From Herpetosiphon giganteus (lineage in GTDB: Bacteria > Chloroflexota > Chloroflexia > Chloroflexales > Herpetosiphonaceae), in contig NZ_JAFBCZ010000001.1 in assembly GCF_016907925.1 (NCBI RefSeq), forward strand, positions 124,001-188,000: 64,000 nucleotides of DNA. The letters run 5' to 3'. The position numbers and the translations under genes were made by a program. The notes beneath the pieces are model-generated. The model was not told the DNA's origin. It was given only the letters and a program-made list of their open reading frames with translations, and did not search any database. This document shows, piece after piece, positions 1 through 64,000 of this stretch. Positions within the stretch are counted from its first letter, which is position 1, and each line of letters begins with the position of its first letter.

Positions 1-1
1 T

Positions 2-505
2 GAGCCAAGTGGCGAACGCGGCTATTGGCACACCTATTTTAAGCGCTGGAATGGCACAAGTTGGCAACAAATTGCCATTTTGGGAATTGCCGATAGCCAA
101 AAGAGCTTGCAAATTGTTGGTTGGCGCGGCTCGCTCTACTTCCTAAACCACGATAAATTATGCCGCTTCAATGGAACAGACTGTCAAGTGGTTGCAACCT
201 TCGATCAGGTTCCCAATGTGTTGGTTGCCGATGATGATACCTTTTTATATGTTGGTGGGCCATTCGAGCATGTCGATAATGTTGCTACTGGCACGCTAGC
301 CCGTTGGGATGGCACAACCTGGCAAGGCCTCAACCAACCTGCGAATGGCGAAATTACCCAAATTAGTGCCAACGATCAGCATTTGTATATTGCAGGCAAA
401 TTTACCCATGTTGGGGCAACGCCCTCGTTGGGCGTGGCGGCCCTGCGTTTTGGCCCGAGCGAAGTTGAAACATATCTGTTCTATTTGCCACAGGTTGTAC
501 GCTAA
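2..505 (+). CDS. C-terminal part of a secreted propeller-like protein (partial)
   Basis: This is the 3' end of a gene that begins left of the window; the frame is open from base 2. The visible 167 residues carry repeated W/G-rich strands (RWNGTSW, RWDGTTW) and short YVGGPFEH and YIAGKFTHVG blocks spaced like blades of a beta-propeller. The protein ends with YLFYLPQVVR. That aromatic-L-P tail recurs at the ends of two other exported proteins in this window (5740 and 51552 genes), so I infer a surface or secreted protein. The N-terminus and any signal peptide are missing. No enzymatic motif is visible. A hairpin about 30 bases after the stop probably ends the transcript. Confidence 0.75.
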   Translation, partial: EPSGERGYWHTYFKRWNGTSWQQIAILGIADSQKSLQIVGWRGSLYFLNHDKLCRFNGTDCQVVATFDQVPNVLVADDDTFLYVGGPFEHVDNVATGTLARWDGTTWQGLNQPANGEITQISANDQHLYIAGKFTHVGATPSLGVAALRFGPSEVETYLFYLPQVVR

Positions 506-537
506 ATAAGGCTTTGATTAATAGCTGTTGATGCTGC

Positions 538-579
538 CCAAGTGGGTTTGATTGATGTCACTTGATCAAGCCCGCTTGG
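538..579 (+). terminator. Likely terminator of the propeller-like gene
   Basis: A 15-bp imperfect stem (538-552 with 565-579, two G-T pairs) encloses a 12-nt loop, 32 bases after the stop codon. The run after it (GTTTAACC) is only weakly T-rich, so termination is likely but not certain. Confidence 0.5.
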
Positions 580-635
580 CGTTTAACCTACTAGCTGCGA
601 TTATGCAGAAACCTCGACATAATGTTTTACACCTT

Positions 636-667
636 TAATCCACAGCTTATTCACGTAGTTATCCACA
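636..667 (+). promoter_or_regulatory. Three phased DnaA boxes upstream of dnaE
   Basis: Three same-direction 9-mers match the DnaA box TTATNCACA: TAATCCACA (636-644, one mismatch), TTATTCACG (647-655, one mismatch) and TTATCCACA (659-667, perfect). They start 11 and 12 bases apart, about one helical turn, so they would lie on one face of the DNA. They end 9 bases upstream of the extended -10 at 676-684 and overlap the -35 position. DnaA could therefore compete with or contact RNA polymerase there. Confidence 0.6.
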
Positions 668-675
668 AGCAGCTA

Positions 676-684
676 TGGTATAAT
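676..684 (+). promoter_or_regulatory. Extended -10 promoter, probably for dnaE
   Basis: TGGTATAAT is a perfect extended -10 (TGnTATAAT). No good -35 hexamer lies 17 bases upstream, where the third DnaA box sits instead. Transcription would start near 691, giving a leader of about 220 nt before dnaE with no convincing gene in it. Confidence 0.6.
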
Positions 685-832
685 GCAAAGACGAAGCGGG
701 AGCCAGCAAAACGGGCTTTTTTACCTCAAATTCTGAGTAAACTACATGCTCCCTTGACACACCAAGCTGAGAATAAGCGCTTTCTCTACCATAGCGATGG
801 CCTAAAAACCACCTTTCGTGCTTCAATTGTGT

Positions 833-871
833 AAAGCATTTTCTGCTTTTTTAACCGCCAGTTTTGGGCGG
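833..871 (+). promoter_or_regulatory. Two tandem hairpins in the dnaE leader
   Basis: AAAGCA/TGCTTT (833-838 with 844-849) followed by a T-run to 852 looks like a short intrinsic terminator. It is followed at once by CCGCC/GGCGG (855-859 with 867-871). Both lie 41-79 bases before the dnaE start. They could attenuate dnaE, or they could end transcription from the 679 promoter while a closer, unseen promoter drives dnaE. Confidence 0.35.
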
Positions 872-911
872 CTTTCGCTATGGGCAACCCTAGCTATAAA
901 AGAGGTTTGTT

Positions 912-3900
912 ATGAAAGATTTTGTCCATCTTCACGTTCACTCGGAGTATAGCTTGCTTGATGGCTATGCCACAACCAAAGCCATCGCCGAACGTGCTGC
1001 TGAGCTTCAGATGGATAGCATCGCCATAACCGACCACGGCGTGATGTATGGCGCGATGGAGTTTTATGCCAACGCCAAAAAAGCCAACGTCAAGCCAATT
1101 ATTGGCATGGAAGCCTATATCGCCCCTAACTCGAATAAAGATCCAATGGTCAAGGGCGGTAAAAATTATTATCACCTGCTGCTGATCGCCCAAAATGAGG
1201 TCGGCTATCGCAACTTGGTCAAATTGACTTCGCGCTCACACCTCGATGGCATGGGCAAAGGTATTTTCGCTCGCCCACGCATCGATCGCCAGTTGCTTGA
1301 GCAATATCACGAAGGCTTGATCGTTACTTCATCGTGTATCGCTGGCGAAGTGATTCAAAATGTTCAATCCAAGCAACGCCAAAAAGCTGTCGAAACCGTG
1401 GCTTGGTTCCGCGATTTATTTGGGCCTGAGAATTACTTCCTCGAATTGCAACTGCATAACAATACGCCTGAACTGGTAGAAATTAATGAAGAACTGGTGC
1501 GCATCTCGAAGGAAATGCATGTGCCCTTGGTCGCAACCAACGATACTCACTTTGTGCGCCGCGAAGACCTTGAAGCCCACTCACGGGTGATGGCGATGGG
1601 CTTTAACCTCACGCTGCAAGAGTTGTGCTCGAAAAATTATCAAATGGATGAAACCTACCACATTATGTCTGGCGACGAAATGTGGGATCGCTACAAGATG
1701 TATGGCACTGCGCCGATGGAAAACACCCGCCGCATCGCCGACATGTGCAATTTGAAATTAGATTTTGGGCGGGTTGAATTACCAGAGTTTGATATTCCCG
1801 AAGGCCACGATGCTGCTTCTTATTTGCGCCTGATTTGTGAAGAAGGCTTGATCAAGCGCTGCAATGGCAATCCAACCGAGGAATATGTGCAACGGCTCAG
1901 CTACGAGCTTGATGTGATCAACCAAACGGGCTTTCCCGATTATATGTTGATCGTTTGGGATTATGTCAAATTCGCGCGCTCGAATGGGATTCCATGTCTG
2001 CCGCGGGGTTCGGCTGGAGCCTCGTTGGTGCTCTACTGTTTGGGCATTACCGACGTTGATCCAGTGCAAAACAAGCTGCTCTTCGAGCGCTTTCTCTCGC
2101 CCGAACGCTTGGAAATGCCCGATATTGACACCGACTTTGCTGATTCGCGGCGTGGCGAAATTCTCGATTATATTGCCACCAAATATGGCCGCGAGAACGT
2201 AGCCCAAATTATCACCTATGGCACGCTGGGAGCCAAAGCAGCGCTGCGCGATATGGGTCGCGTGCTGGATATTCCGCTCAGCGAGGTCGATCGGGTTGCA
2301 AAATTAATTCCCACCTTGCCCGTGGGCATGACGATTGCCAAATCGTTGGATAAAGTGCCTGAACTCAAGCAAATTTATGATAGCGACCCCAAATTGCGTG
2401 AATTGATGGATTGGGCGCAAAAGGTCGAGGGTCGGATGAAGAGCGTCGGAACCCATGCTTGTGGGGTCGTCGTTAGCCGCCATCCGCTTGAAAATATGGT
2501 GCCATTGCAGCGCCCCACCAAAGATGAACATGGCATCATGGCAGCCTTTGAAGGGCCAACTCTCGCCAAAATGGGCTTGCTCAAAATGGATATTTTGGGC
2601 TTGACCAACCTTTCGGTGGCCGCCGAAGCTTTGCAACTAATCGAGCAAACCACTGGCAAAACGCTGTGGCTCTCGGATATTCCGCTGGAAGATAAGAAAA
2701 CTTTCGAAGCCTTAGGCCGTGGCGAAACGGTCGACGTGTTCCAGCTCGAATCGGCGGGCATGACCCGTTACCTTGTGCAGCTCAAACCCACGCGGGTTGA
2801 TGATTTGTACGGTATGGTGGCGCTGTATCGGCCTGGCCCGCTGGAACAAATTCCAGTTTACATTCACAACAAAAATAATCCCCACGCGATTAAATATATT
2901 CACCCGATTCTCAAACCAATTCTTGAAGATACCTACGGGGTTATCGTTTACCAAGAACAAATTATGCAATTGCTGCAAGCAGTTGCCGAATATACGCTTG
3001 GTGAAGCTTATATCGTGATCAAAGCCATCAGCAAGAAGAACAAAGAGCTGATGGCCGAAAACTCGGTGCGTTTCAAAGAGGGTTGTATTCGCAAAGGTTT
3101 GACCCAAGCTCAAGCAGATGAGCTGTGGGAACTGATTCTGCCCTTTGCAGGCTATTCGTTCAACCGCCCGCACTCGACGCTCTATGGATTGCTCTCCTAT
3201 CAGACGGCTTGGCTCAAAAATAATTATCCCACTGAGTATATGACCGCCACGCTGTCGGCAGCGTCGGGCGAAATTGACGAAGTTGCCAAGAGTGTGGCCG
3301 AAGCCTCACGCTTGGGCGTGGCCGTCTCGCCGCCCGATGTCAACAGTAGTAAAGAAGGCTTTACGATTGTTGACATCAATGGAACCTTGCCTGAGGGCAT
3401 CAAATACAATCGCGGCATTCGCTTTGGGCTGAGTGCAATTCGCAACGTTGGGATTGGCCCAATTCAAGCAATTTTGAAAGTGCGCGATGAAAGCGGCCCT
3501 TTCAGCAGCATCGAAGATTTTTGTGCGCGGGTTGATCGCGGCGTGCTCAACAAGCGGGTGATGGAAAGCTTGATCAAATGTGGCGCAATGGATTCGTTGC
3601 CAGGCACACGTCACCAGAAACTTGCGATTCTTGATCGGGCGATTAGTGCGGGCCATGAAACTCAAAAAGCCCGTGAAGCAGGCCAAAATAGCCTGTTTGA
3701 TATGCTTGGCGGCGGCGAACAATCGAGTACCCCAACCATTGCACCAATTCCCTTCCCGCCAATCGCAACCGGCCTCGAAATGCAGCGCGAATTGCTCAAC
3801 TGGGAAAAAGAACTTTTGGGCATGTATATTTCTGAGCATCCGATGGCTCAAGCCTTAGAGAGTGCCCCGCACGATCCTGGCCGCATTAGCCTTGGAATGA

Positions 3901-4835
3901 TCACGAAAAAACACATTGGTACAGCCATCCGCCTAATTGGCATGATTAAGAATACCAAACGTATTCAAACCAAAAAAGGCGATTCGATGCTGGTCGGCAA
4001 GGTCGAGGATTTGGAAAGCGAAATCGAATTTGTGGCCTTCCCTCGCACCTTAGAGCAATATGCTGAATTCTTGGTTGATGATGCAATTGTCCAAATTACC
4101 GCCAAAGTCGATAATCGCCGCGACGAAATGCAATTGATGATTGAATCGGTGAGTGCCTTCACTGTTGAGCAAAAAAATGTTGCTAAGCCTGCTGCGCCAA
4201 GCGTGGCAGTTCGGCGCTCAGTTGGCGCAATCGACGAAATGCCCGCCTATCTTGATGATGGCGCACCACTGCCAGAGGAAGCCTTCAATGATGATGTATA
4301 TGTTGAGGTACGTCCAGCGATGAGCACTGCAAGCGTTTCTGCACCGACCAATGGCAATGGCTATGCTGCCAGCAATGGACACAGTAATGTCAACGGCAAC
4401 GGCAATGGACATAGTAACGGTAATGGCAATGGTCATTATGTCAACGGCAACGGCAATGGTCATAGCAATGGCCAAAGTGAAGCCGCAGCTCCAGCGGCAG
4501 TTACGATTGTGCCACGACCTCGGCGCAAAGTAAGCGTCGCCCCAGCAGCCAGCCATGAAGATACGAGCAGCGTTGCGATTGCCAGCGGGCCACGCTTCCA
4601 TTTGCATATTTACTTGCCCCGTTCAGGCAACAACGAAACCGACATTCGGCGCATGCAAGAGATCGATCGGGTGTTGCGGGGCTACGAAGGCGATCAACCA
4701 ATTACGATCTATCTGCCCAACCCCATGGGCCAAGTGATGTTGGAGCCAAGCTACCGCATCAACCCACAAGAAGGCTTGCTCAGCAACCTTTACTCAATGC
4801 TTGGCCAAGAAAGCGCCGTCCTCGAACAACTTTAA
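912..4835 (+). CDS. dnaE: DNA polymerase III subunit alpha (replicative polymerase)
   Basis: This is the catalytic subunit of the replicative DNA polymerase (1307 aa, C-family, DnaE type). The N-terminal PHP domain starts with FVHLHVHSEYSLLDG (His8 and His10 in the metal-site position). The palm holds PDIDTDF with Asp404 and Asp406 as metal ligands, and the fingers and VFQLES region lies near 608. The beta-binding and OB-fold part (IRLIGMIKNTKRI) is near 1005-1080. Residues about 1147-1187 are an Asn/Gly/His-rich low-complexity linker, followed by a conserved-looking C-terminal segment of about 100 residues. The start follows AGAGG with an 8-base gap. No intein or split is visible. The upstream DnaA boxes suggest a link to replication control. 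A perfect palindrome terminator follows. Confidence 0.97.
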   Translation: MKDFVHLHVHSEYSLLDGYATTKAIAERAAELQMDSIAITDHGVMYGAMEFYANAKKANVKPIIGMEAYIAPNSNKDPMVKGGKNYYHLLLIAQNEVGYRNLVKLTSRSHLDGMGKGIFARPRIDRQLLEQYHEGLIVTSSCIAGEVIQNVQSKQRQKAVETVAWFRDLFGPENYFLELQLHNNTPELVEINEELVRISKEMHVPLVATNDTHFVRREDLEAHSRVMAMGFNLTLQELCSKNYQMDETYHIMSGDEMWDRYKMYGTAPMENTRRIADMCNLKLDFGRVELPEFDIPEGHDAASYLRLICEEGLIKRCNGNPTEEYVQRLSYELDVINQTGFPDYMLIVWDYVKFARSNGIPCLPRGSAGASLVLYCLGITDVDPVQNKLLFERFLSPERLEMPDIDTDFADSRRGEILDYIATKYGRENVAQIITYGTLGAKAALRDMGRVLDIPLSEVDRVAKLIPTLPVGMTIAKSLDKVPELKQIYDSDPKLRELMDWAQKVEGRMKSVGTHACGVVVSRHPLENMVPLQRPTKDEHGIMAAFEGPTLAKMGLLKMDILGLTNLSVAAEALQLIEQTTGKTLWLSDIPLEDKKTFEALGRGETVDVFQLESAGMTRYLVQLKPTRVDDLYGMVALYRPGPLEQIPVYIHNKNNPHAIKYIHPILKPILEDTYGVIVYQEQIMQLLQAVAEYTLGEAYIVIKAISKKNKELMAENSVRFKEGCIRKGLTQAQADELWELILPFAGYSFNRPHSTLYGLLSYQTAWLKNNYPTEYMTATLSAASGEIDEVAKSVAEASRLGVAVSPPDVNSSKEGFTIVDINGTLPEGIKYNRGIRFGLSAIRNVGIGPIQAILKVRDESGPFSSIEDFCARVDRGVLNKRVMESLIKCGAMDSLPGTRHQKLAILDRAISAGHETQKAREAGQNSLFDMLGGGEQSSTPTIAPIPFPPIATGLEMQRELLNWEKELLGMYISEHPMAQALESAPHDPGRISLGMITKKHIGTAIRLIGMIKNTKRIQTKKGDSMLVGKVEDLESEIEFVAFPRTLEQYAEFLVDDAIVQITAKVDNRRDEMQLMIESVSAFTVEQKNVAKPAAPSVAVRRSVGAIDEMPAYLDDGAPLPEEAFNDDVYVEVRPAMSTASVSAPTNGNGYAASNGHSNVNGNGNGHSNGNGNGHYVNGNGNGHSNGQSEAAAPAAVTIVPRPRRKVSVAPAASHEDTSSVAIASGPRFHLHIYLPRSGNNETDIRRMQEIDRVLRGYEGDQPITIYLPNPMGQVMLEPSYRINPQEGLLSNLYSMLGQESAVLEQL

Positions 4836-4843
4836 GTTAATCA

Positions 4844-4879
4844 AAAGCGTGGGCGATCAAGCTTGATCGCCCACGCTTT
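4844..4879. terminator. Bidirectional terminator between dnaE and the repeat-protein gene
   Basis: This is a perfect 36-bp palindrome with 18-bp arms, A-rich at one end and T-rich at the other. It lies 8 bases after the dnaE stop and 13 bases before the end of the convergent gene, so it fits a terminator serving both strands. Confidence 0.85.
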
Positions 4880-4892
4880 GTATTTAAGCCGA

Positions 4893-5381
4893 TTAAGGGG
4901 TCGGCGTGCGGGTTGGTGCAGGCATCCGCGTTGGGGTTGCGGTGCGCGTGGCTTCTGGTGTGCGAGTTGGTGCAGGCATCCGCGTTGGGGTTGCGGTACG
5001 CGTTGCTTCTGGCGTGCGAGTTGCGGTGCGCGTTGCTTCTGGTGTACGAGTTGCGGTGCGCGTGGCTTCTGGTGTGCGAGTTGCGGTACGCGTTGCTTCT
5101 GGTGTGCGAGTTGCGGTACGCGTCGCTTCTGGTGTGCGGCTTACGATTGGCGTTGGATATGGACTGCGCGGCGTTGGCTTTGGCGTACGGGTAATTGGCA
5201 CGAGCGTTGGCTTCGTCGTGCGCGTAACAAAGACAATTGGGGCAGTTATTGGCGCAGGATAGCCACCTTCGATAGGGCCACTTTTACCGCTGGCTTGGCT
5301 CAAACCTGCAAACATAAACATAATGACAAGGCCAGCGACCAAAATTTTGAAACGCCATTCGGTGGTTGGGTTGGCTGACAT
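4893..5381 (-). CDS. Exported Thr/Pro/Arg tandem-repeat protein
   Basis: A 162-aa protein of unknown function. A short basic N-terminus is followed by one hydrophobic segment (about residues 13-30, ending near LSQAS) that is either a signal peptide or an anchor. From about residue 85 the chain is built of a 10-residue unit (RTPEATRTAT, five direct copies), then alternates with PTRMPAPT. It has no Cys and no catalytic motif. Such Thr/Pro-rich stretches are usually extended, often glycosylated wall or surface stalks; that role is inferred here. AAGGAG lies 8 bases before the ATG. Antisense frames over the repeat stay open only because the repeat is 30 bp long. Confidence 0.7.
   Translation of the reverse strand: MSANPTTEWRFKILVAGLVIMFMFAGLSQASGKSGPIEGGYPAPITAPIVFVTRTTKPTLVPITRTPKPTPRSPYPTPIVSRTPEATRTATRTPEATRTATRTPEATRTATRTPEATRTATRTPEATRTATPTRMPAPTRTPEATRTATPTRMPAPTRTPTP
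4911..5140. repeat. 30-bp coding tandem repeats
   Basis: The motif GCTTCTGG recurs at 4951, 5005, 5035, 5065, 5095 and 5125: one 54-bp step, then four 30-bp steps. The copies differ mostly at silent positions. The array lies inside the 162-aa gene and is a likely site of copy-number change. Confidence 0.9.
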
Positions 5382-5424
5382 GGACGGCTCCTTCTAAGGC
5401 TATTCTGCTAGGTAAAACGTGATC

Positions 5425-5453
5425 CATAGCGGTTCGCTATGACCTATCGATAG
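5425..5453. promoter_or_regulatory. Two adjacent palindromes upstream of the repeat-protein gene
   Basis: A 7-bp-arm palindrome (5425-5431 with 5435-5441, 3-base centre) is followed two bases later by the perfect 10-mer CTATCGATAG (5444-5453). They lie 44-72 bases upstream of the ATG at 5381, where an operator would be expected. Nothing else is recognisable in the 358-base gap 5382-5739. Confidence 0.3.
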
Positions 5454-5739
5454 ACAATTCGTCCGTTCTTGGAAAGGTTTTCACGCGCTCCTAAATCGAA
5501 ACAATCCAGCTTTCATCTCAATTGTTGAAGTTCGCATGGCTGGTGCTACAAAGCGCAATGCTATAACACATTGGCAGCATAGGGACTACATAGGGAAAGC
5601 AAATTGATGCCCTAAGGTTACGGCTTAAGCGGTAAACTGCCTATAGCCCGAAAGGTATATTCCATCGGTATTTCAAAACAATCCACAGCTGGATACTACT
5701 TCTATACCAAACAAGGACTGGCACATATAATCGTGCCTA

Positions 5740-6789
5740 TCAATGGACGGCAACTGGTAGATAAACCTGCCAAAATTGGCTTTGTTGGCTCAAAAACAGG
5801 CTATTGGCGCTATTCCAATGGCTAGCAAGGTAGCTTTGGGCTGGTGGATTGGTATGAAAATAATCATCATGCCCACAATCGAAAATATCGCGAATGCTAT
5901 GCTCGGGGCAAGCAATAACTAATTGTGGGTACGATGGCGCATCGGAGTAGCACATAATGTCCCATTCATCGGTGCAATGCCAACTGCTGCTTGTATTCGG
6001 GGCATTTGGCTGAACGCCGCCAATCATATGCATATGTTCGTGGGCAACAACCCGCGCATTCCAACAGCCTGCATCAATTCGCGCATACGCCACTGTATGA
6101 TTATTGGTATTCGCGCTACTGGCTTGGGTATCGTGCTGCACGGTGGCAATTCCACAGTAATAACGGGCCTCAACAAACATTAAATATTTGCGATCAGCGC
6201 GATTAAACCCTTGGGCTGCCACAGCGGCAATCGTTGAGCCAAAATCGTTATCAGCACTCGGCGCAATAACCACATGCTGAACATCAATTTGGCAAGCCTG
6301 ATCGAGTTGCCAGCGAATATGGCGTTGGCCACCAGTTAGTTGCGCACTTTGGTTATAAATACTATCCACACCGACTAATTGCTTGCGCAAGACTGGCGCG
6401 ATAATTGAGCTATTGTCTTGGGTATCGCTCGCCCGAACATACAAGACTTGAGTTCGATAGTGGTTGGTACTATCATCAAGGCAAGGTTGGGATGATTGAG
6501 CCATTGAAACATGTATTTTATTGTTAGGATTAATAAATTCATCATCCCAGCTTTGGGGCTGCTGTGGCTCGATAGGATCGGGGCCGTGGGTACATAAATT
6601 GGTGGTTTGAACCCGAAACATACCAGCACATTGGCCGCTCGTTTCCCATACCAAGTTTGTATAATACAATTTCTGCCATGGCTGATCAATAAAGCGCGTA
6701 GGTGGCACACTTGGGCTTGCCTGTGAAGCTGTTGGGAGTAGCCAGATTGCTATCAGTAACACCATTAAACGGGCAATTAAACGCTGCAT
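5740..6789 (-). CDS. Secreted metzincin-like zinc metalloprotease
   Basis: About 349 aa. The start is placed at the ATG at 6789 because GGAGG lies 5 bases before it; an in-frame ATG 12 bases earlier has no ribosome site. An N-terminal signal peptide (MQRLIARLMVLLIAIWLL, ending near ASQA) is clear. The sequence VVAHEHMHMIGG carries the zinc motif HExxHxxG, and WDIMCYSD about 20 residues later resembles the Met-turn of metzincins. The usual third ligand (three residues after the Gly) is Gln, so zinc is either held by another residue or only two His bind. The protein ends QVYLPVAVH, like two other exported proteins here. The substrate is unknown. Confidence 0.65.
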   Translation of the reverse strand: MQRLIARLMVLLIAIWLLPTASQASPSVPPTRFIDQPWQKLYYTNLVWETSGQCAGMFRVQTTNLCTHGPDPIEPQQPQSWDDEFINPNNKIHVSMAQSSQPCLDDSTNHYRTQVLYVRASDTQDNSSIIAPVLRKQLVGVDSIYNQSAQLTGGQRHIRWQLDQACQIDVQHVVIAPSADNDFGSTIAAVAAQGFNRADRKYLMFVEARYYCGIATVQHDTQASSANTNNHTVAYARIDAGCWNARVVAHEHMHMIGGVQPNAPNTSSSWHCTDEWDIMCYSDAPSYPQLVIACPEHSIRDIFDCGHDDYFHTNPPAQSYLASHWNSANSLFLSQQSQFWQVYLPVAVH

Positions 6790-6877
6790 ATATGCCTCCA
6801 TTTGTAAAACTCTACGTGCGCTAGAGCCACAAGTTGGGCAAAATCAGCAGGTACTAGGCAAAAAATCACCCTAAAAG

Positions 6878-6908
6878 CCTAACACCGCCATAAATTGACG
6901 GTGTTAGG
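6878..6908 (-). terminator. Terminator of csbD-like gene
   Basis: A 10-bp perfect stem (6878-6887 with 6899-6908) lies 33 bases beyond the stop on the minus strand and is followed there by CTTTTAGGGTGATTTTTT. Confidence 0.75.
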
Positions 6909-6941
6909 TGAGCTATTGCTATGAGGGGAAAAACAATAGGT

Positions 6942-7241
6942 CTATTGGTTAGCTTTGCGGCGGGCTTCGCCTTTGAGTTCTTCGGCTACGCCTTCTGCTT
7001 GCATTTGCTCGTTGTTGAGCAAATCGCCAGCAACTTGTTTGAGGTTGCCTTTGGCTTCGTCGGCCATACCGCCGAGGCGTTCTGCTGCTTTAGCGGCCTC
7101 TTGACGGGCTTCGCCCTTGAGTTCGGTTGCGCGGCCTTCGGCTTGCATTTGTTCGTTATCTAAAGCATCGCCAAGACGTTCTTTGGCATCGCCATATACT
7201 TCTTCGGCTTTACCTTTAATCCGTTCGCCTAAGTTACCCAT
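6942..7241 (-). CDS. CsbD family stress protein
   Basis: A 99-aa, very hydrophilic, Ala/Glu/Lys-rich protein of the CsbD family, small general-stress proteins of unknown mechanism. It has two copies of the family unit: NLGERIKGKAEEVYGDAKE at the N-terminus and GMADEAKGNLKQVAGDLL in the second half, each followed by NEQMQAEG and ELKGEAR. This internal duplication is longer than the usual single-unit protein of about 60-70 aa. The start at 7241 has AAGGAG 7 bases before it; the upstream in-frame ATG does not. A -24/-12 type promoter lies about 50 bases upstream and is shared with the dps and glsB genes in this window. Confidence 0.9.
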   Translation of the reverse strand: MGNLGERIKGKAEEVYGDAKERLGDALDNEQMQAEGRATELKGEARQEAAKAAERLGGMADEAKGNLKQVAGDLLNNEQMQAEGVAEELKGEARRKANQ

Positions 7242-7301
7242 TGCTAACTCCTTTGTTATCATAAACTAACTACTATCAGGCTTTCATATGGTTGTATAAA
7301 A

Positions 7302-7316
7302 GCAAATGCCGTGCCA
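7302..7316 (-). promoter_or_regulatory. -24/-12 (sigma-54-like) promoter of the csbD gene
   Basis: On the minus strand the sequence reads TGGCACGGCATTTGCT, matching the sigma-54 consensus TGGCACG-N4-TTGCW. The GG (plus-strand CC at 7314-7315) and GC (7302-7303) are exactly 12 bases apart. Transcription would start near 7290, leaving a leader of about 49 nt. The match to the site upstream of glsB extends on both sides, 23 of the 24 plus-strand bases 7295-7318 being identical. Confidence 0.65.
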
Positions 7317-7323
7317 CGATAGT

Positions 7324-8079
7324 TTAGCTAGGATTCCGAGTGAGCATAATCATGCGCAAACCAGCGCTGACAGCGATAAATAGGCCGATGAAAAAAAGCC
7401 GTAATGGCCATCTGCGCCGAACGGTATCAGGATTAAAAAGCAAAAATCCGCCAATCAAGGCGAGGCCAAGCCCAATGATCACGCTAATCAGTTCAAGTGC
7501 AAAGCGGCTCATGTCAATTTTGACTGGGCGCAATAGCTGCGGATAGTGATAAGCAACGCCTTGGAGCAACAGATCGGCATGCTCTGCCGAACAATGAAAG
7601 ATGCCCATAACTGCTTGAATTTGCTGCGAACGATCAGCGTTGCTTTTTAACAGCTTGACGATCTGATTGAGATCAGCGGGCTTTAACTGTGGGTAGGGTG
7701 GTGCTGCTGGCAATTGAAATGCATGTGATGCACCTGAAGCACTTGGATTGGGAGTCTGAGCACTCGCCAGTGGTGGCATAGCAACTACCGCTGCCGGAGA
7801 ATTTGGTGCTGGTGGACTAACCCAAGCATCAGCTTGCTCCCACGGTAGGAGCACTGATTCTGGCTCGATAGCTTGCGCTGCTGGTTGATAGCCATGACGT
7901 TGCGCCCGATCCAAACAATCTTGGCGTTTCTGGGGGTCATCAAAGGTTTGGGCAAGCTGCCACCAAGCCTCGCCATGGCTGGGATTAGCACGCACCAGCG
8001 TGATTAAATGTTGTTGGGCAAGCTGATAATTTTGTTGATTCAACGCCTGTTGGGCAGCCTGAAACAGATCAGTTGTCAT
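7324..8079 (-). CDS. TPR-like protein with C-terminal membrane segments
   Basis: A 251-aa uncharacterised protein. Residues 1-65 form about one and a half TPR-like helical pairs (NYQLAQQHLITLV, GEAWWQLAQTF). A Pro/Ala/Ser-rich linker spans about 80-130. A short helical domain follows (about 135-180), and two membrane segments lie at about 195-217 and 226-245 with a basic loop RRRWPLR between them. It is probably a membrane-anchored protein with its TPR part facing the cytoplasm. The ribosome site is weak (AGAGAG). The gene ends right at the promoter of the csbD gene. Confidence 0.65.
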   Translation of the reverse strand: MTTDLFQAAQQALNQQNYQLAQQHLITLVRANPSHGEAWWQLAQTFDDPQKRQDCLDRAQRHGYQPAAQAIEPESVLLPWEQADAWVSPPAPNSPAAVVAMPPLASAQTPNPSASGASHAFQLPAAPPYPQLKPADLNQIVKLLKSNADRSQQIQAVMGIFHCSAEHADLLLQGVAYHYPQLLRPVKIDMSRFALELISVIIGLGLALIGGFLLFNPDTVRRRWPLRLFFIGLFIAVSAGLRMIMLTRNPS

Positions 8080-8119
8080 ACTACATTCTCTCTATTCTAG
8101 TTAATTAAACTGGGCTGAT

Positions 8120-8521
8120 TTAAGGATATTGCTCGAAGCGCGATTGCCATTCAACCTGATTGAAACTAATTGAATCGTGGATGCTGATCATGGGTACGGT
8201 ATCGACCAACGAGGGCGTGTAGGCTGCAACGCTCAAAAATGGTTGCAAACCTTGGCTCAAAAGTAATGCTAACAGTCGTTCTTGTTGCTCTTGGTGCAGT
8301 GCTTGCAAGCCATCGAGGGGGAAAAAGCGCTGGCCATATTTGGTTTGAGCAATCAACAAAGAATAATCGTTAAGCATCAGCGCATAGCAGATTTGCAACT
8401 CGGGATCGGTCTCTACTTGCACATATTCGTTTAAATTGAACTGCAACCATTCATCACCATAGGCCAAGCGTAACAACAGGCTATCAGTGTCGGGATCATA
8501 TGTGGTTTGCGGCTGGGTCAT
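8120..8521 (-). CDS. Uncharacterised protein with DUF2283-like N-terminus
   Basis: A 133-aa soluble protein. Residues 8-20 (YDPDTDSLLLRLA) resemble the start of DUF2283 proteins (YDPxxDxLYIRL), but the rest does not follow that family closely. It has no signal peptide, no membrane segment and no Cys pair. GAAGGTG lies 7 bases before the ATG. It is 40 bases upstream of the TPR-like gene on the same strand, so the two are probably co-transcribed. The function is unknown. Confidence 0.6.
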   Translation of the reverse strand: MTQPQTTYDPDTDSLLLRLAYGDEWLQFNLNEYVQVETDPELQICYALMLNDYSLLIAQTKYGQRFFPLDGLQALHQEQQERLLALLLSQGLQPFLSVAAYTPSLVDTVPMISIHDSISFNQVEWQSRFEQYP

Positions 8522-8609
8522 AACACACCTTCACCTACGAAAAGCGCTAGTAGATCAACAAAACGAGGATCGAGCGCCATTGTAGCATAGCCATATGGCT
8601 TAAACGTAC

Positions 8610-8635
8610 AAGCCCATGGCCAAAACCATGGGCTT
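8610..8635. terminator. Terminator of the Agl23/NHL gene
   Basis: A perfect 10-bp stem (8610-8619 with 8626-8635) with a 6-base loop, 17 bases after the stop of the minus-strand glycosyltransferase gene. Confidence 0.7.
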
Positions 8636-8652
8636 ATACCAATCAGATTAAC

Positions 8653-11600
8653 TTAGCGAACTTTGGGCAAGACCCAGCGCTGAATCCGCCGATTGGCTTT
8701 TTCGCTAACATAGACACTGCCATCAGGGGCAAATGCCATGCCGCTTGGTTGGCCTGTTGAGGCATCATCATTGCCTTGGCCACCCCAAACCAGTAACAAT
8801 TGGCCAGTTGCTCCATACAAGGCAACTTGGTTTTTGCTTGGAATCGCAGCCGCAACCCGCCCTTGGGTATCAACCGCAATAAATGGGTCGAGATAGGTAT
8901 CGGTTTGCCAGCCAGCAACCGACCATTGCACGCTTGGCGTTGCTTGAGGCACGCCATTCGCATCAAGTGGGAAGACCTGAATCCGGCCATTCCAGGTATC
9001 GCCAACATACAAACTGTTGTTGGCAGTACCCAAGCCAATTGGCTCGTTGAATTGGCCGATGCCTGCGCCAGCAGTGCCAACTTGGCCGAGGTAATTGCCC
9101 TCGGTGTCGGTCACGACGACCCGTTTATTGCCAGTGTCGGCGATATAGACCCGCCCACCACTGACGACCAAGTTGCGCGGGCCAAAGAAGCCCAATGGAT
9201 TGGCAGCATTGCCTTCCGCCGTGCCACCAGTGCGCGTGAGGCGCTTGCCGGAGCCAGGTTGTAGCTCTTCGCTGCCGCTGCCCCAACTGGTAACGAAGTT
9301 ACCTTGAGCATCGAATTTGGCAATCCGTGCATTCCAAGTATCAGCAACATAGACAAAGCCTTCTTCATCGACGGCTACGCCTGATGGTTCGAGCAATGCG
9401 CCAGTATTGGTGCCGCTAATAATCTTGGTTTGGCTATCGGTTTGATAGATCAAAATCCGATTATTGGGCGCATCGGCGATATAGACCGAGCCATCTGGGC
9501 CAGTCGTAATGCCGCGTGGCTCGGCTGGCTCGTCGCCCAACAATTGGCCTTCGGAAACTAATTTGAGCGTGCTGCCCGTGCCGGCAACAGCGCCACCTTC
9601 GCCAACTGGCAAGTTGGCTAAATCGCGCTTGACGAAGACCACAATCTCACGACCACCCAAAGAAACGGTCGAGGGCAACTCGCGCGAAAGCATATATTCA
9701 CGCATTGTCACCCAATTTGATGGCCGCAATGGCCATGTCAGAATGAAAGCGCCGCCGAGGGTACAATTAAACTTCGAGCGCCCATTGACATCCTGCTGGC
9801 CTTTCATGGCCGGATCACAACCATAGGCAGGATCGTAGAGTTTATCTTTGTAGCTCGATAGGCCATCGCTGCTGCTCTCAGGGAACCACCAGTTATGGTA
9901 GGTATCGTAGAGCTGCACATAGCCTGCTTGTTCCATGCGTTGGGTGGTATCGGTAGCCAAGTTCGATTTGGAGAAAATCGCCATTGGTGCGTCGAGCATG
10001 GTTTGGTCGAGGGTAGCGATTTGGCCCTTGCTGACCCACTGAATATTTGTCCAATCGCGGAAATACCAATCGAGCGGCTGATTCAAGCCACCTTCGCGGC
10101 TTGCGCTTGATTCATCGCCTGAACTAATCAGGATTTTCATGGTATGGCCGCCAGTGGGGTCTTCGATTGAGCGGCTGTTGCGGGTTTGGCTAATTGCCAA
10201 GCGCTCAGCTTCGCGCACAATCACTGGCATATCCGGCGCAGTTTGGGTATAGACCAAAAATTCAACTGGCACATCTGGTTGAATATAGGCAGCGACTACG
10301 CTTGAGCGCAGGCTATACAGCCCCAGCAAGGCCAAAATCCCCAACGTGGCGAAGGCGGCAATCACCCTTAAGCGTGCCCGTTGGATCAACATCCACAGCA
10401 ATACGCCAACAATCAGCAACAAAACCACGAGCAAGAAAGCGCTAACGCGGGTGCTCATCACTTGTTGGCTGGCACCGGTTGCCGCGCCAATCGCCCCCAT
10501 AATTGCAATAATCAGGGCAAAGGCGATACTGCCCAAGGGAATTGCCAACCAGGCAATACTGCGTTTAGTTTCGGCCCAATTGGTGCGCTCAACAATTTTA
10601 TCGAGTGCCCATGCGCCGGCCAAAACTGCTGGCAAGGTCATGTGAATCGTCAGCCAAGGCATCTTTTCGCCAGCCCACGAAAACAGGGTCAGCGCCATCA
10701 AGAACCAGTAGAACAAAAAGCCCAGCCAAATTGCTGGCACAGTTTCTTCAAACGTGGTTTCACGAATTTCGGCCTCAGCTTGGGCCATATACGAGGTTTG
10801 GCCAGCAACCACAACTGGATTTTCGCCAACTGGCACGCCATCGCTGATTGGCTCAATTGTGACAGCTGCTGGCTCAGTTGCGGCTTCAGCAATCGTTGCG
10901 TCAGCAGCAGGCTTGGTGGATTCATCGCCAGCTTCATCCCAAATGCTCGAATTGGTAACAGCCTTGCGCCAACCAATTTTGGCCAGCCACCCGCCTAAAC
11001 CAACCAAGGTCAAACTCACGGGCAGCAACTCGTATATGCCCAATTGCATGAAATAATAGAACCACGGTTGGTCGCCACGGGCATAGGTTTGCTGGGTACC
11101 AAACCAATAGCTGATGCCAGCAAACAGGCCATCGACAATCCCGCGTGGATAGGTAAAGAAGGTGCTAAACAGCACAACAAAGGTTACGGCAAAGGCAGCA
11201 AAGGCCTGCCAAAACACCCGTTTGCTCACGTAGCGCAAGCCTTGGCGAAACAACGGCGCTTCGCTCCAACGCAAGCTGACCAATTGACCAAACAGCAGCG
11301 TTGAAAAGCCAATCAAGCCCAAGCCGCCAAAATTCAATTCATTAGCGGTTTGGTTCACAGCGGTTGGCAACGAAATATGGGGCTGGAAGATCATCAAGAC
11401 CCCGGTGATTGCCATCAGAATGCCTGAAGCAATCACAAATTTTTTCGAGCCAAGCGCTTCCCAAAGCAGGCGCTGAACCAAAAAGCTGATGATGATAAAG
11501 CCAATGATAAAGACCAATTCGTGGGTTGCCCAGAGCAATGCCAAGCTTGCCATCGCCAAATTCAGCCAGCGGCTGCGGCCTGATTGCCAAAAGCGGAACA

Positions 11601-12168
11601 AGCCGACCATCAGCCAGAAGGTAAACAGAATTGCCAAGGCATCGTGGCGGGCAAAGCGCGTAAAATAGAGCAAGGTTGGCGAAATCACCATCAAGCCTGC
11701 GCTAAGCAAGGCTGCACGTTTGCCAATCAAGGGTCGCAGCATCCAGCACGATGCAACGAGGGCAATGCCAGCTACGGCCATGGGCAAACGCGCTGTCGCA
11801 TCGCTTGCGCCAAACAAAAAGTAGCTCAGATAGGTGCTGAGATACAGGGTTGGGCCGTGAAACACTGGGTTATAGCAGTAGGTATCCGAGGCGGCATTGT
11901 TGATGCCACATTGAAAACCGCCCTTGCCCATATAAAACTGCCAGCTATATTTGGCATGAATTGATTCATCGTGGTGCATCGCCATATTGCCCAATTGCCA
12001 CAAGTGCATAAACACACTCAGCGCAATTAACACAAGATAGCCAATTAACTCGCTATTCAGCCAGCCAAAGGCAATTGAACGATCTAACCATGATGAACTC
12101 TGCCGACGGCGTACTTGCAGTGGCTGAGCGCGACGCAGACGCTTTTTGGTTAAGTCAGGTGTGGTCAT
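8653..12168 (-). CDS. Agl23-like membrane glycosyltransferase with NHL propeller
   Basis: About 1171 aa; the ATG at 12168 is preferred over an upstream TTG. The N-terminal half is a polytopic membrane protein of the GT39/PMT-like TIGR03663 (Agl23-type) family. Its first outer loop carries HHDESIHAKYSW, where the Asp-Glu pair is the expected catalytic acid site for a lipid-linked sugar donor, and more than ten membrane segments follow. After a soluble stretch, residues about 880-1171 form six NHL repeats (for example VYIADAPNNRILIY, FVYVADTWNARIAKFD, VYIADTGNKRVVV), a propeller probably outside the cell. It lies 43 bases downstream of a paralogue in one operon. Family members occur in Chloroflexi and archaea and are linked to protein or surface glycosylation. 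Substrates are unknown. Confidence 0.8.
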   Translation of the reverse strand: MTTPDLTKKRLRRAQPLQVRRRQSSSWLDRSIAFGWLNSELIGYLVLIALSVFMHLWQLGNMAMHHDESIHAKYSWQFYMGKGGFQCGINNAASDTYCYNPVFHGPTLYLSTYLSYFLFGASDATARLPMAVAGIALVASCWMLRPLIGKRAALLSAGLMVISPTLLYFTRFARHDALAILFTFWLMVGLFRFWQSGRSRWLNLAMASLALLWATHELVFIIGFIIISFLVQRLLWEALGSKKFVIASGILMAITGVLMIFQPHISLPTAVNQTANELNFGGLGLIGFSTLLFGQLVSLRWSEAPLFRQGLRYVSKRVFWQAFAAFAVTFVVLFSTFFTYPRGIVDGLFAGISYWFGTQQTYARGDQPWFYYFMQLGIYELLPVSLTLVGLGGWLAKIGWRKAVTNSSIWDEAGDESTKPAADATIAEAATEPAAVTIEPISDGVPVGENPVVVAGQTSYMAQAEAEIRETTFEETVPAIWLGFLFYWFLMALTLFSWAGEKMPWLTIHMTLPAVLAGAWALDKIVERTNWAETKRSIAWLAIPLGSIAFALIIAIMGAIGAATGASQQVMSTRVSAFLLVVLLLIVGVLLWMLIQRARLRVIAAFATLGILALLGLYSLRSSVVAAYIQPDVPVEFLVYTQTAPDMPVIVREAERLAISQTRNSRSIEDPTGGHTMKILISSGDESSASREGGLNQPLDWYFRDWTNIQWVSKGQIATLDQTMLDAPMAIFSKSNLATDTTQRMEQAGYVQLYDTYHNWWFPESSSDGLSSYKDKLYDPAYGCDPAMKGQQDVNGRSKFNCTLGGAFILTWPLRPSNWVTMREYMLSRELPSTVSLGGREIVVFVKRDLANLPVGEGGAVAGTGSTLKLVSEGQLLGDEPAEPRGITTGPDGSVYIADAPNNRILIYQTDSQTKIISGTNTGALLEPSGVAVDEEGFVYVADTWNARIAKFDAQGNFVTSWGSGSEELQPGSGKRLTRTGGTAEGNAANPLGFFGPRNLVVSGGRVYIADTGNKRVVVTDTEGNYLGQVGTAGAGIGQFNEPIGLGTANNSLYVGDTWNGRIQVFPLDANGVPQATPSVQWSVAGWQTDTYLDPFIAVDTQGRVAAAIPSKNQVALYGATGQLLLVWGGQGNDDASTGQPSGMAFAPDGSVYVSEKANRRIQRWVLPKVR

Positions 12169-12211
12169 AAGCAACAAATCATCTCGTTACAAAGTGGAAA
12201 CACAGACCGGC

Positions 12212-14758
12212 CTAACGCACCTGCGATTGGCCATTCATATTTTGGGTTTGCACGCCCAACACATGGGCATAGCGTGGGCGAACATAGACTTTGAAATCGA
12301 CCGACGATAGCTGAGCTGGCGGCTGACGGAACAGCAAATAGCGCCAAAGCTCATTTTGGGTTTTGGCATCAAATGGGTTACGAATCAGGCGACCAATCGT
12401 CGAATCTTGATCGTATGGCGCTGGCTGCATCATTTGTTCGCCGCTGCTATCGCGCATGGTTTGGCCATTGGCATCAAGCTCAGGCACCTCGGCAAAGCGA
12501 TAGAATTGCGATTCAGGGAACCACCAGCGTAACGGGAAGCGGCCTTCAAGAAAGCCTTCGACATTGGCTTGGTTGGTCGTCCAGTTGCTATCGATCATCA
12601 AAATTGCCGCTGTTTCTGGGGTGGCAGGGCTGTTCATCGAGCCAGAAAAGCCCGTTGCTTTGGTATATTCGCGCACATACCACTTCCAGATTTGCTCATT
12701 ATCGTACATAATCGGCAATTCCATGCGGCCTGTTTCGGCGATTGAAACCTTGCGCAAATCGTCCATCACGCGGCCAACATCGGGCGAGCTTTGCACATAC
12801 ACCAGCATTTCAACCGGAATATCGCCGTTTTGGTAATTCAAACGCCACGCCGAACGGAATGAATACATGCTCCAGATGATGGTTAATGCCAAGGTTAGGC
12901 CAGTTACTGCCCGTCGCCAGCCGTGGAACATGCTATAAAAGCCGGTAATTGCCAGCACAATCAAAATCATGCTACCAAGGAACATTGGCGTAGCTGGGCT
13001 GCCAGTTGGCGCAATATTCGGCTGAATGCGCACCATTCTGGTTAATTGCATCACAGCGTAGCTTGCAACCAAGCCAATCACCGCCAAATAGCTCACTAGG
13101 CCAAGCCATTCGGTGCGGCGGGTTGGCAATTCCTTGCTCAGCCACGCCCGTTGAATTGGCTGAAAACCCCAAGCAAACACGCGCCCGATGCCCCAAGCCG
13201 CAATAAAAATCAAGGGCACGGCAACGTGCAAAGTAATCCATGGCATTTTCTCGCCCGCCCAGCTATAGAGGGCAAACGAGCCAGCCGCCCACCATGCCAA
13301 CAAGCCAGGAGCCATGCGCTGCGCCGTCAAGGCAGCGCCGCGCTTGATTTGCAAGGCCAAGTGGCCAATGCCTGCGATGGTGGCCGCAAAGCCAGCAAAC
13401 AGCAACAATGGCTCATACACCAGCAATTGCACAAAGTAATAATGGCTGGGCTGACCGCCACGCTCAACGTCGTGTTGCGCCACCCAATACAGCAGCGAGC
13501 CAGCAATCCCCGAAACCACGCCAACTGGATGCACTCCAAACGAGGTGAAGAAGGCGGCGTAAATCACCAAGCCAAAGACCACGGCCAAAGCGCCATGCAT
13601 GCCCCAGAGCGAATCCAAGGCTGGCAACAAACTGCGTTCTGGCGCTTGGCTAACGGCGCGTTTCCACATCGTTTGGGTTTGATCTTTGCCCTTGTAAAAC
13701 CAAATAATCACAATCACTGCGATCAAAAAGACCACCGTGAGAATGGTCAAGGCCGTAATTGGCATGTGCATAAACACGCCATTATTGCCATATAGGGTTT
13801 GATTTTTGACTTGGTGATAGAGCCGGCTTTGGTTGGCTTGAGCTTCTGCATCGCTAATGCCAAACAAGGTTTCGCGTAATTTCGAGAAGTAGCCTTGGCG
13901 CAAGCCACCATTCGCCGTATCGTCGAAAAACAGATCATCGCCTTGGTTACGCACAATCAAGGCTTGGCTTTCGGTCACCAACGGCAGTGGCAGCCATTGC
14001 TCTTTACCATTGGCATCGAGCACCGGAGCAGGGTTGCCACTGCCCGAAACCACAAGGCCGCGATGATCAGGAATGCCCTTGAGACAGGCCACCGCCAACA
14101 AGCCATAAACCCCAAACAGAATTAAGAGCTTGCGATTGACCTGCCAGAGCGTGACCAAGACAATAAAGCTGCCAAGGGTCAAGGTAAACAGATACGAGGT
14201 CTCAATCGTGACAAACATTAAAGCAAACGAGGCAAAGAAAATATAAATCCAACGCACATGGCGGGTGGAGATATAGCGAACGATCGCAATCAGACAGATA
14301 ATTTCTTGGGTAACTGCAAAAATATCGTGGCGAATAAAGCGCCCAACATACAAGGTTACTGGCGAAATTAACAGGTAGCCTGCCATCATCAAGGCCGTAC
14401 CACGCCCAATATTTTTGCGCAGCAGCCACGGCGTTAATGTGAGGGCTATGCCAAAGGTCGCGGCGGCCAAACGGGCAGTAAACTCATTGTCGCCAAACAA
14501 AAAGTATTGCAAGGCTGTCCAATAATACAAAAACGGCCCGTGGGTCAACGGATCGTGCAAATAGCCATCGCCGCGATAGAGCAACCACGAGTAGTACGCA
14601 TGAATCGTTTCATCGTGGTGCAACGAGCGACCGCCAAGCGCCCACAGATGCATAAGCACCGAGAGCAAGCCAAGGCCAATATAGGCCAGATGTTCAACCG
14701 TGAAGCGGCGACGTTGTGTGCGTGGCACGGCTACCTGTCGTGAAGATGTTGCGATCAT
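12212..14758 (-). CDS. Agl23-like membrane glycosyltransferase
   Basis: About 848 aa, the upstream paralogue of the 8653 gene. The start is uncertain: the ATG at 14758 fits the paralogue's N-terminal length, while an in-frame ATG at 14809 has no ribosome site. The first membrane segment (YIGLGLLSVLMHLWALGG) is followed by HHDETIHAYYSW, the same Asp-Glu site as in the paralogue. Many membrane segments follow, then a soluble C-terminal part rich in Trp and Pro. It lacks the NHL propeller. The pair suggests duplication followed by gain or loss of the propeller. It is expected to transfer a sugar from a polyprenyl carrier on the outer side of the membrane. Confidence 0.78.
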   Translation of the reverse strand: MIATSSRQVAVPRTQRRRFTVEHLAYIGLGLLSVLMHLWALGGRSLHHDETIHAYYSWLLYRGDGYLHDPLTHGPFLYYWTALQYFLFGDNEFTARLAAATFGIALTLTPWLLRKNIGRGTALMMAGYLLISPVTLYVGRFIRHDIFAVTQEIICLIAIVRYISTRHVRWIYIFFASFALMFVTIETSYLFTLTLGSFIVLVTLWQVNRKLLILFGVYGLLAVACLKGIPDHRGLVVSGSGNPAPVLDANGKEQWLPLPLVTESQALIVRNQGDDLFFDDTANGGLRQGYFSKLRETLFGISDAEAQANQSRLYHQVKNQTLYGNNGVFMHMPITALTILTVVFLIAVIVIIWFYKGKDQTQTMWKRAVSQAPERSLLPALDSLWGMHGALAVVFGLVIYAAFFTSFGVHPVGVVSGIAGSLLYWVAQHDVERGGQPSHYYFVQLLVYEPLLLFAGFAATIAGIGHLALQIKRGAALTAQRMAPGLLAWWAAGSFALYSWAGEKMPWITLHVAVPLIFIAAWGIGRVFAWGFQPIQRAWLSKELPTRRTEWLGLVSYLAVIGLVASYAVMQLTRMVRIQPNIAPTGSPATPMFLGSMILIVLAITGFYSMFHGWRRAVTGLTLALTIIWSMYSFRSAWRLNYQNGDIPVEMLVYVQSSPDVGRVMDDLRKVSIAETGRMELPIMYDNEQIWKWYVREYTKATGFSGSMNSPATPETAAILMIDSNWTTNQANVEGFLEGRFPLRWWFPESQFYRFAEVPELDANGQTMRDSSGEQMMQPAPYDQDSTIGRLIRNPFDAKTQNELWRYLLFRQPPAQLSSVDFKVYVRPRYAHVLGVQTQNMNGQSQVR

Positions 14759-14899
14759 AAGTATGTGTTCTCTGTGTCGTTGCAAAGGGGTTGGAGCAGC
14801 ACTGCTCATTGAGACAACGAAATGTGCCAGAATTTTTTGGTATTGTACTCGAACGAGGGGGGAGTGACAAGAAACAAAGTCTTAACGCGCTCAAACATC

Positions 14900-14935
14900 C
14901 AAGCGCGAGCCAACCAAAGAGCTGGCTCACGCTTG
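14900..14935 (-). terminator. Terminator of the aldehyde dehydrogenase gene
   Basis: A 13-bp stem with one G-T pair (14900-14912 with 14923-14935) lies just after the stop codon at 14945. The T-run beyond it is poor. Confidence 0.55.
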
Positions 14936-14944
14936 AAATTAGTA

Positions 14945-16441
14945 TTATTCGGCGTTATCGATTTGGGCGCGTTGCAAGCCACCGCTGTAATCGACATACA
15001 ACGATTTCCATTCGCTGTAGGTATCGAGCACCTGCGTGCCGCCTTCGCGCTTGCCGTTGCCCGTGCCTTTGGTGCCACCGAAGGGCAGGTGAATTTCGGC
15101 CCCGATGGTTGGCGCATTCACATAGACAATCCCGGTGTAGAGATCGCGCATGGCAATGAAGGCATTGTTGACATTGCGGGTATAAATTGATGATGACAAG
15201 CCGTATGGCACGTCGTTGGCAACATCAATCGCTTCTTCAAGGCTATCAACGGGAATGATCGAAACCACAGGCCCGAAAATTTCCTCTTGCGCGATCCGCA
15301 TATTGCGTTTGACATTGCCAAAAATGGTTGGCTGGTGGAAGAAGCCATGGCCCAAATCGCCATCGGTCAAGCGTTCGCCGCCCAACACCAATTCAGCGCC
15401 TTCTTCGCGGCCAATTTTGACGTATTTTTCAACCACGTTCAATTGGCCTTCGTTAATTGATGGCCCCATTTGCATGCCATCGAGCAAGCCATTGCCCACT
15501 TGAATGGTTTTGGCTTCTGCTTGAATGCGGCTGGTCAGTTCATCGACAATCGAGCGATGGGCGATAATCCGCGAGGTGGCGGTACAGCGTTGGCCGGTGG
15601 TGCCAAACGCACCCCAAACCGCGCCAGCCAAGACCAAATCAAGGTCAGCATCGTCCATTATGATCATGGGGTTTTTGCCGCCCATTTCGAGCGAAACATG
15701 CTTGCCTTGTTGGGCGCACAAGGTTGAGACGTGGCGACCAACTTCGGTTGAGCCGGTGAACGAAATCACCTTGACATCTGGATGTTGCACCAATGGCTCG
15801 CCAGCAGTTGGGCCATGGCCCGAAACGATATTGACCACACCTTTTGGCACGCCTGCATCAACCAAGGCTTGCACAAAGTTGTAGGTTGAGAGCGGAGTAT
15901 CTTCAGCAGGCTTAATCACCACAGTGTTACCGCAGATCAAGGCTGGGAAGATTTTCCACGATGGGATGGCCATTGGGAAGTTCCAAGGCGTAATCAAGCC
16001 ACACACGCCCAAGGGTTGGCGCACGCTCATCTGGAATTTATTAGGCAATTCCGAGGGTGTGGTTACGCCATACAAACGGCGGCCTTCGCCAGCCATAAAA
16101 TAGCCCATGTCGATAGCTTCTTGCACATCGCCACGAGTTTCAGCCAAAACCTTGCCCATTTCACGGGTCATATCGTTGGCATATTGCTCTTTGCGTTCTT
16201 GAAGAATTTGCGAAGCCCGATAGAGCAACTCGCCGCGCTTGGGCGCTGGCACGAGCCGCCATGCATTGTAGGCTTCCTTGGCGGCAGCAACCGCAGCGGC
16301 AATATCCTCAGCACCAGAGTCGGGGAAGATGCCAATCACATCGCGGGTATCGGCGGGGTTGCGGTTCTCGTAGGTCTTGCCCGAACGCGCTGGCACCCAC
16401 TCGCCGCCAATGTAGTTATAGTACACCTTATGATCCGACAT
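14945..16441 (-). CDS. NAD(P)-dependent aldehyde dehydrogenase
   Basis: A 498-aa enzyme of the aldehyde dehydrogenase superfamily, which oxidises aldehydes to acids. The NAD-binding FTGSTEVGR, the LEMGGKNP block with the general-base Glu and the GQRCTATSR block with the nucleophilic Cys are all present, as is EEIFGPV near 390. The C-terminal region ([16 protein letters not shown]) resembles semialdehyde dehydrogenases such as alpha-ketoglutarate semialdehyde or aminoadipate semialdehyde enzymes, but the substrate cannot be settled by reading. GGAGG lies 7 bases before the ATG. It is a single-gene unit flanked upstream by a mosaic repeat region. Confidence 0.92.
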
Positions 16442-16500
16442 CGTTGTCCTCCGTGAAGTAAAATCAAATCTTGCCTTATCTTACCATACAAGCTTAAAGG

Positions 16501-16930
16501 TATGAGGTATGAAGGATGAATTATGAAGGAGGGCTATTGGCTATTGGCTATCGGGGATCAGTTGGAAAATACATCATCAACCATTTAACGCAGAGGCGCA
16601 GAGTTTTATTAACCACGAATGGGAAGTGGCTTTTGGCTTTGGGCTATTGGTTATCGGGAATATCAATATGTGGCTAAAAACGAGACCTAATTATTTTTAA
16701 CCACGAAGAGCACGAAGAACACGAAGGGGAAGGGTCTACAGGCTATTGGCTTTTGGCTCGCGGGAATTCTTGATCGACCACAAAACGTTCCGATAGCCCA
16801 TAGCCTATCGCCCATAGCCCTCATCCCTCTGCGCCTCTGCGTTAAAAATCCCCATTTGCGTTCTTCGCGCTCTTCGCGGTTTCAATTCATCAATCGCTCT
16901 GTGCTATGCTCTTTGTTCTATGCTCTTTGC
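16501..16930. repeat. Mosaic intergenic repeat, copy 1
   Basis: The 490-base gap 16442-16931 has no gene. It is made of short modules also found at 21990, 24238, 25785 and 44327: ATGAAGGATGAATT-type, GGCTATTGGCTATCGG-type, CACGAAGA 9-mer runs, a 20-bp GCAGAGGCGCAG module, and CTATGCTCTTTG-type. The 20-bp module at 16584-16603 recurs as its exact reverse complement at 16827-16846. The arms could fold back over about 220 bases. Confidence 0.8.
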
Positions 16931-16931
16931 G

Positions 16932-19199
16932 CTATGCTTTTTTCCGTCGCGTGGTGGTTGGCGGGGCTGCGGCTGGCTCAGCCTTGGCAGCAGCAGGATC
17001 GGGCGGCGAACCAGGCCGAATATGCAGCATCAAGCTATCGAATGGCTCTAAAATCAAGGTCAAATTCAGCAGATCATCACGTCGCCAGCTGCGTCGCCCA
17101 GCATATTCCAGCACTTGCTCGCGCACTAAATCGAACAAATGATACTCGCCCTCGGCCATATGCATACGATCAACGGGCATGCTCAGGGTTGCAGTGCGCC
17201 GATGCGGCCCCATATTCAAAACCACTGCCAAGCGTTCTTCATGCCAAACCCGCAGCACGCTCCAAACCGAAGGCACATCGCAGGGCATCACATTAAATAA
17301 TTGCTTGCCATGGCGCAAAATTGGGTAGTTGGCACGAATCCTGAACACTTGTTTGATCCACGCTTCTTGGCCAACCTCTTGGCCCGTCCAGAGCATTGGC
17401 ACAAAGCCACAGCCAATAATCCCGATCATCAGCAACCGTGCGAGCCGTGAGCCACGCACTGCATCGGCAATCGGGTTGACATCGCGGGTATCGTGGGTTT
17501 CAGTAAAACAAACCCGAATTGCGCCCTTGGGCAAGGCCAAAAAGTGATCTTCGAGCCACTCGCCAAGCTCATACGGGGAGAGCACACCCAAGCCAGCATG
17601 GAAAAACATCAAGTGGGCCAAATAATCATAGGCAAAATCGTGGTTGGTTGGGAATAGCGGGCCATACAATTCGCACAACAAGGCAGCTTGGGGATTGATT
17701 TGGCGCAAAGCCTGACGCATGCGCTCAACAATCGTCAACACGCCAAATGAGGTGCTTGCAGCCATGCGCTCCAAGCGGCGATCCCAATTTGGCTCCTTGC
17801 GATGCGGCGCATCAACCCGCCAGCCATCAATCTGATAGGTTTGGGCGAAGCGCGTCGTCCAATCCACATAAAAATCTTGCACCTCAGGATTGGCCCAATC
17901 GAAGCTGTAGGTATCGTTCCAGCCGTGCGACGAAACCAAGCGCCCGCGCTCATCGCGGCAAAACCAGCCTGGTCGCTCTTGAACATAGCGGGCGGTGCGC
18001 GAACAGCCCTGTACCACCAAATCGCAGAGCACGCGCATGCCCAAGGCATGGGCTTGATCAACTAGCGCCTTGAATTCTGCTTCTGTGCCCAACGTTGGCT
18101 CAAGTTGCTCAAAATCTTCGATTGCATACGGCGAGCCAGCCGCCTGCCAATTCATATCCCATGGCTTGCCCGAAAGATTGTTATAGCGCCAAATTGGCAT
18201 GAGGTTGATCGTATCGAAGCCCAAATCGCGCAACCGCGCTAGCTCTTGGGTAAATTGGGCAAAGCCACCCCACAGGCCAACGTGGGTTTCGAAGATATTG
18301 GCTGCACAGACCCAATCGGGCACATCGGCCAAGCTGCGTACGCCCAGCACAGGCCATGTGTTGTGAAAAGCATGCATCGCATCGTACCAATTGCCCTGCA
18401 CCAACATACAATATTGGGTTCCGCCGCTCAGCGTGGCATCGGGAGCCAGCCAGCCAGCAATTTCCAACTCGTGGCCAACAGTTAATCCCAAATCATTGCC
18501 ATCAATATCAGGCCATGCCGATTGATCTTTGCTCCAATACCAACATAGCAAATTATCGCTTTCGCTGGTGCTGTGCAAGGCCAACAAGCCAGGCCCGCGA
18601 TCAGGCGCATTTTCAAATAAGCGTCCGCGCCGAATAGCTGGAGCAATTGCTTGGCCTGGCAAACGTCCGCGGCGTAATTTTGAAACCGCAGCAATATCCA
18701 AGCGCGGGCGAAAACTATTGCTCGGCGCTTCAAAACGGGCTTCGCTATAGCTGCCAACCCGCGCATACGGCCAACTGAGCCGCACCCAATGCACGCGAGC
18801 CTCATTGCCGCCGCTGTTGGTCACCGCGACCGAACGCCGAATCAAAGTTCCGGTAATTTGCAAGGTATCGCTGATGCGCAAAAAGCCCAAACCAATGTTG
18901 ATCGTCAACTCGGTTACGCCCGCCACTTCGCGGCCATGATGGCTGAGATAGCGCGGAAAATGCGACTCGCTGACCCAACCATCGGCCAGTTGCACATCGA
19001 CCGACATGCCCACGCTACCAATATTCAGAATGTTGGCTTGGTTGGGGCGACGCAGCAGCGTCAGCATTCCGGTTGAAGTTGAAAAACCAAGCTCCATTTC
19101 GGCGGTCAGAACAATCAGATTTTGCTCATGTTGATATTCGTAATACATACAACAGCTCGCACTAATTGGGCAATTGCAGCTCGTAATGTTGCGCAGCAT
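16932..19199 (-). CDS. Alpha-amylase family (GH13) glycoside hydrolase
   Basis: A 755-aa enzyme of the GH13 clan acting on alpha-glucans or related sugars. Residues about 20-260 form a beta-rich N-terminal domain. The (beta/alpha)8 barrel follows, with GWRVDAPHRKEP (nucleophile Asp near 462), CELYGP (acid/base Glu near 511) and FTETHDTRD (His-Asp transition-state pair near 566). A beta C-terminal domain ends in basic RRKKA. There is no signal peptide, so it probably acts in the cytoplasm. The first ATG has no ribosome site; an in-frame ATG at 19148 is a possible alternative. Substrate and product specificity cannot be read. Confidence 0.85.
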   Translation of the reverse strand: MLRNITSCNCPISASCCMYYEYQHEQNLIVLTAEMELGFSTSTGMLTLLRRPNQANILNIGSVGMSVDVQLADGWVSESHFPRYLSHHGREVAGVTELTINIGLGFLRISDTLQITGTLIRRSVAVTNSGGNEARVHWVRLSWPYARVGSYSEARFEAPSNSFRPRLDIAAVSKLRRGRLPGQAIAPAIRRGRLFENAPDRGPGLLALHSTSESDNLLCWYWSKDQSAWPDIDGNDLGLTVGHELEIAGWLAPDATLSGGTQYCMLVQGNWYDAMHAFHNTWPVLGVRSLADVPDWVCAANIFETHVGLWGGFAQFTQELARLRDLGFDTINLMPIWRYNNLSGKPWDMNWQAAGSPYAIEDFEQLEPTLGTEAEFKALVDQAHALGMRVLCDLVVQGCSRTARYVQERPGWFCRDERGRLVSSHGWNDTYSFDWANPEVQDFYVDWTTRFAQTYQIDGWRVDAPHRKEPNWDRRLERMAASTSFGVLTIVERMRQALRQINPQAALLCELYGPLFPTNHDFAYDYLAHLMFFHAGLGVLSPYELGEWLEDHFLALPKGAIRVCFTETHDTRDVNPIADAVRGSRLARLLMIGIIGCGFVPMLWTGQEVGQEAWIKQVFRIRANYPILRHGKQLFNVMPCDVPSVWSVLRVWHEERLAVVLNMGPHRRTATLSMPVDRMHMAEGEYHLFDLVREQVLEYAGRRSWRRDDLLNLTLILEPFDSLMLHIRPGSPPDPAAAKAEPAAAPPTTTRRKKA

Positions 19200-19360
19200 A
19201 CCACAGCTTGGCGCAAGTTGAGAGTTTTCATCAAGCTTTTATGGCTGGATTGACAGGTTTTGGCAGCTTCAGCGTGCTAGAGTGCTAGCAGAAATTGAGC
19301 TGGCAATGCCGCTAGCGGTTGCAACGCTGCACCACCAACCATTGTTGAAAGGAAAAACTC

Positions 19361-20407
19361 ATGCGTCAACCTGAACGTCCGGTTGGGATCGTTGGGTATG
19401 GAGCATATGTTCCGCGCTATCGCATTGCAGCCCAAGAAATTGCCCGCGTCTGGGCCGCTAGCGAAGGAGCATTGCCAATTACATCAAAAAGCGTGCCCGG
19501 CCCCGATGAAGATACGATTACGATGGCGATTGAAGCTGGCCGCAATGCCCTCAAGCGTGCCCAAATCGACCCTCAACAATTAGCCGCCGTCTGGGTTGGC
19601 AGCGAAAGCCATCCCTATAGCGTCAAGCCAAGTGGCACAATTGTGGCCGAAGCGCTCGGCACCTCGCGCTGGATCAGCGCCGCCGACTGGGAATTTGCCT
19701 GCAAAGCTGGCACCGAAGCCTTGAGCGCAGGCATGGGCTTGGTTGGCAGTGGCATGGCCGATTATGTGCTGGCGATTGGCGCTGATACCGCCCAAGGTCG
19801 CCCAGGCGATGCCTTGGAATATACCGCTGCCGCCGCTGCTGGAGCGTTAATCGTCGGCCCAGCCCAGCAAGCGCTCGCTACGATTGAAGCAACCGTATCG
19901 TATGTTTCCGACACCCCCGATTTCTTTCGCCGCGCCGATCGGCCCTACCCGATGCATGGCAATCGCTTCACCGGCGAGCCAGCCTATTTTCACCACGTTA
20001 GCACTGCTGCCAAGCAATTATTGGCCGAATTAGGCCGCACTGCCGCCGATTATCACTATGCTGTTTTTCATCAGCCCAATGTTAAGTTTCCCCAAACTGT
20101 GGCGAAACAAGTGGGCTTTACGCCTGAGCAATGCCAAGCAGGCTTGTTGGCGGGCGAAATTGGCAATAGCTATTCGGCAGCTTCGATGATTGGCTTATGC
20201 GCTGTGCTCGATGTGGCCCAAGCTGGCGACCGCATTTTGCTGGCCTCATATGGTAGCGGCGCTGGCAGCGATGCCTATTCGTTGGTGGTAACAGAGGCCT
20301 TGGTGGCAGCGCGCAATTTAGCGCCCCGCACCAGCGCCTATCTCAAGCGCCGCCAATTAATCGATTATGCCACCTATGCCAAGTGGCGCGGCAAAATTGT
20401 TGAGTAA
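19361..20407 (+). CDS. Hydroxymethylglutaryl-CoA synthase, archaeal type
   Basis: A 348-aa enzyme condensing acetyl-CoA with acetoacetyl-CoA to HMG-CoA for the mevalonate route to isoprenoids. The pattern is that of archaeal HMG-CoA synthases (about 350 aa) rather than the longer animal or Gram-positive forms. The catalytic residues are intact: Glu82 in GSES, Cys114 in WEFACKAG and His237 in FHQPN, plus GNSYSAAS near the C-terminus. AAAGGAAAAA lies upstream of the ATG. A TTGACA at 19250-19255 has no clear -10 partner. The next two genes follow at 13 and 3 bases, the same order as the archaeal synthase/thiolase/DUF35 complex, but both partners look degenerate. Confidence 0.93.
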
Positions 20408-20420
20408 AGGGGTAGGTGCA

Positions 20421-21575
20421 ATGCAACAGGTTTTTATTGCAGGCACAGCCTGTACCGCCGTTCGCGAACATTACGATCGTTCGTTGCTCGATTTGGCCTT
20501 AGACGCGCTGCGGGGCGCGGTTGGCTCGTTTGATCCTAGCCTGATTGAAGCCTTGTATGTTGGCAATGCGCTTGGCGATACGCTCAGCGAGCAAAGCCAA
20601 CTTGGCGCGTATATCGCTGGCGCAGCTGGCTTGAATTGCGAAGCTGTGCGCGTTGAAGCAGCCGGAGCCAGCGGCGCGTTGGCCTTGCGCCAAGGCTATT
20701 TGGCAATTGCCAGCGGCCAAGCAGATGTTGTCGTGGTGCTTGGTGTCGAAAAAGCCACCGACAAGCTAGATGCCGATGTGCAATCAGCCTTAGCCTTGGG
20801 CTTGGATGGCGAGCTAGAACGCGCCGTTGGCCTAACATTAACTGGCGGCTGGGCCTTATTGATGCAACGCTATTTATATCAATATCAACTGCCAGCGACA
20901 GCCTTAGCGCCATTTGCGATCAATGCCCATGCCAATGGCGCTGGCAATCGCAATGCGCTCTATCGCTTTGCCATTAATGCTCAAAAATGGGCCAATGCAG
21001 GCCAAATTGCCGAGCCATTGAATATGCTCGATTGCTCGACAGTTGCCGATGGCGCAGCAGCAGTGGTGTTGGTCAGCGAACGCTACGCCCGCGAAGTAGC
21101 CCAGCCAATCGTAATTGTGGGTAGCGCCAGCAGCAGCAGCACCGTGGCTTTGGCCCAACGCCCTGATCTGCTATGGCTTGAAGCCGCCGCAACTAGTGGT
21201 ACAAAGGCTTTGCAACAAGCCAAACTCGATCGCGATGCAATTGATTTAATCGAATTAAGCGACCCCCATGGAATTGCCGCAGCGCTCAGTTTGGAAGCCT
21301 TGGGCTACGCAGAACGCGGCCAAGCCACGCAATTAGCTGCCGAAGGTGTAATTGCCAAAGATGGTTCATTGCCACTCGCAACCGCTGGCGGCTATAAAGC
21401 GCGTGGCGATGTTGGCGGCGCAACCGGAGTCTATCAAGTGGTCGAATTAGTGGCTCAATTGCGCGGCCAAGCAGGAGCCAACCAAGTTGCCAAAGCCAAA
21501 ACCGCCCTAGCCCAATGTTTGGGCGGCGTTGGCGCAACTGCCGTGACCCATATTTTGCAAGTAGCCGAGGTTTAA
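20421..21575 (+). CDS. Thiolase-fold protein lacking catalytic residues
   Basis: 384 aa from the ATG at 20421 (AAGGGGTAGG upstream). The whole chain aligns by eye with archaeal acetoacetyl-CoA thiolases: NALGD near the N-terminus, the VEAAxASG block, LDCSTVADGAAA, GGxKARG and GATGVYQVVELV at the C-terminus. The active site is gone. The nucleophile Cys of VEAACASG is Gly82 (codon GGA). The His of the HDCF-type motif is Ser280. The His of GHPxGATG is Asp330. The Asn two residues before GG is Ala. The reading frame is intact with normal codon use, so it is kept as a protein. It probably serves as a structural partner of the HMG-CoA synthase beside it, with acetoacetyl-CoA made elsewhere. Confidence 0.85.
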   Translation: MQQVFIAGTACTAVREHYDRSLLDLALDALRGAVGSFDPSLIEALYVGNALGDTLSEQSQLGAYIAGAAGLNCEAVRVEAAGASGALALRQGYLAIASGQADVVVVLGVEKATDKLDADVQSALALGLDGELERAVGLTLTGGWALLMQRYLYQYQLPATALAPFAINAHANGAGNRNALYRFAINAQKWANAGQIAEPLNMLDCSTVADGAAAVVLVSERYAREVAQPIVIVGSASSSSTVALAQRPDLLWLEAAATSGTKALQQAKLDRDAIDLIELSDPHGIAAALSLEALGYAERGQATQLAAEGVIAKDGSLPLATAGGYKARGDVGGATGVYQVVELVAQLRGQAGANQVAKAKTALAQCLGGVGATAVTHILQVAEV

Positions 21576-21578
21576 GCG

Positions 21579-21974
21579 ATGAATTTACCAAAACAATGGC
21601 GGCTCAAAGGCCAACGCTATCGCCTCGAAGGCCAGCGCCACAACGATGGCCGGGTGCGCTTTCCTGCTCAACCAGCCAAATTAGGCGAGGCGCAAGATGC
21701 TTGGCAGCCCTATCAATTGGCCACCACTGGCGAACTTTTTTCGTGGACGGCGCAGCGCAGCAATCGCAGCGAATTTGACCACGAGCCAATCGTCATTGTT
21801 GGCATCATCAAGCTGGCCGATGGCTGTTTAATCACCGCCCAATTGACTGATTGCGAGCCAAGCGAGTTGCAAATTGGCATGGCAGTGGAAGCAGTAACCC
21901 GCAGCTGGGGCAAGGTCGGCGAGGACGATCTGCTGGTGTATGGCTATAAATTCCGACCGCAGTTAATCGATTAA
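21579..21974 (+). CDS. DUF35 OB-fold protein without zinc ribbon
   Basis: 131 aa, starting 3 bases after the thiolase stop. Family members have an N-terminal helix, a Cys4 rubredoxin-like zinc ribbon and an OB fold, and in archaea they bridge thiolase and HMG-CoA synthase. Here the ribbon frame is recognisable (RYRLEG then GRVRFPAQPA, matching RYRLxG and GxVYFPPRxxCP), but none of the four cysteines is present. His21, Asn22 and Asp23 lie where the first pair should be. The OB part (IVIVGIIKLADG, LTDCEPSELQIGMAVEAV, YGYKFRP) is preserved. The loss fits the dead thiolase next to it. Confidence 0.8.
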   Translation: MNLPKQWRLKGQRYRLEGQRHNDGRVRFPAQPAKLGEAQDAWQPYQLATTGELFSWTAQRSNRSEFDHEPIVIVGIIKLADGCLITAQLTDCEPSELQIGMAVEAVTRSWGKVGEDDLLVYGYKFRPQLID

Positions 21975-21989
21975 TCTACAAAACGTAGA

Positions 21990-22200
21990 ACGAAACCACG
22001 AAGATCGCGAAGATCGCGAAGGTTGAGTTAAATTGATCCACGAAGAGCACGAAGGACACGAATGGGGAAGGGGCTTTTGGCTATAGGCTTTTGGCTATGG
22101 GAGATTGTTTGAAATTTCATACAATGTTCCGATAGCCTATAGCCTTCAGTCCATAGCCCTCATTCCGCTTAGCGTCCTTCGTGGTTAAAAACTGCCAGAC
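21990..22200. repeat. Mosaic intergenic repeat, copy 2
   Basis: The gap between convergent genes contains CACGAAGAGCACGAAGGACA-type 9-mer runs (about 22038-22062), GGCTATAGGC-type and CCGATAGCCTATAGCC-type runs in opposite directions, and TCCTTCGTGGTTAAAAA at the right end. These are the same modules as at 16501. Confidence 0.75.
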
Positions 22201-22216
22201 CCCTCGCCCTTATCGC

Positions 22217-24169
22217 CTACTCCACCGTCGTCCGTTCGCGGCGTTCGAGGTGAATCAGCAGGTGGGCAATATCGGCGGGGTTGATGCCCGACAAGCGCGA
22301 GGCTTGGCCCAAGGTCGCTGGGCGGAAGCGTTTGAGCACTTGGCGCGCTTCAATCCGCAAGCTAGGAATTGCCTCAATATCCAAATCGGCAGGCAAACGC
22401 CGATCTTCCATTTTGCGCACCCGTTCAACCGAAGCTTGCTCTTTGGCAATGTAAACCGCATATTTGGCGCTAAGCTCAACTTGCTCGGCAACATCGGCCT
22501 CAACCGCTGGCAGATCAGGCTGGACTTCGGCCAACTGCGCGTACTTGACCCCAACCCGCCGCAGAATATCTTCGCCTGAAGCTGGCTGCAACAAAGGATC
22601 AATGCCCGCGTTTTGCAGGCGGCCATTGGTTTCGGCGCTCGGCGTGTAGCGCAAACCACGCAATTGTTGGGTGGTTTGATCGATCGCCCATTGTTTGCGT
22701 TCGACTTTCTCGGCGCGTTCGACACTGACCAAGCCAAGCTCAGCAGCCAATGGTGTGAGCCGCAGATCAGCGTTATCGCCGCGCAGCAACAAGCGATGTT
22801 CAGCCCGCGAGGTAAACATGCGATATGGCTCGCGAATTTCCTTGGTCACCAAATCGTCGATCATCACGCCAATGTAGGCTTGGTCGCGGCGCAAAATAAA
22901 TGGCGCACGCCCAGCAACCTTCAATGCAGCGTTAATCCCCGCCATCAAGCCTTGCGCGCCAGCTTCTTCATAGCCAGTTGTGCCGTTGATTTGGCCAGCA
23001 AAAAAGAGATGTGGCAAGCGTTTGGCTTCGAGCGAGGCCGTAATTTCGCCTGTTGCGACCGCATCATACTCAATTGCATAGCCAACCCTCATCATTTCGA
23101 CCTTGCGCAACGCCGGAATCGAACGCAACATAGCCCATTGCACATCTTCTGGCAGCGAAGTATTGCAGCCTTGCACATAGATTTCGAGCGTTTCCCAGCC
23201 CTCTGGCTCGAGGAAAAAGCCATGCGATTCTTTATCGGCAAAGCGCACAATTTTATCTTCAATTGATGGGCAGTAGCGTGGCCCAACGCCCTCAATCACG
23301 CCGCTAAACATCGGTGCACGATGCAAATTGTCGCGAATATGTTGGTGGAATTCGGGCGTGGTGTAAATGTGATAGCAAGGCAATTGTGGTCGCCAGCCAT
23401 CAAGCATTGGTTCTGGGTAAATTGGGTTGGGCGGGCCATGCACCAAGCTTTCGGGCCGCTGCCCAGCGTAATTAAACGAAAAATAGAGCGGCGTGCTGGA
23501 GCCTGGCTGCACTTCTAGCCCCGTAAAATCAATCGTTCGCGCGTCGATCCGTGGCGGCGTGCCCGTTTTCAGGCGCACCAACGGAAAGCCCAACTGGCTC
23601 AAATCGCTCGAAAGATTAACCGCTGGTTGCTCACCCATCCGGCCAGCAGGCACAATCGCTTCGCCGGTGATGGCGCGGCCACGCAAGAACGTGCCCGTCG
23701 TCAAGACCAAAGCTTTAGCCCGATATTGCCAGCCAGTTTGAGTTTCGACGGCAAAATTGGCCCCATCAGCTTGATCAGCCAAGGGGATAATGCGCTCAAC
23801 CATGGCTTGTTTGAGCGCTAAATTTGGTTGGGCTTCCAGAAACTCTTTCATCGCCTTGGCATACAAACGCTTATCGCTTTGGGCGCGTAAGGCTTGCACA
23901 GCAGGGCCTTTGGTTTCATTCAGCAGCCGAATTTGAATCAAGGTGCGGTCGGTGATGACCCCCATCGCGCCACCAAGTGCATCAATTTCGCGCACCAAGT
24001 TGCCTTTTGCGGGGCCACCAATTGATGGATTGCACGACATGTGCGCCAATTTATCGAGATCGATCGTTAGCAAGAGGGTTTGCGAACCCATGCGTGCAGC
24101 AGCCAAAGCCGCTTCACAACCCGCATGCCCACCGCCAACAACGACCACATCATAAGTTAAATTTAGCAT
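22217..24169 (-). CDS. mnmG: tRNA uridine-5-carboxymethylaminomethyl(34) synthesis enzyme MnmG
   Basis: A 650-aa FAD protein that with MnmE modifies U34 of tRNAs reading codons that end in A or G. The N-terminus carries the FAD dinucleotide fold VVVVGGGHAGCEAA, followed by the family block NPSIGGPAKGNLVREIDALGG and TGTFLRG. The folate/FAD segment GVIEGVGPRYCPSIEDK and the Cys-containing QGCNTSLPEDVQ are present. The C-terminal helical domain ends with RLSGINPADIAHLLIHL. The length is typical (about 620-650). The ribosome site is weak (TTGAG). Mosaic repeats flank the gene on both sides. Confidence 0.96.
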   Translation of the reverse strand: MLNLTYDVVVVGGGHAGCEAALAAARMGSQTLLLTIDLDKLAHMSCNPSIGGPAKGNLVREIDALGGAMGVITDRTLIQIRLLNETKGPAVQALRAQSDKRLYAKAMKEFLEAQPNLALKQAMVERIIPLADQADGANFAVETQTGWQYRAKALVLTTGTFLRGRAITGEAIVPAGRMGEQPAVNLSSDLSQLGFPLVRLKTGTPPRIDARTIDFTGLEVQPGSSTPLYFSFNYAGQRPESLVHGPPNPIYPEPMLDGWRPQLPCYHIYTTPEFHQHIRDNLHRAPMFSGVIEGVGPRYCPSIEDKIVRFADKESHGFFLEPEGWETLEIYVQGCNTSLPEDVQWAMLRSIPALRKVEMMRVGYAIEYDAVATGEITASLEAKRLPHLFFAGQINGTTGYEEAGAQGLMAGINAALKVAGRAPFILRRDQAYIGVMIDDLVTKEIREPYRMFTSRAEHRLLLRGDNADLRLTPLAAELGLVSVERAEKVERKQWAIDQTTQQLRGLRYTPSAETNGRLQNAGIDPLLQPASGEDILRRVGVKYAQLAEVQPDLPAVEADVAEQVELSAKYAVYIAKEQASVERVRKMEDRRLPADLDIEAIPSLRIEARQVLKRFRPATLGQASRLSGINPADIAHLLIHLERRERTTVE

Positions 24170-24237
24170 AGCTCAACAAGACATAAGTGAAGAACACGAT
24201 AGTTTATTGTACCGCAAACTTGATATTTTGGGGATAC

Positions 24238-24530
24238 AAAAACATAGAGCAAAGAACATAGAACATACAAGTAGCAATGGGGAATTTTGATCCACGAAGG
24301 GCACGAAGGACGAGAAACCGCAAAGGGCACGAAGATCGCGAAGATTAAGTTCTTTGAGCCACAGATGTTCTATGCTCTCTGTTCTATGTTCTTAACTTCA
24401 TCCCTCATCCCTCATCCTTCATCCTTCGGTGCTCTGCGCCGCTGCGTTAAATCCTGGCCCCTGATCGCTGGCCCCTGACCCCTCTTTTGATTTTTGACTT
24501 CACCTCTCTCTGCTCTATGTTCCATGTTCT
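24238..24530. repeat. Mosaic intergenic repeat, copy 3
   Basis: The 366-base gap 24170-24535 has no gene. It holds CACGAAGG-type 9-mer runs (about 24293-24340), TTCTATGTTCTT-type runs, repeated TCATCCCTCATCC-type units and a one-mismatch inverse copy of the 20-bp module at 24432-24451. Confidence 0.75.
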
Positions 24531-24535
24531 TTGTT

Positions 24536-24928
24536 CTATTGCTGCATATGCTCGACTTTAATGCATTTATCCATCACAACCTCTAAGCCAGCAGCTTCGG
24601 CAGCGGCGGCGGCTTCTTGATTGACGATGCCAAGTTGCATCCACACCGCCTTAGCGCCAACCGCGATCGCTTCTTCAACGACTGGTGGCACATCTTCGGC
24701 GCGGCGGAAAATATCAACAATATCGATTGGCTCTTTGATGTCGCTCAATGAAGCAACTGGCTGCTCGCCAAGCACAGGCTCAGTCAACACCGGATTGACT
24801 GGAATAATCCGATAGCCAGCCCGTTGCATATATTCGGCAACGCCATAGCTCGCCCGATCTGGTTTGTTGCTCAGGCCTACCACGGCAATCGTTTTGGCAT
24901 TGCTCAACAGTTGTTTAATATCGCTCAT
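24536..24928 (-). CDS. CoA-binding domain protein (YccU type)
   Basis: A 130-aa single-domain Rossmann protein of the CoA_binding_2 family, related to the nucleotide-binding part of succinyl-CoA synthetase. The first strand and loop (TIAVVGLSNKPDRASYGVA) and GYRIIPVNP, followed by IDIVDIFRR and KAVWMQLGI, are typical. No catalytic residue is expected. The physiological role of this family is unclear. AAGGAGG lies 4 bases before the ATG. It stands alone, divergent from the nitroreductase. Confidence 0.88.
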   Translation of the reverse strand: MSDIKQLLSNAKTIAVVGLSNKPDRASYGVAEYMQRAGYRIIPVNPVLTEPVLGEQPVASLSDIKEPIDIVDIFRRAEDVPPVVEEAIAVGAKAVWMQLGIVNQEAAAAAEAAGLEVVMDKCIKVEHMQQ

Positions 24929-25148
24929 AATTCCTCCTTAGAACCAATGCATATCGCAAGGATTGTACCCCAAAACCAGCAAATTGCTCGAAATTACCCA
25001 CAATTAGGACAGCATGAACCGCGCTTGGGACGAGCCAAAGGACGCACCAATAGATAAATCCAAGGACAATATGTAATTATGATAGTTACAGATACAGCAG
25101 CCGCAGCCCAAACGATGGTGCTGCACTATTTTCTAGGAGCTTAGACCA

Positions 25149-25775
25149 ATGACTCAGCCAGCCGTAAACAATGTTTTGAGCGTCGCCGATGCCATCAACA
25201 GCCGCCGCTCAGTTCGTAAATATACCAATGATCAAGTGAGCCAAGCCGACCTCAAAACCATTTTGGAATTGACCGGCAAAGCTCCTTCAGCGTGGAACAT
25301 TCAACCATGGCGCTTCGTTGCCGTGCGCAACCAAGAAGTCAAAAACAAATTGCAAGCAGCAGCCTATGGCCAAGGCCAAGTTGGCAGCGCTCCAGTTGTG
25401 ATTGCAGTCTATAGCGACACCACCGATGCCTTGGCCAACCTCGCCGATGTGATTCACCCAGGCGTGCCAGCAGAACAACGCCAAGGCGCAATCGATGGCG
25501 TTTTGGGTGCCTTTGCTCACCGCAGCCAAGAACAAAAAGAAGCTTGGGGCTTGGGCCAAACCAACATCGCCCTTGGCTATCTCTCATTGGTCGCTCGCTC
25601 ATTAGGCTACGACACCTCATTGATGTTGGGCTTTGATCCAGCCCAAGTCAAAGAAATCTTGGGCTTGCCAGAACACGTTCAATTGGCTGGCTTGGTATCG
25701 TTGGGCGTTGCCGCCGAAGAAGGCTACCCACACCACCGCCACGAAGTCGAAAAAATTACCCAATTCATCGACTAA
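25149..25775 (+). CDS. Nitroreductase family flavoprotein
   Basis: A 208-aa FMN-dependent, NAD(P)H-using oxidoreductase. The N-terminal INSRRSVRKYTND holds the phosphate-binding Arg-Arg-Ser, and GKAPSAWNIQPWRFV is the typical flavin/substrate block (usual form APSxxNxQPW). A late helix (LVARSLGYDTSLMLGF) and EHVQLAGLVSLG close the fold. AGGAG lies 9 bases before the ATG. The natural substrate is unknown. A terminator derived from a repeat module follows. Confidence 0.92.
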   Translation: MTQPAVNNVLSVADAINSRRSVRKYTNDQVSQADLKTILELTGKAPSAWNIQPWRFVAVRNQEVKNKLQAAAYGQGQVGSAPVVIAVYSDTTDALANLADVIHPGVPAEQRQGAIDGVLGAFAHRSQEQKEAWGLGQTNIALGYLSLVARSLGYDTSLMLGFDPAQVKEILGLPEHVQLAGLVSLGVAAEEGYPHHRHEVEKITQFID

Positions 25776-25784
25776 GTTTGGTTT

Positions 25785-26043
25785 GATCCACGAAGAACAC
25801 GAAGGCCACGAAGATCTGCTTGATCTTTGTGGCCTTTTTTGATGTTTAATGAAATGTGCAAAGCCAAACCATGAGCTTCGTGGTTATAAATTAGGCTTGG
25901 GCTTTAACGCAGAGGCGCAGAGATTTAAGGCTATGGGCTGAAGGCTCTTGACTATCGGCCAATGGCTGCAAACACCAATAATTGTTCCGATAGCCCAGAG
26001 CCTCACCCCTTCGTGCGCTTCGTGTCCTTCGCGGTTTCATTCA
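25785..26043. repeat. Mosaic intergenic repeat, copy 4
   Basis: The gap between convergent genes holds CACGAAGAACACGAAGGCCA-type 9-mers, the exact 20-bp module (25903-25922, same direction as 16584-16603), GGCTATGGGC-type units and TCGTGTCCTTCGCGG at the right end. Confidence 0.8.
25802..25840 (+). terminator. Terminator of the nitroreductase gene, made from a repeat module
   Basis: A 15-bp stem with one G-T pair (25802-25816 with 25822-25836), a 5-base loop and T6 at 25835-25840. The left arm is part of a CACGAAG 9-mer run, so the repeat has been used as an intrinsic terminator. Confidence 0.85.
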
Positions 26044-26046
26044 AAT

Positions 26047-27462
26047 CTATGCCCCAGCGATGACCCGACCTTCAGCCAAGAGTTTTTCGACCAACTCTGG
26101 CGAACGGGTTTCGGTGTAAATCCGCAACAATGGCTCGGTGCCCGAGAAGCGAATCAAGAGCCAGCTACCATCTTGCAGATAATATTTGTAGCCACCTTGG
26201 GTATTGATCGAATTGACGGTTAGGCCAGCCAAGGCATCAGGCCGTGCTGCATCAACCCGTTTGAGAATCGTATCGCGCTGCTCGGCAGGATAGTTAATGT
26301 CAATTCGGTCGTAGAAGTGCGGGCCAACTTTGTTAAGCAATTCTTCCATGGTTTCGCTGGGCGTTTTACCGCGCTTCAAGAACAAATCGAGCAACAGTAG
26401 CGACGACAAAATGCCATCACGTTCTGGCAAGTGCTTGGCAAACGCAAAACCGCCTGATTCTTCGCCGCCAATAATCGCATTCGATTCGATCATCTTGGGG
26501 CCGATGTGCTTGAAGCCAACCGGTGTTTCGTAGATTGGCACATTGTATAGCTCGGCCAAGCGATTGACCATCGAGGTGGTCGAAAGCGACTTAACGATTG
26601 GACCGCGCCAGCCTTTAACTTCCAATAAATAATAGGTCAGCAAGCCAAACACCCGCAGCTGATCGACGAATTTGCCTTTTTCATCAACCAAACCAACTCG
26701 ATCAGCATCGCCATCGTAGGCCAAGCCTGCAAACGCGCCGCTTTGTTTAACCACATTTTTGAGCTTGGTTAAATTGTCGTCGATTGGTTCGGGCGAACGC
26801 ATGCCAGGGAACAATGGGTTGCGGGTATCGTTGATTGGCACAACTTTGGTTTGGCCGCCATCAAGCAATAATGGCAAGAAACCAGCACCAGCGCCATACA
26901 TCGCATCGTTGATAATCGTCCAGCCTTCGCGTTTGATCGCTTCGAGATCAACCATTTGCTTGATTTGGGCCACATAATCGGGCGTGCCGTTGATGCGTTC
27001 GACCAAGCCCTGTTTTTCGGCTTCGCGCAAGGTCATGCGCTTGACTGGAGCTTTTTCTAAACGATCTTCCAAGCGAGCGATCACGTCGGGCGAGGCTGAG
27101 CCAGCATATTCGGGCTTATATTTATAGCCATTATCGCTTGGTGGATTATGTGAAGCAGTGATGATTGAAGCACCACCAGCTTTTTTGCTAAGAATGCTCC
27201 AACAAACAACGGGAGTTGGGGTAGCTTTTTCGGTTAGATAAACGTGAATCCCATTGGCAGCCAGCACCTCGGCGGTGGCGGCGGCGAAGCGCTCGGAACC
27301 GAAACGAGTATCATAACCAACCACCAACCCACGCGGGGCTAAGCCCGACTCATGCAGATAATCTGCAACGGCTTGGGTAACAATGCGCACATTGTCAAAG
27401 GTATACTCTTCAGCGATTGCTGCTCGCCAACCGTCGGTGCCAAATTTGATTGCTGATGCCAT
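26047..27462 (-). CDS. Phosphoglucomutase/phosphomannomutase
   Basis: A 471-aa alpha-D-phosphohexomutase converting hexose-6-phosphate to hexose-1-phosphate. The phosphoserine loop (TASHNPPSDNGYK, near residue 104), the metal loop (DGDADR, near 249), the sugar loop (GGEESGG) and the C-terminal phosphate loop (RFSGTEPLLRIYTE) are all present. AGGAG lies 6 bases before the ATG. Next to it are a nucleotidyltransferase and mannose-1-phosphate guanylyltransferase, so mannose-6-phosphate is a likely substrate. Glucose use cannot be excluded. Confidence 0.92.
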   Translation of the reverse strand: MASAIKFGTDGWRAAIAEEYTFDNVRIVTQAVADYLHESGLAPRGLVVGYDTRFGSERFAAATAEVLAANGIHVYLTEKATPTPVVCWSILSKKAGGASIITASHNPPSDNGYKYKPEYAGSASPDVIARLEDRLEKAPVKRMTLREAEKQGLVERINGTPDYVAQIKQMVDLEAIKREGWTIINDAMYGAGAGFLPLLLDGGQTKVVPINDTRNPLFPGMRSPEPIDDNLTKLKNVVKQSGAFAGLAYDGDADRVGLVDEKGKFVDQLRVFGLLTYYLLEVKGWRGPIVKSLSTTSMVNRLAELYNVPIYETPVGFKHIGPKMIESNAIIGGEESGGFAFAKHLPERDGILSSLLLLDLFLKRGKTPSETMEELLNKVGPHFYDRIDINYPAEQRDTILKRVDAARPDALAGLTVNSINTQGGYKYYLQDGSWLLIRFSGTEPLLRIYTETRSPELVEKLLAEGRVIAGA

Positions 27463-27572
27463 ACACGCTCCTGAGCTTGCGATTGAAATTGGGTTTCCAC
27501 GAAAAGAGATTGCTGACGATCGCTCGTCATGCCAAATGAAATAGCGAATTGGATGAGTTGATTGGAATGGTG

Positions 27573-28553
27573 TTAACCAAGGGCAAGACCTTCAACAGTT
27601 GCATGGTGGGCAATGAGCACATCACTGGCAAGAGCGACATTGGTTAAGCTTGCAGCGGCCTCAATTGTAACACGTTCCCAAGCGACTACCCGTTCAAGCC
27701 GAGCGTTCTCACCAACCACACAGCCGCTTCCAAGCATAATCGGGGCGATTAATTGGGCACTAGGGCTGATTTGAGCATCAGCCGCAGCCCACACTCCTGC
27801 TGCATATTGTATGCCATGCACTGGTTCTTGGGGCAGACGACCCATCAAGACTGCTTCGTTGGCCGCTAAATAGCCCGCCAACGTCCCAATATCTTGGCTA
27901 TAGGCGCTGTGTTGGTAGGCATAAATTGGCGCTTGGGCCGCCAACAAACTGGGGAAGAGATCGCGTTCGAGCATTGCAAAGCCTTGAACTGGAATCTGAG
28001 CCAAGGCTGCTGGCGCAAATACATAGGCTCCGCTATTAATCGTGTTGGCGAGGGCCGTGCCTGGCGCAGGCTTTTCTTGAAAGGCATAGACCCGTTGCTG
28101 CTCGTCGCTGGCTACCACGCCAAACGCTGAGGTATCGGCAACCTCGCGCACTGCAATTGTCGCCACGCCAGCAGTTTGGGCGTGGGCTTGCCACAGCTGA
28201 GCCACATCAAAATCGGTTAATTCATCGCCATTCAGCACTAAAATCGGCCCAGCATCAAGCAACTTGGTTTGGGCTAACGCATAGCGCACTGCGCCAGCCG
28301 TACCTAATGGCTCTGGTTCTTGCACAATTTGCAAATTTAGCCCAAACGCCGAGCCATCGCCATAGGCCGCCAAAAATTGCTCGGCCAAATATTGCACCGC
28401 CAAAATGACATGGCGCACACCTTGGCGCTGCAAACGGCGCAAGGTGCGGCTCATCAGGGCTTCGCCAGCAATCGGCACTAACGGCTTGGGGAGCTGGTTG
28501 GTCAATGGCCGCAGCCGAGTACCCAATCCGCCAACTAAAATAACTGCACGCAT
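27573..28553 (-). CDS. NDP-sugar pyrophosphorylase family nucleotidyltransferase
   Basis: 326 aa. The N-terminal GT-A-like domain starts AVILVGGLGTRLRPLT, the nucleotide loop, with KPLVPIAGE for the sugar side and LVLNGDELTDFD as the metal-binding Asp block. From about residue 235 a short left-handed beta-helix with hexapeptide spacing follows (ISPSAQLIAPIMLGSGCVVGENARL). The form fits mannose-1-phosphate guanylyltransferases or glucose-1-phosphate thymidylyltransferases with a C-terminal hexapeptide domain. A strong terminator separates it from manC upstream, so it probably has its own promoter. Confidence 0.85.
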   Translation of the reverse strand: MRAVILVGGLGTRLRPLTNQLPKPLVPIAGEALMSRTLRRLQRQGVRHVILAVQYLAEQFLAAYGDGSAFGLNLQIVQEPEPLGTAGAVRYALAQTKLLDAGPILVLNGDELTDFDVAQLWQAHAQTAGVATIAVREVADTSAFGVVASDEQQRVYAFQEKPAPGTALANTINSGAYVFAPAALAQIPVQGFAMLERDLFPSLLAAQAPIYAYQHSAYSQDIGTLAGYLAANEAVLMGRLPQEPVHGIQYAAGVWAAADAQISPSAQLIAPIMLGSGCVVGENARLERVVAWERVTIEAAASLTNVALASDVLIAHHATVEGLALG

Positions 28554-28572
28554 AGATCTGCTTTCAATAAAA

Positions 28573-28615
28573 GCACGGCAGTGGTTTGGTTATCGCTAAC
28601 CACCTGCTGCCGTGC
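28573..28615 (-). terminator. Terminator after the mannose-1-phosphate guanylyltransferase gene
   Basis: A long interrupted stem: 9 bp (28573-28581 with 28607-28615), continued by GGTT/AACC inside. On the minus strand it is followed by CTTTTATTG. It lies 15 bases after the stop at 28631. Confidence 0.8.
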
Positions 28616-28630
28616 ACGCTCAATTATAGC

Positions 28631-29701
28631 TTATAACACATCATTGCGGCCTTCAGTCCGCAACTGATCAACAATTTTCTTGACATCTTGGGCACGTTCG
28701 CGCGGCGCGATCAGCAAGGCATCGCCAGTATCGACAACCAAAAAGCCATCCAGCCCAATCGTGGCGATCATGCGGCCTGAATCGCTGTAAATCAAGGTCG
28801 ATTTGGTATCAACCTCGACGTGCGGGCCAATTACGACATTCGCCGAATCGTCGTCGCTCATCAAGGTTGTGAGGGTATGCCAATCGCCAACGTCGCTCCA
28901 GCCAATATCAACTGGCACGACCGCCACATTTGGCGCACGCTCCATAATGCCATAATCAACAGTGATATTTTCGACATTATCCCAAACTTGAGCCAAGGTG
29001 TCGTGGTAGCGCGATTTGCCAAACGAAGCTTGCACTTGATTCAGCTGGTTGCGCAATTCTGGCATATGTTTGCTAATTGCATCAAGAAAGGTTTTGGTTT
29101 GCCAAACGAAAATCCCAGCGTTCCAAAAATAATTGCCTTGAGCCAAATAGCGCTCGGCGGTATCATGGTCGGGCTTTTCGGCAAAGCGCTGCACACGATG
29201 AATTTTGTGATTATGGGCTTCGGTGATCAAGTCGCCACATTGAATATAGCCATAGCCGGTGTTAGCAAACGATGGTTTTACGCCTAAGGTCACCAAATAG
29301 CCTTCGCGGGCGGCAACTTCGGCGGCTTGCAAGGCTTGGCGAAAGGCTTCGTTGCGCAGAATCAAGTGATCAGCACTAAGCACCGCCATCACAGCATCGG
29401 GAGCCGAGCGCCGCATGTGGATCGCTGCCAAGCCAATTGCCGAAGCCGTGCCACGGCCACTTGGCTCTAAAATGACGTTATTGCGGGGCACATCGTTCAA
29501 CTGCTCGCGAATTAATTCCTCGTAATCCGAGCCAGTTACCACGAAAACGCGACCTTCTTCCATCAACGGTCGCACGCGATCGACAGTTTCTTGGAGCATG
29601 GTGCGATTTGAAAGCAAGGGTAAAAACTGCTTGGGCTTGGTGCGCCGTGAGCGTGGCCACAAGCGCGAGCCAGTCCCACCGGCAAGCACTAAAATATCCA
29701 T
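28631..29701 (-). CDS. manC: Mannose-1-phosphate guanylyltransferase
   Basis: A 356-aa enzyme making GDP-mannose from mannose-1-phosphate and GTP. The N-terminus has the signature LAGGTGSRLWPRSR with KPKQFLPL just after. AVLSADHLI is the metal-binding block, FAEKPD the sugar-binding block, and FWNAGIFVW and DIGWSDVGDW complete the family pattern. It lacks the C-terminal phosphomannose isomerase domain of bifunctional enzymes. GAGG lies 8 bases before the ATG. It starts 12 bases after the upstream SDR gene, so the two form an operon. Confidence 0.94.
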   Translation of the reverse strand: MDILVLAGGTGSRLWPRSRRTKPKQFLPLLSNRTMLQETVDRVRPLMEEGRVFVVTGSDYEELIREQLNDVPRNNVILEPSGRGTASAIGLAAIHMRRSAPDAVMAVLSADHLILRNEAFRQALQAAEVAAREGYLVTLGVKPSFANTGYGYIQCGDLITEAHNHKIHRVQRFAEKPDHDTAERYLAQGNYFWNAGIFVWQTKTFLDAISKHMPELRNQLNQVQASFGKSRYHDTLAQVWDNVENITVDYGIMERAPNVAVVPVDIGWSDVGDWHTLTTLMSDDDSANVVIGPHVEVDTKSTLIYSDSGRMIATIGLDGFLVVDTGDALLIAPRERAQDVKKIVDQLRTEGRNDVL

Positions 29702-29713
29702 ATCGTTAATCCT

Positions 29714-30685
29714 CTATGTTTCGTTATTGTGGGAGCCAACTCTCTCGACCTCGCTCGCAACGTGGCTGCGCCATTCATTCAGAATATCGCGCAGGGTATC
29801 TTCAAGCCGATAGTGCGGCTCCCAGCCGATTTGGTTGCGCAAACGGGTCGCGTCGCAGGCCACAATTGGCACATCAACCGGACGCAAGCGTTGAGGATCA
29901 ACTTCGATCGTTATCGTTTGGCCACTGAGTGCAATGAGGCTATCAAGAATTGACTGAATTGAGACACTCTGACCGACACCAATATTATAAATCTCGCCAG
30001 GCTGCGCTCGTTCGAGCAGCAAGTGATAGGCACGCACAACATCGCGCACATCGCTAAAATCACGTAGTGGTGAGAGGTTGCCAACCTGAATCACTGGCGG
30101 CTGCAAGCCTGCTTCAATGCGCGCAATTTGCTGGGCAAACGCTGGCACCACAAAATCGGCGCGTTGGCCCGGGCCAGTGTGGTTAAATGGCCGAGCACGA
30201 ATCACCTTCAGCCCATGGCTATACCACCATTGGCCAGCCAGCAAATCTTGGGCTGCCTTGGAAACAGCATACGGATCGGCTGGGCAGAGCATGGTGTTTT
30301 CATCGGCTGGCAAGCCCGAACGATGGGCCATGCCATACATCGCATTCGAGCCAACCACCAGCACCAGCGGGTCGAGCTGAGCAGCCTTGATCGCTTCAAA
30401 CAGGTGTAATTGGCCAAGCACATTGCTATTGAATGTGCCAGCAGGGTCGCGAAACGATTGCGGTATCGCCGATTGGGCAGCTAAATGCACCACCAGATCG
30501 GGAGCCGCATTTGCCACCGCCGTTTCTACCGCCGAACGATCAAGCAGATCAGCCAGCACCGTTGGGAGTTCTGGGTGCGCCGTGCGCCCTAAGGCCCATA
30601 GTTCCCATGTGGTTGCTTGCTGCAAATAGCGAACAAGATGTTGGCCAACAAAGCCAGTCGCGCCAGTAATTAATGCTCGTGTCAT
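29714..30685 (-). CDS. GDP-4-keto-6-deoxymannose reductase / GDP-mannose dehydratase type SDR
   Basis: 323 aa from the ATG at 30685, an extended short-chain dehydrogenase. The NAD(P) loop is ITGATGFVGQHL, VVHLAAQSA follows, and the catalytic YAVSK Tyr-Lys pair is near 137. RPFNHTGPGQRADFVVPAFA, RDFSDVRDVVRAY and the late RPVDVP are typical of the GDP-deoxymannose reductase (RMD) group more than of true 4,6-dehydratases, but I cannot separate them firmly. With manC and the mutase downstream it points to GDP-rhamnose or a similar 6-deoxy sugar. A near-perfect promoter ends 7 bases before the ATG with no ribosome site, which suggests a leaderless mRNA. Confidence 0.85.
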   Translation of the reverse strand: MTRALITGATGFVGQHLVRYLQQATTWELWALGRTAHPELPTVLADLLDRSAVETAVANAAPDLVVHLAAQSAIPQSFRDPAGTFNSNVLGQLHLFEAIKAAQLDPLVLVVGSNAMYGMAHRSGLPADENTMLCPADPYAVSKAAQDLLAGQWWYSHGLKVIRARPFNHTGPGQRADFVVPAFAQQIARIEAGLQPPVIQVGNLSPLRDFSDVRDVVRAYHLLLERAQPGEIYNIGVGQSVSIQSILDSLIALSGQTITIEVDPQRLRPVDVPIVACDATRLRNQIGWEPHYRLEDTLRDILNEWRSHVASEVERVGSHNNET

Positions 30686-30692
30686 AGCGCGC

Positions 30693-30721
30693 ACTATACT
30701 GCGAGTTGAGATTGTTGGCAA
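30693..30721 (-). promoter_or_regulatory. Promoter giving a leaderless mRNA for the GDP-sugar SDR
   Basis: On the minus strand TTGCCA (30716-30721), a 17-base spacer and TATAGT (30693-30698) are followed after 7 bases by the ATG at 30685. The transcript would start at or next to the A of the start codon. Confidence 0.7.
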
Positions 30722-30802
30722 GAAGCGCTTTGCGCCTATTCGCATGGCTTGCTTTATCTTCTATACTGAAGCAGGTTTTTTGTTGTGCTGGAGATCGTTT
30801 GT

Positions 30803-31453
30803 ATGTTTGAGCAATTTCAACTTCCCAACCATGTTGGTGCTGAATTAGCCGATTTAGTCACGCGCTTTGGCGTGCCGCATGTGCATCAAGTGGCCTTAGT
30901 TTTGCCCGATGGTCAGTATCCTGCTAGCCCAGCTGAACAAGCGATTAACGTCAAAGGTTTGTTTGCGCCGTTTGGCAAATCCGACCGCTACGGCGAGGTT
31001 TGTATGGTGGTGCAGCGGCCTGATGGAAGCCTGATCAGCGCCCGCAAAGCCTACTATCCTGCCACATGCTTTCGCTTATTAACTGGCGGCATCAATTACG
31101 ATGAGCCAGTGTACGAGGCCTTGTTGCGCGAAACCGCCGAAGAAACCGGGTTGGATGTCCAAGTCGAGCGTTTTTTGGCGGCGGTCAGCTATCGCCCAAC
31201 CAACAGCCCCAGCCCAAAATTTTATACTTTTGGCTTTTTGCTCCGCGAATTGGGCGGCACATTGGGCGCAGTTGACGAATCGGAGCAAGTCGCAGCCTTT
31301 GGCTTTCCACAGGTGGCCGATCTACCAACGCTAGCAGACCAACTCGAAAGCCTAAGCGGCAGCGAAGACCACGAAATTGCTGGCAATTGGCAAGATTGGG
31401 GTCGCTTTCGCGCAGTGACGCATCGGGTAATTTGGGAATATTTTCAAGCCTAG
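30803..31453 (+). CDS. NUDIX hydrolase
   Basis: 216 aa from the ATG at 30803, chosen because GGAG lies 9 bases before it. The complete NUDIX box (G-x5-E-x7-REUxEExGU) reads GINYDEPVYEALLRETAEET at about residues 100-120. It hydrolyses nucleoside diphosphates linked to another group; the substrate is not readable. The region before the box (about 95 residues) is longer than in minimal members. It is divergent from the GDP-sugar SDR gene, with a TATACT at 30762-30767 as its likely -10. Confidence 0.9.
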   Translation: MFEQFQLPNHVGAELADLVTRFGVPHVHQVALVLPDGQYPASPAEQAINVKGLFAPFGKSDRYGEVCMVVQRPDGSLISARKAYYPATCFRLLTGGINYDEPVYEALLRETAEETGLDVQVERFLAAVSYRPTNSPSPKFYTFGFLLRELGGTLGAVDESEQVAAFGFPQVADLPTLADQLESLSGSEDHEIAGNWQDWGRFRAVTHRVIWEYFQA

Positions 31454-31462
31454 AAGTTAACA

Positions 31463-31505
31463 TTCCCTCACCCCAACCCCTCTCCCACGTTGCGAGCGAG
31501 GGGCT
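31463..31505 (+). repeat. CCCTCACCCC-type intergenic repeat, copy 1
   Basis: Starts 10 bases after the NUDIX stop. CCCTCACCCCAACCCCTCTC is followed by a loop and GCGAGGGGC, which can pair back to CCCCTC. The same unit follows the M42 gene (47136) and the ABC exporter gene (58693-58733, minus strand), each time in the direction of the gene. Confidence 0.75.
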
Positions 31506-31577
31506 AAACAAAGTGGTTGTTCTGTGATTCATTTGGTTTAAGCTATTGCCCTTTACCTACCACCAAATGTCATTTAG

Positions 31578-31625
31578 GGGGTGCAGGGGGATGCCCCCCC
31601 CCTGCGTCTCCCGCCTCAAGGCGGG
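31578..31625. repeat. GC-rich double hairpin with a C9 run
   Basis: GCAGGGGG/CCCCC-TGC (about 31583-31605) includes nine Cs at 31594-31602. It is followed by CCCGCCT-CA-AGGCGGG (31610-31625). It lies in the 278-base gap between the NUDIX and zinc-ribbon genes and has no coding potential. Confidence 0.6.
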
Positions 31626-31731
31626 ACGGAAGGGTGGTGAGCACCAATAGATTCGAATACCCAATAAATACTTTTGGATCGAGTGATGAGTGAATGCTCA
31701 AGATCAAGCTATCTCAATCGAGGAGCCTACG

Positions 31732-32241
31732 ATGCAATGTCCAGCTTGTGCCATGACCCTAGCAACGGCTAGCGCTAATTGCCCTTACTGTGGCAAACAA
31801 CTGAATCAGCCCAAAAGCCGCGCCAATCTGCTAGCTTTTGGTGCTTCAATGTTCGTGGATGCGCTCCTAATGTTGGGTGCAATCCAATTAGGCGTAGCTC
31901 AACGCGATAGCGATGGCGAATTTTTTCGCATGCTTACGATCGTCAATAACCCTAGCAGCGAATGGCCAGCTTTATGGACAAACCTGAGTTATGGTTATTT
32001 AATTGTGGCCTTGCTGGCATTTTTATGCACTATTGGGTGCCTGATTAGCCAAAACCGCAACTTGGCACGAGGTGCAATGCTGGCAGGCATCGCTGGTGTG
32101 GTAATTCTTGCAATCTTTGGCGCTGACATCCTATTCAACGATTCAGGTTACAGCCCTACTTTTGGTTTATGGCTCGGTTTATTTGGTAGTTTCACCTTGA
32201 CCACCACAAGTACACTATTTCAAGTGGTATCCCGTAAATGA
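31732..32241 (+). CDS. Zinc-ribbon membrane protein
   Basis: 169 aa from the ATG at 31732 (GAGGAG 7 bases upstream; an earlier GTG has none). The first 25 residues are a Cys4 zinc ribbon (CPAC then CPYCGKQL). Four hydrophobic segments follow (about 33-55, 75-110, 112-135 and 142-165), with FFRML and a Ser/Asn loop between the first two. The function is unknown. Its stop overlaps an ATG of the next gene, another zinc-ribbon membrane protein, so they are co-translated neighbours. Confidence 0.7.
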   Translation: MQCPACAMTLATASANCPYCGKQLNQPKSRANLLAFGASMFVDALLMLGAIQLGVAQRDSDGEFFRMLTIVNNPSSEWPALWTNLSYGYLIVALLAFLCTIGCLISQNRNLARGAMLAGIAGVVILAIFGADILFNDSGYSPTFGLWLGLFGSFTLTTTSTLFQVVSRK

Positions 32242-32252
32242 AAGGAAGCGCA

Positions 32253-33044
32253 ATGCAATGTTTGCAATGTTCGGCAACTATCGCCGATAACAGTAAGTTT
32301 TGCCCTTCGTGCGGCGCAACAATTACCCAACCAGCAGCCATGGATAAAACCCAAGTCTTGTCTAATCTGCCGCCAATGTCGAATCCGGTTGATAAAACCC
32401 AAGCGATTAACCCAACCCAACTGCCACCAGCCAATTATGGCCAGCCAGCCCAGCCAAATTATGGGCCGCCAGCTGCCAATTATGGCCAACCAGCTCAACC
32501 CAACCACTATCAACAACCAAACTATGGCCAACCCCAAAACTATGGCCAAACGCCGCAACCAAACTATGCGCCAGGGTATGTCGTTCCTAATCACACCGGT
32601 TATGGTGCGATTCCCGCAGCCAATGGCAGCATTCCAGCAATTTTGATGATTCTCAGTGCCTTGGGCATCTTGATTGGCATGGTTTTGCCGTTAATTGTGC
32701 TCAGTGGCACGAGCATTAGCTTGTTTGAGATGATCGACCCACAATATGCCAAAAATGTGATGGATGAAGGCGCGGCCTTGTTTATTTATGGCATTCCAAG
32801 CGGCGCAGTGATTAGTTTAATGCTCAGTGTTATGGCCTATCTCAAACGGCGCAATCTTTGGGCTGGTTTGAATATTGTGCCAAGTTTATTTGTTTTGGGC
32901 ATTACTGGGCTATTATTGATTGGTGCGGCAGTCAGCGACGAGATTGATCAAGCTGGCATTGGCTTGATCATGATGACGGTCAGCGCAGGATTATCCTTGA
33001 TTGTCACAATTGCCTTTTTGATTCGAAAGAAGCAACCACGTTAA
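32253..33044 (+). CDS. Zinc-ribbon membrane protein with NYGQP-rich linker
   Basis: 263 aa from the ATG at 32253 (AAGGAAG upstream); an ATG at 32238 overlapping the previous stop is an alternative. The N-terminal Cys4 ribbon is CLQC/CPSCGATI. Residues about 60-115 repeat NYGQPxQPNYGPP-like units, a Tyr/Gln/Pro/Asn-rich flexible linker. Four membrane segments follow (about 128-150, 170-190, 200-225 and 235-255). It is in a two-gene unit with the previous protein, and a glycosyltransferase starts one base after its stop. The role is unknown. Confidence 0.7.
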   Translation: MQCLQCSATIADNSKFCPSCGATITQPAAMDKTQVLSNLPPMSNPVDKTQAINPTQLPPANYGQPAQPNYGPPAANYGQPAQPNHYQQPNYGQPQNYGQTPQPNYAPGYVVPNHTGYGAIPAANGSIPAILMILSALGILIGMVLPLIVLSGTSISLFEMIDPQYAKNVMDEGAALFIYGIPSGAVISLMLSVMAYLKRRNLWAGLNIVPSLFVLGITGLLLIGAAVSDEIDQAGIGLIMMTVSAGLSLIVTIAFLIRKKQPR

Positions 33045-33045
33045 T

Positions 33046-33795
33046 ATGCTGTTATCTGTTGCCATTATTGCTCGCGATGAAGAGCGCCACATTGGAGCCG
33101 CCTTGGCCTCAATCGCCAATTTAGCCGATGAAATTGTGGTCTTGCTCGACCCTCGCACCCGCGACCGCACCGCCGAGCTTTGCACCCATGCTGGCGCGCG
33201 GGTGATCGATGCGCCGTTTGAGTCGTTTCCTGCCCAGCGCAATCGGGCTTTGGCCGAATGCAAGGGCCAGTGGGTATTGTTTTTGGATGCTGACGAGCGG
33301 GTAACTCCCAGCTTGCAGCATGAAATTCGCCAGCTTTTGCCAAGCCACCCAAGCCACGCGGGCTACTGGATTCCGCGCTTCAACCGCTATTGGGGGCGGG
33401 CCTTGCGTGGCGGCGGTTGGTATCCCGACCGTCAATTGCGCTTGTTGCAACGCAGCAAAGCCCACTACGATCCCAGCCGCTTGGTGCATGAATTGGTTAT
33501 TTTAGCTGGCAGCGAAGGCCAATTAACCCAGCATCTTGAGCATATCAATATTGAATCGTGGGCCGAATTACGCGAAAAACAGCAGCGTTATGCCCAAGCA
33601 GAGGCCGCCACGCTCTATCGCAATGGCGTGCAGGTCAAGCCCCAAAATTACGTTTTGCAACCGTTGCGCGCAATTTGGCGACGTTATGTCACCTGGGGCG
33701 GCTATCGTGATGGCTTGTTGGGAATGCTTTTGGCCTTGGTGATGGGTTGGTATGAGTTAAAAATGTATCTGGCCTTGGCCAAACATTGGGGTTAA
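33046..33795 (+). CDS. Glycosyltransferase family 2 (WaaE-like)
   Basis: 249 aa. A single GT-A domain: VAIIARDEERHIGAALASI at the N-terminus, DEIVVLLDPRTRDRT, FPAQRNRAL and the DxD-type FLDADERVTP (near residue 85). RFNRYWGRALRGGGWYPDRQ and LVHELVIL match the KdtX/WaaE beta-glycosyltransferase type. A C-terminal helix may touch the membrane. It adds a sugar from a nucleotide donor to an envelope acceptor; donor and acceptor are unknown. It starts one base after the zinc-ribbon gene and so shares its transcript. Confidence 0.85.
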   Translation: MLLSVAIIARDEERHIGAALASIANLADEIVVLLDPRTRDRTAELCTHAGARVIDAPFESFPAQRNRALAECKGQWVLFLDADERVTPSLQHEIRQLLPSHPSHAGYWIPRFNRYWGRALRGGGWYPDRQLRLLQRSKAHYDPSRLVHELVILAGSEGQLTQHLEHINIESWAELREKQQRYAQAEAATLYRNGVQVKPQNYVLQPLRAIWRRYVTWGGYRDGLLGMLLALVMGWYELKMYLALAKHWG

Positions 33796-33800
33796 ATCAA

Positions 33801-33831
33801 AATGGGTCGGGGAAAATAGCCCCAGCCCATT
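33801..33831. terminator. Bidirectional terminator between GT2 and dps
   Basis: A stem of 6 and 4 bp around a 2-base mismatch (33801-33812 with 33820-33831), loop AAAATAG, between two convergent genes. Confidence 0.7.
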
Positions 33832-33866
33832 CTTGATTAGACATCTGTATGTCTTCGCTCGCTTAC

Positions 33867-34361
33867 TTAACCTTTGGTTTCTTGAGAAAGTTCAAATAGA
33901 AACCAAACTCGATTTTCTGCTTGGTCAATCATTGGTTCAAGCTCGCTCGCGGTGGCCACATCGTTGGCTTCATCGGCAACATCGTGAGCTTTGCGCAAGT
34001 TTTTAACTAAGGTCTGGTTATCGCTCACCAGCTCAGTCAGCATATTGGCTGGCTCGACAAACTCAGCATTATTATCTTCGATCGTTTGCAACTCGCTGAT
34101 ATGGCCGATCGAGCGCAGCGAGGTGCCACCAATGCGGCGAGCGCGTTCGGCCAAAATATCGGTCGTAGCAAAAATCTGGTTGGCATGCTCATCAAACATC
34201 AAATGTAAATCGCGGAAATGGCGACCAGTCAAATGCCAGTGGAAATTTTTGTATTTCATGTATAAGGCAAACGAATTGGCCAAACTGCGATTGAGTGCTT
34301 CAATTACTGGGCCAGTTGCTTTAGAATCTAAATCAGTTGGGGTTTTTAAGCGTTTATCCAT
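33867..34361 (-). CDS. dps: Dps-type ferritin-like DNA protection protein
   Basis: About 164 aa. It stores iron, uses peroxide and may coat DNA as a dodecamer. The intersubunit ferroxidase ligands are visible: KNFHWHLTGRHF (His), then LHLMFDEHAN with Asp and Glu. The rest is a four-helix bundle. The start at 34361 has AAGGAG 10 bases upstream; an ATG at 34370 sits too close to that site. The N-terminus is short and has one Lys-Arg pair, so DNA binding through the tail is uncertain. A -24/-12 promoter like those of csbD and glsB lies about 45 bases upstream. Confidence 0.93.
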   Translation of the reverse strand: MDKRLKTPTDLDSKATGPVIEALNRSLANSFALYMKYKNFHWHLTGRHFRDLHLMFDEHANQIFATTDILAERARRIGGTSLRSIGHISELQTIEDNNAEFVEPANMLTELVSDNQTLVKNLRKAHDVADEANDVATASELEPMIDQAENRVWFLFELSQETKG

Positions 34362-34405
34362 TGCACGCATGCTCCTTGAAACTAGGATTTTCTAATACAC
34401 GATAT

Positions 34406-34421
34406 TGCAGATGGCGTGCCA
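34406..34421 (-). promoter_or_regulatory. -24/-12 (sigma-54-like) promoter of dps
   Basis: The minus strand reads TGGCACGCCATCTGCA. The GG and GC are 12 bases apart (plus-strand CC 34419-34420, GC 34407-34408). One deviation from TTGC (CTGC). Transcription would start near 34395, about 34 bases before the ATG. Confidence 0.55.
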
Positions 34422-34631
34422 TGAAACCCAAAACACGATTATGAACGCGATTCATGACACCTTGCGTTGCAAGGGATTGACAAGGATTGATGCCATCCAT
34501 AGAATGTGCCAATCAACGTTTAATTCCAATCAGCATCGAAAGTTAGGTTGTTGAAACTGCAACAACCCCACCGTGGTAAACGTCGATCAGAGAGAACTTC
34601 AACACGTTTTAATTCAGAAAGGGTTGCACGT

Positions 34632-35714
34632 ATGCGCCAGTATCTTGACCGCTATGTGATGCCACTTTGGCAAACGTACAGTTCACCAGGGCAACCACTA
34701 CGCCCGACAAATACGCGGGCGCTGCACACCATCTACGGTATTTGGTTGTTTGCATTTGTGCTCAAATTGATGGGTTCAGGCTGGGATGTGGCTTGGCACT
34801 TCCGCTTTTTGCGCGACGATTTAGCGCCACCGCATATGATCAACACGGTCGGCACGGTCATCGTCGTGTTGCTCGTTATGTTCCATACCTGGACTGGCTA
34901 TGGAGTCGATCGGCTAACCTTGCGGCTCATGCAGGCGGGGATTTCGATCTTCCTGATTGCAATTCCTTTAGATTTAATCAATCACCGTTTGTTTGGGCTT
35001 GATATTACCAGTTGGAGCCCGACCCACGCCTTGCTTTACCTTGGCACAGCGGTGATGCTCTTGGGGGTGTTGCGTGGTTGGTTGCTGTTAGCGCCCGATA
35101 GCCGCATCAAAACGGTCTTCGGGATTGGCTTTTGGGCCTTTTTGCTCGAAGATTTCTTATTTCCCTTAGGTCAACAAGAATATGGTGTAACCGCAATCGA
35201 AGCCATGCGCCTTGGCAAGCCCTACGCCGATGCCGAATTGATGATCGAGGCAGGAGCCAACCCAGAGCGTTTTGCAATTCCCGTGCCCGATTGGCTCTAC
35301 CCGCTGTGGTTGATCACCTCGGTGGTTTTGGTGCTCTTGGCTGCCCGCCTAATTATGCGCGGACGCTGGACTGCAACCTTGGTTGCCGGAACCTATTTGC
35401 TCTATCGGGTTGTGTCGTTCTACATTCTGCGCGGCATTGAGTTTCCACCATCGTTTGTGCCATTGTTTATCATTGGTACGGCATTGGCGATTGATATTGG
35501 CATTACTTATCGCATTAATCCCTTTGTTGCCGCATTTGGAACATTAATGATGTTCTACGCTGGCGCATGGATTAGCGATCGCTATACCTTGATGCCAGAA
35601 ATTCCTTATACGACGACCATGCCAATTGCGGCAATTCTGCTTGGCATTGTCTGGGCTGGCGCACTTTGGATCGAGCGCAGCCCCTATGTCGAACGCTGGC
35701 GCAAATTAGCCTAA
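34632..35714 (+). CDS. Uncharacterised polytopic membrane protein
   Basis: 360 aa from the ATG at 34632. About nine or ten hydrophobic segments run through the whole length. The first is followed by SGWDVAWHFRFLRDDLAPPH, then SPTHALLYLGTAV and EDFLFPLGQQEYGV. Conserved-looking His and Asp residues at membrane borders (WHFRF, PTHALL) hint at a metal or substrate site, but I do not recognise the family. Upstream in-frame ATGs lack a ribosome site. It is a single-gene unit with a clear terminator. Confidence 0.65.
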   Translation: MRQYLDRYVMPLWQTYSSPGQPLRPTNTRALHTIYGIWLFAFVLKLMGSGWDVAWHFRFLRDDLAPPHMINTVGTVIVVLLVMFHTWTGYGVDRLTLRLMQAGISIFLIAIPLDLINHRLFGLDITSWSPTHALLYLGTAVMLLGVLRGWLLLAPDSRIKTVFGIGFWAFLLEDFLFPLGQQEYGVTAIEAMRLGKPYADAELMIEAGANPERFAIPVPDWLYPLWLITSVVLVLLAARLIMRGRWTATLVAGTYLLYRVVSFYILRGIEFPPSFVPLFIIGTALAIDIGITYRINPFVAAFGTLMMFYAGAWISDRYTLMPEIPYTTTMPIAAILLGIVWAGALWIERSPYVERWRKLA

Positions 35715-35728
35715 GTTTTCTGAATAAT

Positions 35729-35752
35729 AGGGAGCGGTGCAAACTGCTCCCT
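35729..35752. terminator. Terminator between the membrane protein and hydrolase genes
   Basis: AGGGAGC (35729-35735) pairs with GCTCCCT (35746-35752), extendable by 3 bp with one G-T. It is followed by GTTTTC. Convergent genes flank it. Confidence 0.75.
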
Positions 35753-35756
35753 GTTT

Positions 35757-36383
35757 TCATTTAACCGCCTGTTCGAGCCAATCCACCGTCAATTGCGCCA
35801 CTTCATCCTCGCGAGTCAGATAATAGTGATCAGCCCATTTCAGCAGATGCCAAGTTTTTGGCTCAGTGGCTTGCTCAAAGGCAGTACGAGTTTCAATCAA
35901 ATCGAAAAATTGGTCGCGCTCGGCCACAATTGCCAACAGCGGCCCGTGCTGGCCTTGGGCACTTTCCTGCAAGCCAATTGGGTTGGGCGTAACCGCCACG
36001 GTTGCTCGAATCGCGGCATCATTGGCCATCACCCGCAACACCAATTGCGCCCCAAACGACCAGCCGATCAGGCAGATTTGGGCTTGGGGAGCGCGTTGGC
36101 GCGCTTCGGCCAAGGCTGCTTGCAAATCGAGATCTTCGCCTTCGCCGCCGCTAAATTCGCCTTGGCTCTGACCAACGCCGCGCGAGTTGTAGCGCAAAAC
36201 GCCCCAACCACGGTCGCGCAGCATTTTGAAGGTGGCGAAAATCGCCCGCTGATCCATATTCGACATTGGCGGAAAATGATGCGCCAACACAGCAACTCGT
36301 TCAGGGTGTTGCGCCGGAGCCAACCACTTGCCTTCCAACAAGGTGCTGCCATCTGCAGAGAGAAAATGAATTGTTGTTTGCAT
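35757..36383 (-). CDS. Alpha/beta hydrolase
   Basis: 208 aa from the ATG at 36383. Blocks AVLAHHFPPMSN (oxyanion His region), VLRYNSRGVGQSQGEF and LIGWSFGAQLVLR (GxSxG with nucleophile Ser near 108) are typical of small cytoplasmic alpha/beta hydrolases of the type often annotated as dienelactone hydrolase-like. The acid (ERDQFFD) and His (WADHYYL) near the C-terminus complete the triad. It starts 4 bases after the stop of the upstream TolB-like gene, so they share a transcript. The substrate is unknown. Confidence 0.85.
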   Translation of the reverse strand: MQTTIHFLSADGSTLLEGKWLAPAQHPERVAVLAHHFPPMSNMDQRAIFATFKMLRDRGWGVLRYNSRGVGQSQGEFSGGEGEDLDLQAALAEARQRAPQAQICLIGWSFGAQLVLRVMANDAAIRATVAVTPNPIGLQESAQGQHGPLLAIVAERDQFFDLIETRTAFEQATEPKTWHLLKWADHYYLTREDEVAQLTVDWLEQAVK

Positions 36384-36387
36384 ATAC

Positions 36388-37470
36388 TTACTCAACTATC
36401 CAACGGGCTTGGGTGGCATTTTCAATCAGCACCCGTGGCTCCGCATTATCGGCCAGATTAGCCGTCCAAATGGCCGAAGGCACGTTGGCCGAACCAACGG
36501 TTAAGCGCGTCCAAAGCAATTGCCGGCTATCTGGTGTCCATTGGGGATCGACATTATCATAGCCGCCGCCAGCAGTTATTGCCCGTGGCTCGCTACCATC
36601 AGCATTCACCACCCAAATCTCGCCGCGTGGCACTTCGCGCGTCCGCCGCACAAACGCGATTCGCTTGCCATCAGGCGACCAACTTGGCGTAAAATCATCG
36701 GTGTCAGTTTGGCTGGCCAAGGGCGTTTGCTGCTCACTCGCCAAATCAAACAACACCAACTCATTGCGAAAACCAGCTTGAGTTTCGCGCAGCACACTAA
36801 TCACCAAGCGTTGATCATCAGGTGACCAATCGAAATCGCCGCTAAATGGAATCCGCCGCAGCACATCACTAAAATCAAACAGCACCAATTCGTTGCGCAG
36901 CGGGTCGGTAAAACCCAACATCTGCCCAGCGTTCGACCAATGTGCGCCAAAGGTAACCACATCGCCGCCTTTGACAACAGGACTGACCTGAGTTCCATCG
37001 GGCTGCATCAACCAAAGTTTGGGCGAGCCAACGCCACCAGTACCAATCGTGCGCCGTTCGTAGACAATTGCGTTATCAGCAGGCGACCAATTTGGCGTAT
37101 AGCCCGTCCAATCGGCAGCGCCAGTGCTGGTAATCACCTGATTCTGGGTCAGATCGAAAATCTCGATCCTGCTTGGTTGGGCTTCGGATTGAGTGGCATA
37201 GGCAACCTTGCGCCCATCGGGGCTAAGGCTGTAATCACTAATTTGGGGCACAAGCAATTGTTGGCCCTGACCATTGGCATCAGAACGCCACAACTCTGCT
37301 TGCTGCGAGGGGTTGCGCAAAAATAAAATCCCACTAACTTGTTGTTGATTGGTAGGGTTGTTAGAACCTTGGCTGGTAGTCGGTTGTTGGCCAATTGCGA
37401 CCAGCAAAATCACAATGGCGACCAAGCCCACCGATAAACTCGTTAATGTTCGACGACCTATCTGATCCAT
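36388..37470 (-). CDS. TolB-like beta-propeller protein, membrane-anchored
   Basis: 360 aa. One N-terminal membrane segment (SVGLVAIVILLVAIG) anchors an outside domain made of WD40-like PD40 blades (YSLSPDGRKVAYA, NWSPADNAIVYERR, DWSPDDQRLVISV, SWSPDGKRIAFVRR, QWTPDSRQLLWTR). It resembles TolB but there is no tol-pal context, as expected for a cell without a Proteobacterial outer membrane. AAGGAG lies 6 bases before the ATG. It is followed at 4 bases by an alpha/beta hydrolase. Confidence 0.85.
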   Translation of the reverse strand: MDQIGRRTLTSLSVGLVAIVILLVAIGQQPTTSQGSNNPTNQQQVSGILFLRNPSQQAELWRSDANGQGQQLLVPQISDYSLSPDGRKVAYATQSEAQPSRIEIFDLTQNQVITSTGAADWTGYTPNWSPADNAIVYERRTIGTGGVGSPKLWLMQPDGTQVSPVVKGGDVVTFGAHWSNAGQMLGFTDPLRNELVLFDFSDVLRRIPFSGDFDWSPDDQRLVISVLRETQAGFRNELVLFDLASEQQTPLASQTDTDDFTPSWSPDGKRIAFVRRTREVPRGEIWVVNADGSEPRAITAGGGYDNVDPQWTPDSRQLLWTRLTVGSANVPSAIWTANLADNAEPRVLIENATQARWIVE

Positions 37471-37571
37471 GACGACTCCTTGGGCATACTTGGCTTGATT
37501 ATCACCCTATAGCCAGCTTTGAGCAAATGCGCTACGATAGGCAGAATGCCCAATTTAGTGAAGGAGGCCAT

Positions 37572-38087
37572 ATGGGCTACGAAGATCATGCCGAGGCAGC
37601 GGCACAGCACCAAGCCCCAGTCCGTTGTGCAATTATTACGATTAGCGATACGCGCAGTATCGAAACCGATAAGAGCGGAGCGCTTGCCCAAGAATTATTA
37701 GCCGCCGCAGGCTTTGAAATTGTCGAATATCGCATTATTCCCGACGAGCCAGATCAAGTGGCCGAGTTTGTGCAGCAATGTATTGAGCGTAGCGATTGCG
37801 ACGCAGTATTGACCAATGGTGGCACTGGCATTGCCCGCCGCGATGCCACAATCGAGGCCATTGAGCCATTGCTCGATAAAAAATTACCTGGTTTTGGCGA
37901 GATTTTCCGCATGCTCTCCTACAACGACATCGGTGCTGGAGCCATGCTTTCACGCGCAACCGCCGGAATCGCAGGCCGAACCTTAGTTTTTTGTATGCCA
38001 GGTTCGTCGGGCGCGGTACGCTTGGCCTTAGAATCGTTAATTTTGCCTGAGCTAAAACACCTCGTTTGGGAATTGTTCCGCCAGTAA
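37572..38087 (+). CDS. Molybdopterin adenylyltransferase/MoaB family protein
   Basis: 171 aa from the ATG at 37572 (AAGGAGG 5 bases upstream). It has the MoaB/MogA fold: AIITISDTRS, the loop LTNGGTGIARRDATIEA (the GGTG ligand-binding site), FRMLSYNDIGAGAMLSRATAGI and MPGSSGAVRLAL. It activates molybdopterin (MogA) or plays the related MoaB role in molybdenum cofactor synthesis. No other cofactor gene is nearby except a ThiF-type protein 17 kb away. The whole 3' two-thirds is overlapped antisense by the frame of the lamin-tail gene. Confidence 0.92.
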   Translation: MGYEDHAEAAAQHQAPVRCAIITISDTRSIETDKSGALAQELLAAAGFEIVEYRIIPDEPDQVAEFVQQCIERSDCDAVLTNGGTGIARRDATIEAIEPLLDKKLPGFGEIFRMLSYNDIGAGAMLSRATAGIAGRTLVFCMPGSSGAVRLALESLILPELKHLVWELFRQ

Positions 38088-41000
38088 ATCCATAGTAGCG
38101 AACCAGCCAGCCAAGCCCAAGCAAGCCAAGCACCCAAGCCCACAGCATGGGTAGGTTTGGTTGGCTGGTCGCAGGCAAGCGTTGCGGCAGGCCCAAATCG
38201 GCCACATGGCGCACCTGTAAACGCCACACATCATCGTAGCGGCTAACGATGCCCGTTGCATTGAGCTGGATTGCGCTTGGCAGTTGGGGCAAGCTTTGGC
38301 CCTGCGCCAAACGCACTTGCAACTGTTGCGAGCCAAACTCGACCACTAAACTATCGGCGTTGCGTTGCTTGAAGCGCAATTTCAGTTTTACCAACTGACC
38401 AAGCGACGCTTGGTCAAGCCTATTTGGGCTGTGAATCACTAAATCTGCTTGCTGTTTGATGATTTTGAGATCAGCAGCAGCTTCAATAATCAACTGTGGC
38501 TCTTGATGGTAACTACCAACTGTTGCCTTAAGCTGAACGACCATGCCTTGTTTTAGGCTTGGCAAGGTGACGTTATTGCTGATAAAAACCAAGATACCTG
38601 CTGTCGAATCTTGCAAATAGAAAGCACGTTGGCGAAATAGATTCAGCTCAGCACTGACCACGCCTTCAACCAATACGTGACTATCGATTGCTGCTTGTTG
38701 AGCCTCGCGCAAACTGATTTTCTTAGTGGCTGATTCGCTTGGGGCTGGATTATTGGCTTGCTTGGGGCTTGGTTGGGCAAAGCTTTGCCATTGTTGGTTG
38801 CTTGGGTGGCGACCCCAGCTGTAGTCATAATCCAATTTGGCATAGCGAACCTGATCGGCAACTACTGCATTTGGCTGGAGCAAACGCAGCTCTTCGCCGG
38901 AGTTGGTGAGGCTTAATTTGCTTTGGCTGGCAAAAATCACCAAATAGCCATTGGCCGCAATGCTCATGCCTGCGGGCAAGCGCCATGGCCGTGAGCCTCC
39001 ATCAGCCTGATCATCCAATTGCCAGCCCGTTAAATCGACCTGATAGCTATTGGGATTGTAGAGTTCAATCCATTCGTCGTTACTATTGCTTTCACCATCA
39101 GCGTTCCAATCGATCGCGCGCGGGGCAGGCACAACTTCGTTAATTTGAATCTGCGGATATTTGGCATTTGCTGCAAGCGTCGGCTGAGCAGTCGCTTTAG
39201 GCTTGGAAGCTTTTGGTTTGGCAGTTGCTCTTGGGGTTGAAGTTGGTTTCTTGGTCGCGGTTGGTTTTGGTGTTTTGGTGGCTGGTACGGCGGTTGGCTG
39301 TGGCGCTCGATTCGGCTGATTCGGCGTAGCTGGCGCATTATTCTGCCAACTACCAGCGTCAGGAATCCGGCTCCAAGTCGTATTGGCCAAAGGCTTGGTA
39401 TAGCTTAATTGGTCAACGATTCGGCCATCAGCCATGGCCAGTTGCACGCTATCGCCGCTGTCGTTGAGCAAGCTACTCAAGGTTATGGTGAGAAATTGGC
39501 CGTGCTGAAGCTGGGTTTTGGCTGCAAGCCTAATTGTTGTGCCTGAACTATCGCTAATGCTCCAGCCAGTTAAATCAATCACATTCATATTGGTTGAATA
39601 CAGTTCGATCCATTCTTGGCCAAGCGGCGAAATTTCATTAATCACGACACCTGAAGGAATTGCAGCGAGCGCGTGATTGCGATTATTGGGGCTAGCGCGC
39701 ATGCCACTGTACCAATTGAGGCCACCATCGGGCCAGCGCCCAGCAGATAAGCCCTGCAATGCCGAGCTATAGTTCCAGACCGCATATTCTTGCAAACGAT
39801 AATCGAGCAAGCGCACAAGATCACCGTTATCGTTCAACAAACCACTACTGGAGATGCTATACCAACTACGTGGCGCGATAATCGTATCGTCGGGAATACG
39901 CAGCGCTGCGCCACCAGTATTCGCTTGATCATCAAGCCACCAGCCACTTAAATCGATTGGTGTAGCTCCAGCGTTATACAATTCGACAAATTCCTCGCCG
40001 CTTGTCGGCCAAGCCAACACTTCGTTGATCAGCAATTGGTTTGGTTCAGGGCTAGAATTTTGGCGATTGGCCATTGCAGGGCTGGCTCGCGAAGCTGCTT
40101 GCCAAGTTGCTGCGCCATCAGGCATGCGGCTCCATGTGCGTTCGAACACACTGCTAGCGTAATCGAATGTATCAGTCACCACGCCTTGATCAGTAATTAA
40201 ATGCACGCTATCAAGCTCAGCATTCAACAATGAACCAACTGGAATCAGCAGCCATGAACTTGGGCTGATAATTGTTGACGTTTGAATTGTGTGGGCTGCG
40301 CCACCAGCAGCAAGCTGATCGTCAATTTTCCAGCCTTTGAGATCAAGCGCATCGGGGCCGAGATTGTAGAGTTCAACCCAATCAGTCCCACTGATTGGTT
40401 GGCTCATCACTTCGTTGATTAAAATTCGAGCTTGGGTTGGCACAATTGGCGGATCAGCAGGATTACTTTGGCCAAGGCTGGGTGCGCGATCGGTCAGCCA
40501 AGCACCGTTGCCATCGGGAATTCTGGCCCATGTGCGGTTGCTGGTGGTGGCGCTATAGCTGAAAGCATCGATCAAGCGCCCAGCTGAATCAAATAAACGC
40601 AGCTCATCGCCACTATTGTTATACATATTGGTCATTGAAATTACCAGCCAACTTGCAGGCAAGATGCTTGCTTCCAGCAGAATTGGGCTTGCTCCATCGG
40701 CGGCATCATCGAGCTGCCAACCATGCAAATTGACGATTTGTTCGCCAGCGTTATACAACTCGACCCACTCTTTGCCAGCGCTCGGCGCAGCCATTAATTC
40801 GTTGAGCCGAATCAAGGCTGGGCTTGGGAGTGGGGTTGCACTTGGAATTGGGCTTGGCGATGGAACCACGGTTGGCATGTTGGTTGGGCTTGGCATTGCA
40901 GTGGCAGTGCTGGTTGGTAAATTTGTGCTCGTTGGATCAATACTAGTGGTTGGGGTTGCTGTAGCTGGGCTTTGGCTGGCATTCGCCATGCCTGGGGTTG

Positions 41001-41418
41001 GATGGGTGGATGCTTGCCAAGCGCCAATGCCATCGGGCATGCGGCTCCACGAAAGGCCAAGGCTTGCATTCGAATAACTATATTGGTCGATCACCTGGCC
41101 AGCAGGATTGAGCAAGCGCACCTGATCGCCGCTATTATTCAACACATTGCTCAGCGACACCACCAACCAAGCATTGGGCGCAAGAATGGTTGGGGTGGGC
41201 AAGATTTTGGGGCTACTGCCACCTTCTATATCATCAACCGCCCAACCGCTGAGATCAATGGCAATTGAGGTTGGATTGTATAGCTCGACAAACTCACTAC
41301 CAGTGCTGGGAAGCGCCAAAAATTCGTTGAGCACAACCTGCGCTGGCTGAGTTTGGGCTTGCGTTGGTAGTGGCCAGAGCCACACTAACAGCAGCCATAA
41401 CCAGAAAGACTGTTTCAT
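37735..41418 (-). CDS. Secreted protein with six lamin-tail domains
   Basis: About 1227 aa from the ATG at 41418 (GGGGTGG upstream), with a signal peptide (MKQSFWLWLLLVWLWPLPTQ). Six lamin-tail domains each begin with a VVLNEFLALPSTGSEFVELY-like strand; the others read LNELMAAPSAG, INEVMSQPISG, INEVLAWPTSG, INEISPLGQEW and INEVVPAPRAI. Thr/Pro/Lys-rich linkers lie between some of them. An OB-like domain (VLVEGVVSAELNLF, FYLQDSTAGILVF) and one membrane segment (LPMLWAWVLGLLGLGWLVRY) follow. After the membrane segment one would expect a stop, but the frame runs about 117 more residues antisense to moaB with basic, unlike composition. The real end is probably near 38090, or a stop has been lost. 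Confidence 0.8.
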   Translation of the reverse strand: MKQSFWLWLLLVWLWPLPTQAQTQPAQVVLNEFLALPSTGSEFVELYNPTSIAIDLSGWAVDDIEGGSSPKILPTPTILAPNAWLVVSLSNVLNNSGDQVRLLNPAGQVIDQYSYSNASLGLSWSRMPDGIGAWQASTHPTPGMANASQSPATATPTTSIDPTSTNLPTSTATAMPSPTNMPTVVPSPSPIPSATPLPSPALIRLNELMAAPSAGKEWVELYNAGEQIVNLHGWQLDDAADGASPILLEASILPASWLVISMTNMYNNSGDELRLFDSAGRLIDAFSYSATTSNRTWARIPDGNGAWLTDRAPSLGQSNPADPPIVPTQARILINEVMSQPISGTDWVELYNLGPDALDLKGWKIDDQLAAGGAAHTIQTSTIISPSSWLLIPVGSLLNAELDSVHLITDQGVVTDTFDYASSVFERTWSRMPDGAATWQAASRASPAMANRQNSSPEPNQLLINEVLAWPTSGEEFVELYNAGATPIDLSGWWLDDQANTGGAALRIPDDTIIAPRSWYSISSSGLLNDNGDLVRLLDYRLQEYAVWNYSSALQGLSAGRWPDGGLNWYSGMRASPNNRNHALAAIPSGVVINEISPLGQEWIELYSTNMNVIDLTGWSISDSSGTTIRLAAKTQLQHGQFLTITLSSLLNDSGDSVQLAMADGRIVDQLSYTKPLANTTWSRIPDAGSWQNNAPATPNQPNRAPQPTAVPATKTPKPTATKKPTSTPRATAKPKASKPKATAQPTLAANAKYPQIQINEVVPAPRAIDWNADGESNSNDEWIELYNPNSYQVDLTGWQLDDQADGGSRPWRLPAGMSIAANGYLVIFASQSKLSLTNSGEELRLLQPNAVVADQVRYAKLDYDYSWGRHPSNQQWQSFAQPSPKQANNPAPSESATKKISLREAQQAAIDSHVLVEGVVSAELNLFRQRAFYLQDSTAGILVFISNNVTLPSLKQGMVVQLKATVGSYHQEPQLIIEAAADLKIIKQQADLVIHSPNRLDQASLGQLVKLKLRFKQRNADSLVVEFGSQQLQVRLAQGQSLPQLPSAIQLNATGIVSRYDDVWRLQVRHVADLGLPQRLPATSQPNLPMLWAWVLGLLGLGWLVRYYGFTGGTIPKRGVLAQAKLTILRPSVPRPTNLAYKKLRFGLRFRRLRVKAWLQHRCRCRRACGKSRQNQVIFYRAMAQWPRLWHRGGQCQCHHWSILRRNRYAQYIAAQTRPLDLARRE

Positions 41419-41552
41419 AGCCACCCCCGATTGAAGCACCAATAGCAATCACTAGATACACAAATTGGCGTTTTTTGGCATGGCTGAATGAGCAATTTGG
41501 GCAGGAGTTTTGGCGCGCTGAGCTGGTTTATACGTTACGACTTTCGGCGGAT

Positions 41553-41581
41553 TTGCAAAAAAAAACAGTCTATGCTATACT
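41553..41581 (+). promoter_or_regulatory. Promoter of tRNA-Gln
   Basis: TTGCAA (41553-41558), a 17-base spacer and TATACT (41576-41581) preceded by TG at 41573-41574 (extended -10). The tRNA starts 37 bases after the -10. Confidence 0.8.
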
Positions 41582-41618
41582 ATCAATGTCGACGGAAACG
41601 TTGAAGATAACTCGGTGA

Positions 41619-41692
41619 TGGCGGATCGTCTAAAGGTAGGACAACAGTTTTTGGCACTGTTTATCTAGGTTCGAATCCTGGTCCGCCAGCCA
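41619..41692 (+). tRNA. tRNA-Gln(TTG)
   Basis: A full cloverleaf. Acceptor stem TGGCGGA/TCCGCCA, D arm with AAAGGTA in the loop, anticodon stem ACAGT/ACTGT with 7-base loop TTTTGGC (anticodon TTG), and T arm with GGTTCGAATCC. The discriminator G is followed by an encoded CCA (41690-41692). Confidence 0.96.
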
Positions 41693-41694
41693 AC

Positions 41695-41724
41695 AAAACT
41701 CAGCAGTAGTGCTGAGTTTTTTGT
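41695..41724 (+). terminator. Terminator of tRNA-Gln
   Basis: An 11-bp perfect stem (41695-41705 with 41710-41720), 4-base loop and T6, three bases after the tRNA 3' end. Confidence 0.92.
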
Positions 41725-41749
41725 TTAACTTGCTTTTGGACATATTAAA

Positions 41750-41772
41750 AAGGCTGGCATTGTGCCAGCCTT
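41750..41772 (-). terminator. Terminator of the MFS gene
   Basis: A 10-bp perfect stem (41750-41759 with 41763-41772), followed on the minus strand by TTTTTAATATG, 20 bases after the stop at 41793. Confidence 0.85.
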
Positions 41773-41792
41773 GAGTCATCAAATCGATTGTT

Positions 41793-43010
41793 TTACATTG
41801 GGGGTTTGATACCCGTCGAAGCAACGCTCACCGGATGTTCCTCTTTAACGTTGATTCGATCGATCCCAGTCATAATCAAGACCAAGAGCGCCAATACCAA
41901 ACAACCAATCGTGCCAAACAGCGCTTGATCACTATGTTTATCGCCAACCCAGGCCATTACGCCACCGGTTAGTGCTGGCCCCACAAAACTGCCAAGGCCA
42001 TAACAGACGGTAAACATACCACTTGCGCCGCCCAACTTGGCTGGTGGTACGCGGGCAGCCAACACCGCTAGCCCAATTGGGTAGAGCGTGCCAGCAAACG
42101 CGCCGAGCAACATGCCCAAAAAGAGGGTTAGCAAAAATGGTGGGTGGAAGGTAGCAAAGAGCGCCGCGCCAGAAAGCAACGACAACGAGCCAATCAGCAA
42201 AGGCCGATAGCCATAGCGATCGAGCATGCGGCCAATTGGCACTTGCGCCACAATATTGGCAATCACTGTGACCGAAATCAGCGTCCCAAGCTGCCAATTA
42301 GTATAGTTGAGGGTTGGCAGCAACGAAACCAGCGACAACGTGCCATAGCCATAAAGGAAGGCAATTGCCAAAGGCAAAATCAATGGTCTAGTGATTTTGA
42401 AGCTTACGCCGCCACTTTCATGCTCGGTATGGGCCACATGTGGCTCAGGCACAACCAACACGACAATCACGGTTGCGAGAATTGCCGCGCCAACCGCCAC
42501 AAAAAATGGCATGATATGGCTACCAGTAAATTGCAAAACCGCCGTGCCAATAATGGGGCCTGCCGCTGTACCGCTGGCCAGCGACATACCATACACCGCT
42601 GTATTATGGCCACGCTGTTCGGGCGAACTGACGCGGCTCACATAGGTTTCGGCGGCAGTCCAAACACACGACCAGCCAATCCCTTCGAAGATCCGCCACA
42701 TAAAAAACAGCGGAATGCTACTCGTCCAAGGCATTGCCAGCATGGCAACGGTGTAGGAAATTAATCCCACAATTAAAAAGAGCCGAATGCCAAATTTATC
42801 AATCGTGCGGCCAATTGGCATGCCGGTCAGCACAAGGCTGGCAAACATCACACTGGTGCTCAAGCCCACGATAAATTCATCAGCGCCATTATCTTCAAGC
42901 AAATGCGGAATCAACGGATTGATAATGCCAATGCCAAGCGCAGTGACTGCAACACAAAGATAAATGGGCCACATTGGATGACGCACATGCGCCGAAGGTA
43001 CCTGCTGCAT
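41793..43010 (-). CDS. MFS transporter
   Basis: 405 aa from the ATG at 43010 (GAGGAG upstream). It has twelve membrane segments and the cytoplasmic loop 2-3 signature (GMPIGRTIDKFGIR). A second copy is in the other half (VPIGRMLDRYGYRP). FEGIGWSCVWTAAETYVSR and ALAVLAARV-like segments fit drug/sugar exporters of the DHA or YfcJ type, but the substrate cannot be read. The start lies 8 bases after the stop of the SGNH hydrolase gene, so both come from the promoter at 43774. Confidence 0.9.
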   Translation of the reverse strand: MQQVPSAHVRHPMWPIYLCVAVTALGIGIINPLIPHLLEDNGADEFIVGLSTSVMFASLVLTGMPIGRTIDKFGIRLFLIVGLISYTVAMLAMPWTSSIPLFFMWRIFEGIGWSCVWTAAETYVSRVSSPEQRGHNTAVYGMSLASGTAAGPIIGTAVLQFTGSHIMPFFVAVGAAILATVIVVLVVPEPHVAHTEHESGGVSFKITRPLILPLAIAFLYGYGTLSLVSLLPTLNYTNWQLGTLISVTVIANIVAQVPIGRMLDRYGYRPLLIGSLSLLSGAALFATFHPPFLLTLFLGMLLGAFAGTLYPIGLAVLAARVPPAKLGGASGMFTVCYGLGSFVGPALTGGVMAWVGDKHSDQALFGTIGCLVLALLVLIMTGIDRINVKEEHPVSVASTGIKPPM

Positions 43011-43018
43011 AATACTCC

Positions 43019-43714
43019 TCACGCTATTGCCCGCAAACCAGTTGGCCAGGTTTGGGTAATTACGGAGATTTCTTCATCAACAATTGTTTGGATGCCTTGA
43101 ATATTTGGGTGGATATTGGTAAACCAGCGCACATCATGGCCATGAATGTGATCAAGTGCTGGCCCCAATACCGGAAAATCCTCATCGACCGAGCCAAAGC
43201 CGCGCGCCCGCAGATCCCAATTGCCTTGTTGGGTTTCGCGTTTCATGCGCTCGAAAATATCGACGACTGTATAGCCGCGCTGGCGCGCTAGCTTGCTAAT
43301 CATGCGATACACAGGCTCAAGCTTGGAGTTCCGATCGAACGCATAGTGCGCAGGATAATCGACGTAAATACCGGTTTCCAACATGATGTTAGCTTGCGGA
43401 TAATCACGCTCGAATAAATCGCAAAGCTCGATTAACTTGGCTTCGAATGGCCCAATGCCATAGCGCTTGCGATCGTTTACGCCATAGCGCACGATAATCA
43501 AATCGATTTCGGGATACCGAGCCATTGTTCGATCATAGCGTTTGAGAAAATCCTCGGTTGCTTCGCCATCCAAGCCTTCGTTGCAAACCAGCGTTTCATC
43601 GCCAAAGATGCTGCGCAAGCGGCTTTGAAGCAAGGCATCGCCGCGCTGATGCGGCAAAGCGTAGGAACAAGCAACCGTACAATCACCAACTTGCAAAACC
43701 AACGGGCCAGCCAT
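43019..43714 (-). CDS. SGNH/GDSL-fold hydrolase with Cys at the nucleophile position
   Basis: 231 aa from the ATG at 43714 (GGAGG 6 bases upstream); the 138 bases of open frame before it contain the promoter and are not coding. Block I reads LQVGDCTVACSY where GDSL enzymes have GDS; Cys12 (codon TGT) replaces the nucleophilic Ser. Block II NEGLDGEATEDF and block III VRYGVNDRKR are present. In block V, TNIHPN keeps the His but has Thr in place of the Asp three residues before it. It is either a Cys-based or an inactive family member. It shares a transcript with the MFS gene downstream. Confidence 0.75.
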   Translation of the reverse strand: MAGPLVLQVGDCTVACSYALPHQRGDALLQSRLRSIFGDETLVCNEGLDGEATEDFLKRYDRTMARYPEIDLIIVRYGVNDRKRYGIGPFEAKLIELCDLFERDYPQANIMLETGIYVDYPAHYAFDRNSKLEPVYRMISKLARQRGYTVVDIFERMKRETQQGNWDLRARGFGSVDEDFPVLGPALDHIHGHDVRWFTNIHPNIQGIQTIVDEEISVITQTWPTGLRAIA

Positions 43715-43773
43715 CCAGAACCTCCGCCGAAAAGCTGATATTTGCGGCATCCACAGCAAACATCGTATACGGC

Positions 43774-43802
43774 AGTATAGCGGTCTCGTCTGCTTTTGAC
43801 AA
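43774..43802 (-). promoter_or_regulatory. Promoter of the SGNH-MFS operon
   Basis: On the minus strand TTGTCA (43797-43802), a 17-base spacer and TATACT (43774-43779). Start site near 43767, leader about 53 nt. Confidence 0.75.
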
Positions 43803-43893
43803 CTTTTGGCATGACATAAAGCAAACATTTTAGCTACTATTGGCAGCTGCACAGCTGAAGTTAATCAAACGCTCATTCCGATTTCAATCAAAA

Positions 43894-43924
43894 AAGCGTC
43901 CTGTCGTATGACGACAGAACGCTT
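43894..43924 (-). terminator. Terminator of the glsB-like gene
   Basis: A 14-bp stem with one mismatch (43894-43907 with 43911-43924), 3-base loop, followed on the minus strand by a T6 run. Confidence 0.85.
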
Positions 43925-43951
43925 GCTGTTTGTTTTAGCTGTGCGTTGAGC

Positions 43952-44242
43952 TTAGACGCGGCGGCGACGTGGTGCGCGCACAAACGAAATAATCAAAGCA
44001 AACAAGGTTGCGCCAATAATCGACCAGATAATTGGGAAGGGCTTGCCTTCAATATCGATCGTCAGCAGTTCTGGCAAACCGGTGTTGCCTGCGATCCAGG
44101 TGCCCAATAATGCGCCGATAAAGCCAACGCCGATTGAAGCCAACAAACCACCCATGCTATAGCCGGCAATTGCTTGGCCTGCGGCCCCACAGACTGCGGC
44201 GATCAACAACATAAGCAATAAGCCAATCACTGAGAATTCCAT
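43952..44242 (-). CDS. GlsB/YeaQ/YmgE family stress membrane protein
   Basis: 96 aa with three membrane segments (residues about 4-22, 28-50 and 65-86). The Gly-rich second segment (YSMGGLLASIGVGFIGALLG) and IVWSIIGAT-like third segment (here IIWSIIGATLFALII) are the family pattern. Members are general-stress membrane proteins of unknown mechanism. It ends in basic RAPRRRRV. AGGAGG lies 7 bases before the ATG. A -24/-12 promoter nearly identical to that of csbD lies about 55 bases upstream. Confidence 0.9.
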   Translation of the reverse strand: MEFSVIGLLLMLLIAAVCGAAGQAIAGYSMGGLLASIGVGFIGALLGTWIAGNTGLPELLTIDIEGKPFPIIWSIIGATLFALIISFVRAPRRRRV

Positions 44243-44300
44243 GGTATTTCCTCCTAGGTTTGCTATTCAAATTGATTCTGTCATCTGCTTGTTTATAAAA

Positions 44301-44315
44301 GCAAATGCTGTGCCA
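44301..44315 (-). promoter_or_regulatory. -24/-12 (sigma-54-like) promoter of the glsB-like gene
   Basis: The minus strand reads TGGCACAGCATTTGCT, one base different from the csbD site, with the same flanks (CG before, TTTATA after). GG and GC are 12 bases apart. The predicted start is near 44290, leaving a leader of about 48 nt, like csbD. Confidence 0.65.
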
Positions 44316-44326
44316 CGGGATAGTAA

Positions 44327-44715
44327 ATTATGAAGGATGAATTATGAGGGATGAGGAAAGTCAAAGGGCAAAAGTCAGAAGTCAAAAATCAAAAGGCAAA
44401 AGCCTGAAACCGCGAAGGGCGCGAAGAACACGAAGATTTGTTTTTTAGCCACGAATTCCACGAATTACACCAAATTCTCCGTTAGCCCAAAGCCAATAGC
44501 CTATAGCCTATAGCCATACCTTCTCTGCGTTAAAAGTTTGATCCACGAAGCGCACGAAGCGCACGAAGGATACGTTTTAGCCACGAATTCCACGAATTTC
44601 ACCAATTTTCCGTTAGGCCGAAGCCAATAGCCTATAGCCTCATCCCTGATCCCTGGCCCTGAACCCTAATCCCTCTTCATCCTTCATCCCTCATCCTTCA
44701 TACTTTGGTCTATGT
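44327..44715. repeat. Mosaic intergenic repeat, copy 5
   Basis: The 497-base gap 44243-44739 starts with the glsB promoter. It then holds ATGAAGGATGAATT-type, CACGAAG 9-mer, ACGAATTCCACGAAT-type (twice, about 44452 and 44582), GCCAATAGCCTATAGCC-type (twice) and TCATCCTTCATCCC-type units. No gene is seen. Confidence 0.75.
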
Positions 44716-44726
44716 TCTTTGTGGGG

Positions 44727-44732
44727 TACAAT
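44727..44732 (+). promoter_or_regulatory. -10 for a probably leaderless methyltransferase mRNA
   Basis: TACAAT ends 7 bases before the ATG at 44740, the same spacing as the GDP-sugar SDR gene, and there is no ribosome site. The -35 is weak (TTGGTC at 44705-44710, spacer 16). Confidence 0.45.
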
Positions 44733-44739
44733 AGCAGCT

Positions 44740-45519
44740 ATGTATAACGAATATGCCTCAATTTATCGCCAAGCTGGCCAGAGCTGGCTGAGCTTGCACA
44801 TGCTGAATTGGCTCTTGCCATGGCTTGAACAGCACGAACTGCGGCCTCAAACGGTGCTTGATCTTGGCTGTGGCATGGGCGATGCTGCGGTAGCACTGGC
44901 GCTGCAAGGCTATCAGGTCACAGCAATCGATCGCTCGGAAATGATGTTGGCCCAAGCTCGCTTGCATGCTGAGTTGCAGCACGCCACTGTGGCTTGGCAA
45001 CAGGCTGATTTAACGACATGGCAAGCGACAACCAAGCACGATTTAATCATCAGCCTGTTTGATACGCTGAATTACCTGCTTGAGCCAGCGCAATTAGGCC
45101 ACCTATTTCAGCAAATTGCCGCCGCGCTTGCGCCCAATGGCTGGTTGGTGTTTGATTTGAATACGCCATTGCTGTATGCAACTTGGCCTGAACACAACCA
45201 GGTTGTGCTTGATCGCGATGATTTATATATTTACAATGCGCTGGATTTTGACCAAGAATCCCAAATTGGGATTGGCAAGATCGTCTGGTTTCAGCGCCTC
45301 AATGATGCATGGCAACGCGGCAGCGAAACCCATCTCCAAGCAGCCTACAGCGATCAGCACATTGTTGAGTTGTTGGCAGCAGCTGGATTAAGCGTGGTTG
45401 CGCGGTTGAATCGTGATGGGGAGCCTGTTGATTTAAAGGAAGCGACACGGGTGGTGTATCTGGTGCAAGCAAATGGTGTGCATAACCACAGCGCTGCAAT
45501 ACCCCCGATTCTGGATTAG
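44740..45519 (+). CDS. SAM-dependent methyltransferase
   Basis: 259 aa from the ATG at 44740. Class I fold: motif I VLDLGCGMGDAAVAL (SAM loop), VTAIDRSEMMLAQAR with the ribose-binding Asp, QQADLTTW and HDLIISLFDTLNYLL. It is similar to small-molecule or uncharacterised methyltransferases that carry a TGDYAxxYD-like start. The target is unknown. Its TAG stop at 45517-45519 is also the last bases of the rnpB P1 helix on the other strand. Confidence 0.88.
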   Translation: MYNEYASIYRQAGQSWLSLHMLNWLLPWLEQHELRPQTVLDLGCGMGDAAVALALQGYQVTAIDRSEMMLAQARLHAELQHATVAWQQADLTTWQATTKHDLIISLFDTLNYLLEPAQLGHLFQQIAAALAPNGWLVFDLNTPLLYATWPEHNQVVLDRDDLYIYNALDFDQESQIGIGKIVWFQRLNDAWQRGSETHLQAAYSDQHIVELLAAAGLSVVARLNRDGEPVDLKEATRVVYLVQANGVHNHSAAIPPILD

Positions 45520-45912
45520 CCGCCATCTATCTCCGCAATTGCGGGCGATCCCTAGGCGCTTGGGTGTCACCCAAGGTTCCGGTTTCGCTGCGATGTGAAC
45601 GAACGCCGTGATGCAAACGAGTTGCCTCTCTCACTAGTTTAGCCCGTCCCACACACCTTGCCCTTCAAGGGTTAGCGCAGTCACCTAGCCACGCTCATTG
45701 CTGAGGCATGCTGGTGGTCTCTTACACCACCGTTTCAGCCCTTACCAGCAGCCAAATGACCACTGGCGGGAATATTTGCTGTTGTCGGCTTGCGTCACGA
45801 GCCAGTTACCCGAACTCGCGCCCCTGTTTACGGTTTCACAGGGTAACTTGTCCACCGCGCGGGTGGTCGGAAGGGTCGGGAAGTTGCCTCTAGCTTGCGC
45901 CAGCGACGGCTA
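45517..45912 (-). ncRNA. rnpB: RNase P RNA
   Basis: Catalytic RNA of RNase P, about 396 nt on the minus strand. The core block GGTAAGGGCTGAAACGGTGG followed by TGTAAGAG-ACCACC matches the conserved GGUAAGGGUGAAA..GGUAAGAGnnCACC. CAACAGCAAATATTCCCGCC matches the usual CAACAGAnAGCAAACCGCC region. AGCGAAACCGG near the 3' end matches the ACAGAACCCGG region. The ends pair as an 8-bp P1 helix: TAGCCGTC (45912-45905) with GGCGGCTA (45524-45517). The 5' conserved GAGGAAAGUCCGGGC block is only loosely kept (GAGGCAACTTCCCGACC). Confidence 0.88.
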
Positions 45913-45939
45913 CATTGCTATGATTATGCACAGCTGTTG

Positions 45940-45968
45940 ATCATAATCGGCTTTTGGATGATTGTCAA
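45940..45968 (-). promoter_or_regulatory. Promoter of rnpB
   Basis: A consensus TTGACA (plus strand 45963-45968), a 17-base spacer and TATGAT (45940-45945) on the minus strand. Transcription would start near 45932, about 20 nt before the P1 helix. Confidence 0.8.
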
Positions 45969-45997
45969 TTGTCGGTATGCGCAAATTAGCATAGAAT
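45969..45997 (+). promoter_or_regulatory. Promoter of the M42 peptidase gene
   Basis: TTGTCG (45969-45974), a 17-base spacer and TAGAAT (45992-45997). Its -35 abuts the -35 of rnpB on the other strand, so the two promoters are back to back. Confidence 0.5.
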
Positions 45998-46035
45998 GCA
46001 ACCAGTAACCGTTTAATTGCAAAGGAAGCACGCTT

Positions 46036-47118
46036 GTGGATGAACGCTTAGCACTTATGCAGGCTTTGACCGATGCGTCGGGCGTACCAGGCAACGAAGG
46101 GCCAGTGCGGGCTGTAATGGCCGAGGCCTTGGCTCCTTTCGGTGAATTAATCAACGATAATCTTGGGAGCATTGCCGCGCGTAAAGCTGGCCCCGAAGGC
46201 AGCCCAACGATTCTGCTGGCTGGGCACCTTGATGAAGTTGGCTTTATGGTAACCCGCATCACCGACGATGGCTTTATTAAATTTCAGACTCTCGGTGGCT
46301 GGTGGGAAATGGTGATGTTGGCGCAACGGGTGCAAATTGAAACCCGCAATGGGCCAATCGTGGGCCTCGTTGGCTCCAAGCCGCCACATGTGCTCTCGCC
46401 AGAAGCACGCAAAAAATTGGTCGAAAAGAAAGATATGTTTATTGATATTGGGGCCAGCTCAGCTGCTGAAGCCCGTGAATGGGGCGTGCGCCCAGGTGAT
46501 CCAATTATTCCGATGTGTCCATTTACGCCCTTGCAAAACCCCAAAATCGTGATGGCCAAGGCTTGGGATAATCGTTTTGGCTGTGCGGCAGCGGTCGAAG
46601 TGCTGCACGAATTGGCCAACGAGAATCTGCCAAATACGGTTGTGGCTGGAGCGACCGTGCAAGAAGAAGTCGGCTTGCGCGGCGCGGCAACCCTCGCCAA
46701 TCTGGTCAAGCCCGATATTGCCTTTGCAATCGATGTTTGTATTGCTGGCGATACCCCAGGCGTAAGCAAAGACGAAGCCCAAGCCAAAATGGGCGGTGGC
46801 CCAGTGCTCTTGCTGTTTGATACCAGCATGATTCCCAATCGCCGTTTGCGCGATTTAGTGGTTGATACCGCTGAAGAATTGGGTATTCCCTATCAGTTCG
46901 ACACGATGACTGGTGGCAGCACCGATGCAGGGCGTTTTCATATTAATAATGTTGGCGTGCCATCGTTGGCGCTGGGCGTAGCAACGCGCTACATCCATAC
47001 CCACGCCTCGCTACTGCATCGCGATGATTTTGATCAGGTGGTGACGCTGCTGGCCGCAGTTGTGCGCAAGCTCGATCAAACGACCGTCGATTACATCAAA
47101 GCTGGTCAATCGGCCTAA
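46036..47118 (+). CDS. M42 family metallopeptidase
   Basis: 360 aa, GTG start with AAAGGAAG upstream. A dinuclear metal aminopeptidase of the FrvX/YsdC/TET group. The metal ligands are visible in order: AGHLDEVGF (His), KAWDNRFG (Asp), [10 protein letters not shown] (Glu pair with the general base), [12 protein letters not shown] (Asp) and YIHTHASL (His). The PDZ-like insert between the first two ligands is present. The family forms large cytoplasmic assemblies that trim peptides. Confidence 0.95.
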
Positions 47119-47131
47119 ATAATGAGAAGGA

Positions 47132-47245
47132 TGCCATCACCCTCCAACCCCCTCTCCCACTCAAACGCGGGCGAGGGGGAGCATGCGTTTTCAGCACACA
47201 TTGCAGCAAAACAAAACCACAGGGTTGGGGCGAGGGCAGCTTAAA
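47132..47245 (+). repeat. CCCTCACCCC-type intergenic repeat, copy 2
   Basis: Begins 18 bases after the M42 stop. ATCACCCTCCAACCCCCTCT is followed by GGGCGAGGGGGAG, and further right a partial reversed unit (GGGTTGGGGCGAGGG, 47222-47236). It can fold as a terminator. Confidence 0.7.
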
Positions 47246-47268
47246 CGTCTATTCTGAGGTACAGTGGC

Positions 47269-48090
47269 ATGCTTGTGCGTTTGGTGGCGGGCTTCGGCTT
47301 GAGTTTGCTGGTTGGTGGGCTTGGTTATTGGCGACGTTCGCTCAGTTTGAGCGGCTGGCTCGGCGCAGTTTTGATTGGCACGCTAACGGTGGGCGCTGGC
47401 AGTTGGGCTTGGGGCTGGCTGATTATTTTGTTCTTCGCTAGCTCTAGTTTGCTTTCCAAAGTTGGCAAACGTCGCAAAGCAGTCGTTGCGCTCGATAAAT
47501 TTAGCAAAGACGATCGCCGCGATATTTGGCAAACTATGGCCAATGGCGGTATTCCCTTGATTACTGCGTTGGGCTATGCGTGGCAACCCCATTTTAGTTG
47601 GTGGGCCTTGGCTTTGGGCGCGATTGCCACCGCCACCGCCGACACCTGGGCCACCGAAATTGGCACGCTCAGCAAGGGTCGCCCGTTTATGCTCACAACC
47701 TTCAAGCAAGTTGAACGCGGACGTTCAGGGGCAATTTCAGGCTTGGGCATGGCCGCCACCAGCCTTGGCGCATTGCTGATTGGACTTAGTTCTTGGGGCT
47801 TGACTGGTTTAGGCCTTGGCAATGGCCAAGAACCACAGTTTTGGTTTGTGGTTGCAGCAACTGTGGGCGGCATTGCCGGATCGTTGGCTGATAGTTTGCT
47901 TGGCGCGACCGTGCAGCAAATGCGCTGGTGTGAGCATTGCGCAACCGAAACCGAGCGCACAATTCACAAGTGCGGCAATGAAACCCGCCATTATCGCGGC
48001 TTGGCATGGCTCAACAACGATTGGGTTAATTTGCTTAGCACTGGGGCAGGCGCTCTGGTCGGCTTATTGATTGCAGCGCTCGCCAATTAG
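47269..48090 (+). CDS. DUF92 family membrane protein
   Basis: 273 aa with six or seven membrane segments, the TMEM19-like family. Family blocks: RRSLSLSGWLGAVLIGTLTV, KRRKAVVALDKFSKDDRRD, ATADTWATEIGTLSKGRPFM and GGIAGSLADSLLGATVQ. Near the end CEHCATETERTIHKCG has four Cys/His that could bind a metal. Some members are phytyl-phosphate kinases (VTE6) acting on isoprenoid phosphates; that role here is only a possibility. GAGG lies upstream of the ATG. The stop overlaps the convergent next gene by 4 bases. Confidence 0.88.
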   Translation: MLVRLVAGFGLSLLVGGLGYWRRSLSLSGWLGAVLIGTLTVGAGSWAWGWLIILFFASSSLLSKVGKRRKAVVALDKFSKDDRRDIWQTMANGGIPLITALGYAWQPHFSWWALALGAIATATADTWATEIGTLSKGRPFMLTTFKQVERGRSGAISGLGMAATSLGALLIGLSSWGLTGLGLGNGQEPQFWFVVAATVGGIAGSLADSLLGATVQQMRWCEHCATETERTIHKCGNETRHYRGLAWLNNDWVNLLSTGAGALVGLLIAALAN

Positions 48091-48722
48091 GCATAATTGC
48101 TGGTATACCAAGGCGAATATTTGATCTGGCGTAGCTCGCTGCTGGGATAAATCACCTGAGGATCGTCGGCATCGATCTGCACAGCGATGGTTTGGCCAAT
48201 CGCGATCCGCGCAAACTGCAATTCCTCGACCATCCACGCGCTTTTGGCGTTATAACTTGATCCATCGGGGCGTTGCACTGCAAGGCTCAAAATAACTTCA
48301 ACATCGCGGCGAAAGCCATTGCTCGAAATATGCTTGCCCTTTTCTGCATCGATCACGGTGGCGCTGGCGGCAATTGAGCGGGCAAATTGGGCTTGATTCT
48401 GCGCATCGATGGTGGCCTTGGTTAGCTTTGGCTGGCTACCAAGCGGCGTTTTGGCATTGCGCCCAAGCAGCCATAACGGCAGATAAAAAAGCGGCGTGTA
48501 AATCAAAACCCCGCTGGTCATGAGCCAAAATGGATTGATTTCGTGTTGCTCACCATGTTTAGTGCAATAAAATTTGGTTTTGCGCGAAATGCGTGCGGGC
48601 AAATCGATAGTGCCGCCAGGACAAACCAGCGGTGTCGTTAATTTTGCTGCAAGCGGCAGTAGCGTAAAAAAACCAGCAGTTGAAAGCATAAAGGCCAGAA
48701 AAAACGCCCCAAACCAGCGCAT
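48087..48722 (-). CDS. DUF3592-like membrane protein
   Basis: 211 aa. Two membrane segments (about 3-28 and 66-86) enclose an outside loop with two Cys (CPGGTIDLPAR, KFYCTKHG). The C-terminal 120 residues are a soluble beta-rich domain (ASATVIDAEKG, EVILSLAVQRPDG, IGQTIAVQIDADDPQVIY) resembling DUF3592. GGAGGAG lies just before the ATG. It lies 18 bases downstream of the LIM/DA1-like peptidase gene and is probably co-transcribed. The function is unknown. Confidence 0.7.
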   Translation of the reverse strand: MRWFGAFFLAFMLSTAGFFTLLPLAAKLTTPLVCPGGTIDLPARISRKTKFYCTKHGEQHEINPFWLMTSGVLIYTPLFYLPLWLLGRNAKTPLGSQPKLTKATIDAQNQAQFARSIAASATVIDAEKGKHISSNGFRRDVEVILSLAVQRPDGSSYNAKSAWMVEELQFARIAIGQTIAVQIDADDPQVIYPSSELRQIKYSPWYTSNYA

Positions 48723-48740
48723 AACTCCTCCAAAGCTTGC

Positions 48741-49475
48741 TTATTCGAGGGTGCGCATTGCTGCCAAAACCCCACGAACGCCAATTTGTTCTTCGAGTTT
48801 GAGGCATTGCTCCAAACCCTTGCGATAAGGGTGCTCGCCATTGCGTAATCTTTCAGCGGCCTTGGTTGCGCCCAAAAAGAGCAAATGTTGGTAAGCAACC
48901 CATTCGGCAAAGCCTTCAACCCAATCGTAATCAGTTAATAACGGACAATGTTCGCCCTGCCAAACGTGGGCAAATTCGTGGGCCACAACCAGCCGAAAGC
49001 GCCAGCGCGGCAAGCCATACAAGGCATAGACCACCCGCATCCGGCCTTGGCGTAGATACAACCCAAGCATTTGTTGGCCTTCGGTGGCAATCGCGCCTTG
49101 ACGAGCCAAATCTTGGATTGTTGGCTGATCGACCAGCCGAAAGCTTGCGCCAACTTGGACTTGCAAGCCTGGGTGTTGGGCCAGCGAAGCAACCGTGTCT
49201 GCATACAAGGCTTGGGCTTCCTGCGGATCGTAAATTGCGCTGCGATGGCAACTGCCACACTGCGATCGCCCATCGTGCAGCGTCCAGCCATCGCTGCCGA
49301 CAGGCGCGGCACAACTGCTACAGCGAGGGCGATGCTCAATACAATCTTCGCAATAGCGCTCCGGTCGGTCGGGCAGAAAATAATATGCGCCGGTCAAGCG
49401 CTGGCCACAGACCGCGCATTGGCTTTTATCTGGCAGTTGCTGGCTACGAATTGGTGGAATCAAACGGCTTGTCAT
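48741..49475 (-). CDS. LIM zinc-finger plus DA1-like metallopeptidase
   Basis: 244 aa. Residues 19-80 form a LIM-like double zinc finger (CAVCGQRLTGAYY, YCEDCIEH, CSSCAAPVG, CGSCHRSA). Residues about 90-244 hold VVAHEFAHVWQGEH (HExxH, His166 and His170) followed by WVEGFAEWVAYQHL (the third ligand Glu). This arrangement, LIM followed by an HExxH domain with a downstream VEG block, is that of plant DA1 peptidases, which cleave ubiquitin-pathway proteins. Bacterial relatives are rare in my experience. It is probably cytoplasmic, as there is no signal peptide. The substrate is unknown. Confidence 0.78.
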   Translation of the reverse strand: MTSRLIPPIRSQQLPDKSQCAVCGQRLTGAYYFLPDRPERYCEDCIEHRPRCSSCAAPVGSDGWTLHDGRSQCGSCHRSAIYDPQEAQALYADTVASLAQHPGLQVQVGASFRLVDQPTIQDLARQGAIATEGQQMLGLYLRQGRMRVVYALYGLPRWRFRLVVAHEFAHVWQGEHCPLLTDYDWVEGFAEWVAYQHLLFLGATKAAERLRNGEHPYRKGLEQCLKLEEQIGVRGVLAAMRTLE

Positions 49476-49510
49476 CGATTTCGCATTCTCATCTAGATTA
49501 GCGTGGTATC

Positions 49511-49519
49511 TGCTACAAT
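49511..49519 (+). promoter_or_regulatory. Extended -10 promoter of the HAD gene
   Basis: TGCTACAAT matches TGnTATAAT with one change. No -35 hexamer is seen. The leader to 49638 would be about 110 nt, with no recognised structure. Confidence 0.5.
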
Positions 49520-49637
49520 TATCCCACGTTGTTTGCCCATAAGCCTGTAACTTAGACGCACAAATTGCAATTTAGTTGTTGGTTGCGCGCGAACGCCTGC
49601 CACAGGATCACCTGATGCCTAGACCAAAGGAAGAACT

Positions 49638-50273
49638 ATGACCCAAGCCATCCTATTCGATTGGGGCGGAGTTTTCAATCCACAACATGAATCACTTGAA
49701 GGCTATCGGAGCATTGCCCAACGCTATGACCATTCTGCCGAATCGTTGTATGCCTTGTTGTATAACGGCGATGAATGGCGACAAGCGCGGGTTGGCCAGC
49801 TAACCAGCCAAGCCTATTGGTCGGGCATGCAGCAAAAATTAGGCATTGATGGTGAGCTAACGGGTTTTATGAATGAGCTATTTGCTGGCGAGCAGCTCAA
49901 TCAACAGATGGTGCGCATTGCCCAAATGTTGCAGCGCCGCTATCGCACGGGCTTACTCTCGAACGCGCTCGACGACCTAGAGACGATTTTAGAACGCTGG
50001 CAGGTTGCCAACTTATTCGATGTGGTGATTAATTCGGCGCGGGTCGGAGTAGCCAAACCGAATCCCCAAGCCTTTGAATTGGCGGTTGAAGCCTTGGGCG
50101 TGTCCATGCGTGAGATTGTGTTTATCGACGATAAATTGCGCAATGTGCAGGCAGCCCGAGCGTTTGGCCTGCCGACCGTGCATTTCACCACCACTGCTGC
50201 ATTAATTGATGAACTTGGCAGCTTGGATGTGCTCAAACCCCATGAACGGGCGATGCTGCGCGAGGAGTTTTGA
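49638..50273 (+). CDS. HAD-like hydrolase
   Basis: 211 aa. Motif I is ILFDWGGVF (nucleophile Asp; the usual second Asp is Gly, as in the YihX/epoxide-hydrolase-like HAD branch). GLLSNALDD is motif II, VGVAKPNPQAFE holds the motif III Lys, and VFIDDKLRNVQAA is motif IV with two Asp. A helical cap lies between I and II. It is probably a phosphatase for a small sugar phosphate or flavin nucleotide. AAAGGAAG precedes the ATG. The next gene starts 2 bases after the stop. Confidence 0.88.
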   Translation: MTQAILFDWGGVFNPQHESLEGYRSIAQRYDHSAESLYALLYNGDEWRQARVGQLTSQAYWSGMQQKLGIDGELTGFMNELFAGEQLNQQMVRIAQMLQRRYRTGLLSNALDDLETILERWQVANLFDVVINSARVGVAKPNPQAFELAVEALGVSMREIVFIDDKLRNVQAARAFGLPTVHFTTTAALIDELGSLDVLKPHERAMLREEF

Positions 50274-50275
50274 GC

Positions 50276-51451
50276 ATGCGGATCGTTGCGCTTGCGCCCT
50301 TTGGCTTGCGACCCAAAGCAACATTAAGCCGCCGCGCCCTGCCCATGCTGCAAGCTGCCGCTGATCGTGGTGATACGGTGCATGTGCTTGCTCCGAGCGA
50401 TCTCTACCCTGCCGATGCTGGCCTAACGAGCGTAATTAAGCAAATTACGGTTGAGCATAGCCCGCAGTTTGGCCAAGGCAGCCTGGCAATGCTGCGCTCA
50501 GTAATGTGGATGCTTAGGCGCTGTTTAGCGTTAAAGCCAGATCTAGTGCATTTGTTTAAGCCCAAGGGCTATGGTGGCATGGCCTTGCCATTGATTCGGC
50601 GCTTGCGGCCCAATTTGCCAATTTTTGTGGATACTGACGATTGGGAAGGCACGGGCGGCTGGAACGATCGCTTGAACTATCCAAGCCATATCAAAGCCTT
50701 GATCGATTGGCAAGAGCGTAATTTACCCAAATTGGCTGATTGCGTGACGGTGGCTTCGCAAACCTTGGCCAACCAAGTGATTTTATTTGGTTTGCCAACC
50801 AACAGAGTGCTGTATTTGCCCAATAGTGTTGATCTGCCACGGCGCGGCTTGCCTGAGCGTAGTGCAGCGCGGGCCATGCTTGGCCTCGGCCAAGAACCAG
50901 TTATCGTGCTGTATAGCCGCTTTTGGGAGTTTCCAGTCAGCGATGTGGTGGCGGCCATGGTTGGTGTGCTGGCGCAAATTCCGCAGGCCAAGCTTTTGGT
51001 CATTGGGGCTGGCGAGCATGGCGAAGAACACCAATTAACCAATTTGGCCCAGCAGGCAGGCATCAGCCATGCGCTTGATAACCGCGGCTGGAGCGAGCAA
51101 CAGACGATTGATGCAGCGTTGGCGGCGGCAGACGTAGCGCTGTACCCAATGGATGATACCGTGCTCAATCGGGCCAAATGCTCGGCCAAATTAACCGAAC
51201 AAATGCAAGCAGGCTTGGCGATTGTTGCGGCAGCGGTTGGGCAAGTGGGCGAATATCTCGATCAACAGAGCGGCATTTTGGTAGAACCAAGCAATAGCGG
51301 AGCCTTAGCCCAAGGCCTGATTCGGCTACTCCAACAACCAGAGCTTCGTCAGCGCTTGGGTTCGGCTGCGCAACAGCGCATTGAAAGCCACTTTAATTGG
51401 TCGGCCTACAGTCAAATTCTGCTCCAACGCTATGATCACGCCACGAGCTAG
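50276..51451 (+). CDS. Glycosyltransferase family 4 (GT-B fold)
   Basis: 391 aa from the ATG at 50276. The N-terminal Rossmann domain has ALAPFGLRPKATLSRRALPM and DLVHLFKPKGYGGMALPLI. The C-terminal domain has LLVIGAGEHGEE and the donor-binding block VALYPMDDTVLNRAKCSAKLTE, close to the usual E-x7-E pattern with changes, then GILVEPSNSGALAQGLIRLL. It transfers a sugar from a nucleotide donor. Location suggests co-transcription with the HAD gene. The acceptor is unknown. Confidence 0.85.
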   Translation: MRIVALAPFGLRPKATLSRRALPMLQAAADRGDTVHVLAPSDLYPADAGLTSVIKQITVEHSPQFGQGSLAMLRSVMWMLRRCLALKPDLVHLFKPKGYGGMALPLIRRLRPNLPIFVDTDDWEGTGGWNDRLNYPSHIKALIDWQERNLPKLADCVTVASQTLANQVILFGLPTNRVLYLPNSVDLPRRGLPERSAARAMLGLGQEPVIVLYSRFWEFPVSDVVAAMVGVLAQIPQAKLLVIGAGEHGEEHQLTNLAQQAGISHALDNRGWSEQQTIDAALAAADVALYPMDDTVLNRAKCSAKLTEQMQAGLAIVAAAVGQVGEYLDQQSGILVEPSNSGALAQGLIRLLQQPELRQRLGSAAQQRIESHFNWSAYSQILLQRYDHATS

Positions 51452-51551
51452 ACAATAAACTACCTACAGCATGGCAAGTTTTAGCGTGGCAGGATCGTCC
51501 TCATAATGTACTGTTAATCTACCGAACATTGTTGACTCTTGGAGGTTGTGT

Positions 51552-53255
51552 ATGTGGATTACCCGAAGAGTGTGTTTCGTGTTGGTCTTTTTTGGTCTTG
51601 TAGCAAGTATATGGCTTAAGCCTGCACCAATGAGCGCCCAAACGCCGTTGACTGGCGATCAGGCTGCGCCATTGTTAAACCCAGAGCAAGCAGGCAGCAA
51701 ACAGGATTTTGAGGCTGGGTTGAACAGCATCAATGGTGGAACGTCGTATGCCACAGCTTCGTATCCTGGAATTGCCTTTCATCGACGCAATTCAAATGTT
51801 GGCTACGCCTATTACGGGGCTGGTTGTACCTATATCAAGTCGATTCCAGGCGCGACCGTTGGTGATAATGAAGCCTTGAGCACCAAATTAGCTATTCCTG
51901 AGGGTGCGACCATTATTGGGGTTGAGTTTCAATATCGGGATACCGATGCTAATAATGATTCGCAGCTCTACATCTATCGCTTCAACGGCGCTGGCGGAAT
52001 TGCCACAGTTGCAACATTAGGGAGTAGTGGCAATGGTGGCTATGGCTCAAGTTATACGTCAGCTAGCTTCACGCCTACACCCTATGATTCATTTAACTAT
52101 GCCTACTCGTTGGTGTGGTATAGCGGCGGAGTCGGCATCAACCATGCGCTGTGTGGGGTACGGGTAAAATATGCCTATACGCCTTCAGTGGCGCGCCCAG
52201 CGAGCACACCACCAGCCAACCGCCCTGATGCCTTACAAGGCGGCGTTACCGGCTATAACTTCACAGCGGCCAGCGATTTTGTCGCGGTCGATGCAAGCAG
52301 TCGCTATAGCTATGCTGGCGCTGGTTGTATGATTTTGACCGAAGGCCTCAATTTATCGACCGAAGTCGATATGCCCGATGGTAGGCAATTTCGCGGCTAT
52401 CGCGCCTTCTACTACAACACAAGCGGCCAAACCATGTATGCCAATCTGGTCCATGTTAACGGCTCTTCTACCTCAACTGTAGCGCTTGAGGGTACAACCC
52501 AAGCAACGGGCTATGCCAACGATTATATTAATTTGGATAATAACGTCCAAATCATCAACGAATTGCTCAAAGGCTATTTGCTGTATATTCGCCCGGGCAA
52601 CAGTGATTCGGCCAAGATGTGTGGGATTCGCTCGTTCTATACGCTGCCAGTTCAGGGTCGCTCAATGGCAGCAACAAGCAAGCCAAGTGCAACTGTTGTT
52701 GGCGAGCGCGATGCAAAAGGGGCGTTATTAAGCGAAGCAACCAACGAACCAAGCCCCATGCAAACCTTGGAGCTTGGCACGGTTGAAGAAAGCGCTAGCC
52801 CACAAATCACTGATGAATATCAATTTTTAACTCCCTATTCATTCGTTCCCCGCGATACAGCTTATGTGCAGCAAATCGATGCGGCAGGTTGTGTTTCATT
52901 TGAGACTGATTCTGAAATTACCTATACCTTCCAATTGCCCGCCAAAAGTGCAATTCGCGGAATCCGCTTTTACTATCGCAATTTAGCTGGCAATGGCGCA
53001 ACCGCTCGCTTGTGGGCCTATGATGGCAGGGGCTGGTTTAACCCAATCTTTGCCTACCAAATTCCGACAACGACGGGCTATGCATCGCAGATCGTCAACT
53101 ATACTGGCTCGCATTATGATCTTTCGGAAGGCAGTATCCATCATTCGATCAGTTTCTCGTTGCTCAACCCAACCAATTCTGTTCAATTCTGTGGCGCACG
53201 AATTTGGTACACCACTGCCCTGCGCCATTTCTATATTCCAGTCGCCTTCAAGTAA
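51552..53255 (+). CDS. Secreted protein with three internal repeats
   Basis: 567 aa from the ATG at 51552 (GGAGG 6 bases upstream). Signal peptide ending near APMSA. Three modules of about 150 residues share the pattern AGC, then a hydrophobic strand, then FRFYYRN-like or FQYRDTD-like, then a Cys (YYGAGCTYIKS/CGVRVKYAY; YAGAGCMILTE/CGIRSFYTL; QIDAAGCVSFE/CGARIWYTT). Each module has one Cys near its start and one near its end, a likely disulfide. No enzymatic motif is seen. It ends RHFYIPVAFK, like two other exported proteins here. A surface role is inferred. Confidence 0.7.
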   Translation: MWITRRVCFVLVFFGLVASIWLKPAPMSAQTPLTGDQAAPLLNPEQAGSKQDFEAGLNSINGGTSYATASYPGIAFHRRNSNVGYAYYGAGCTYIKSIPGATVGDNEALSTKLAIPEGATIIGVEFQYRDTDANNDSQLYIYRFNGAGGIATVATLGSSGNGGYGSSYTSASFTPTPYDSFNYAYSLVWYSGGVGINHALCGVRVKYAYTPSVARPASTPPANRPDALQGGVTGYNFTAASDFVAVDASSRYSYAGAGCMILTEGLNLSTEVDMPDGRQFRGYRAFYYNTSGQTMYANLVHVNGSSTSTVALEGTTQATGYANDYINLDNNVQIINELLKGYLLYIRPGNSDSAKMCGIRSFYTLPVQGRSMAATSKPSATVVGERDAKGALLSEATNEPSPMQTLELGTVEESASPQITDEYQFLTPYSFVPRDTAYVQQIDAAGCVSFETDSEITYTFQLPAKSAIRGIRFYYRNLAGNGATARLWAYDGRGWFNPIFAYQIPTTTGYASQIVNYTGSHYDLSEGSIHHSISFSLLNPTNSVQFCGARIWYTTALRHFYIPVAFK

Positions 53256-53279
53256 GGATTAAGCCTCGCTAAACCAATC

Positions 53280-53305
53280 AAGGCCACAGTGCTTGCTGTG
53301 GCCTT
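53280..53305. terminator. Bidirectional terminator
   Basis: A 10-bp perfect stem (53280-53289 with 53296-53305), 6-base loop, between two convergent genes. Confidence 0.8.
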
Positions 53306-53310
53306 GGCAT

Positions 53311-54432
53311 TTAAGCTGATTTTTGCGCTTGCGGTTGTTTGCGCGCCAAATAGAATAACAGCCCGATCATCAGGCTGGTCAAAATTGCCAACGCGCCCAG
53401 TTTCCACCAGCTATTGGGCAACAACAAGCCAAGGCTGCCAAATAAGCTGCTTACGGTGTAGTAGAAGGCCACAACTTGGCGTTGCGATAAACCCAAATCC
53501 AGCAAGCGATGGTGCAAATGCGCCCGATCCGAGACACTGGCCCCGGCCCCACGCACCCGTCGCCAGATGATCATCCACACGCCATCGAGCAACGGCACGC
53601 CCAACACCAACAACGCTGTGGCCAGCTTGGCTCCGCCAATGATCGAGCAAATTGCCAAACTATAGCCGATGACCATCGCGCCGCCATCGCCCATAAAGAT
53701 TTTGGCTGGGTGGAAGTTGTGGGGCAGAAAGCCCAAACATGCGCCCGCCAAAGCCAACGGCACCAACACCAGCGAATATTGGCCCAATGAATAGGTATGA
53801 ATCGCCAGCACAATCGCGGCGATAAACGTCACGCCAGCAGCCAAGCCATCCAAGCCATCGATCCAATTCAGCGCATTGGTCATGCCCACAATCCAAAAAA
53901 TCGTGAAGCCAATTGCCAATGGCGGCCAAATCTCGTGGAAATTGATCTGATTGAACGGTGCTGGAAAAGGCGTATTAAATGCTGTGGCAATAATCCCGCG
54001 CGCCCCAACATCAACCCCATTAACTGCTGGATGCAGCGTCCATTCCCATAAATAGGGGCCAACTGCAATTAATGCCGCCAGAATTTGGATGATTAAACGA
54101 AAACGCGCCGATAGCTTTTTAAGATCGTCGATCGTCATCACAACCCACATCAGGGTTGCACCTGCGGCCAGCAGACCAAGCCGAAAGCTCTCAATTGGAA
54201 AGCGCTGCATTTGCGGCACACCCCAAGGCACGACGACCGCCGCCCCCAAAGCAGCCATAAAGCCTGCAAACATGGCCGCGCCGCCAAGCCGTGGGGTTGG
54301 AATCCGATGCACCCGCCGCGCTTCGGGAATATCATACAGGCCACGGCGAATAGCCCACGCCCGAATCAAGGGAGTCAAAACGAAGGTAATGCTGGCACCA
54401 ATGGCTAATACCAGCGCAAATCGCAGAATCAT
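53311..54432 (-). CDS. Undecaprenyl-phosphate sugar-1-phosphate transferase (MraY/WecA/TagO family)
   Basis: 373 aa with ten or eleven membrane segments. It moves a sugar-1-phosphate, typically GlcNAc-1-P, from UDP to undecaprenyl phosphate as the first step of a surface glycan. The family signatures are present: HRIPTPRLGGAAMF, VVMTIDDLKKLS (Asp pair), ALNWIDGLDGLAAGV (catalytic Asp), FMGDGGAMVIGY and, in the last loop, SDRAHLHHRLLDLGLS (the UDP-site His block of the WecA/TagO type rather than MraY). GGAG precedes the ATG. It follows the ThiF gene by 45 bases. Confidence 0.93.
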   Translation of the reverse strand: MILRFALVLAIGASITFVLTPLIRAWAIRRGLYDIPEARRVHRIPTPRLGGAAMFAGFMAALGAAVVVPWGVPQMQRFPIESFRLGLLAAGATLMWVVMTIDDLKKLSARFRLIIQILAALIAVGPYLWEWTLHPAVNGVDVGARGIIATAFNTPFPAPFNQINFHEIWPPLAIGFTIFWIVGMTNALNWIDGLDGLAAGVTFIAAIVLAIHTYSLGQYSLVLVPLALAGACLGFLPHNFHPAKIFMGDGGAMVIGYSLAICSIIGGAKLATALLVLGVPLLDGVWMIIWRRVRGAGASVSDRAHLHHRLLDLGLSQRQVVAFYYTVSSLFGSLGLLLPNSWWKLGALAILTSLMIGLLFYLARKQPQAQKSA

Positions 54433-54477
54433 AACTGCTCCAGCTTAGAAGTGTCCGAAAATAAACCGATCAACAGC

Positions 54478-55509
54478 TTAATGATTGATCCAGCGATTGT
54501 AAAACCCACGCGCCACCGCTGGATCATCGGTGCCGCTAACAATCACCCGTCCATCGGGAAATACAGTTGCTTGCAAGCTATCGGCTGCAAAGCGCAAAAG
54601 ATAGTCGGTTTGCACCACCCGCACATCAGCGTGGTGCAGATGTTGGGCCAAACGCGCTAAGCCAATCGTCGTTGGCTGCTGTGGGCGAATTTGAATCGCG
54701 TTGCGGCCACATAAACTGACGGTTGGCTCGCTAGCGTGATCAAGCAAATCGAATTGACGCAAGCCACAAACTGGGCAATCGGGCCGTGGCGCTGGCATTG
54801 GCACATGCTCAAATTGCCAAGCCCACAGATCGAGCATAAATAAATCGGGGTTGGCTTGGCCTTGAGCACTCAGCAATTTGAGCGCTTCAGTTGCCGCCAA
54901 ATTGCCAATTACGCCCACAACTGGCCCAACCACACCCGCAGTTTCACAAGTGGGCATGCTGCCAGGCTCGGGCGATGTTGCAAAAATGCAGCGCCAACAG
55001 GCCTGCTGTGGGCGAAAATTCGCGGTCATGCCATGGCCACCAAGCACGCCGCTATAAATCCATGGCACTTGCTCACGCACACACCACTCATTGATTAATA
55101 AACGGGTTTCAAGGCTATCGGTGCCATCCATCACCAAATCAACCCCAGCCAGCGCTTGGTCAATCGTGCCAGGGTGCAAATCGAGCACAAGCGCGTCGAT
55201 TTCGCAGGCACTATTAATTTGCTGAGCATGAGCTTTGGCGGCCACAACTTTTGGTTGCAACTGTTCAGCATCAGCCTCGGTATAAAAACTTTGGCGCGGC
55301 AAATTGTGCGTTTCAACCCAATCGCGATCGATCAGGCGCAAATAGCCGATGCCCGCTCGCAGCAAGCTATGCGCGATGGTACTACCGGTTGCGCCCAAGC
55401 CCACAATCGCCACCCGCGCTTGGGCTAGCCGCTCCTGCCCAGTTTGGCCAAGCCCGGCAAACCGCGTTTGGCGACTATAGCGTGCTGATTGAATCCCACT
55501 ACTGGGCAT
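54478..55509 (-). CDS. ThiF/MoeB family adenylyltransferase
   Basis: About 343 aa from the ATG at 55509. An E1-like enzyme that adenylates the C-terminus of a ubiquitin-like sulfur carrier. ARYSRQTRFAGLG at the N-terminus, the nucleotide loop VAIVGLGATGSTIAHSLLRAG, the RLIDRDWVETHNLPRQ Arg-finger block, MDGTDSLETR, the TCETAGVVGPVVG crossover Cys region and two zinc-binding CxxC pairs (CWRC and CPVC) are all present. About 95 residues follow the second CxxC; that tail is longer than in ThiF and replaces the rhodanese domain of MoeZ. The partner carrier is not in the window. Confidence 0.9.
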   Translation of the reverse strand: MPSSGIQSARYSRQTRFAGLGQTGQERLAQARVAIVGLGATGSTIAHSLLRAGIGYLRLIDRDWVETHNLPRQSFYTEADAEQLQPKVVAAKAHAQQINSACEIDALVLDLHPGTIDQALAGVDLVMDGTDSLETRLLINEWCVREQVPWIYSGVLGGHGMTANFRPQQACWRCIFATSPEPGSMPTCETAGVVGPVVGVIGNLAATEALKLLSAQGQANPDLFMLDLWAWQFEHVPMPAPRPDCPVCGLRQFDLLDHASEPTVSLCGRNAIQIRPQQPTTIGLARLAQHLHHADVRVVQTDYLLRFAADSLQATVFPDGRVIVSGTDDPAVARGFYNRWINH

Positions 55510-55750
55510 AAAACCCCCTGTTTGCATTGTGGCTCATTGTACCGCGCAGGTGAGACAGTATCAACTTGACAGAGATTGATACCGCCTCGTAAAATCGTAG
55601 CTAATTGTTGGTTATTTGTAGCATGGCCTCTTAATTCATTTGCTTGCTCAGCCCCCACTGTGTAAGCCATTTTTGCTATGATGCCCAGTTACGCTTAGCA
55701 TTATTTTTGACGTGTTAGATGGGAAACACGGCGCACCCAAGGAGTTACCG

Positions 55751-56476
55751 ATGAGCCGCGCCAGCAGCTTTGAACGAGCCACACTCGACCCGTTTTACCA
55801 CGAGCTTCGCACCTCGCTGACCTTGATCCAAACCTGTACCGATTTGTTGATGCATGCCGACCAAATTGGCCAGGCCGATTTACGCAATTTTTTACAAATT
55901 ATCCGCCGGGGTGGCACTCGGATTGATCGGCTTGTGCGGGATTATATTTTGTTGGCCAAGGGTGAGTATGGGGTGCTGAGCGAGGAGAAAATCGCCCAGC
56001 CAACCTCGGTGTTACCACCGCTCAATTTAGCCTTGCTTGAGGTTCGCGCCGAAAGCCATGATCGCGGGGTTGAAATCGTTAGCGATTTACCAGAAACGAT
56101 GCCCTTAGTTTTGGCCAATCCCGACCATTTGCGCCTCATTATCGAGCGTTTGCTGAGCGTGGCTTTGCGTTTTGTACGCAACGCTGGTGACGCAGTTGTG
56201 GTGCAAACTCGCACCATGCCTGATAGCGTGGCGGTGGTCTTTACGGTCGAGGGCGCGCCGCTGACCGACGAGGATTTGCCGCGGATTTTCGACCGCTTCT
56301 TTGTGCCGCAAAACTTGCCGCTCTCACGCGAGCAGCATGGCTTGGGCTTGGATTTACCAGTCGTTAAATCGTTGGTCGAGCTGTATGGCGGCAAAGTTGC
56401 AATCGAGCGTTTGGCCAAAGGCAATGTCTTTGCCTTTACGGTTCCGCGCGCCGAGCCAGAAACCAGTCGTAGCTAA
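55751..56476 (+). CDS. Histidine kinase-like protein with degenerate ATP site
   Basis: 241 aa from the ATG at 55751 (AAGGAG 6 bases upstream). There is no sensor domain or membrane segment. The H-box is FYHELRTSLTLIQ (His17), which fits HisKA. In the ATPase part the N-box Asn is missing (ERLLSVALRF where NLLSNAxKY is usual), and the G1 DxGxG is replaced by EGAPL. IFDRFF (F-box) and HGLGLDLPVVKSLVELYGG (G2) remain. It may bind ATP poorly or act as a phospho-acceptor or regulator. No response regulator lies beside it. Confidence 0.8.
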   Translation: MSRASSFERATLDPFYHELRTSLTLIQTCTDLLMHADQIGQADLRNFLQIIRRGGTRIDRLVRDYILLAKGEYGVLSEEKIAQPTSVLPPLNLALLEVRAESHDRGVEIVSDLPETMPLVLANPDHLRLIIERLLSVALRFVRNAGDAVVVQTRTMPDSVAVVFTVEGAPLTDEDLPRIFDRFFVPQNLPLSREQHGLGLDLPVVKSLVELYGGKVAIERLAKGNVFAFTVPRAEPETSRS

Positions 56477-56483
56477 AATAATG

Positions 56484-56515
56484 CAGCGCAGCCACCATGG
56501 CTGCGCTGTTTTTTT
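56484..56515 (+). terminator. Terminator of the histidine kinase gene
   Basis: A 10-bp perfect GC-rich stem (56484-56493 with 56499-56508), 5-base loop and T7. Confidence 0.92.
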
Positions 56516-57323
56516 ATGCTTGCAAAACCCGATCAAAAAAGGCTAAGATTTGCTGGTTTATCTGCTGGAGATAGGGGCTGTTAGTGCCGAAGTTATGTTC
56601 GGCCTCGGCCAAACGCAACAATTCAACCTCGGCATTGGCAGCCTGCAAAGCTTGCTGCAAAATCAAACTTTGGCTGATCGGCACGGTCTGATCGTGCTCG
56701 CCGTGAATCAGCAAAAACGGCGGGGCCGGCTGATCAAGATAGTTCAAGGGATTCGCTTGTTGCACCAACTCGCTGCGGGTTGGCAATGCTCCGCCAACCA
56801 ACAACGATTCGGGCGAATCTGGCTCGTCGTGCCAATCGCCAAGCTGGCTCAAATCGCTGGGTGCAGCCACCGCCACCACCGCTTGCACGCTGCTTGATTG
56901 GTCGGCGCTACCATTGCTACCTTCTAAATCGGCGACATGCCCAGTTACGCCCAACAAACTTGCCAAATGGCCGCCTGCATCGTGGCCCCAAACTCCAATT
57001 CTGGTTGGATCGATGCCGAGTTTTTGGGCATTGGCCCGCAACCAACGCACGGCAGCTTTGGCATCGTGCAGCTGGGCGGGGAAAATCGCCTGATCGCTGC
57101 GCCGATAGTTGATGCTGGCAACGATGTAGCGGCCAGTTTGCACCAAAAATGGATCGCTGCTCAAGGCTTTATCGCCGCGCCGCCACATACCACCATGCAA
57201 ATACACAATCACGGGCAAGGGCTGCGCTGGCATTGGTTCAGGCCGATACAGATCGAGAAATAGCAAATAGCCAGCTGCATTGCCATAGGGCAAATCGGTT
57301 AATGTTTCTACCTCGTGGGTCAT
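56514..57323 (-). CDS. Alpha/beta hydrolase with Asp at the nucleophile position
   Basis: 269 aa of the BD-FAE/carboxylesterase group. VIVYLHGGMWRRGDK is the HGG oxyanion block. The nucleophile elbow reads GVWGHDAGGHLASLLG: Asp115 (codon GAT) stands where the family has Ser (GHSAGG). The acid (LLIHGEHDQTVP) and His (AEHNFGTN) are in place. An Asp nucleophile is used by haloalkane dehalogenases and epoxide hydrolases of this fold, but this family normally does not use one. GAGG lies upstream of the ATG. It follows a secreted-protein gene by 12 bases on the same strand. Confidence 0.85.
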   Translation of the reverse strand: MTHEVETLTDLPYGNAAGYLLFLDLYRPEPMPAQPLPVIVYLHGGMWRRGDKALSSDPFLVQTGRYIVASINYRRSDQAIFPAQLHDAKAAVRWLRANAQKLGIDPTRIGVWGHDAGGHLASLLGVTGHVADLEGSNGSADQSSSVQAVVAVAAPSDLSQLGDWHDEPDSPESLLVGGALPTRSELVQQANPLNYLDQPAPPFLLIHGEHDQTVPISQSLILQQALQAANAEVELLRLAEAEHNFGTNSPYLQQINQQILAFFDRVLQA

Positions 57324-57335
57324 CGCATCCTCGGC

Positions 57336-58280
57336 TTATTTGGCAATTGGCTGCCGCACAATGCTTGGCCCAACCTCGGGCGGCGTGTAGATTAAGGCCA
57401 TTGCACCAGGAATATAGCGCTCAAAGGTTGGCAGCACATTTGCCAATTGGGCATTGCTGGTAATATGGCCCGGGCTAACCACGCCCTGATTGTGCCAGGC
57501 CACAAAGGTCATCCAATTGACCGTAACCCAATCGTGTTCGGCGCGATAGCTGGCAATCTCAAAGTTGGCCGCCAAATATTCGACCGCCAAAAATGGATCG
57601 CTAATTTCATTGGCAACCTCGGTTTCGCTTGGCTGCCAATCGCTATAACGCTGCATTTGGGCTTGGAGCTTGCTACCATAAATGGTTAGCGCAACTGGGC
57701 GGCTGGTTGGCTGATTGAGCGAATTCACATAGGGCAACTCGCCATTGAGCAAACTTTTGCCAACCGAAGGCCGCAAATTGGCGGGCCAAACGCTAAAATT
57801 GCCCAACCCCAACGAGTTGGCAACCCCTTGCGCCTCTTGATAGACCGGAGTTACTGCCCGCCCAAAACTACCACGCGTCGCCAAAGCCCCGTTATATTCA
57901 AAATAAAGTTGGGCCGCAATAATCACGGCAAATTGATCATCTGTAAGTTTGGTAATGGCTTGGCGATTATGGCGTTTGGCGCTAGCAATAATGCTTGAAC
58001 GCAAACGTAACATAGTCAAATTAAAGCTTGGGTCGTAATAGGCCGCTGGAATATCCGTTGGGTAAGGCCGCCCTGCTGCATAAAATAAGGCAGCTGCACT
58101 TGGCCAACCGACGATCGCTGGGGCATTTGGCACATAATAGCTGTGAGTTTGGGGCGGTGCATATTGGTCAAAAACCATTGGCGCTGCCGCAACAATCACT
58201 TGCCTACGCTGTAACCCATGAACTCCCAATACTGCTACTAAAAGCAGGCAAAAAAATAATCGCACCTTACGACGCGACAT
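57336..58280 (-). CDS. Secreted protein of unknown function
   Basis: 314 aa from the ATG at 58280 (AAAGGAG upstream). A signal peptide (LFFCLLLVAVLGVHG) is followed by a soluble domain rich in Ala, Tyr and Asn. Helical stretch AITKLTDDQFAVIIAAQLYFE and motif DPFLAVEYLAANFEIASY are the clearest, with WMTFVAWHNQG near the end. The pattern of an exported lytic-enzyme-like helical domain is possible, but no catalytic motif can be named. It is the upstream partner of the alpha/beta hydrolase gene. Confidence 0.65.
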   Translation of the reverse strand: MSRRKVRLFFCLLLVAVLGVHGLQRRQVIVAAAPMVFDQYAPPQTHSYYVPNAPAIVGWPSAAALFYAAGRPYPTDIPAAYYDPSFNLTMLRLRSSIIASAKRHNRQAITKLTDDQFAVIIAAQLYFEYNGALATRGSFGRAVTPVYQEAQGVANSLGLGNFSVWPANLRPSVGKSLLNGELPYVNSLNQPTSRPVALTIYGSKLQAQMQRYSDWQPSETEVANEISDPFLAVEYLAANFEIASYRAEHDWVTVNWMTFVAWHNQGVVSPGHITSNAQLANVLPTFERYIPGAMALIYTPPEVGPSIVRQPIAK

Positions 58281-58493
58281 ACAGGCTCCTTTGCTTCGTC
58301 TACACACAGCCGCACGATATTCAAATCTTCATGCCGCACTGCAAGATGCAGCATAGCATATGGCCTAGATTTTGGGAATACACCAAAGGGTTTATTTTGG
58401 GTTGGGTTTAACCGCTTTGGCGAGCAAGTTCTAGGCCAAAAGATCTATTCTATAGACGTTGGTTGGAAGCAAAACGTTGCATTAATGGAGCGT

Positions 58494-58733
58494 TCCCTCA
58501 CCCCCCAACCCCCTCTCCCACGAAAACGCGGGCGAGGGGGAGCCGACCTTGTTTCCCAACGAATTGTCCAAGAGTCACACCATGAAAAGCCCCTCGCCCA
58601 CTGGATAGGAGAGGGGTTGGGGTGAGGGGATCTTAAAACATTCCCTTATAAGCCAGATGCCCTCTCCCACTATGGTACAACCACAGAATCTAAAGCCCCT
58701 CGCCCACTGGATAGGAGAGGGGTGAGGGGATCT
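58494..58733. repeat. CCCTCACCCC-type intergenic repeats, copies 3-5
   Basis: The 457-base gap 58281-58737 carries one plus-strand copy (58494-58542) and two minus-strand copies (58585-58632 and 58693-58733). The latter two are near-identical direct repeats around CCCACTGGATAGGAGAGGGG. The last one begins 4 bases after the exporter stop and can form a terminator. 58281-58493 shows nothing else. Confidence 0.8.
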
Positions 58734-58737
58734 CATG

Positions 58738-60906
58738 TTAGCTGGCTTGTTGGTTGGCAACCATTTTGGCATACACGCCATCGGCGCTTACTAACTCGGC
58801 GTGCGTGCCTTGCTCGGCAATCTGGCCGCGATCGAGCACAATAATCAAGTCGGCGTTTTTGACCGTGCTCAAACGATGGGCAATCACAATTCTGGTGCAC
58901 TTTAATGTAGTAAGTTGCTGCTCAACAATCTGTTCAGTCAGCGTATCGAGCTGGCTGGTGGCTTCATCCAAAATTAAAATTGCTGGCTGGCGCAACAAGG
59001 CCCGTGCCAAGGCAATGCGTTGGCGCTGCCCGCCGGAGATGCCGCCTGCCGCCTCGCCAACCCGCGTTTCGTAGCCCATTGGCATGCTCACAATATCGTT
59101 GTGCAAGCCCGCACGTTGGCTAGCAGCCAGCAACTGGGCTGCTGGCAAGGTTGCCCGCTGTAGGTTGATATTTTGGCGAATCGAGCCGCTAAATAAAAAT
59201 GCATCTTGCAACACAACCCCAAATTGTTGGCGCAGCGCTTGGCGGTCGTAGTGTTCAATCGGTTGCTCGTCGATCCAAATTTGGCCGCTAGTTGGCTGAT
59301 ACAGGCCCAACAATAATTTGGCCAAGGTGCTTTTGCCCGAGCCTGTGCGCCCAACCAAGGCCACTTTTTGGCCAGGCTTAATCTGCAACGAAATATCGCG
59401 CAAAATTGGCGCGGCATGCGGGTTGTAGCCAAAACTAACCTGTTCGAGCCGAATTGCACCTTGTAAACGTTGGTCGGGCGCAACGTTGCCATCTGGCTCA
59501 GGCTGCGCCATCAACACATCATTTAAACGTTCAAGGTAGCTGGTTAATAATTGCAGGCGTTGGCCTTGGCTAATTAATGTGACCAACGGCGCAAGCGCCA
59601 ACGTGCCAATCGCGTTTAATGCCAGCATCGTGCTTAAATCCATGCTGCCTTGATGGACTTCTCGCAACCCAACCCACAGTAAAATCAGCGGCGTGGCAGT
59701 TTGGAGCGTACCCAAAAGGCTATCCACGACCGCGCTCAGGCGTTGACGGCGCAGGCTGGTGTTGCGCTGGCGACGAGCCAGATTTTGCCAATAGCCAAAA
59801 CTATAGTGCTCAACGCCCATCGCTTTGATCGTGGTAATGCCACTCAGCAACTCGATCAAGTAGCTCTGGGCTTCGCCTTGCTCCAACAAATCGGTCTCGA
59901 CGAGCGGGCGCAAACGGCCTTGGGTGAGCCAAATAATCGCCACTTGCAGCAGCGCAATAATCGTGACCGTTAGGCCAAAACTGCCGCTTTGCCAAAACAG
60001 CAAGCCACCATAAACCAGCATCAGCCCGCCATCGAGCACTACCGAAAGCACTTGGTTAGTAATCAACTCGCGAATTGTGCTATTGCTGGTCAGGCGCAGC
60101 AATAAATCGCCACTGCTGCGTTGTTCGAAAAATGCCAGCGGCAAGCGCAACAAGTGGCTCAGAAAATGCTCGCTCAGATCAGTATCAAAACGTAGTTGCA
60201 ATTGAATCAGCAACAGACTGCGCATATATTGCATCAAAAAACGAATGCTAATAATCAAGCCCAAGCCAATTAACACCCGTCCAAGCAGCACCTCAAAACT
60301 GGGCAGCGTCACTTGCTGCACCAAACTTTTGGTCAGCAATGGTAGCGCCAGCCCGACCAACTGCAACAAGCCAGAAGCGACAATAATCTGAATTAATAAA
60401 CTGGGTTTGGCCCAAAGTGTCGAGCGAATTAAGCGCCATTGATCGGTGTTGGTGCGTTGGCGTTGCTCAAAATTGGGGCCGGGCTGGCAACTCAGCACAA
60501 TCCCCGTGAAGCGTTGATCAAGCTCGCTTAACTGCACAAAGCGCCGACCCAAAGCAGGATCAACGATCGTCGCGCCGCGTGGCGACCAACGCTCAAGCAC
60601 CACAAAATGATTAAAATTCCAATGCAAAATTGCCGGAAGTTGCAGTGAGCCAAAATCGAGGTTTTGCAGGGCAAACGCCCGCACAACGAGGCCATAGTGG
60701 CGGCCAGCAGCAGCAATCGTTTGGGCACTCAAGCCATCACGCGATGGCCGACAAACCTCGCGAGCTTCAGCAACACTGGTTGCCCTGCCCCAATACGAGA
60801 GCAGCATCGCCAAACAGGCAGCACCACATTCAATTGCACTTAATTGGAGTAAAACCGGAACCCGCCGCCGTTTGAGGCGTGCAAACCAACGTTTCAATCG
60901 CGCCAA
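58738..60906 (-). CDS. C39-peptidase ABC exporter (double-glycine leader type)
   Basis: 722 aa. It cleaves a double-glycine leader and exports the peptide. Residues about 16-145 are the C39 peptidase: LSAIECGAACLAMLLSYWG (Cys27), HFVVLERW (His) and IVDPALG (Asp). Five or six membrane segments (about 165-430) follow, then the ATPase with GRTGSGKSTLAK (Walker A), ISGGQRQRIALAR (signature) and ILILDEATSQLD (Walker B). The start is uncertain: TTG at 60906 or TTG at 60897, which has AAGG 10 bases upstream. Both are close to a hairpin that covers the ribosome site. The precursor is very likely the 61334 gene. Confidence 0.92.
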   Translation of the reverse strand: MARLKRWFARLKRRRVPVLLQLSAIECGAACLAMLLSYWGRATSVAEAREVCRPSRDGLSAQTIAAAGRHYGLVVRAFALQNLDFGSLQLPAILHWNFNHFVVLERWSPRGATIVDPALGRRFVQLSELDQRFTGIVLSCQPGPNFEQRQRTNTDQWRLIRSTLWAKPSLLIQIIVASGLLQLVGLALPLLTKSLVQQVTLPSFEVLLGRVLIGLGLIISIRFLMQYMRSLLLIQLQLRFDTDLSEHFLSHLLRLPLAFFEQRSSGDLLLRLTSNSTIRELITNQVLSVVLDGGLMLVYGGLLFWQSGSFGLTVTIIALLQVAIIWLTQGRLRPLVETDLLEQGEAQSYLIELLSGITTIKAMGVEHYSFGYWQNLARRQRNTSLRRQRLSAVVDSLLGTLQTATPLILLWVGLREVHQGSMDLSTMLALNAIGTLALAPLVTLISQGQRLQLLTSYLERLNDVLMAQPEPDGNVAPDQRLQGAIRLEQVSFGYNPHAAPILRDISLQIKPGQKVALVGRTGSGKSTLAKLLLGLYQPTSGQIWIDEQPIEHYDRQALRQQFGVVLQDAFLFSGSIRQNINLQRATLPAAQLLAASQRAGLHNDIVSMPMGYETRVGEAAGGISGGQRQRIALARALLRQPAILILDEATSQLDTLTEQIVEQQLTTLKCTRIVIAHRLSTVKNADLIIVLDRGQIAEQGTHAELVSADGVYAKMVANQQAS

Positions 60907-60928
60907 ACCTTGCTAGTTGGGCAAGGTT
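60906..60928 (-). promoter_or_regulatory. Hairpin over the ribosome site of the exporter gene
   Basis: A perfect 8-bp stem (60906-60913 with 60921-60928) with a 7-base loop in the gap between the small membrane gene and the exporter. On the mRNA its 3' arm contains AAGG and touches the first TTG, so folding would hide the start. Translation through the upstream stop at 60938 could open it. Confidence 0.4.
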
Positions 60929-60937
60929 ATCCGTAGG

Positions 60938-61138
60938 CTAGAGGCTGACGAGCGGCGCGCCAATCACTACTAAACTGACTGAAAGCAACGCAACCAGCAA
61001 CCACAAACTTCGCAGCAACAACGGCGAAATTCGCTCTTGGACAACCTGCTCTTGATGATGAGCAACATATGACGTTAGCGCAGCCGAGCGAAACAATGAG
61101 GTGTTTGGAATCAGAGCGGTTTGGCTGTGGTCGTTCAT
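60938..61138 (-). CDS. Small membrane protein resembling the N-terminus of an HlyD adaptor
   Basis: 66 aa from the ATG at 61138 (AGGAGG 7 bases upstream). LFRSAALTSYVAHHQEQVVQ, followed by ERISPLLL and a single membrane segment (SLWLLVALLSVSLVVIG), is the pattern of the cytoplasmic leader and anchor of HlyD-type membrane fusion proteins that usually partner C39 exporters. The chain stops right after the membrane segment, without the outside coiled coil and barrel. The next gene follows at about 31 bases, so there is no room for the missing part. It is either a remnant or a dedicated small partner of the exporter. Confidence 0.7.
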   Translation of the reverse strand: MNDHSQTALIPNTSLFRSAALTSYVAHHQEQVVQERISPLLLRSLWLLVALLSVSLVVIGAPLVSL

Positions 61139-61200
61139 TGGGGTGTCCTCCTGAAAAGCTGGCCCCATTTAACCATACTTGGCGTTTGCCAACTAGCCAA

Positions 61201-61271
61201 AAACCGATATAAAAACCGATATAGCGCTATCGCTCAAACTACGCTTGCCAATAACCGTATTTTAACCGTAT
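61201..61271 (+). promoter_or_regulatory. Four phased AACCG(A/T)TA direct repeats in the precursor promoter
   Basis: AAACCGATATA occurs at 61201-61211 and 61213-61223 (12 apart). AACCGTAT occurs at 61253-61260 and 61264-61271 (11 apart). A perfect 10-mer palindrome ATAGCGCTAT lies at 61221-61230. The downstream pair flanks the -10 and spacer. This fits a regulator binding on one face of the helix. The repeats lie between the divergent exporter/stub and precursor genes and could control both. Confidence 0.55.
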
Positions 61272-61274
61272 ACT
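61245..61274 (+). promoter_or_regulatory. Promoter of the peptide precursor gene
   Basis: TTGCCA (61245-61250), an 18-base spacer and TATACT (61269-61274). The predicted start near 61281 leaves a leader of about 53 nt. Confidence 0.65.
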
Positions 61275-61333
61275 AGGGCATCTAACAACCTCCCAAAATT
61301 AAACCCACCCTAAACAATCAAAGGAGACCCAGC

Positions 61334-61564
61334 ATGTCGCATGAAGAAACGATTAACGCGTGGAATAATGCTGAAAATGATCCTGAGAGCGAACCCACCA
61401 ACCCCGAGTCTACCCCAGCCAATCCCGCTGGAATGACCGAATTGAGCGACGAGGAATTGCGCCAAATTCAAGGCGGTCTGTTGGATTGCAGCATTATCCC
61501 AACCATGACCTCAGTCACCAGTCTCGTTCCCTGCGTTGTCAATACCAGCGACGATCAACAATAA
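61334..61564 (+). CDS. Double-glycine leader peptide precursor
   Basis: 76 aa; AAAGGAG upstream of the ATG. Residues 1-48 are an acidic leader ending ELSDEELRQIQGG, the classic double-glycine form (conserved Leu, Glu and Ile/Leu before GG). The predicted core is 28 residues (49-76), starting LLDCSIIP and holding Cys52 and Cys67 with eight Ser/Thr, a hydrophobic middle and an acidic QQ-ending tail. Two Cys allow one disulfide, or thioether rings if a lanthionine synthetase exists; none is in the window. It is divergent from its likely exporter. The likely role is a bacteriocin, signal or predation peptide. Confidence 0.85.
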   Translation: MSHEETINAWNNAENDPESEPTNPESTPANPAGMTELSDEELRQIQGGLLDCSIIPTMTSVTSLVPCVVNTSDDQQ

Positions 61565-61631
61565 GTCAACAGCCAATTCACCCTAATGTCCTTGCTTAAC
61601 TGACCATCTCCACAGCACATTGGACAGCGTT

Positions 61632-64000
61632 ATGACAAAGGTTGATGCCTCTTTTGGAATGTGGCTTAAACAACGCCGAAAAACCCTCGATCTCACCCAA
61701 GACGAGTTGGCTCATTTGGTTGGCTGTGCCACGGTTACCATTCGTAAAATTGAAGCGAATACGCTTAAGCCATCGAGCCAGATTGCCCAGCGCTTAGCCC
61801 AATGTTGTAATGTTCCCGAAGCTGAACATACGGCATTCGTGCATTTTGCTCGTTCGGAAGCAACCACGGGGCCGATCTGGGCGGATCAAACTCCAGGCGC
61901 TCCCCGCGTTAATTTTGTGGTCGATCAAGCACCGCATAATTTAGTCGATCTGCCCAATCCATTGATTGGGCGCGAGCTTGATGTTGCGGCGATCAATGAA
62001 CGCTTAGCCAGCGAACATGTGCGCTTGTTGACCTTGGTCGGCCCACCTGGCGTTGGCAAAACTCGTTTATCGTTGCAGGTTGCAGCCCAGCAGCTTGAAC
62101 GCTTTCGTCATGGCGTGTTTGTGGTGGCCTTGGCTCCAGTGAGCAATCCCCAAGATGTGCTCAGTACAATCGCCCAAACCCTTGGGATCAAGGAAACTGG
62201 CATACGGCGCAGCTTTGAAGATTTAAAGCAGTTTTTGTATGACCGTGAAATTTTATTGGTGCTCGATAATTTTGAGCAAGTGCTGCCCGCTGCTGGCTCA
62301 ATCGATCAGTTGATTCAGGCATGTTATGGATTAAAAGTTTTGGTCACCAGCCGCGAGGCTTTGCGCTTACGCCGTGAACGGCGCTTTGCGGTGGCACCCT
62401 TGGCACTGGCTACGCCCGCTGATGAGGCTACTCCTACCACCCACCCACCAGCAGTCGCCTTGTTTATCGAGCGTGCCCAAGCAGTCAATCCCGATTTTGA
62501 GATTAATCAAACCACTCTTGGCGATATTAGCGCCGTTTGTCGTCAGCTCGATGGCTTGCCGTTGAGTATCGAATTGATTGCCGCGCGCAGTATGTTGCTC
62601 TCGCCCAAAGCGATGCTGCGCCACCTTGAACATCAATTAACTGTCTTGACCAGCAGATCAGCCGACCATCCGCAACGCCAACGCACGCTGCGCGAAGCAA
62701 TTCGCTGGAGCGTCGATCTGCTTGAGCCGAGCGATCAGCAGCTGTTTATGCATGTCGGGGTATTTCCACAAAGCTGTACGCTCGATGGCTTGGCCGCAGT
62801 TGGAGCCGAACAGCCGTGGGCGCTCGATTTGCTTGACGGCCTCAATACCTTGGCCGATAAAAGCTTGCTCTACACCAAAGCCGAACAACAGGATGAAACT
62901 CGCTTTGAGATGTTGAATGTCTTGCGCGAATATGCTCGTGAGATGTTGCAACAAGCTGGTTTGTTCATTCCAGCAGCGCAACGCCACGCCAATTATTATT
63001 TGCAATTGGCCCAAACCTTGCAGGCCGATTTGAGCCAACATAACCATCATGTCGTTGCTGGCGATCGCTTTGAGCGCGATTTGTTCAATTTTCGCGCTGC
63101 CTTGGAGTTTTTCTTTGGCCAGAAGCAGGTCGAACAGCTGGTGCAAATGGCCACGAATTTGGCAGATCTTTGGTATTTGCGCGGCTATACTGGCGAAGGT
63201 CGGCGTTGGCTGGCTCAAGCAATCGATCAAGCCCAAACTACCCAAATCACGCTTGAGCCAACTCTCTGGATCGAGACGCTCAACGCCGCAGGTTATTTGG
63301 CCTATCATCAAGGCGATTATGGCGCTGCGGCTCAAAGTTTCTCGCAAAGTCGCCAACTCATCGAAACCGCTAACGATCAAGTTGGCATGGCTCGGGTTTA
63401 CAATAATTTGGGCTTAATTGCTCATTGGCAAGGCCAATATGCGCAATCACAAGCCTTGCTCAACGATAGCCTCGAAATCTGGCGCACCCTCGATCTGCCA
63501 ATGGCAATCAGCAGTCTGATCTGCAATTTAGGCGCGTTGCAGCTCGATCGTGGTGAATTAAGCCAAGCTGCCAAATTGCTTGAGCAAAGCAAGGCGCTCT
63601 GTCAGGAACATCAGTACGAAAATCGCATTTCAATGGTCTTGCAACATCAAGGCAAATTGGCGCTCTATCGCGGCGATTACCCAACCGCTCAGCGCTGTTT
63701 TAGCGAGAGCTATAGCATTGCCGAGCAGATGAGCAACAAAACTGTGATTGGCTTTGCCCTGATGTACCAAGGCTATACGGCGCTAGCAGCAGGCGAATTG
63801 GAGCAAGCAAGCTGCTATCTCAGCAAGGCCGCGCAAATGAGCCAAGACCTTGGCAGCAAACATATGTTATGTATGGTGTTGGCGGTGCAAGCCCAATTGG
63901 CCGTTGAGCAGGCCCAATATCTGGTTGCCCGTCAATTATTTACCCAAGCGCTCGAATTAGGCCGCAGCATGCAATTTGGCGTGGGCATTGCCAATGCTTT
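61632..64000 (+). CDS. XRE HTH plus NB-ARC ATPase plus TPR regulator (partial)
   Basis: The gene runs off the right edge; at least 789 aa. Residues about 5-65 are a Cro/CI-type HTH (LDLTQDELAHLVGCATVTIR). An NB-ARC/STAND ATPase follows: LIGRELDVAAI, LVGPPGVGKTRLSLQVAA (Walker A), LLVLDNFEQVL (Walker B) and LVTSREALRLR. Many TPR-like repeats begin near 540 (ARVYNNLGLIAHWQGQYAQS, LGALQLDRGELSQAAKLLEQ). The ligand probably binds the TPR part and the ATPase acts as a switch for DNA binding. The start at 61632 has only a weak ribosome site. It sits 67 bases after the peptide precursor and may control it or be read with it. Confidence 0.9.
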   Translation, partial: MTKVDASFGMWLKQRRKTLDLTQDELAHLVGCATVTIRKIEANTLKPSSQIAQRLAQCCNVPEAEHTAFVHFARSEATTGPIWADQTPGAPRVNFVVDQAPHNLVDLPNPLIGRELDVAAINERLASEHVRLLTLVGPPGVGKTRLSLQVAAQQLERFRHGVFVVALAPVSNPQDVLSTIAQTLGIKETGIRRSFEDLKQFLYDREILLVLDNFEQVLPAAGSIDQLIQACYGLKVLVTSREALRLRRERRFAVAPLALATPADEATPTTHPPAVALFIERAQAVNPDFEINQTTLGDISAVCRQLDGLPLSIELIAARSMLLSPKAMLRHLEHQLTVLTSRSADHPQRQRTLREAIRWSVDLLEPSDQQLFMHVGVFPQSCTLDGLAAVGAEQPWALDLLDGLNTLADKSLLYTKAEQQDETRFEMLNVLREYAREMLQQAGLFIPAAQRHANYYLQLAQTLQADLSQHNHHVVAGDRFERDLFNFRAALEFFFGQKQVEQLVQMATNLADLWYLRGYTGEGRRWLAQAIDQAQTTQITLEPTLWIETLNAAGYLAYHQGDYGAAAQSFSQSRQLIETANDQVGMARVYNNLGLIAHWQGQYAQSQALLNDSLEIWRTLDLPMAISSLICNLGALQLDRGELSQAAKLLEQSKALCQEHQYENRISMVLQHQGKLALYRGDYPTAQRCFSESYSIAEQMSNKTVIGFALMYQGYTALAAGELEQASCYLSKAAQMSQDLGSKHMLCMVLAVQAQLAVEQAQYLVARQLFTQALELGRSMQFGVGIANA

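Follow-up and report, generated by a model that had tools for sequence, protein, structure and literature searches.

A thiolase homologue without its catalytic residues is retained beside archaeal-type HMG-CoA synthase in Chloroflexota

In the archaeal complex of thiolase, HMG-CoA synthase (HMGCS) and DUF35 protein from M. thermolithotrophicus (Vogeli et al. 2018; PDB 6ESQ, 6ET9), as described in PMC6392133, PMC12329534 and PMC6996347, CoA is bound at the interface of all three proteins (PMC6392133) and the intermediate is passed between active sites without release (PMC12329534). According to PMC6996347, all the DUF35 proteins structurally characterised up to then bind zinc. HMGCS-like, thiolase-like and DUF35 subunits also make up PpATase, the (PhlA2C2)2B4 Friedel-Crafts acylase of Pseudomonas protegens. 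According to PMC6392133, PhlA has Gly115 for Cys and Cys83 for Glu, PhlC is active with its Cys88, and the authors conclude that proper folding and function of the complex very likely depend on PhlA and PhlB. PMC12329534 describes further proteins with the thiolase fold and without the thiolase Cys: the steroid aldolases Ltp2-ChsH2 and Sal-Shy (6OK1, 9MYR), with Gly for Cys, a YDHF or YDCY motif, a DUF35 partner and steroid hydratases as partners, and the SCP2-thiolase-like protein TbSLP of Trypanosoma brucei (5AB6, 5AB7), of unclear function, with a YDCF motif and no associated DUF35 domain. In titles and abstract openings, with most subscription papers outside our reach, we found no description of a dead thiolase beside HMGCS. 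The alternative mevalonate pathway is functional in Roseiflexus castenholzii, and Herpetosiphon and Chloroflexus have the same type of decarboxylase (PMC3857490).

The window analysed here is a stretch of 64,000 nucleotides of Herpetosiphon giganteus, from a genome of 6.16 Mb in 85 contigs. It holds the three protein types of the archaeal complex, encoded head to tail on the + strand in the order HMGCS, thiolase homologue and DUF35/OB protein, with gaps of 13 and 3 bases. The features are as follows, with residue counts taken from a comparison of alignment columns between 29 intact copies of the thiolase homologue and 54 copies from Chloroflexales:

19361..20407, + strand: archaeal-type HMGCS, 348 aa (TIGR00748 510 bits, cut-off 353; PRK04262 546 bits, cut-off 244)
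19604-19606, + strand: HMGCS Glu82, by residue reading
19700-19702, + strand: HMGCS Cys114, by residue reading
20069-20071, + strand: HMGCS His237, by residue reading
20421..21575, + strand: pseudo-thiolase, 384 aa, a homologue of archaeal-type acetoacetyl-CoA thiolase without the catalytic residues (alignments, profiles, AlphaFold2 model, fold search)
20664-20666, + strand: Gly82 (codon GGA) replacing the nucleophilic Cys, by alignment to 7yvy and 6esq
20850-20852, + strand: Trp144, Trp in 54/54 Chloroflexales copies and Asn in 29/29 intact copies
21258-21260, + strand: Ser280 (AGC) replacing the HDxF His, by alignment to 7yvy and 6esq
21267-21269, + strand: His283, His in 54/54 Chloroflexales copies and Phe in 29/29 intact copies
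21408-21410, + strand: Asp330 (GAT) replacing the GHP His, by alignment; Asp in 50/54 and Asn in 4/54 Chloroflexales copies
21579..21974, + strand: DUF35/OB protein, 131 aa, zinc-ribbon Cys missing (PF01796 51.7 bits, cut-off 27.1; alignment; model)

Residues of the pseudo-thiolase were placed by alignment to the thiolase 7yvy (E 9.2e-77, residues 1-379 of 384 aligned) and to the M. thermolithotrophicus thiolase 6esq (E 1.6e-57, end to end). A sequence-only reading of this gene had claimed an intact frame in which the nucleophilic Cys is replaced by Gly82, the HDxF-site His by Ser280 and the GHP-site His by Asp330; the alignments confirm all three replacements, and the frame is indeed open throughout. 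As a fourth catalytic loss it had listed an Asn before GG turned into Ala. The letter is right (Ala322, GCT), but intact relatives vary at that column, so no catalytic loss can be read from it: intact HMGCS-linked copies have Met (9/11), otherwise Phe or Gln; intact unlinked copies have Arg (16/18) or Met (2/18); and 7yvy and 6esq have Met and Ser, respectively. In classical thiolases the catalytic Asn is part of the NEAF motif, and its position corresponds to that of the HDxF His, which was therefore counted twice.

The protein exceeds the profile cut-offs of PF22691 (130.8 bits, cut-off 28) and PF00108 (53.6 bits, cut-off 26.4) and misses those of the curated NCBIfam families PRK06064 (352 bits vs 420) and NF053570 (295 vs 600). 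It has the full-length homology and the fold of an active archaeal-type acetoacetyl-CoA thiolase, without its Cys and either His. An AlphaFold2 model from 15 input sequences reached a mean pLDDT of 76 and a pTM of 0.83, with weaker stretches within 115-204 and at 321-327, and its best fold matches are 7yvy (P. furiosus), 6et9 and 6esq, with TM values by query length of 0.83-0.90; as modelled, the thiolase fold is kept. In the same kind of search TbSLP showed about 23% identity to the window protein. A steroid aldolase of the Ltp2/Sal type was considered and rejected, since the YDHF/YDCY motif is missing and residues 280-283 read SDPH; the partner here is also HMGCS instead of a steroid hydratase.

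Like the archaeal complex, the window operon encodes an HMGCS that keeps its catalytic residues, and the models of its pseudo-thiolase and DUF35 protein have 6ESQ/6ET9 chains among their best PDB matches. It differs in a thiolase subunit without Cys or catalytic His and in a DUF35 protein without zinc-ribbon Cys. With PpATase it shares one condensing enzyme silenced by a Cys to Gly change yet kept, although the roles are reversed: in PpATase the HMGCS-like PhlA is dead and the thiolase-like PhlC active (PMC6392133), whereas here the HMGCS has its Glu, Cys and His and the thiolase-like protein has lost its Cys.

We then looked at the distribution of the pair, searching 301 Chloroflexota genomes for the thiolase homologue and for HMGCS. 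HMGCS matches of at least 270 bits occurred in 64 of them (the next match had 184 bits), and all 64 also hold the thiolase homologue. The two genes share contig and strand in 63 of the 64, the homologue always downstream, at a distance within 100 bp in 40 pairs, of 101-600 bp in 15 and further in 8 (maximum 2.4 kb); in the 64th genome HMGCS stops at the contig end. In G248, a genome that gave no strong HMGCS match, part of a DUF35 protein is encoded at the beginning of a contig. Altogether, 90 homologues were read from the survey genomes, 64 linked to HMGCS and 26 unlinked. Cys is missing in 53 of the 64 linked copies (Gly 46, Asp 4, Glu 2, Gln 1), from nine family groups, while the other 11, from seven other family groups, have Cys and both His; 24 of the 26 unlinked copies are intact and 2 have Thr instead of Cys.

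A further set of 31 more Chloroflexales genomes plus G061 yielded HMGCS in 28 and the homologue in 27, the difference being G322, whose sequence ends 256 bases past HMGCS. The nucleophile region could be aligned in 26 of these 27 copies, the last being truncated, and was Gly in 24, Thr in one and deleted in one, with no Cys. In one Chloroflexales locus, L241, a short deletion spans the former nucleophile motif. In all the genomes searched, archaeal-type HMGCS was never found without a linked homologue except at contig ends. The best 80 of 408 loci confirmed with the pseudo-thiolase profile, a set that overlaps with the surveyed genomes, comprise 76 without the Cys and 4 intact ones, and HMGCS lies within the fetched stretch at 78. 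These best 80 all bear the title of Chloroflexota or of groups that we take to belong there, including the genera Herpetosiphon, Roseiflexus, Kouleothrix, Oscillochloris, Chloroploca and Chloroflexus and many Anaerolineales bins; the closest named homologues among them are from H. geysericola (97% identity), H. llansteffanensis (95%) and H. aurantiacus (92%). Loss of the Cys is old and widespread in Chloroflexota.

Several loci deserve separate mention. Two bins are likely mislabelled: L184, titled Thermoflexus hugenholtzii, has the residues of G134, from the window's order, and in L166, which bears the title Herpetosiphon sp., the residues follow the GHF pattern of Anaerolineales-type copies, at 50% identity. 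One Oscillochloris bin (Kiruna_bin-09937) has two different operon copies on two contigs (L133, L139) and may be a mixed bin or reflect a duplication. A separate group of archaeal-type thiolase homologues (L082, L083, L244) has Thr at the nucleophile, keeps both His and has no HMGCS link within the fetched stretch. In the Anaerolineales-type loci L160, L176, L188, L152 and L034, a gene of about 325 aa, presumably acetyl xylan esterase-like, lies between HMGCS and the pseudo-thiolase; upstream in L160 is a likely HMG-CoA reductase gene.

Both genes went unmatched in four genomes. G061 had no match for HMGCS, the homologue or DUF35, and G306, G308 and G312 had none for HMGCS or the homologue. 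We considered a joint loss of both genes and dropped it, because a missing contig is as likely: the genes adjoin, HMG-CoA reductase is found in three of the four genomes, DXR in none, and a eukaryotic-type HMGCS match in G308 only. G061 and G306, Chloroflexales genomes rated complete, have HMG-CoA reductase and no archaeal-type HMGCS, PF01154 or DXR match, a pattern that may come from an assembly gap or from an unrecognised route to HMG-CoA.

Neutral decay can remove catalytic residues, and a pseudogene or a sequencing error was considered as an explanation. However, mean pairwise dN/dS (Nei-Gojobori) of the pseudo-thiolase was 0.060, 0.054, 0.071 and 0.087 in four genus groups (in group g4, dS was almost saturated and no value could be computed for 3 to 9 of 21 pairs); values in the same groups were 0.025-0.042 for HMGCS and 0.029-0.069 for DUF35. 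The gene is thus under purifying selection. Open frames and the same replacements across many genera and assemblies likewise speak against decay, and on its dN/dS of 0.054-0.087 we rejected this explanation, to which we give practically no credence.

Among the 88 columns invariant in the 29 intact copies, 76 were not replaced wholesale in Chloroflexales and 12 were replaced in at least 90% of the Chloroflexales copies (50, 67, 82, 140, 144, 280, 282, 283, 325, 330, 331 and 367), including the three catalytic columns and, close to these, columns 282, 283 and 331. On a less strict criterion, 138 columns are conserved in both intact groups; Chloroflexales keep 75 of them at 90% or more, and the remaining dead copies keep 80. 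Change is therefore strongest at the catalytic columns and their neighbours, yet it is not confined to them. At the nucleophile column the 54 Chloroflexales copies have Gly (52), Thr (1) or a gap (1) and in no case Cys, so the residue pattern is not a matter of chance; the HDxF His is kept in 2 of the 54 and the GHP His in none.

The protein might still be a thiolase that uses another nucleophile, and Cys205 and Cys366 do lie within conserved segments, that of Cys366 being CxG-like, where classical thiolases carry their second Cys. However, no Cys column reaches 90% in the 54 Chloroflexales sequences (Cys205 89%, Cys366 72%), and both His are replaced. Another Cys as nucleophile was accordingly rejected, in the absence of any Cys column present in all Chloroflexales copies, and we regard continued thiolase activity by such a route as very improbable.

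By its own account, the sequence-only reading would be contradicted by measured thiolase activity or by an alignment that places a conserved Cys or His at another point of the active site. On the Cys side nothing of the kind appeared, since no Cys column is conserved in all 54 copies, and His170 is common to intact copies; on the His side it did in part, because His283 is invariant in Chloroflexales where intact copies have Phe, so a repurposed site may hold. Such a site (Gly82, Trp144, Ser/Thr280, His283, Asp330) would carry out another CoA-thioester reaction or act as a sensor tuning HMGCS. Trp144 and His283, present in 54/54 Chloroflexales and 0/29 intact copies, together with Asp330 in 50/54, favour it and could indicate a new function rather than mere scaffolding; their invariance within the order is the best argument for a new role. 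The Cys-less homologues Ltp2 and Sal are moreover aldolases that work with a DUF35 partner (PMC12329534), although their YDHF and YDCY motifs are absent from the window protein. Against this, the residue set occurs in Chloroflexales only. In dead copies from other groups the nucleophile is replaced by Gly, Asp, Glu or Gln and both His columns vary: the HDxF His is often kept, and the GHP His often gives way to Phe or Asn. One new chemistry therefore cannot extend across the clade, and the strongest argument against a new role common to all is that Trp144 and His283 are absent from these copies. The tie to HMGCS, besides, is equal in all dead copies. We thus hold a repurposed site to be unlikely, and find equally doubtful its more specific form, a regulatory or catalytic subunit whose rebuilt site (Gly82, Trp144, His283, Asp330) would bind a CoA thioester, perhaps acetoacetyl-CoA or HMG-CoA, and control HMGCS.

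When the three catalytic columns were left out, a tree of 92 proteins united the 53 dead linked copies in one clade (96/89). A separate Cys loss in the Chloroflexales copies was not rejected by the AU test (p 0.306), and the HMGCS tree needs three switches between dead-partner and intact-partner operons; the Cys may consequently have been lost once or a few times. A comparison of alignment sites gave three at which linked copies agree, whether dead or intact, while unlinked ones differ, and none in the reverse direction, a faint hint that linked copies may keep an interface.

The HMGCS Glu, Cys and His are present in all 60 loci in which the three columns are readable, the window copy included; two further loci are truncated and show only the His. 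The window DUF35 model (pLDDT 78, pTM 0.69) best matches the DUF35 chains of 6esq (E 5.7e-8), and PF01796 and the fold search both place the protein with OB-domain DUF35 proteins; in the alignment it lacks all four zinc-ribbon Cys, a loss on which the sequence-only reading was silent. None of the Chloroflexales DUF35 proteins found has a four-Cys ribbon, five "partial" ribbon flags there stemming from a CxxC upstream of the DUF35 gene start. The four Cys are kept at 15/15 loci whose linked thiolase is intact (one or more genomes being counted twice) and mostly also, where a DUF35 protein was found, beside dead copies outside Chloroflexales, with the exception of a few operons (L077, L159, L165, L167). 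Because the ribbon is lost in Chloroflexales and these few other dead operons, the assembly there cannot be just like the archaeal one. Fourteen genomes without DUF35 in the fetched stretch have an orthologue elsewhere, 74-90% identical to that of L033 and often on the same contig. Most Chloroflexaceae-type loci (L011, L012, L014, L016-L021, L023-L029) have a predicted membrane protein of about 200-300 aa inserted between pseudo-thiolase and DUF35.

Acetoacetyl-CoA would be made by separate thiolases. The window genome has one HMG-CoA reductase match and, away from the operon, three conventional thiolases with intact motifs (L001-L003). Conventional thiolase (PF02803) matches occur in 59 of 60 Chloroflexales genomes, and residues read in 11 of these proteins (L001-L003, L104-L111) are all intact. 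G313, the one genome without such a match, carries HMGCS together with a dead copy; its thiolase gene may be missing from the assembly, as the genome is 92% complete. In the families f13 and f45, all 22 genomes with a dead linked copy also hold an unlinked homologue, of which 18 read as intact and 4 have intact motifs; next to those 18, the fetched stretch shows neither HMGCS nor DUF35. The source would thus be conventional thiolases in Chloroflexales and the unlinked intact paralogue in f13 and f45.

The 22 unlinked copies could also be read as partners of the dead ones, the two forming a heterodimer that would serve HMGCS as a mixed thiolase. In the 301-genome search, however, the gene occurs in 28 Chloroflexales genomes, of which 27 have a single match and G086 has two, and in the further set the second homologue of G329 is also without Cys (THH), so nearly all Chloroflexales are without an intact archaeal-type partner. 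We rejected the heterodimer as a general explanation on this ground and think the chance that it accounts for the pseudo-thiolase slight.

The protein probably descends from an acetoacetyl-CoA thiolase subunit, the nucleophile of which disappeared long ago, and was retained as a non-catalytic subunit of an HMGCS/DUF35 assembly. The sequence-only reading had likewise proposed a pseudo-thiolase kept for the complex, with acetoacetyl-CoA coming from another enzyme; it is supported in part. One of its four residues, the Asn, was misassigned, but the catalytic residues have been lost, the gene evolves under purifying selection and is tied to an HMGCS that keeps its own residues, and intact thiolases lie elsewhere. 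We infer from these sequence comparisons that thiolase activity has been lost and that a complex is formed; against mere retention stand Trp144 and His283, invariant in Chloroflexales. Under retention as a subunit, the pseudo-thiolase and DUF35 would still dock onto HMGCS, and the pseudo-thiolase would supply its own side of the CoA-binding site shared by the three proteins, as in the archaeal complex; HMGCS would need it to bind CoA thioesters or to assemble. Acetoacetyl-CoA would then come to HMGCS through solution, which means that channelling of the archaeal kind would have been given up. Together, the evidence suggests a former enzyme that is now a helper subunit.

The rationale of the archaeal complex is the channelling of acetoacetyl-CoA, and this group of Chloroflexota, spanning the window's order and other families of the phylum, seems to have dropped the chemistry and kept the protein, which makes the purpose of the assembly directly testable. 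If HMGCS still needs its dead partner, what selection keeps would be the shared CoA site or the assembly, not channelling. PpATase would be a mirror image, in that either condensing enzyme of the pair can apparently be silenced and kept. In practice, annotation as "acetyl-CoA acetyltransferase" would assign the first step of the mevalonate pathway to a protein without the catalytic residues, and an operon of this kind borrowed for use elsewhere would need a separate thiolase.
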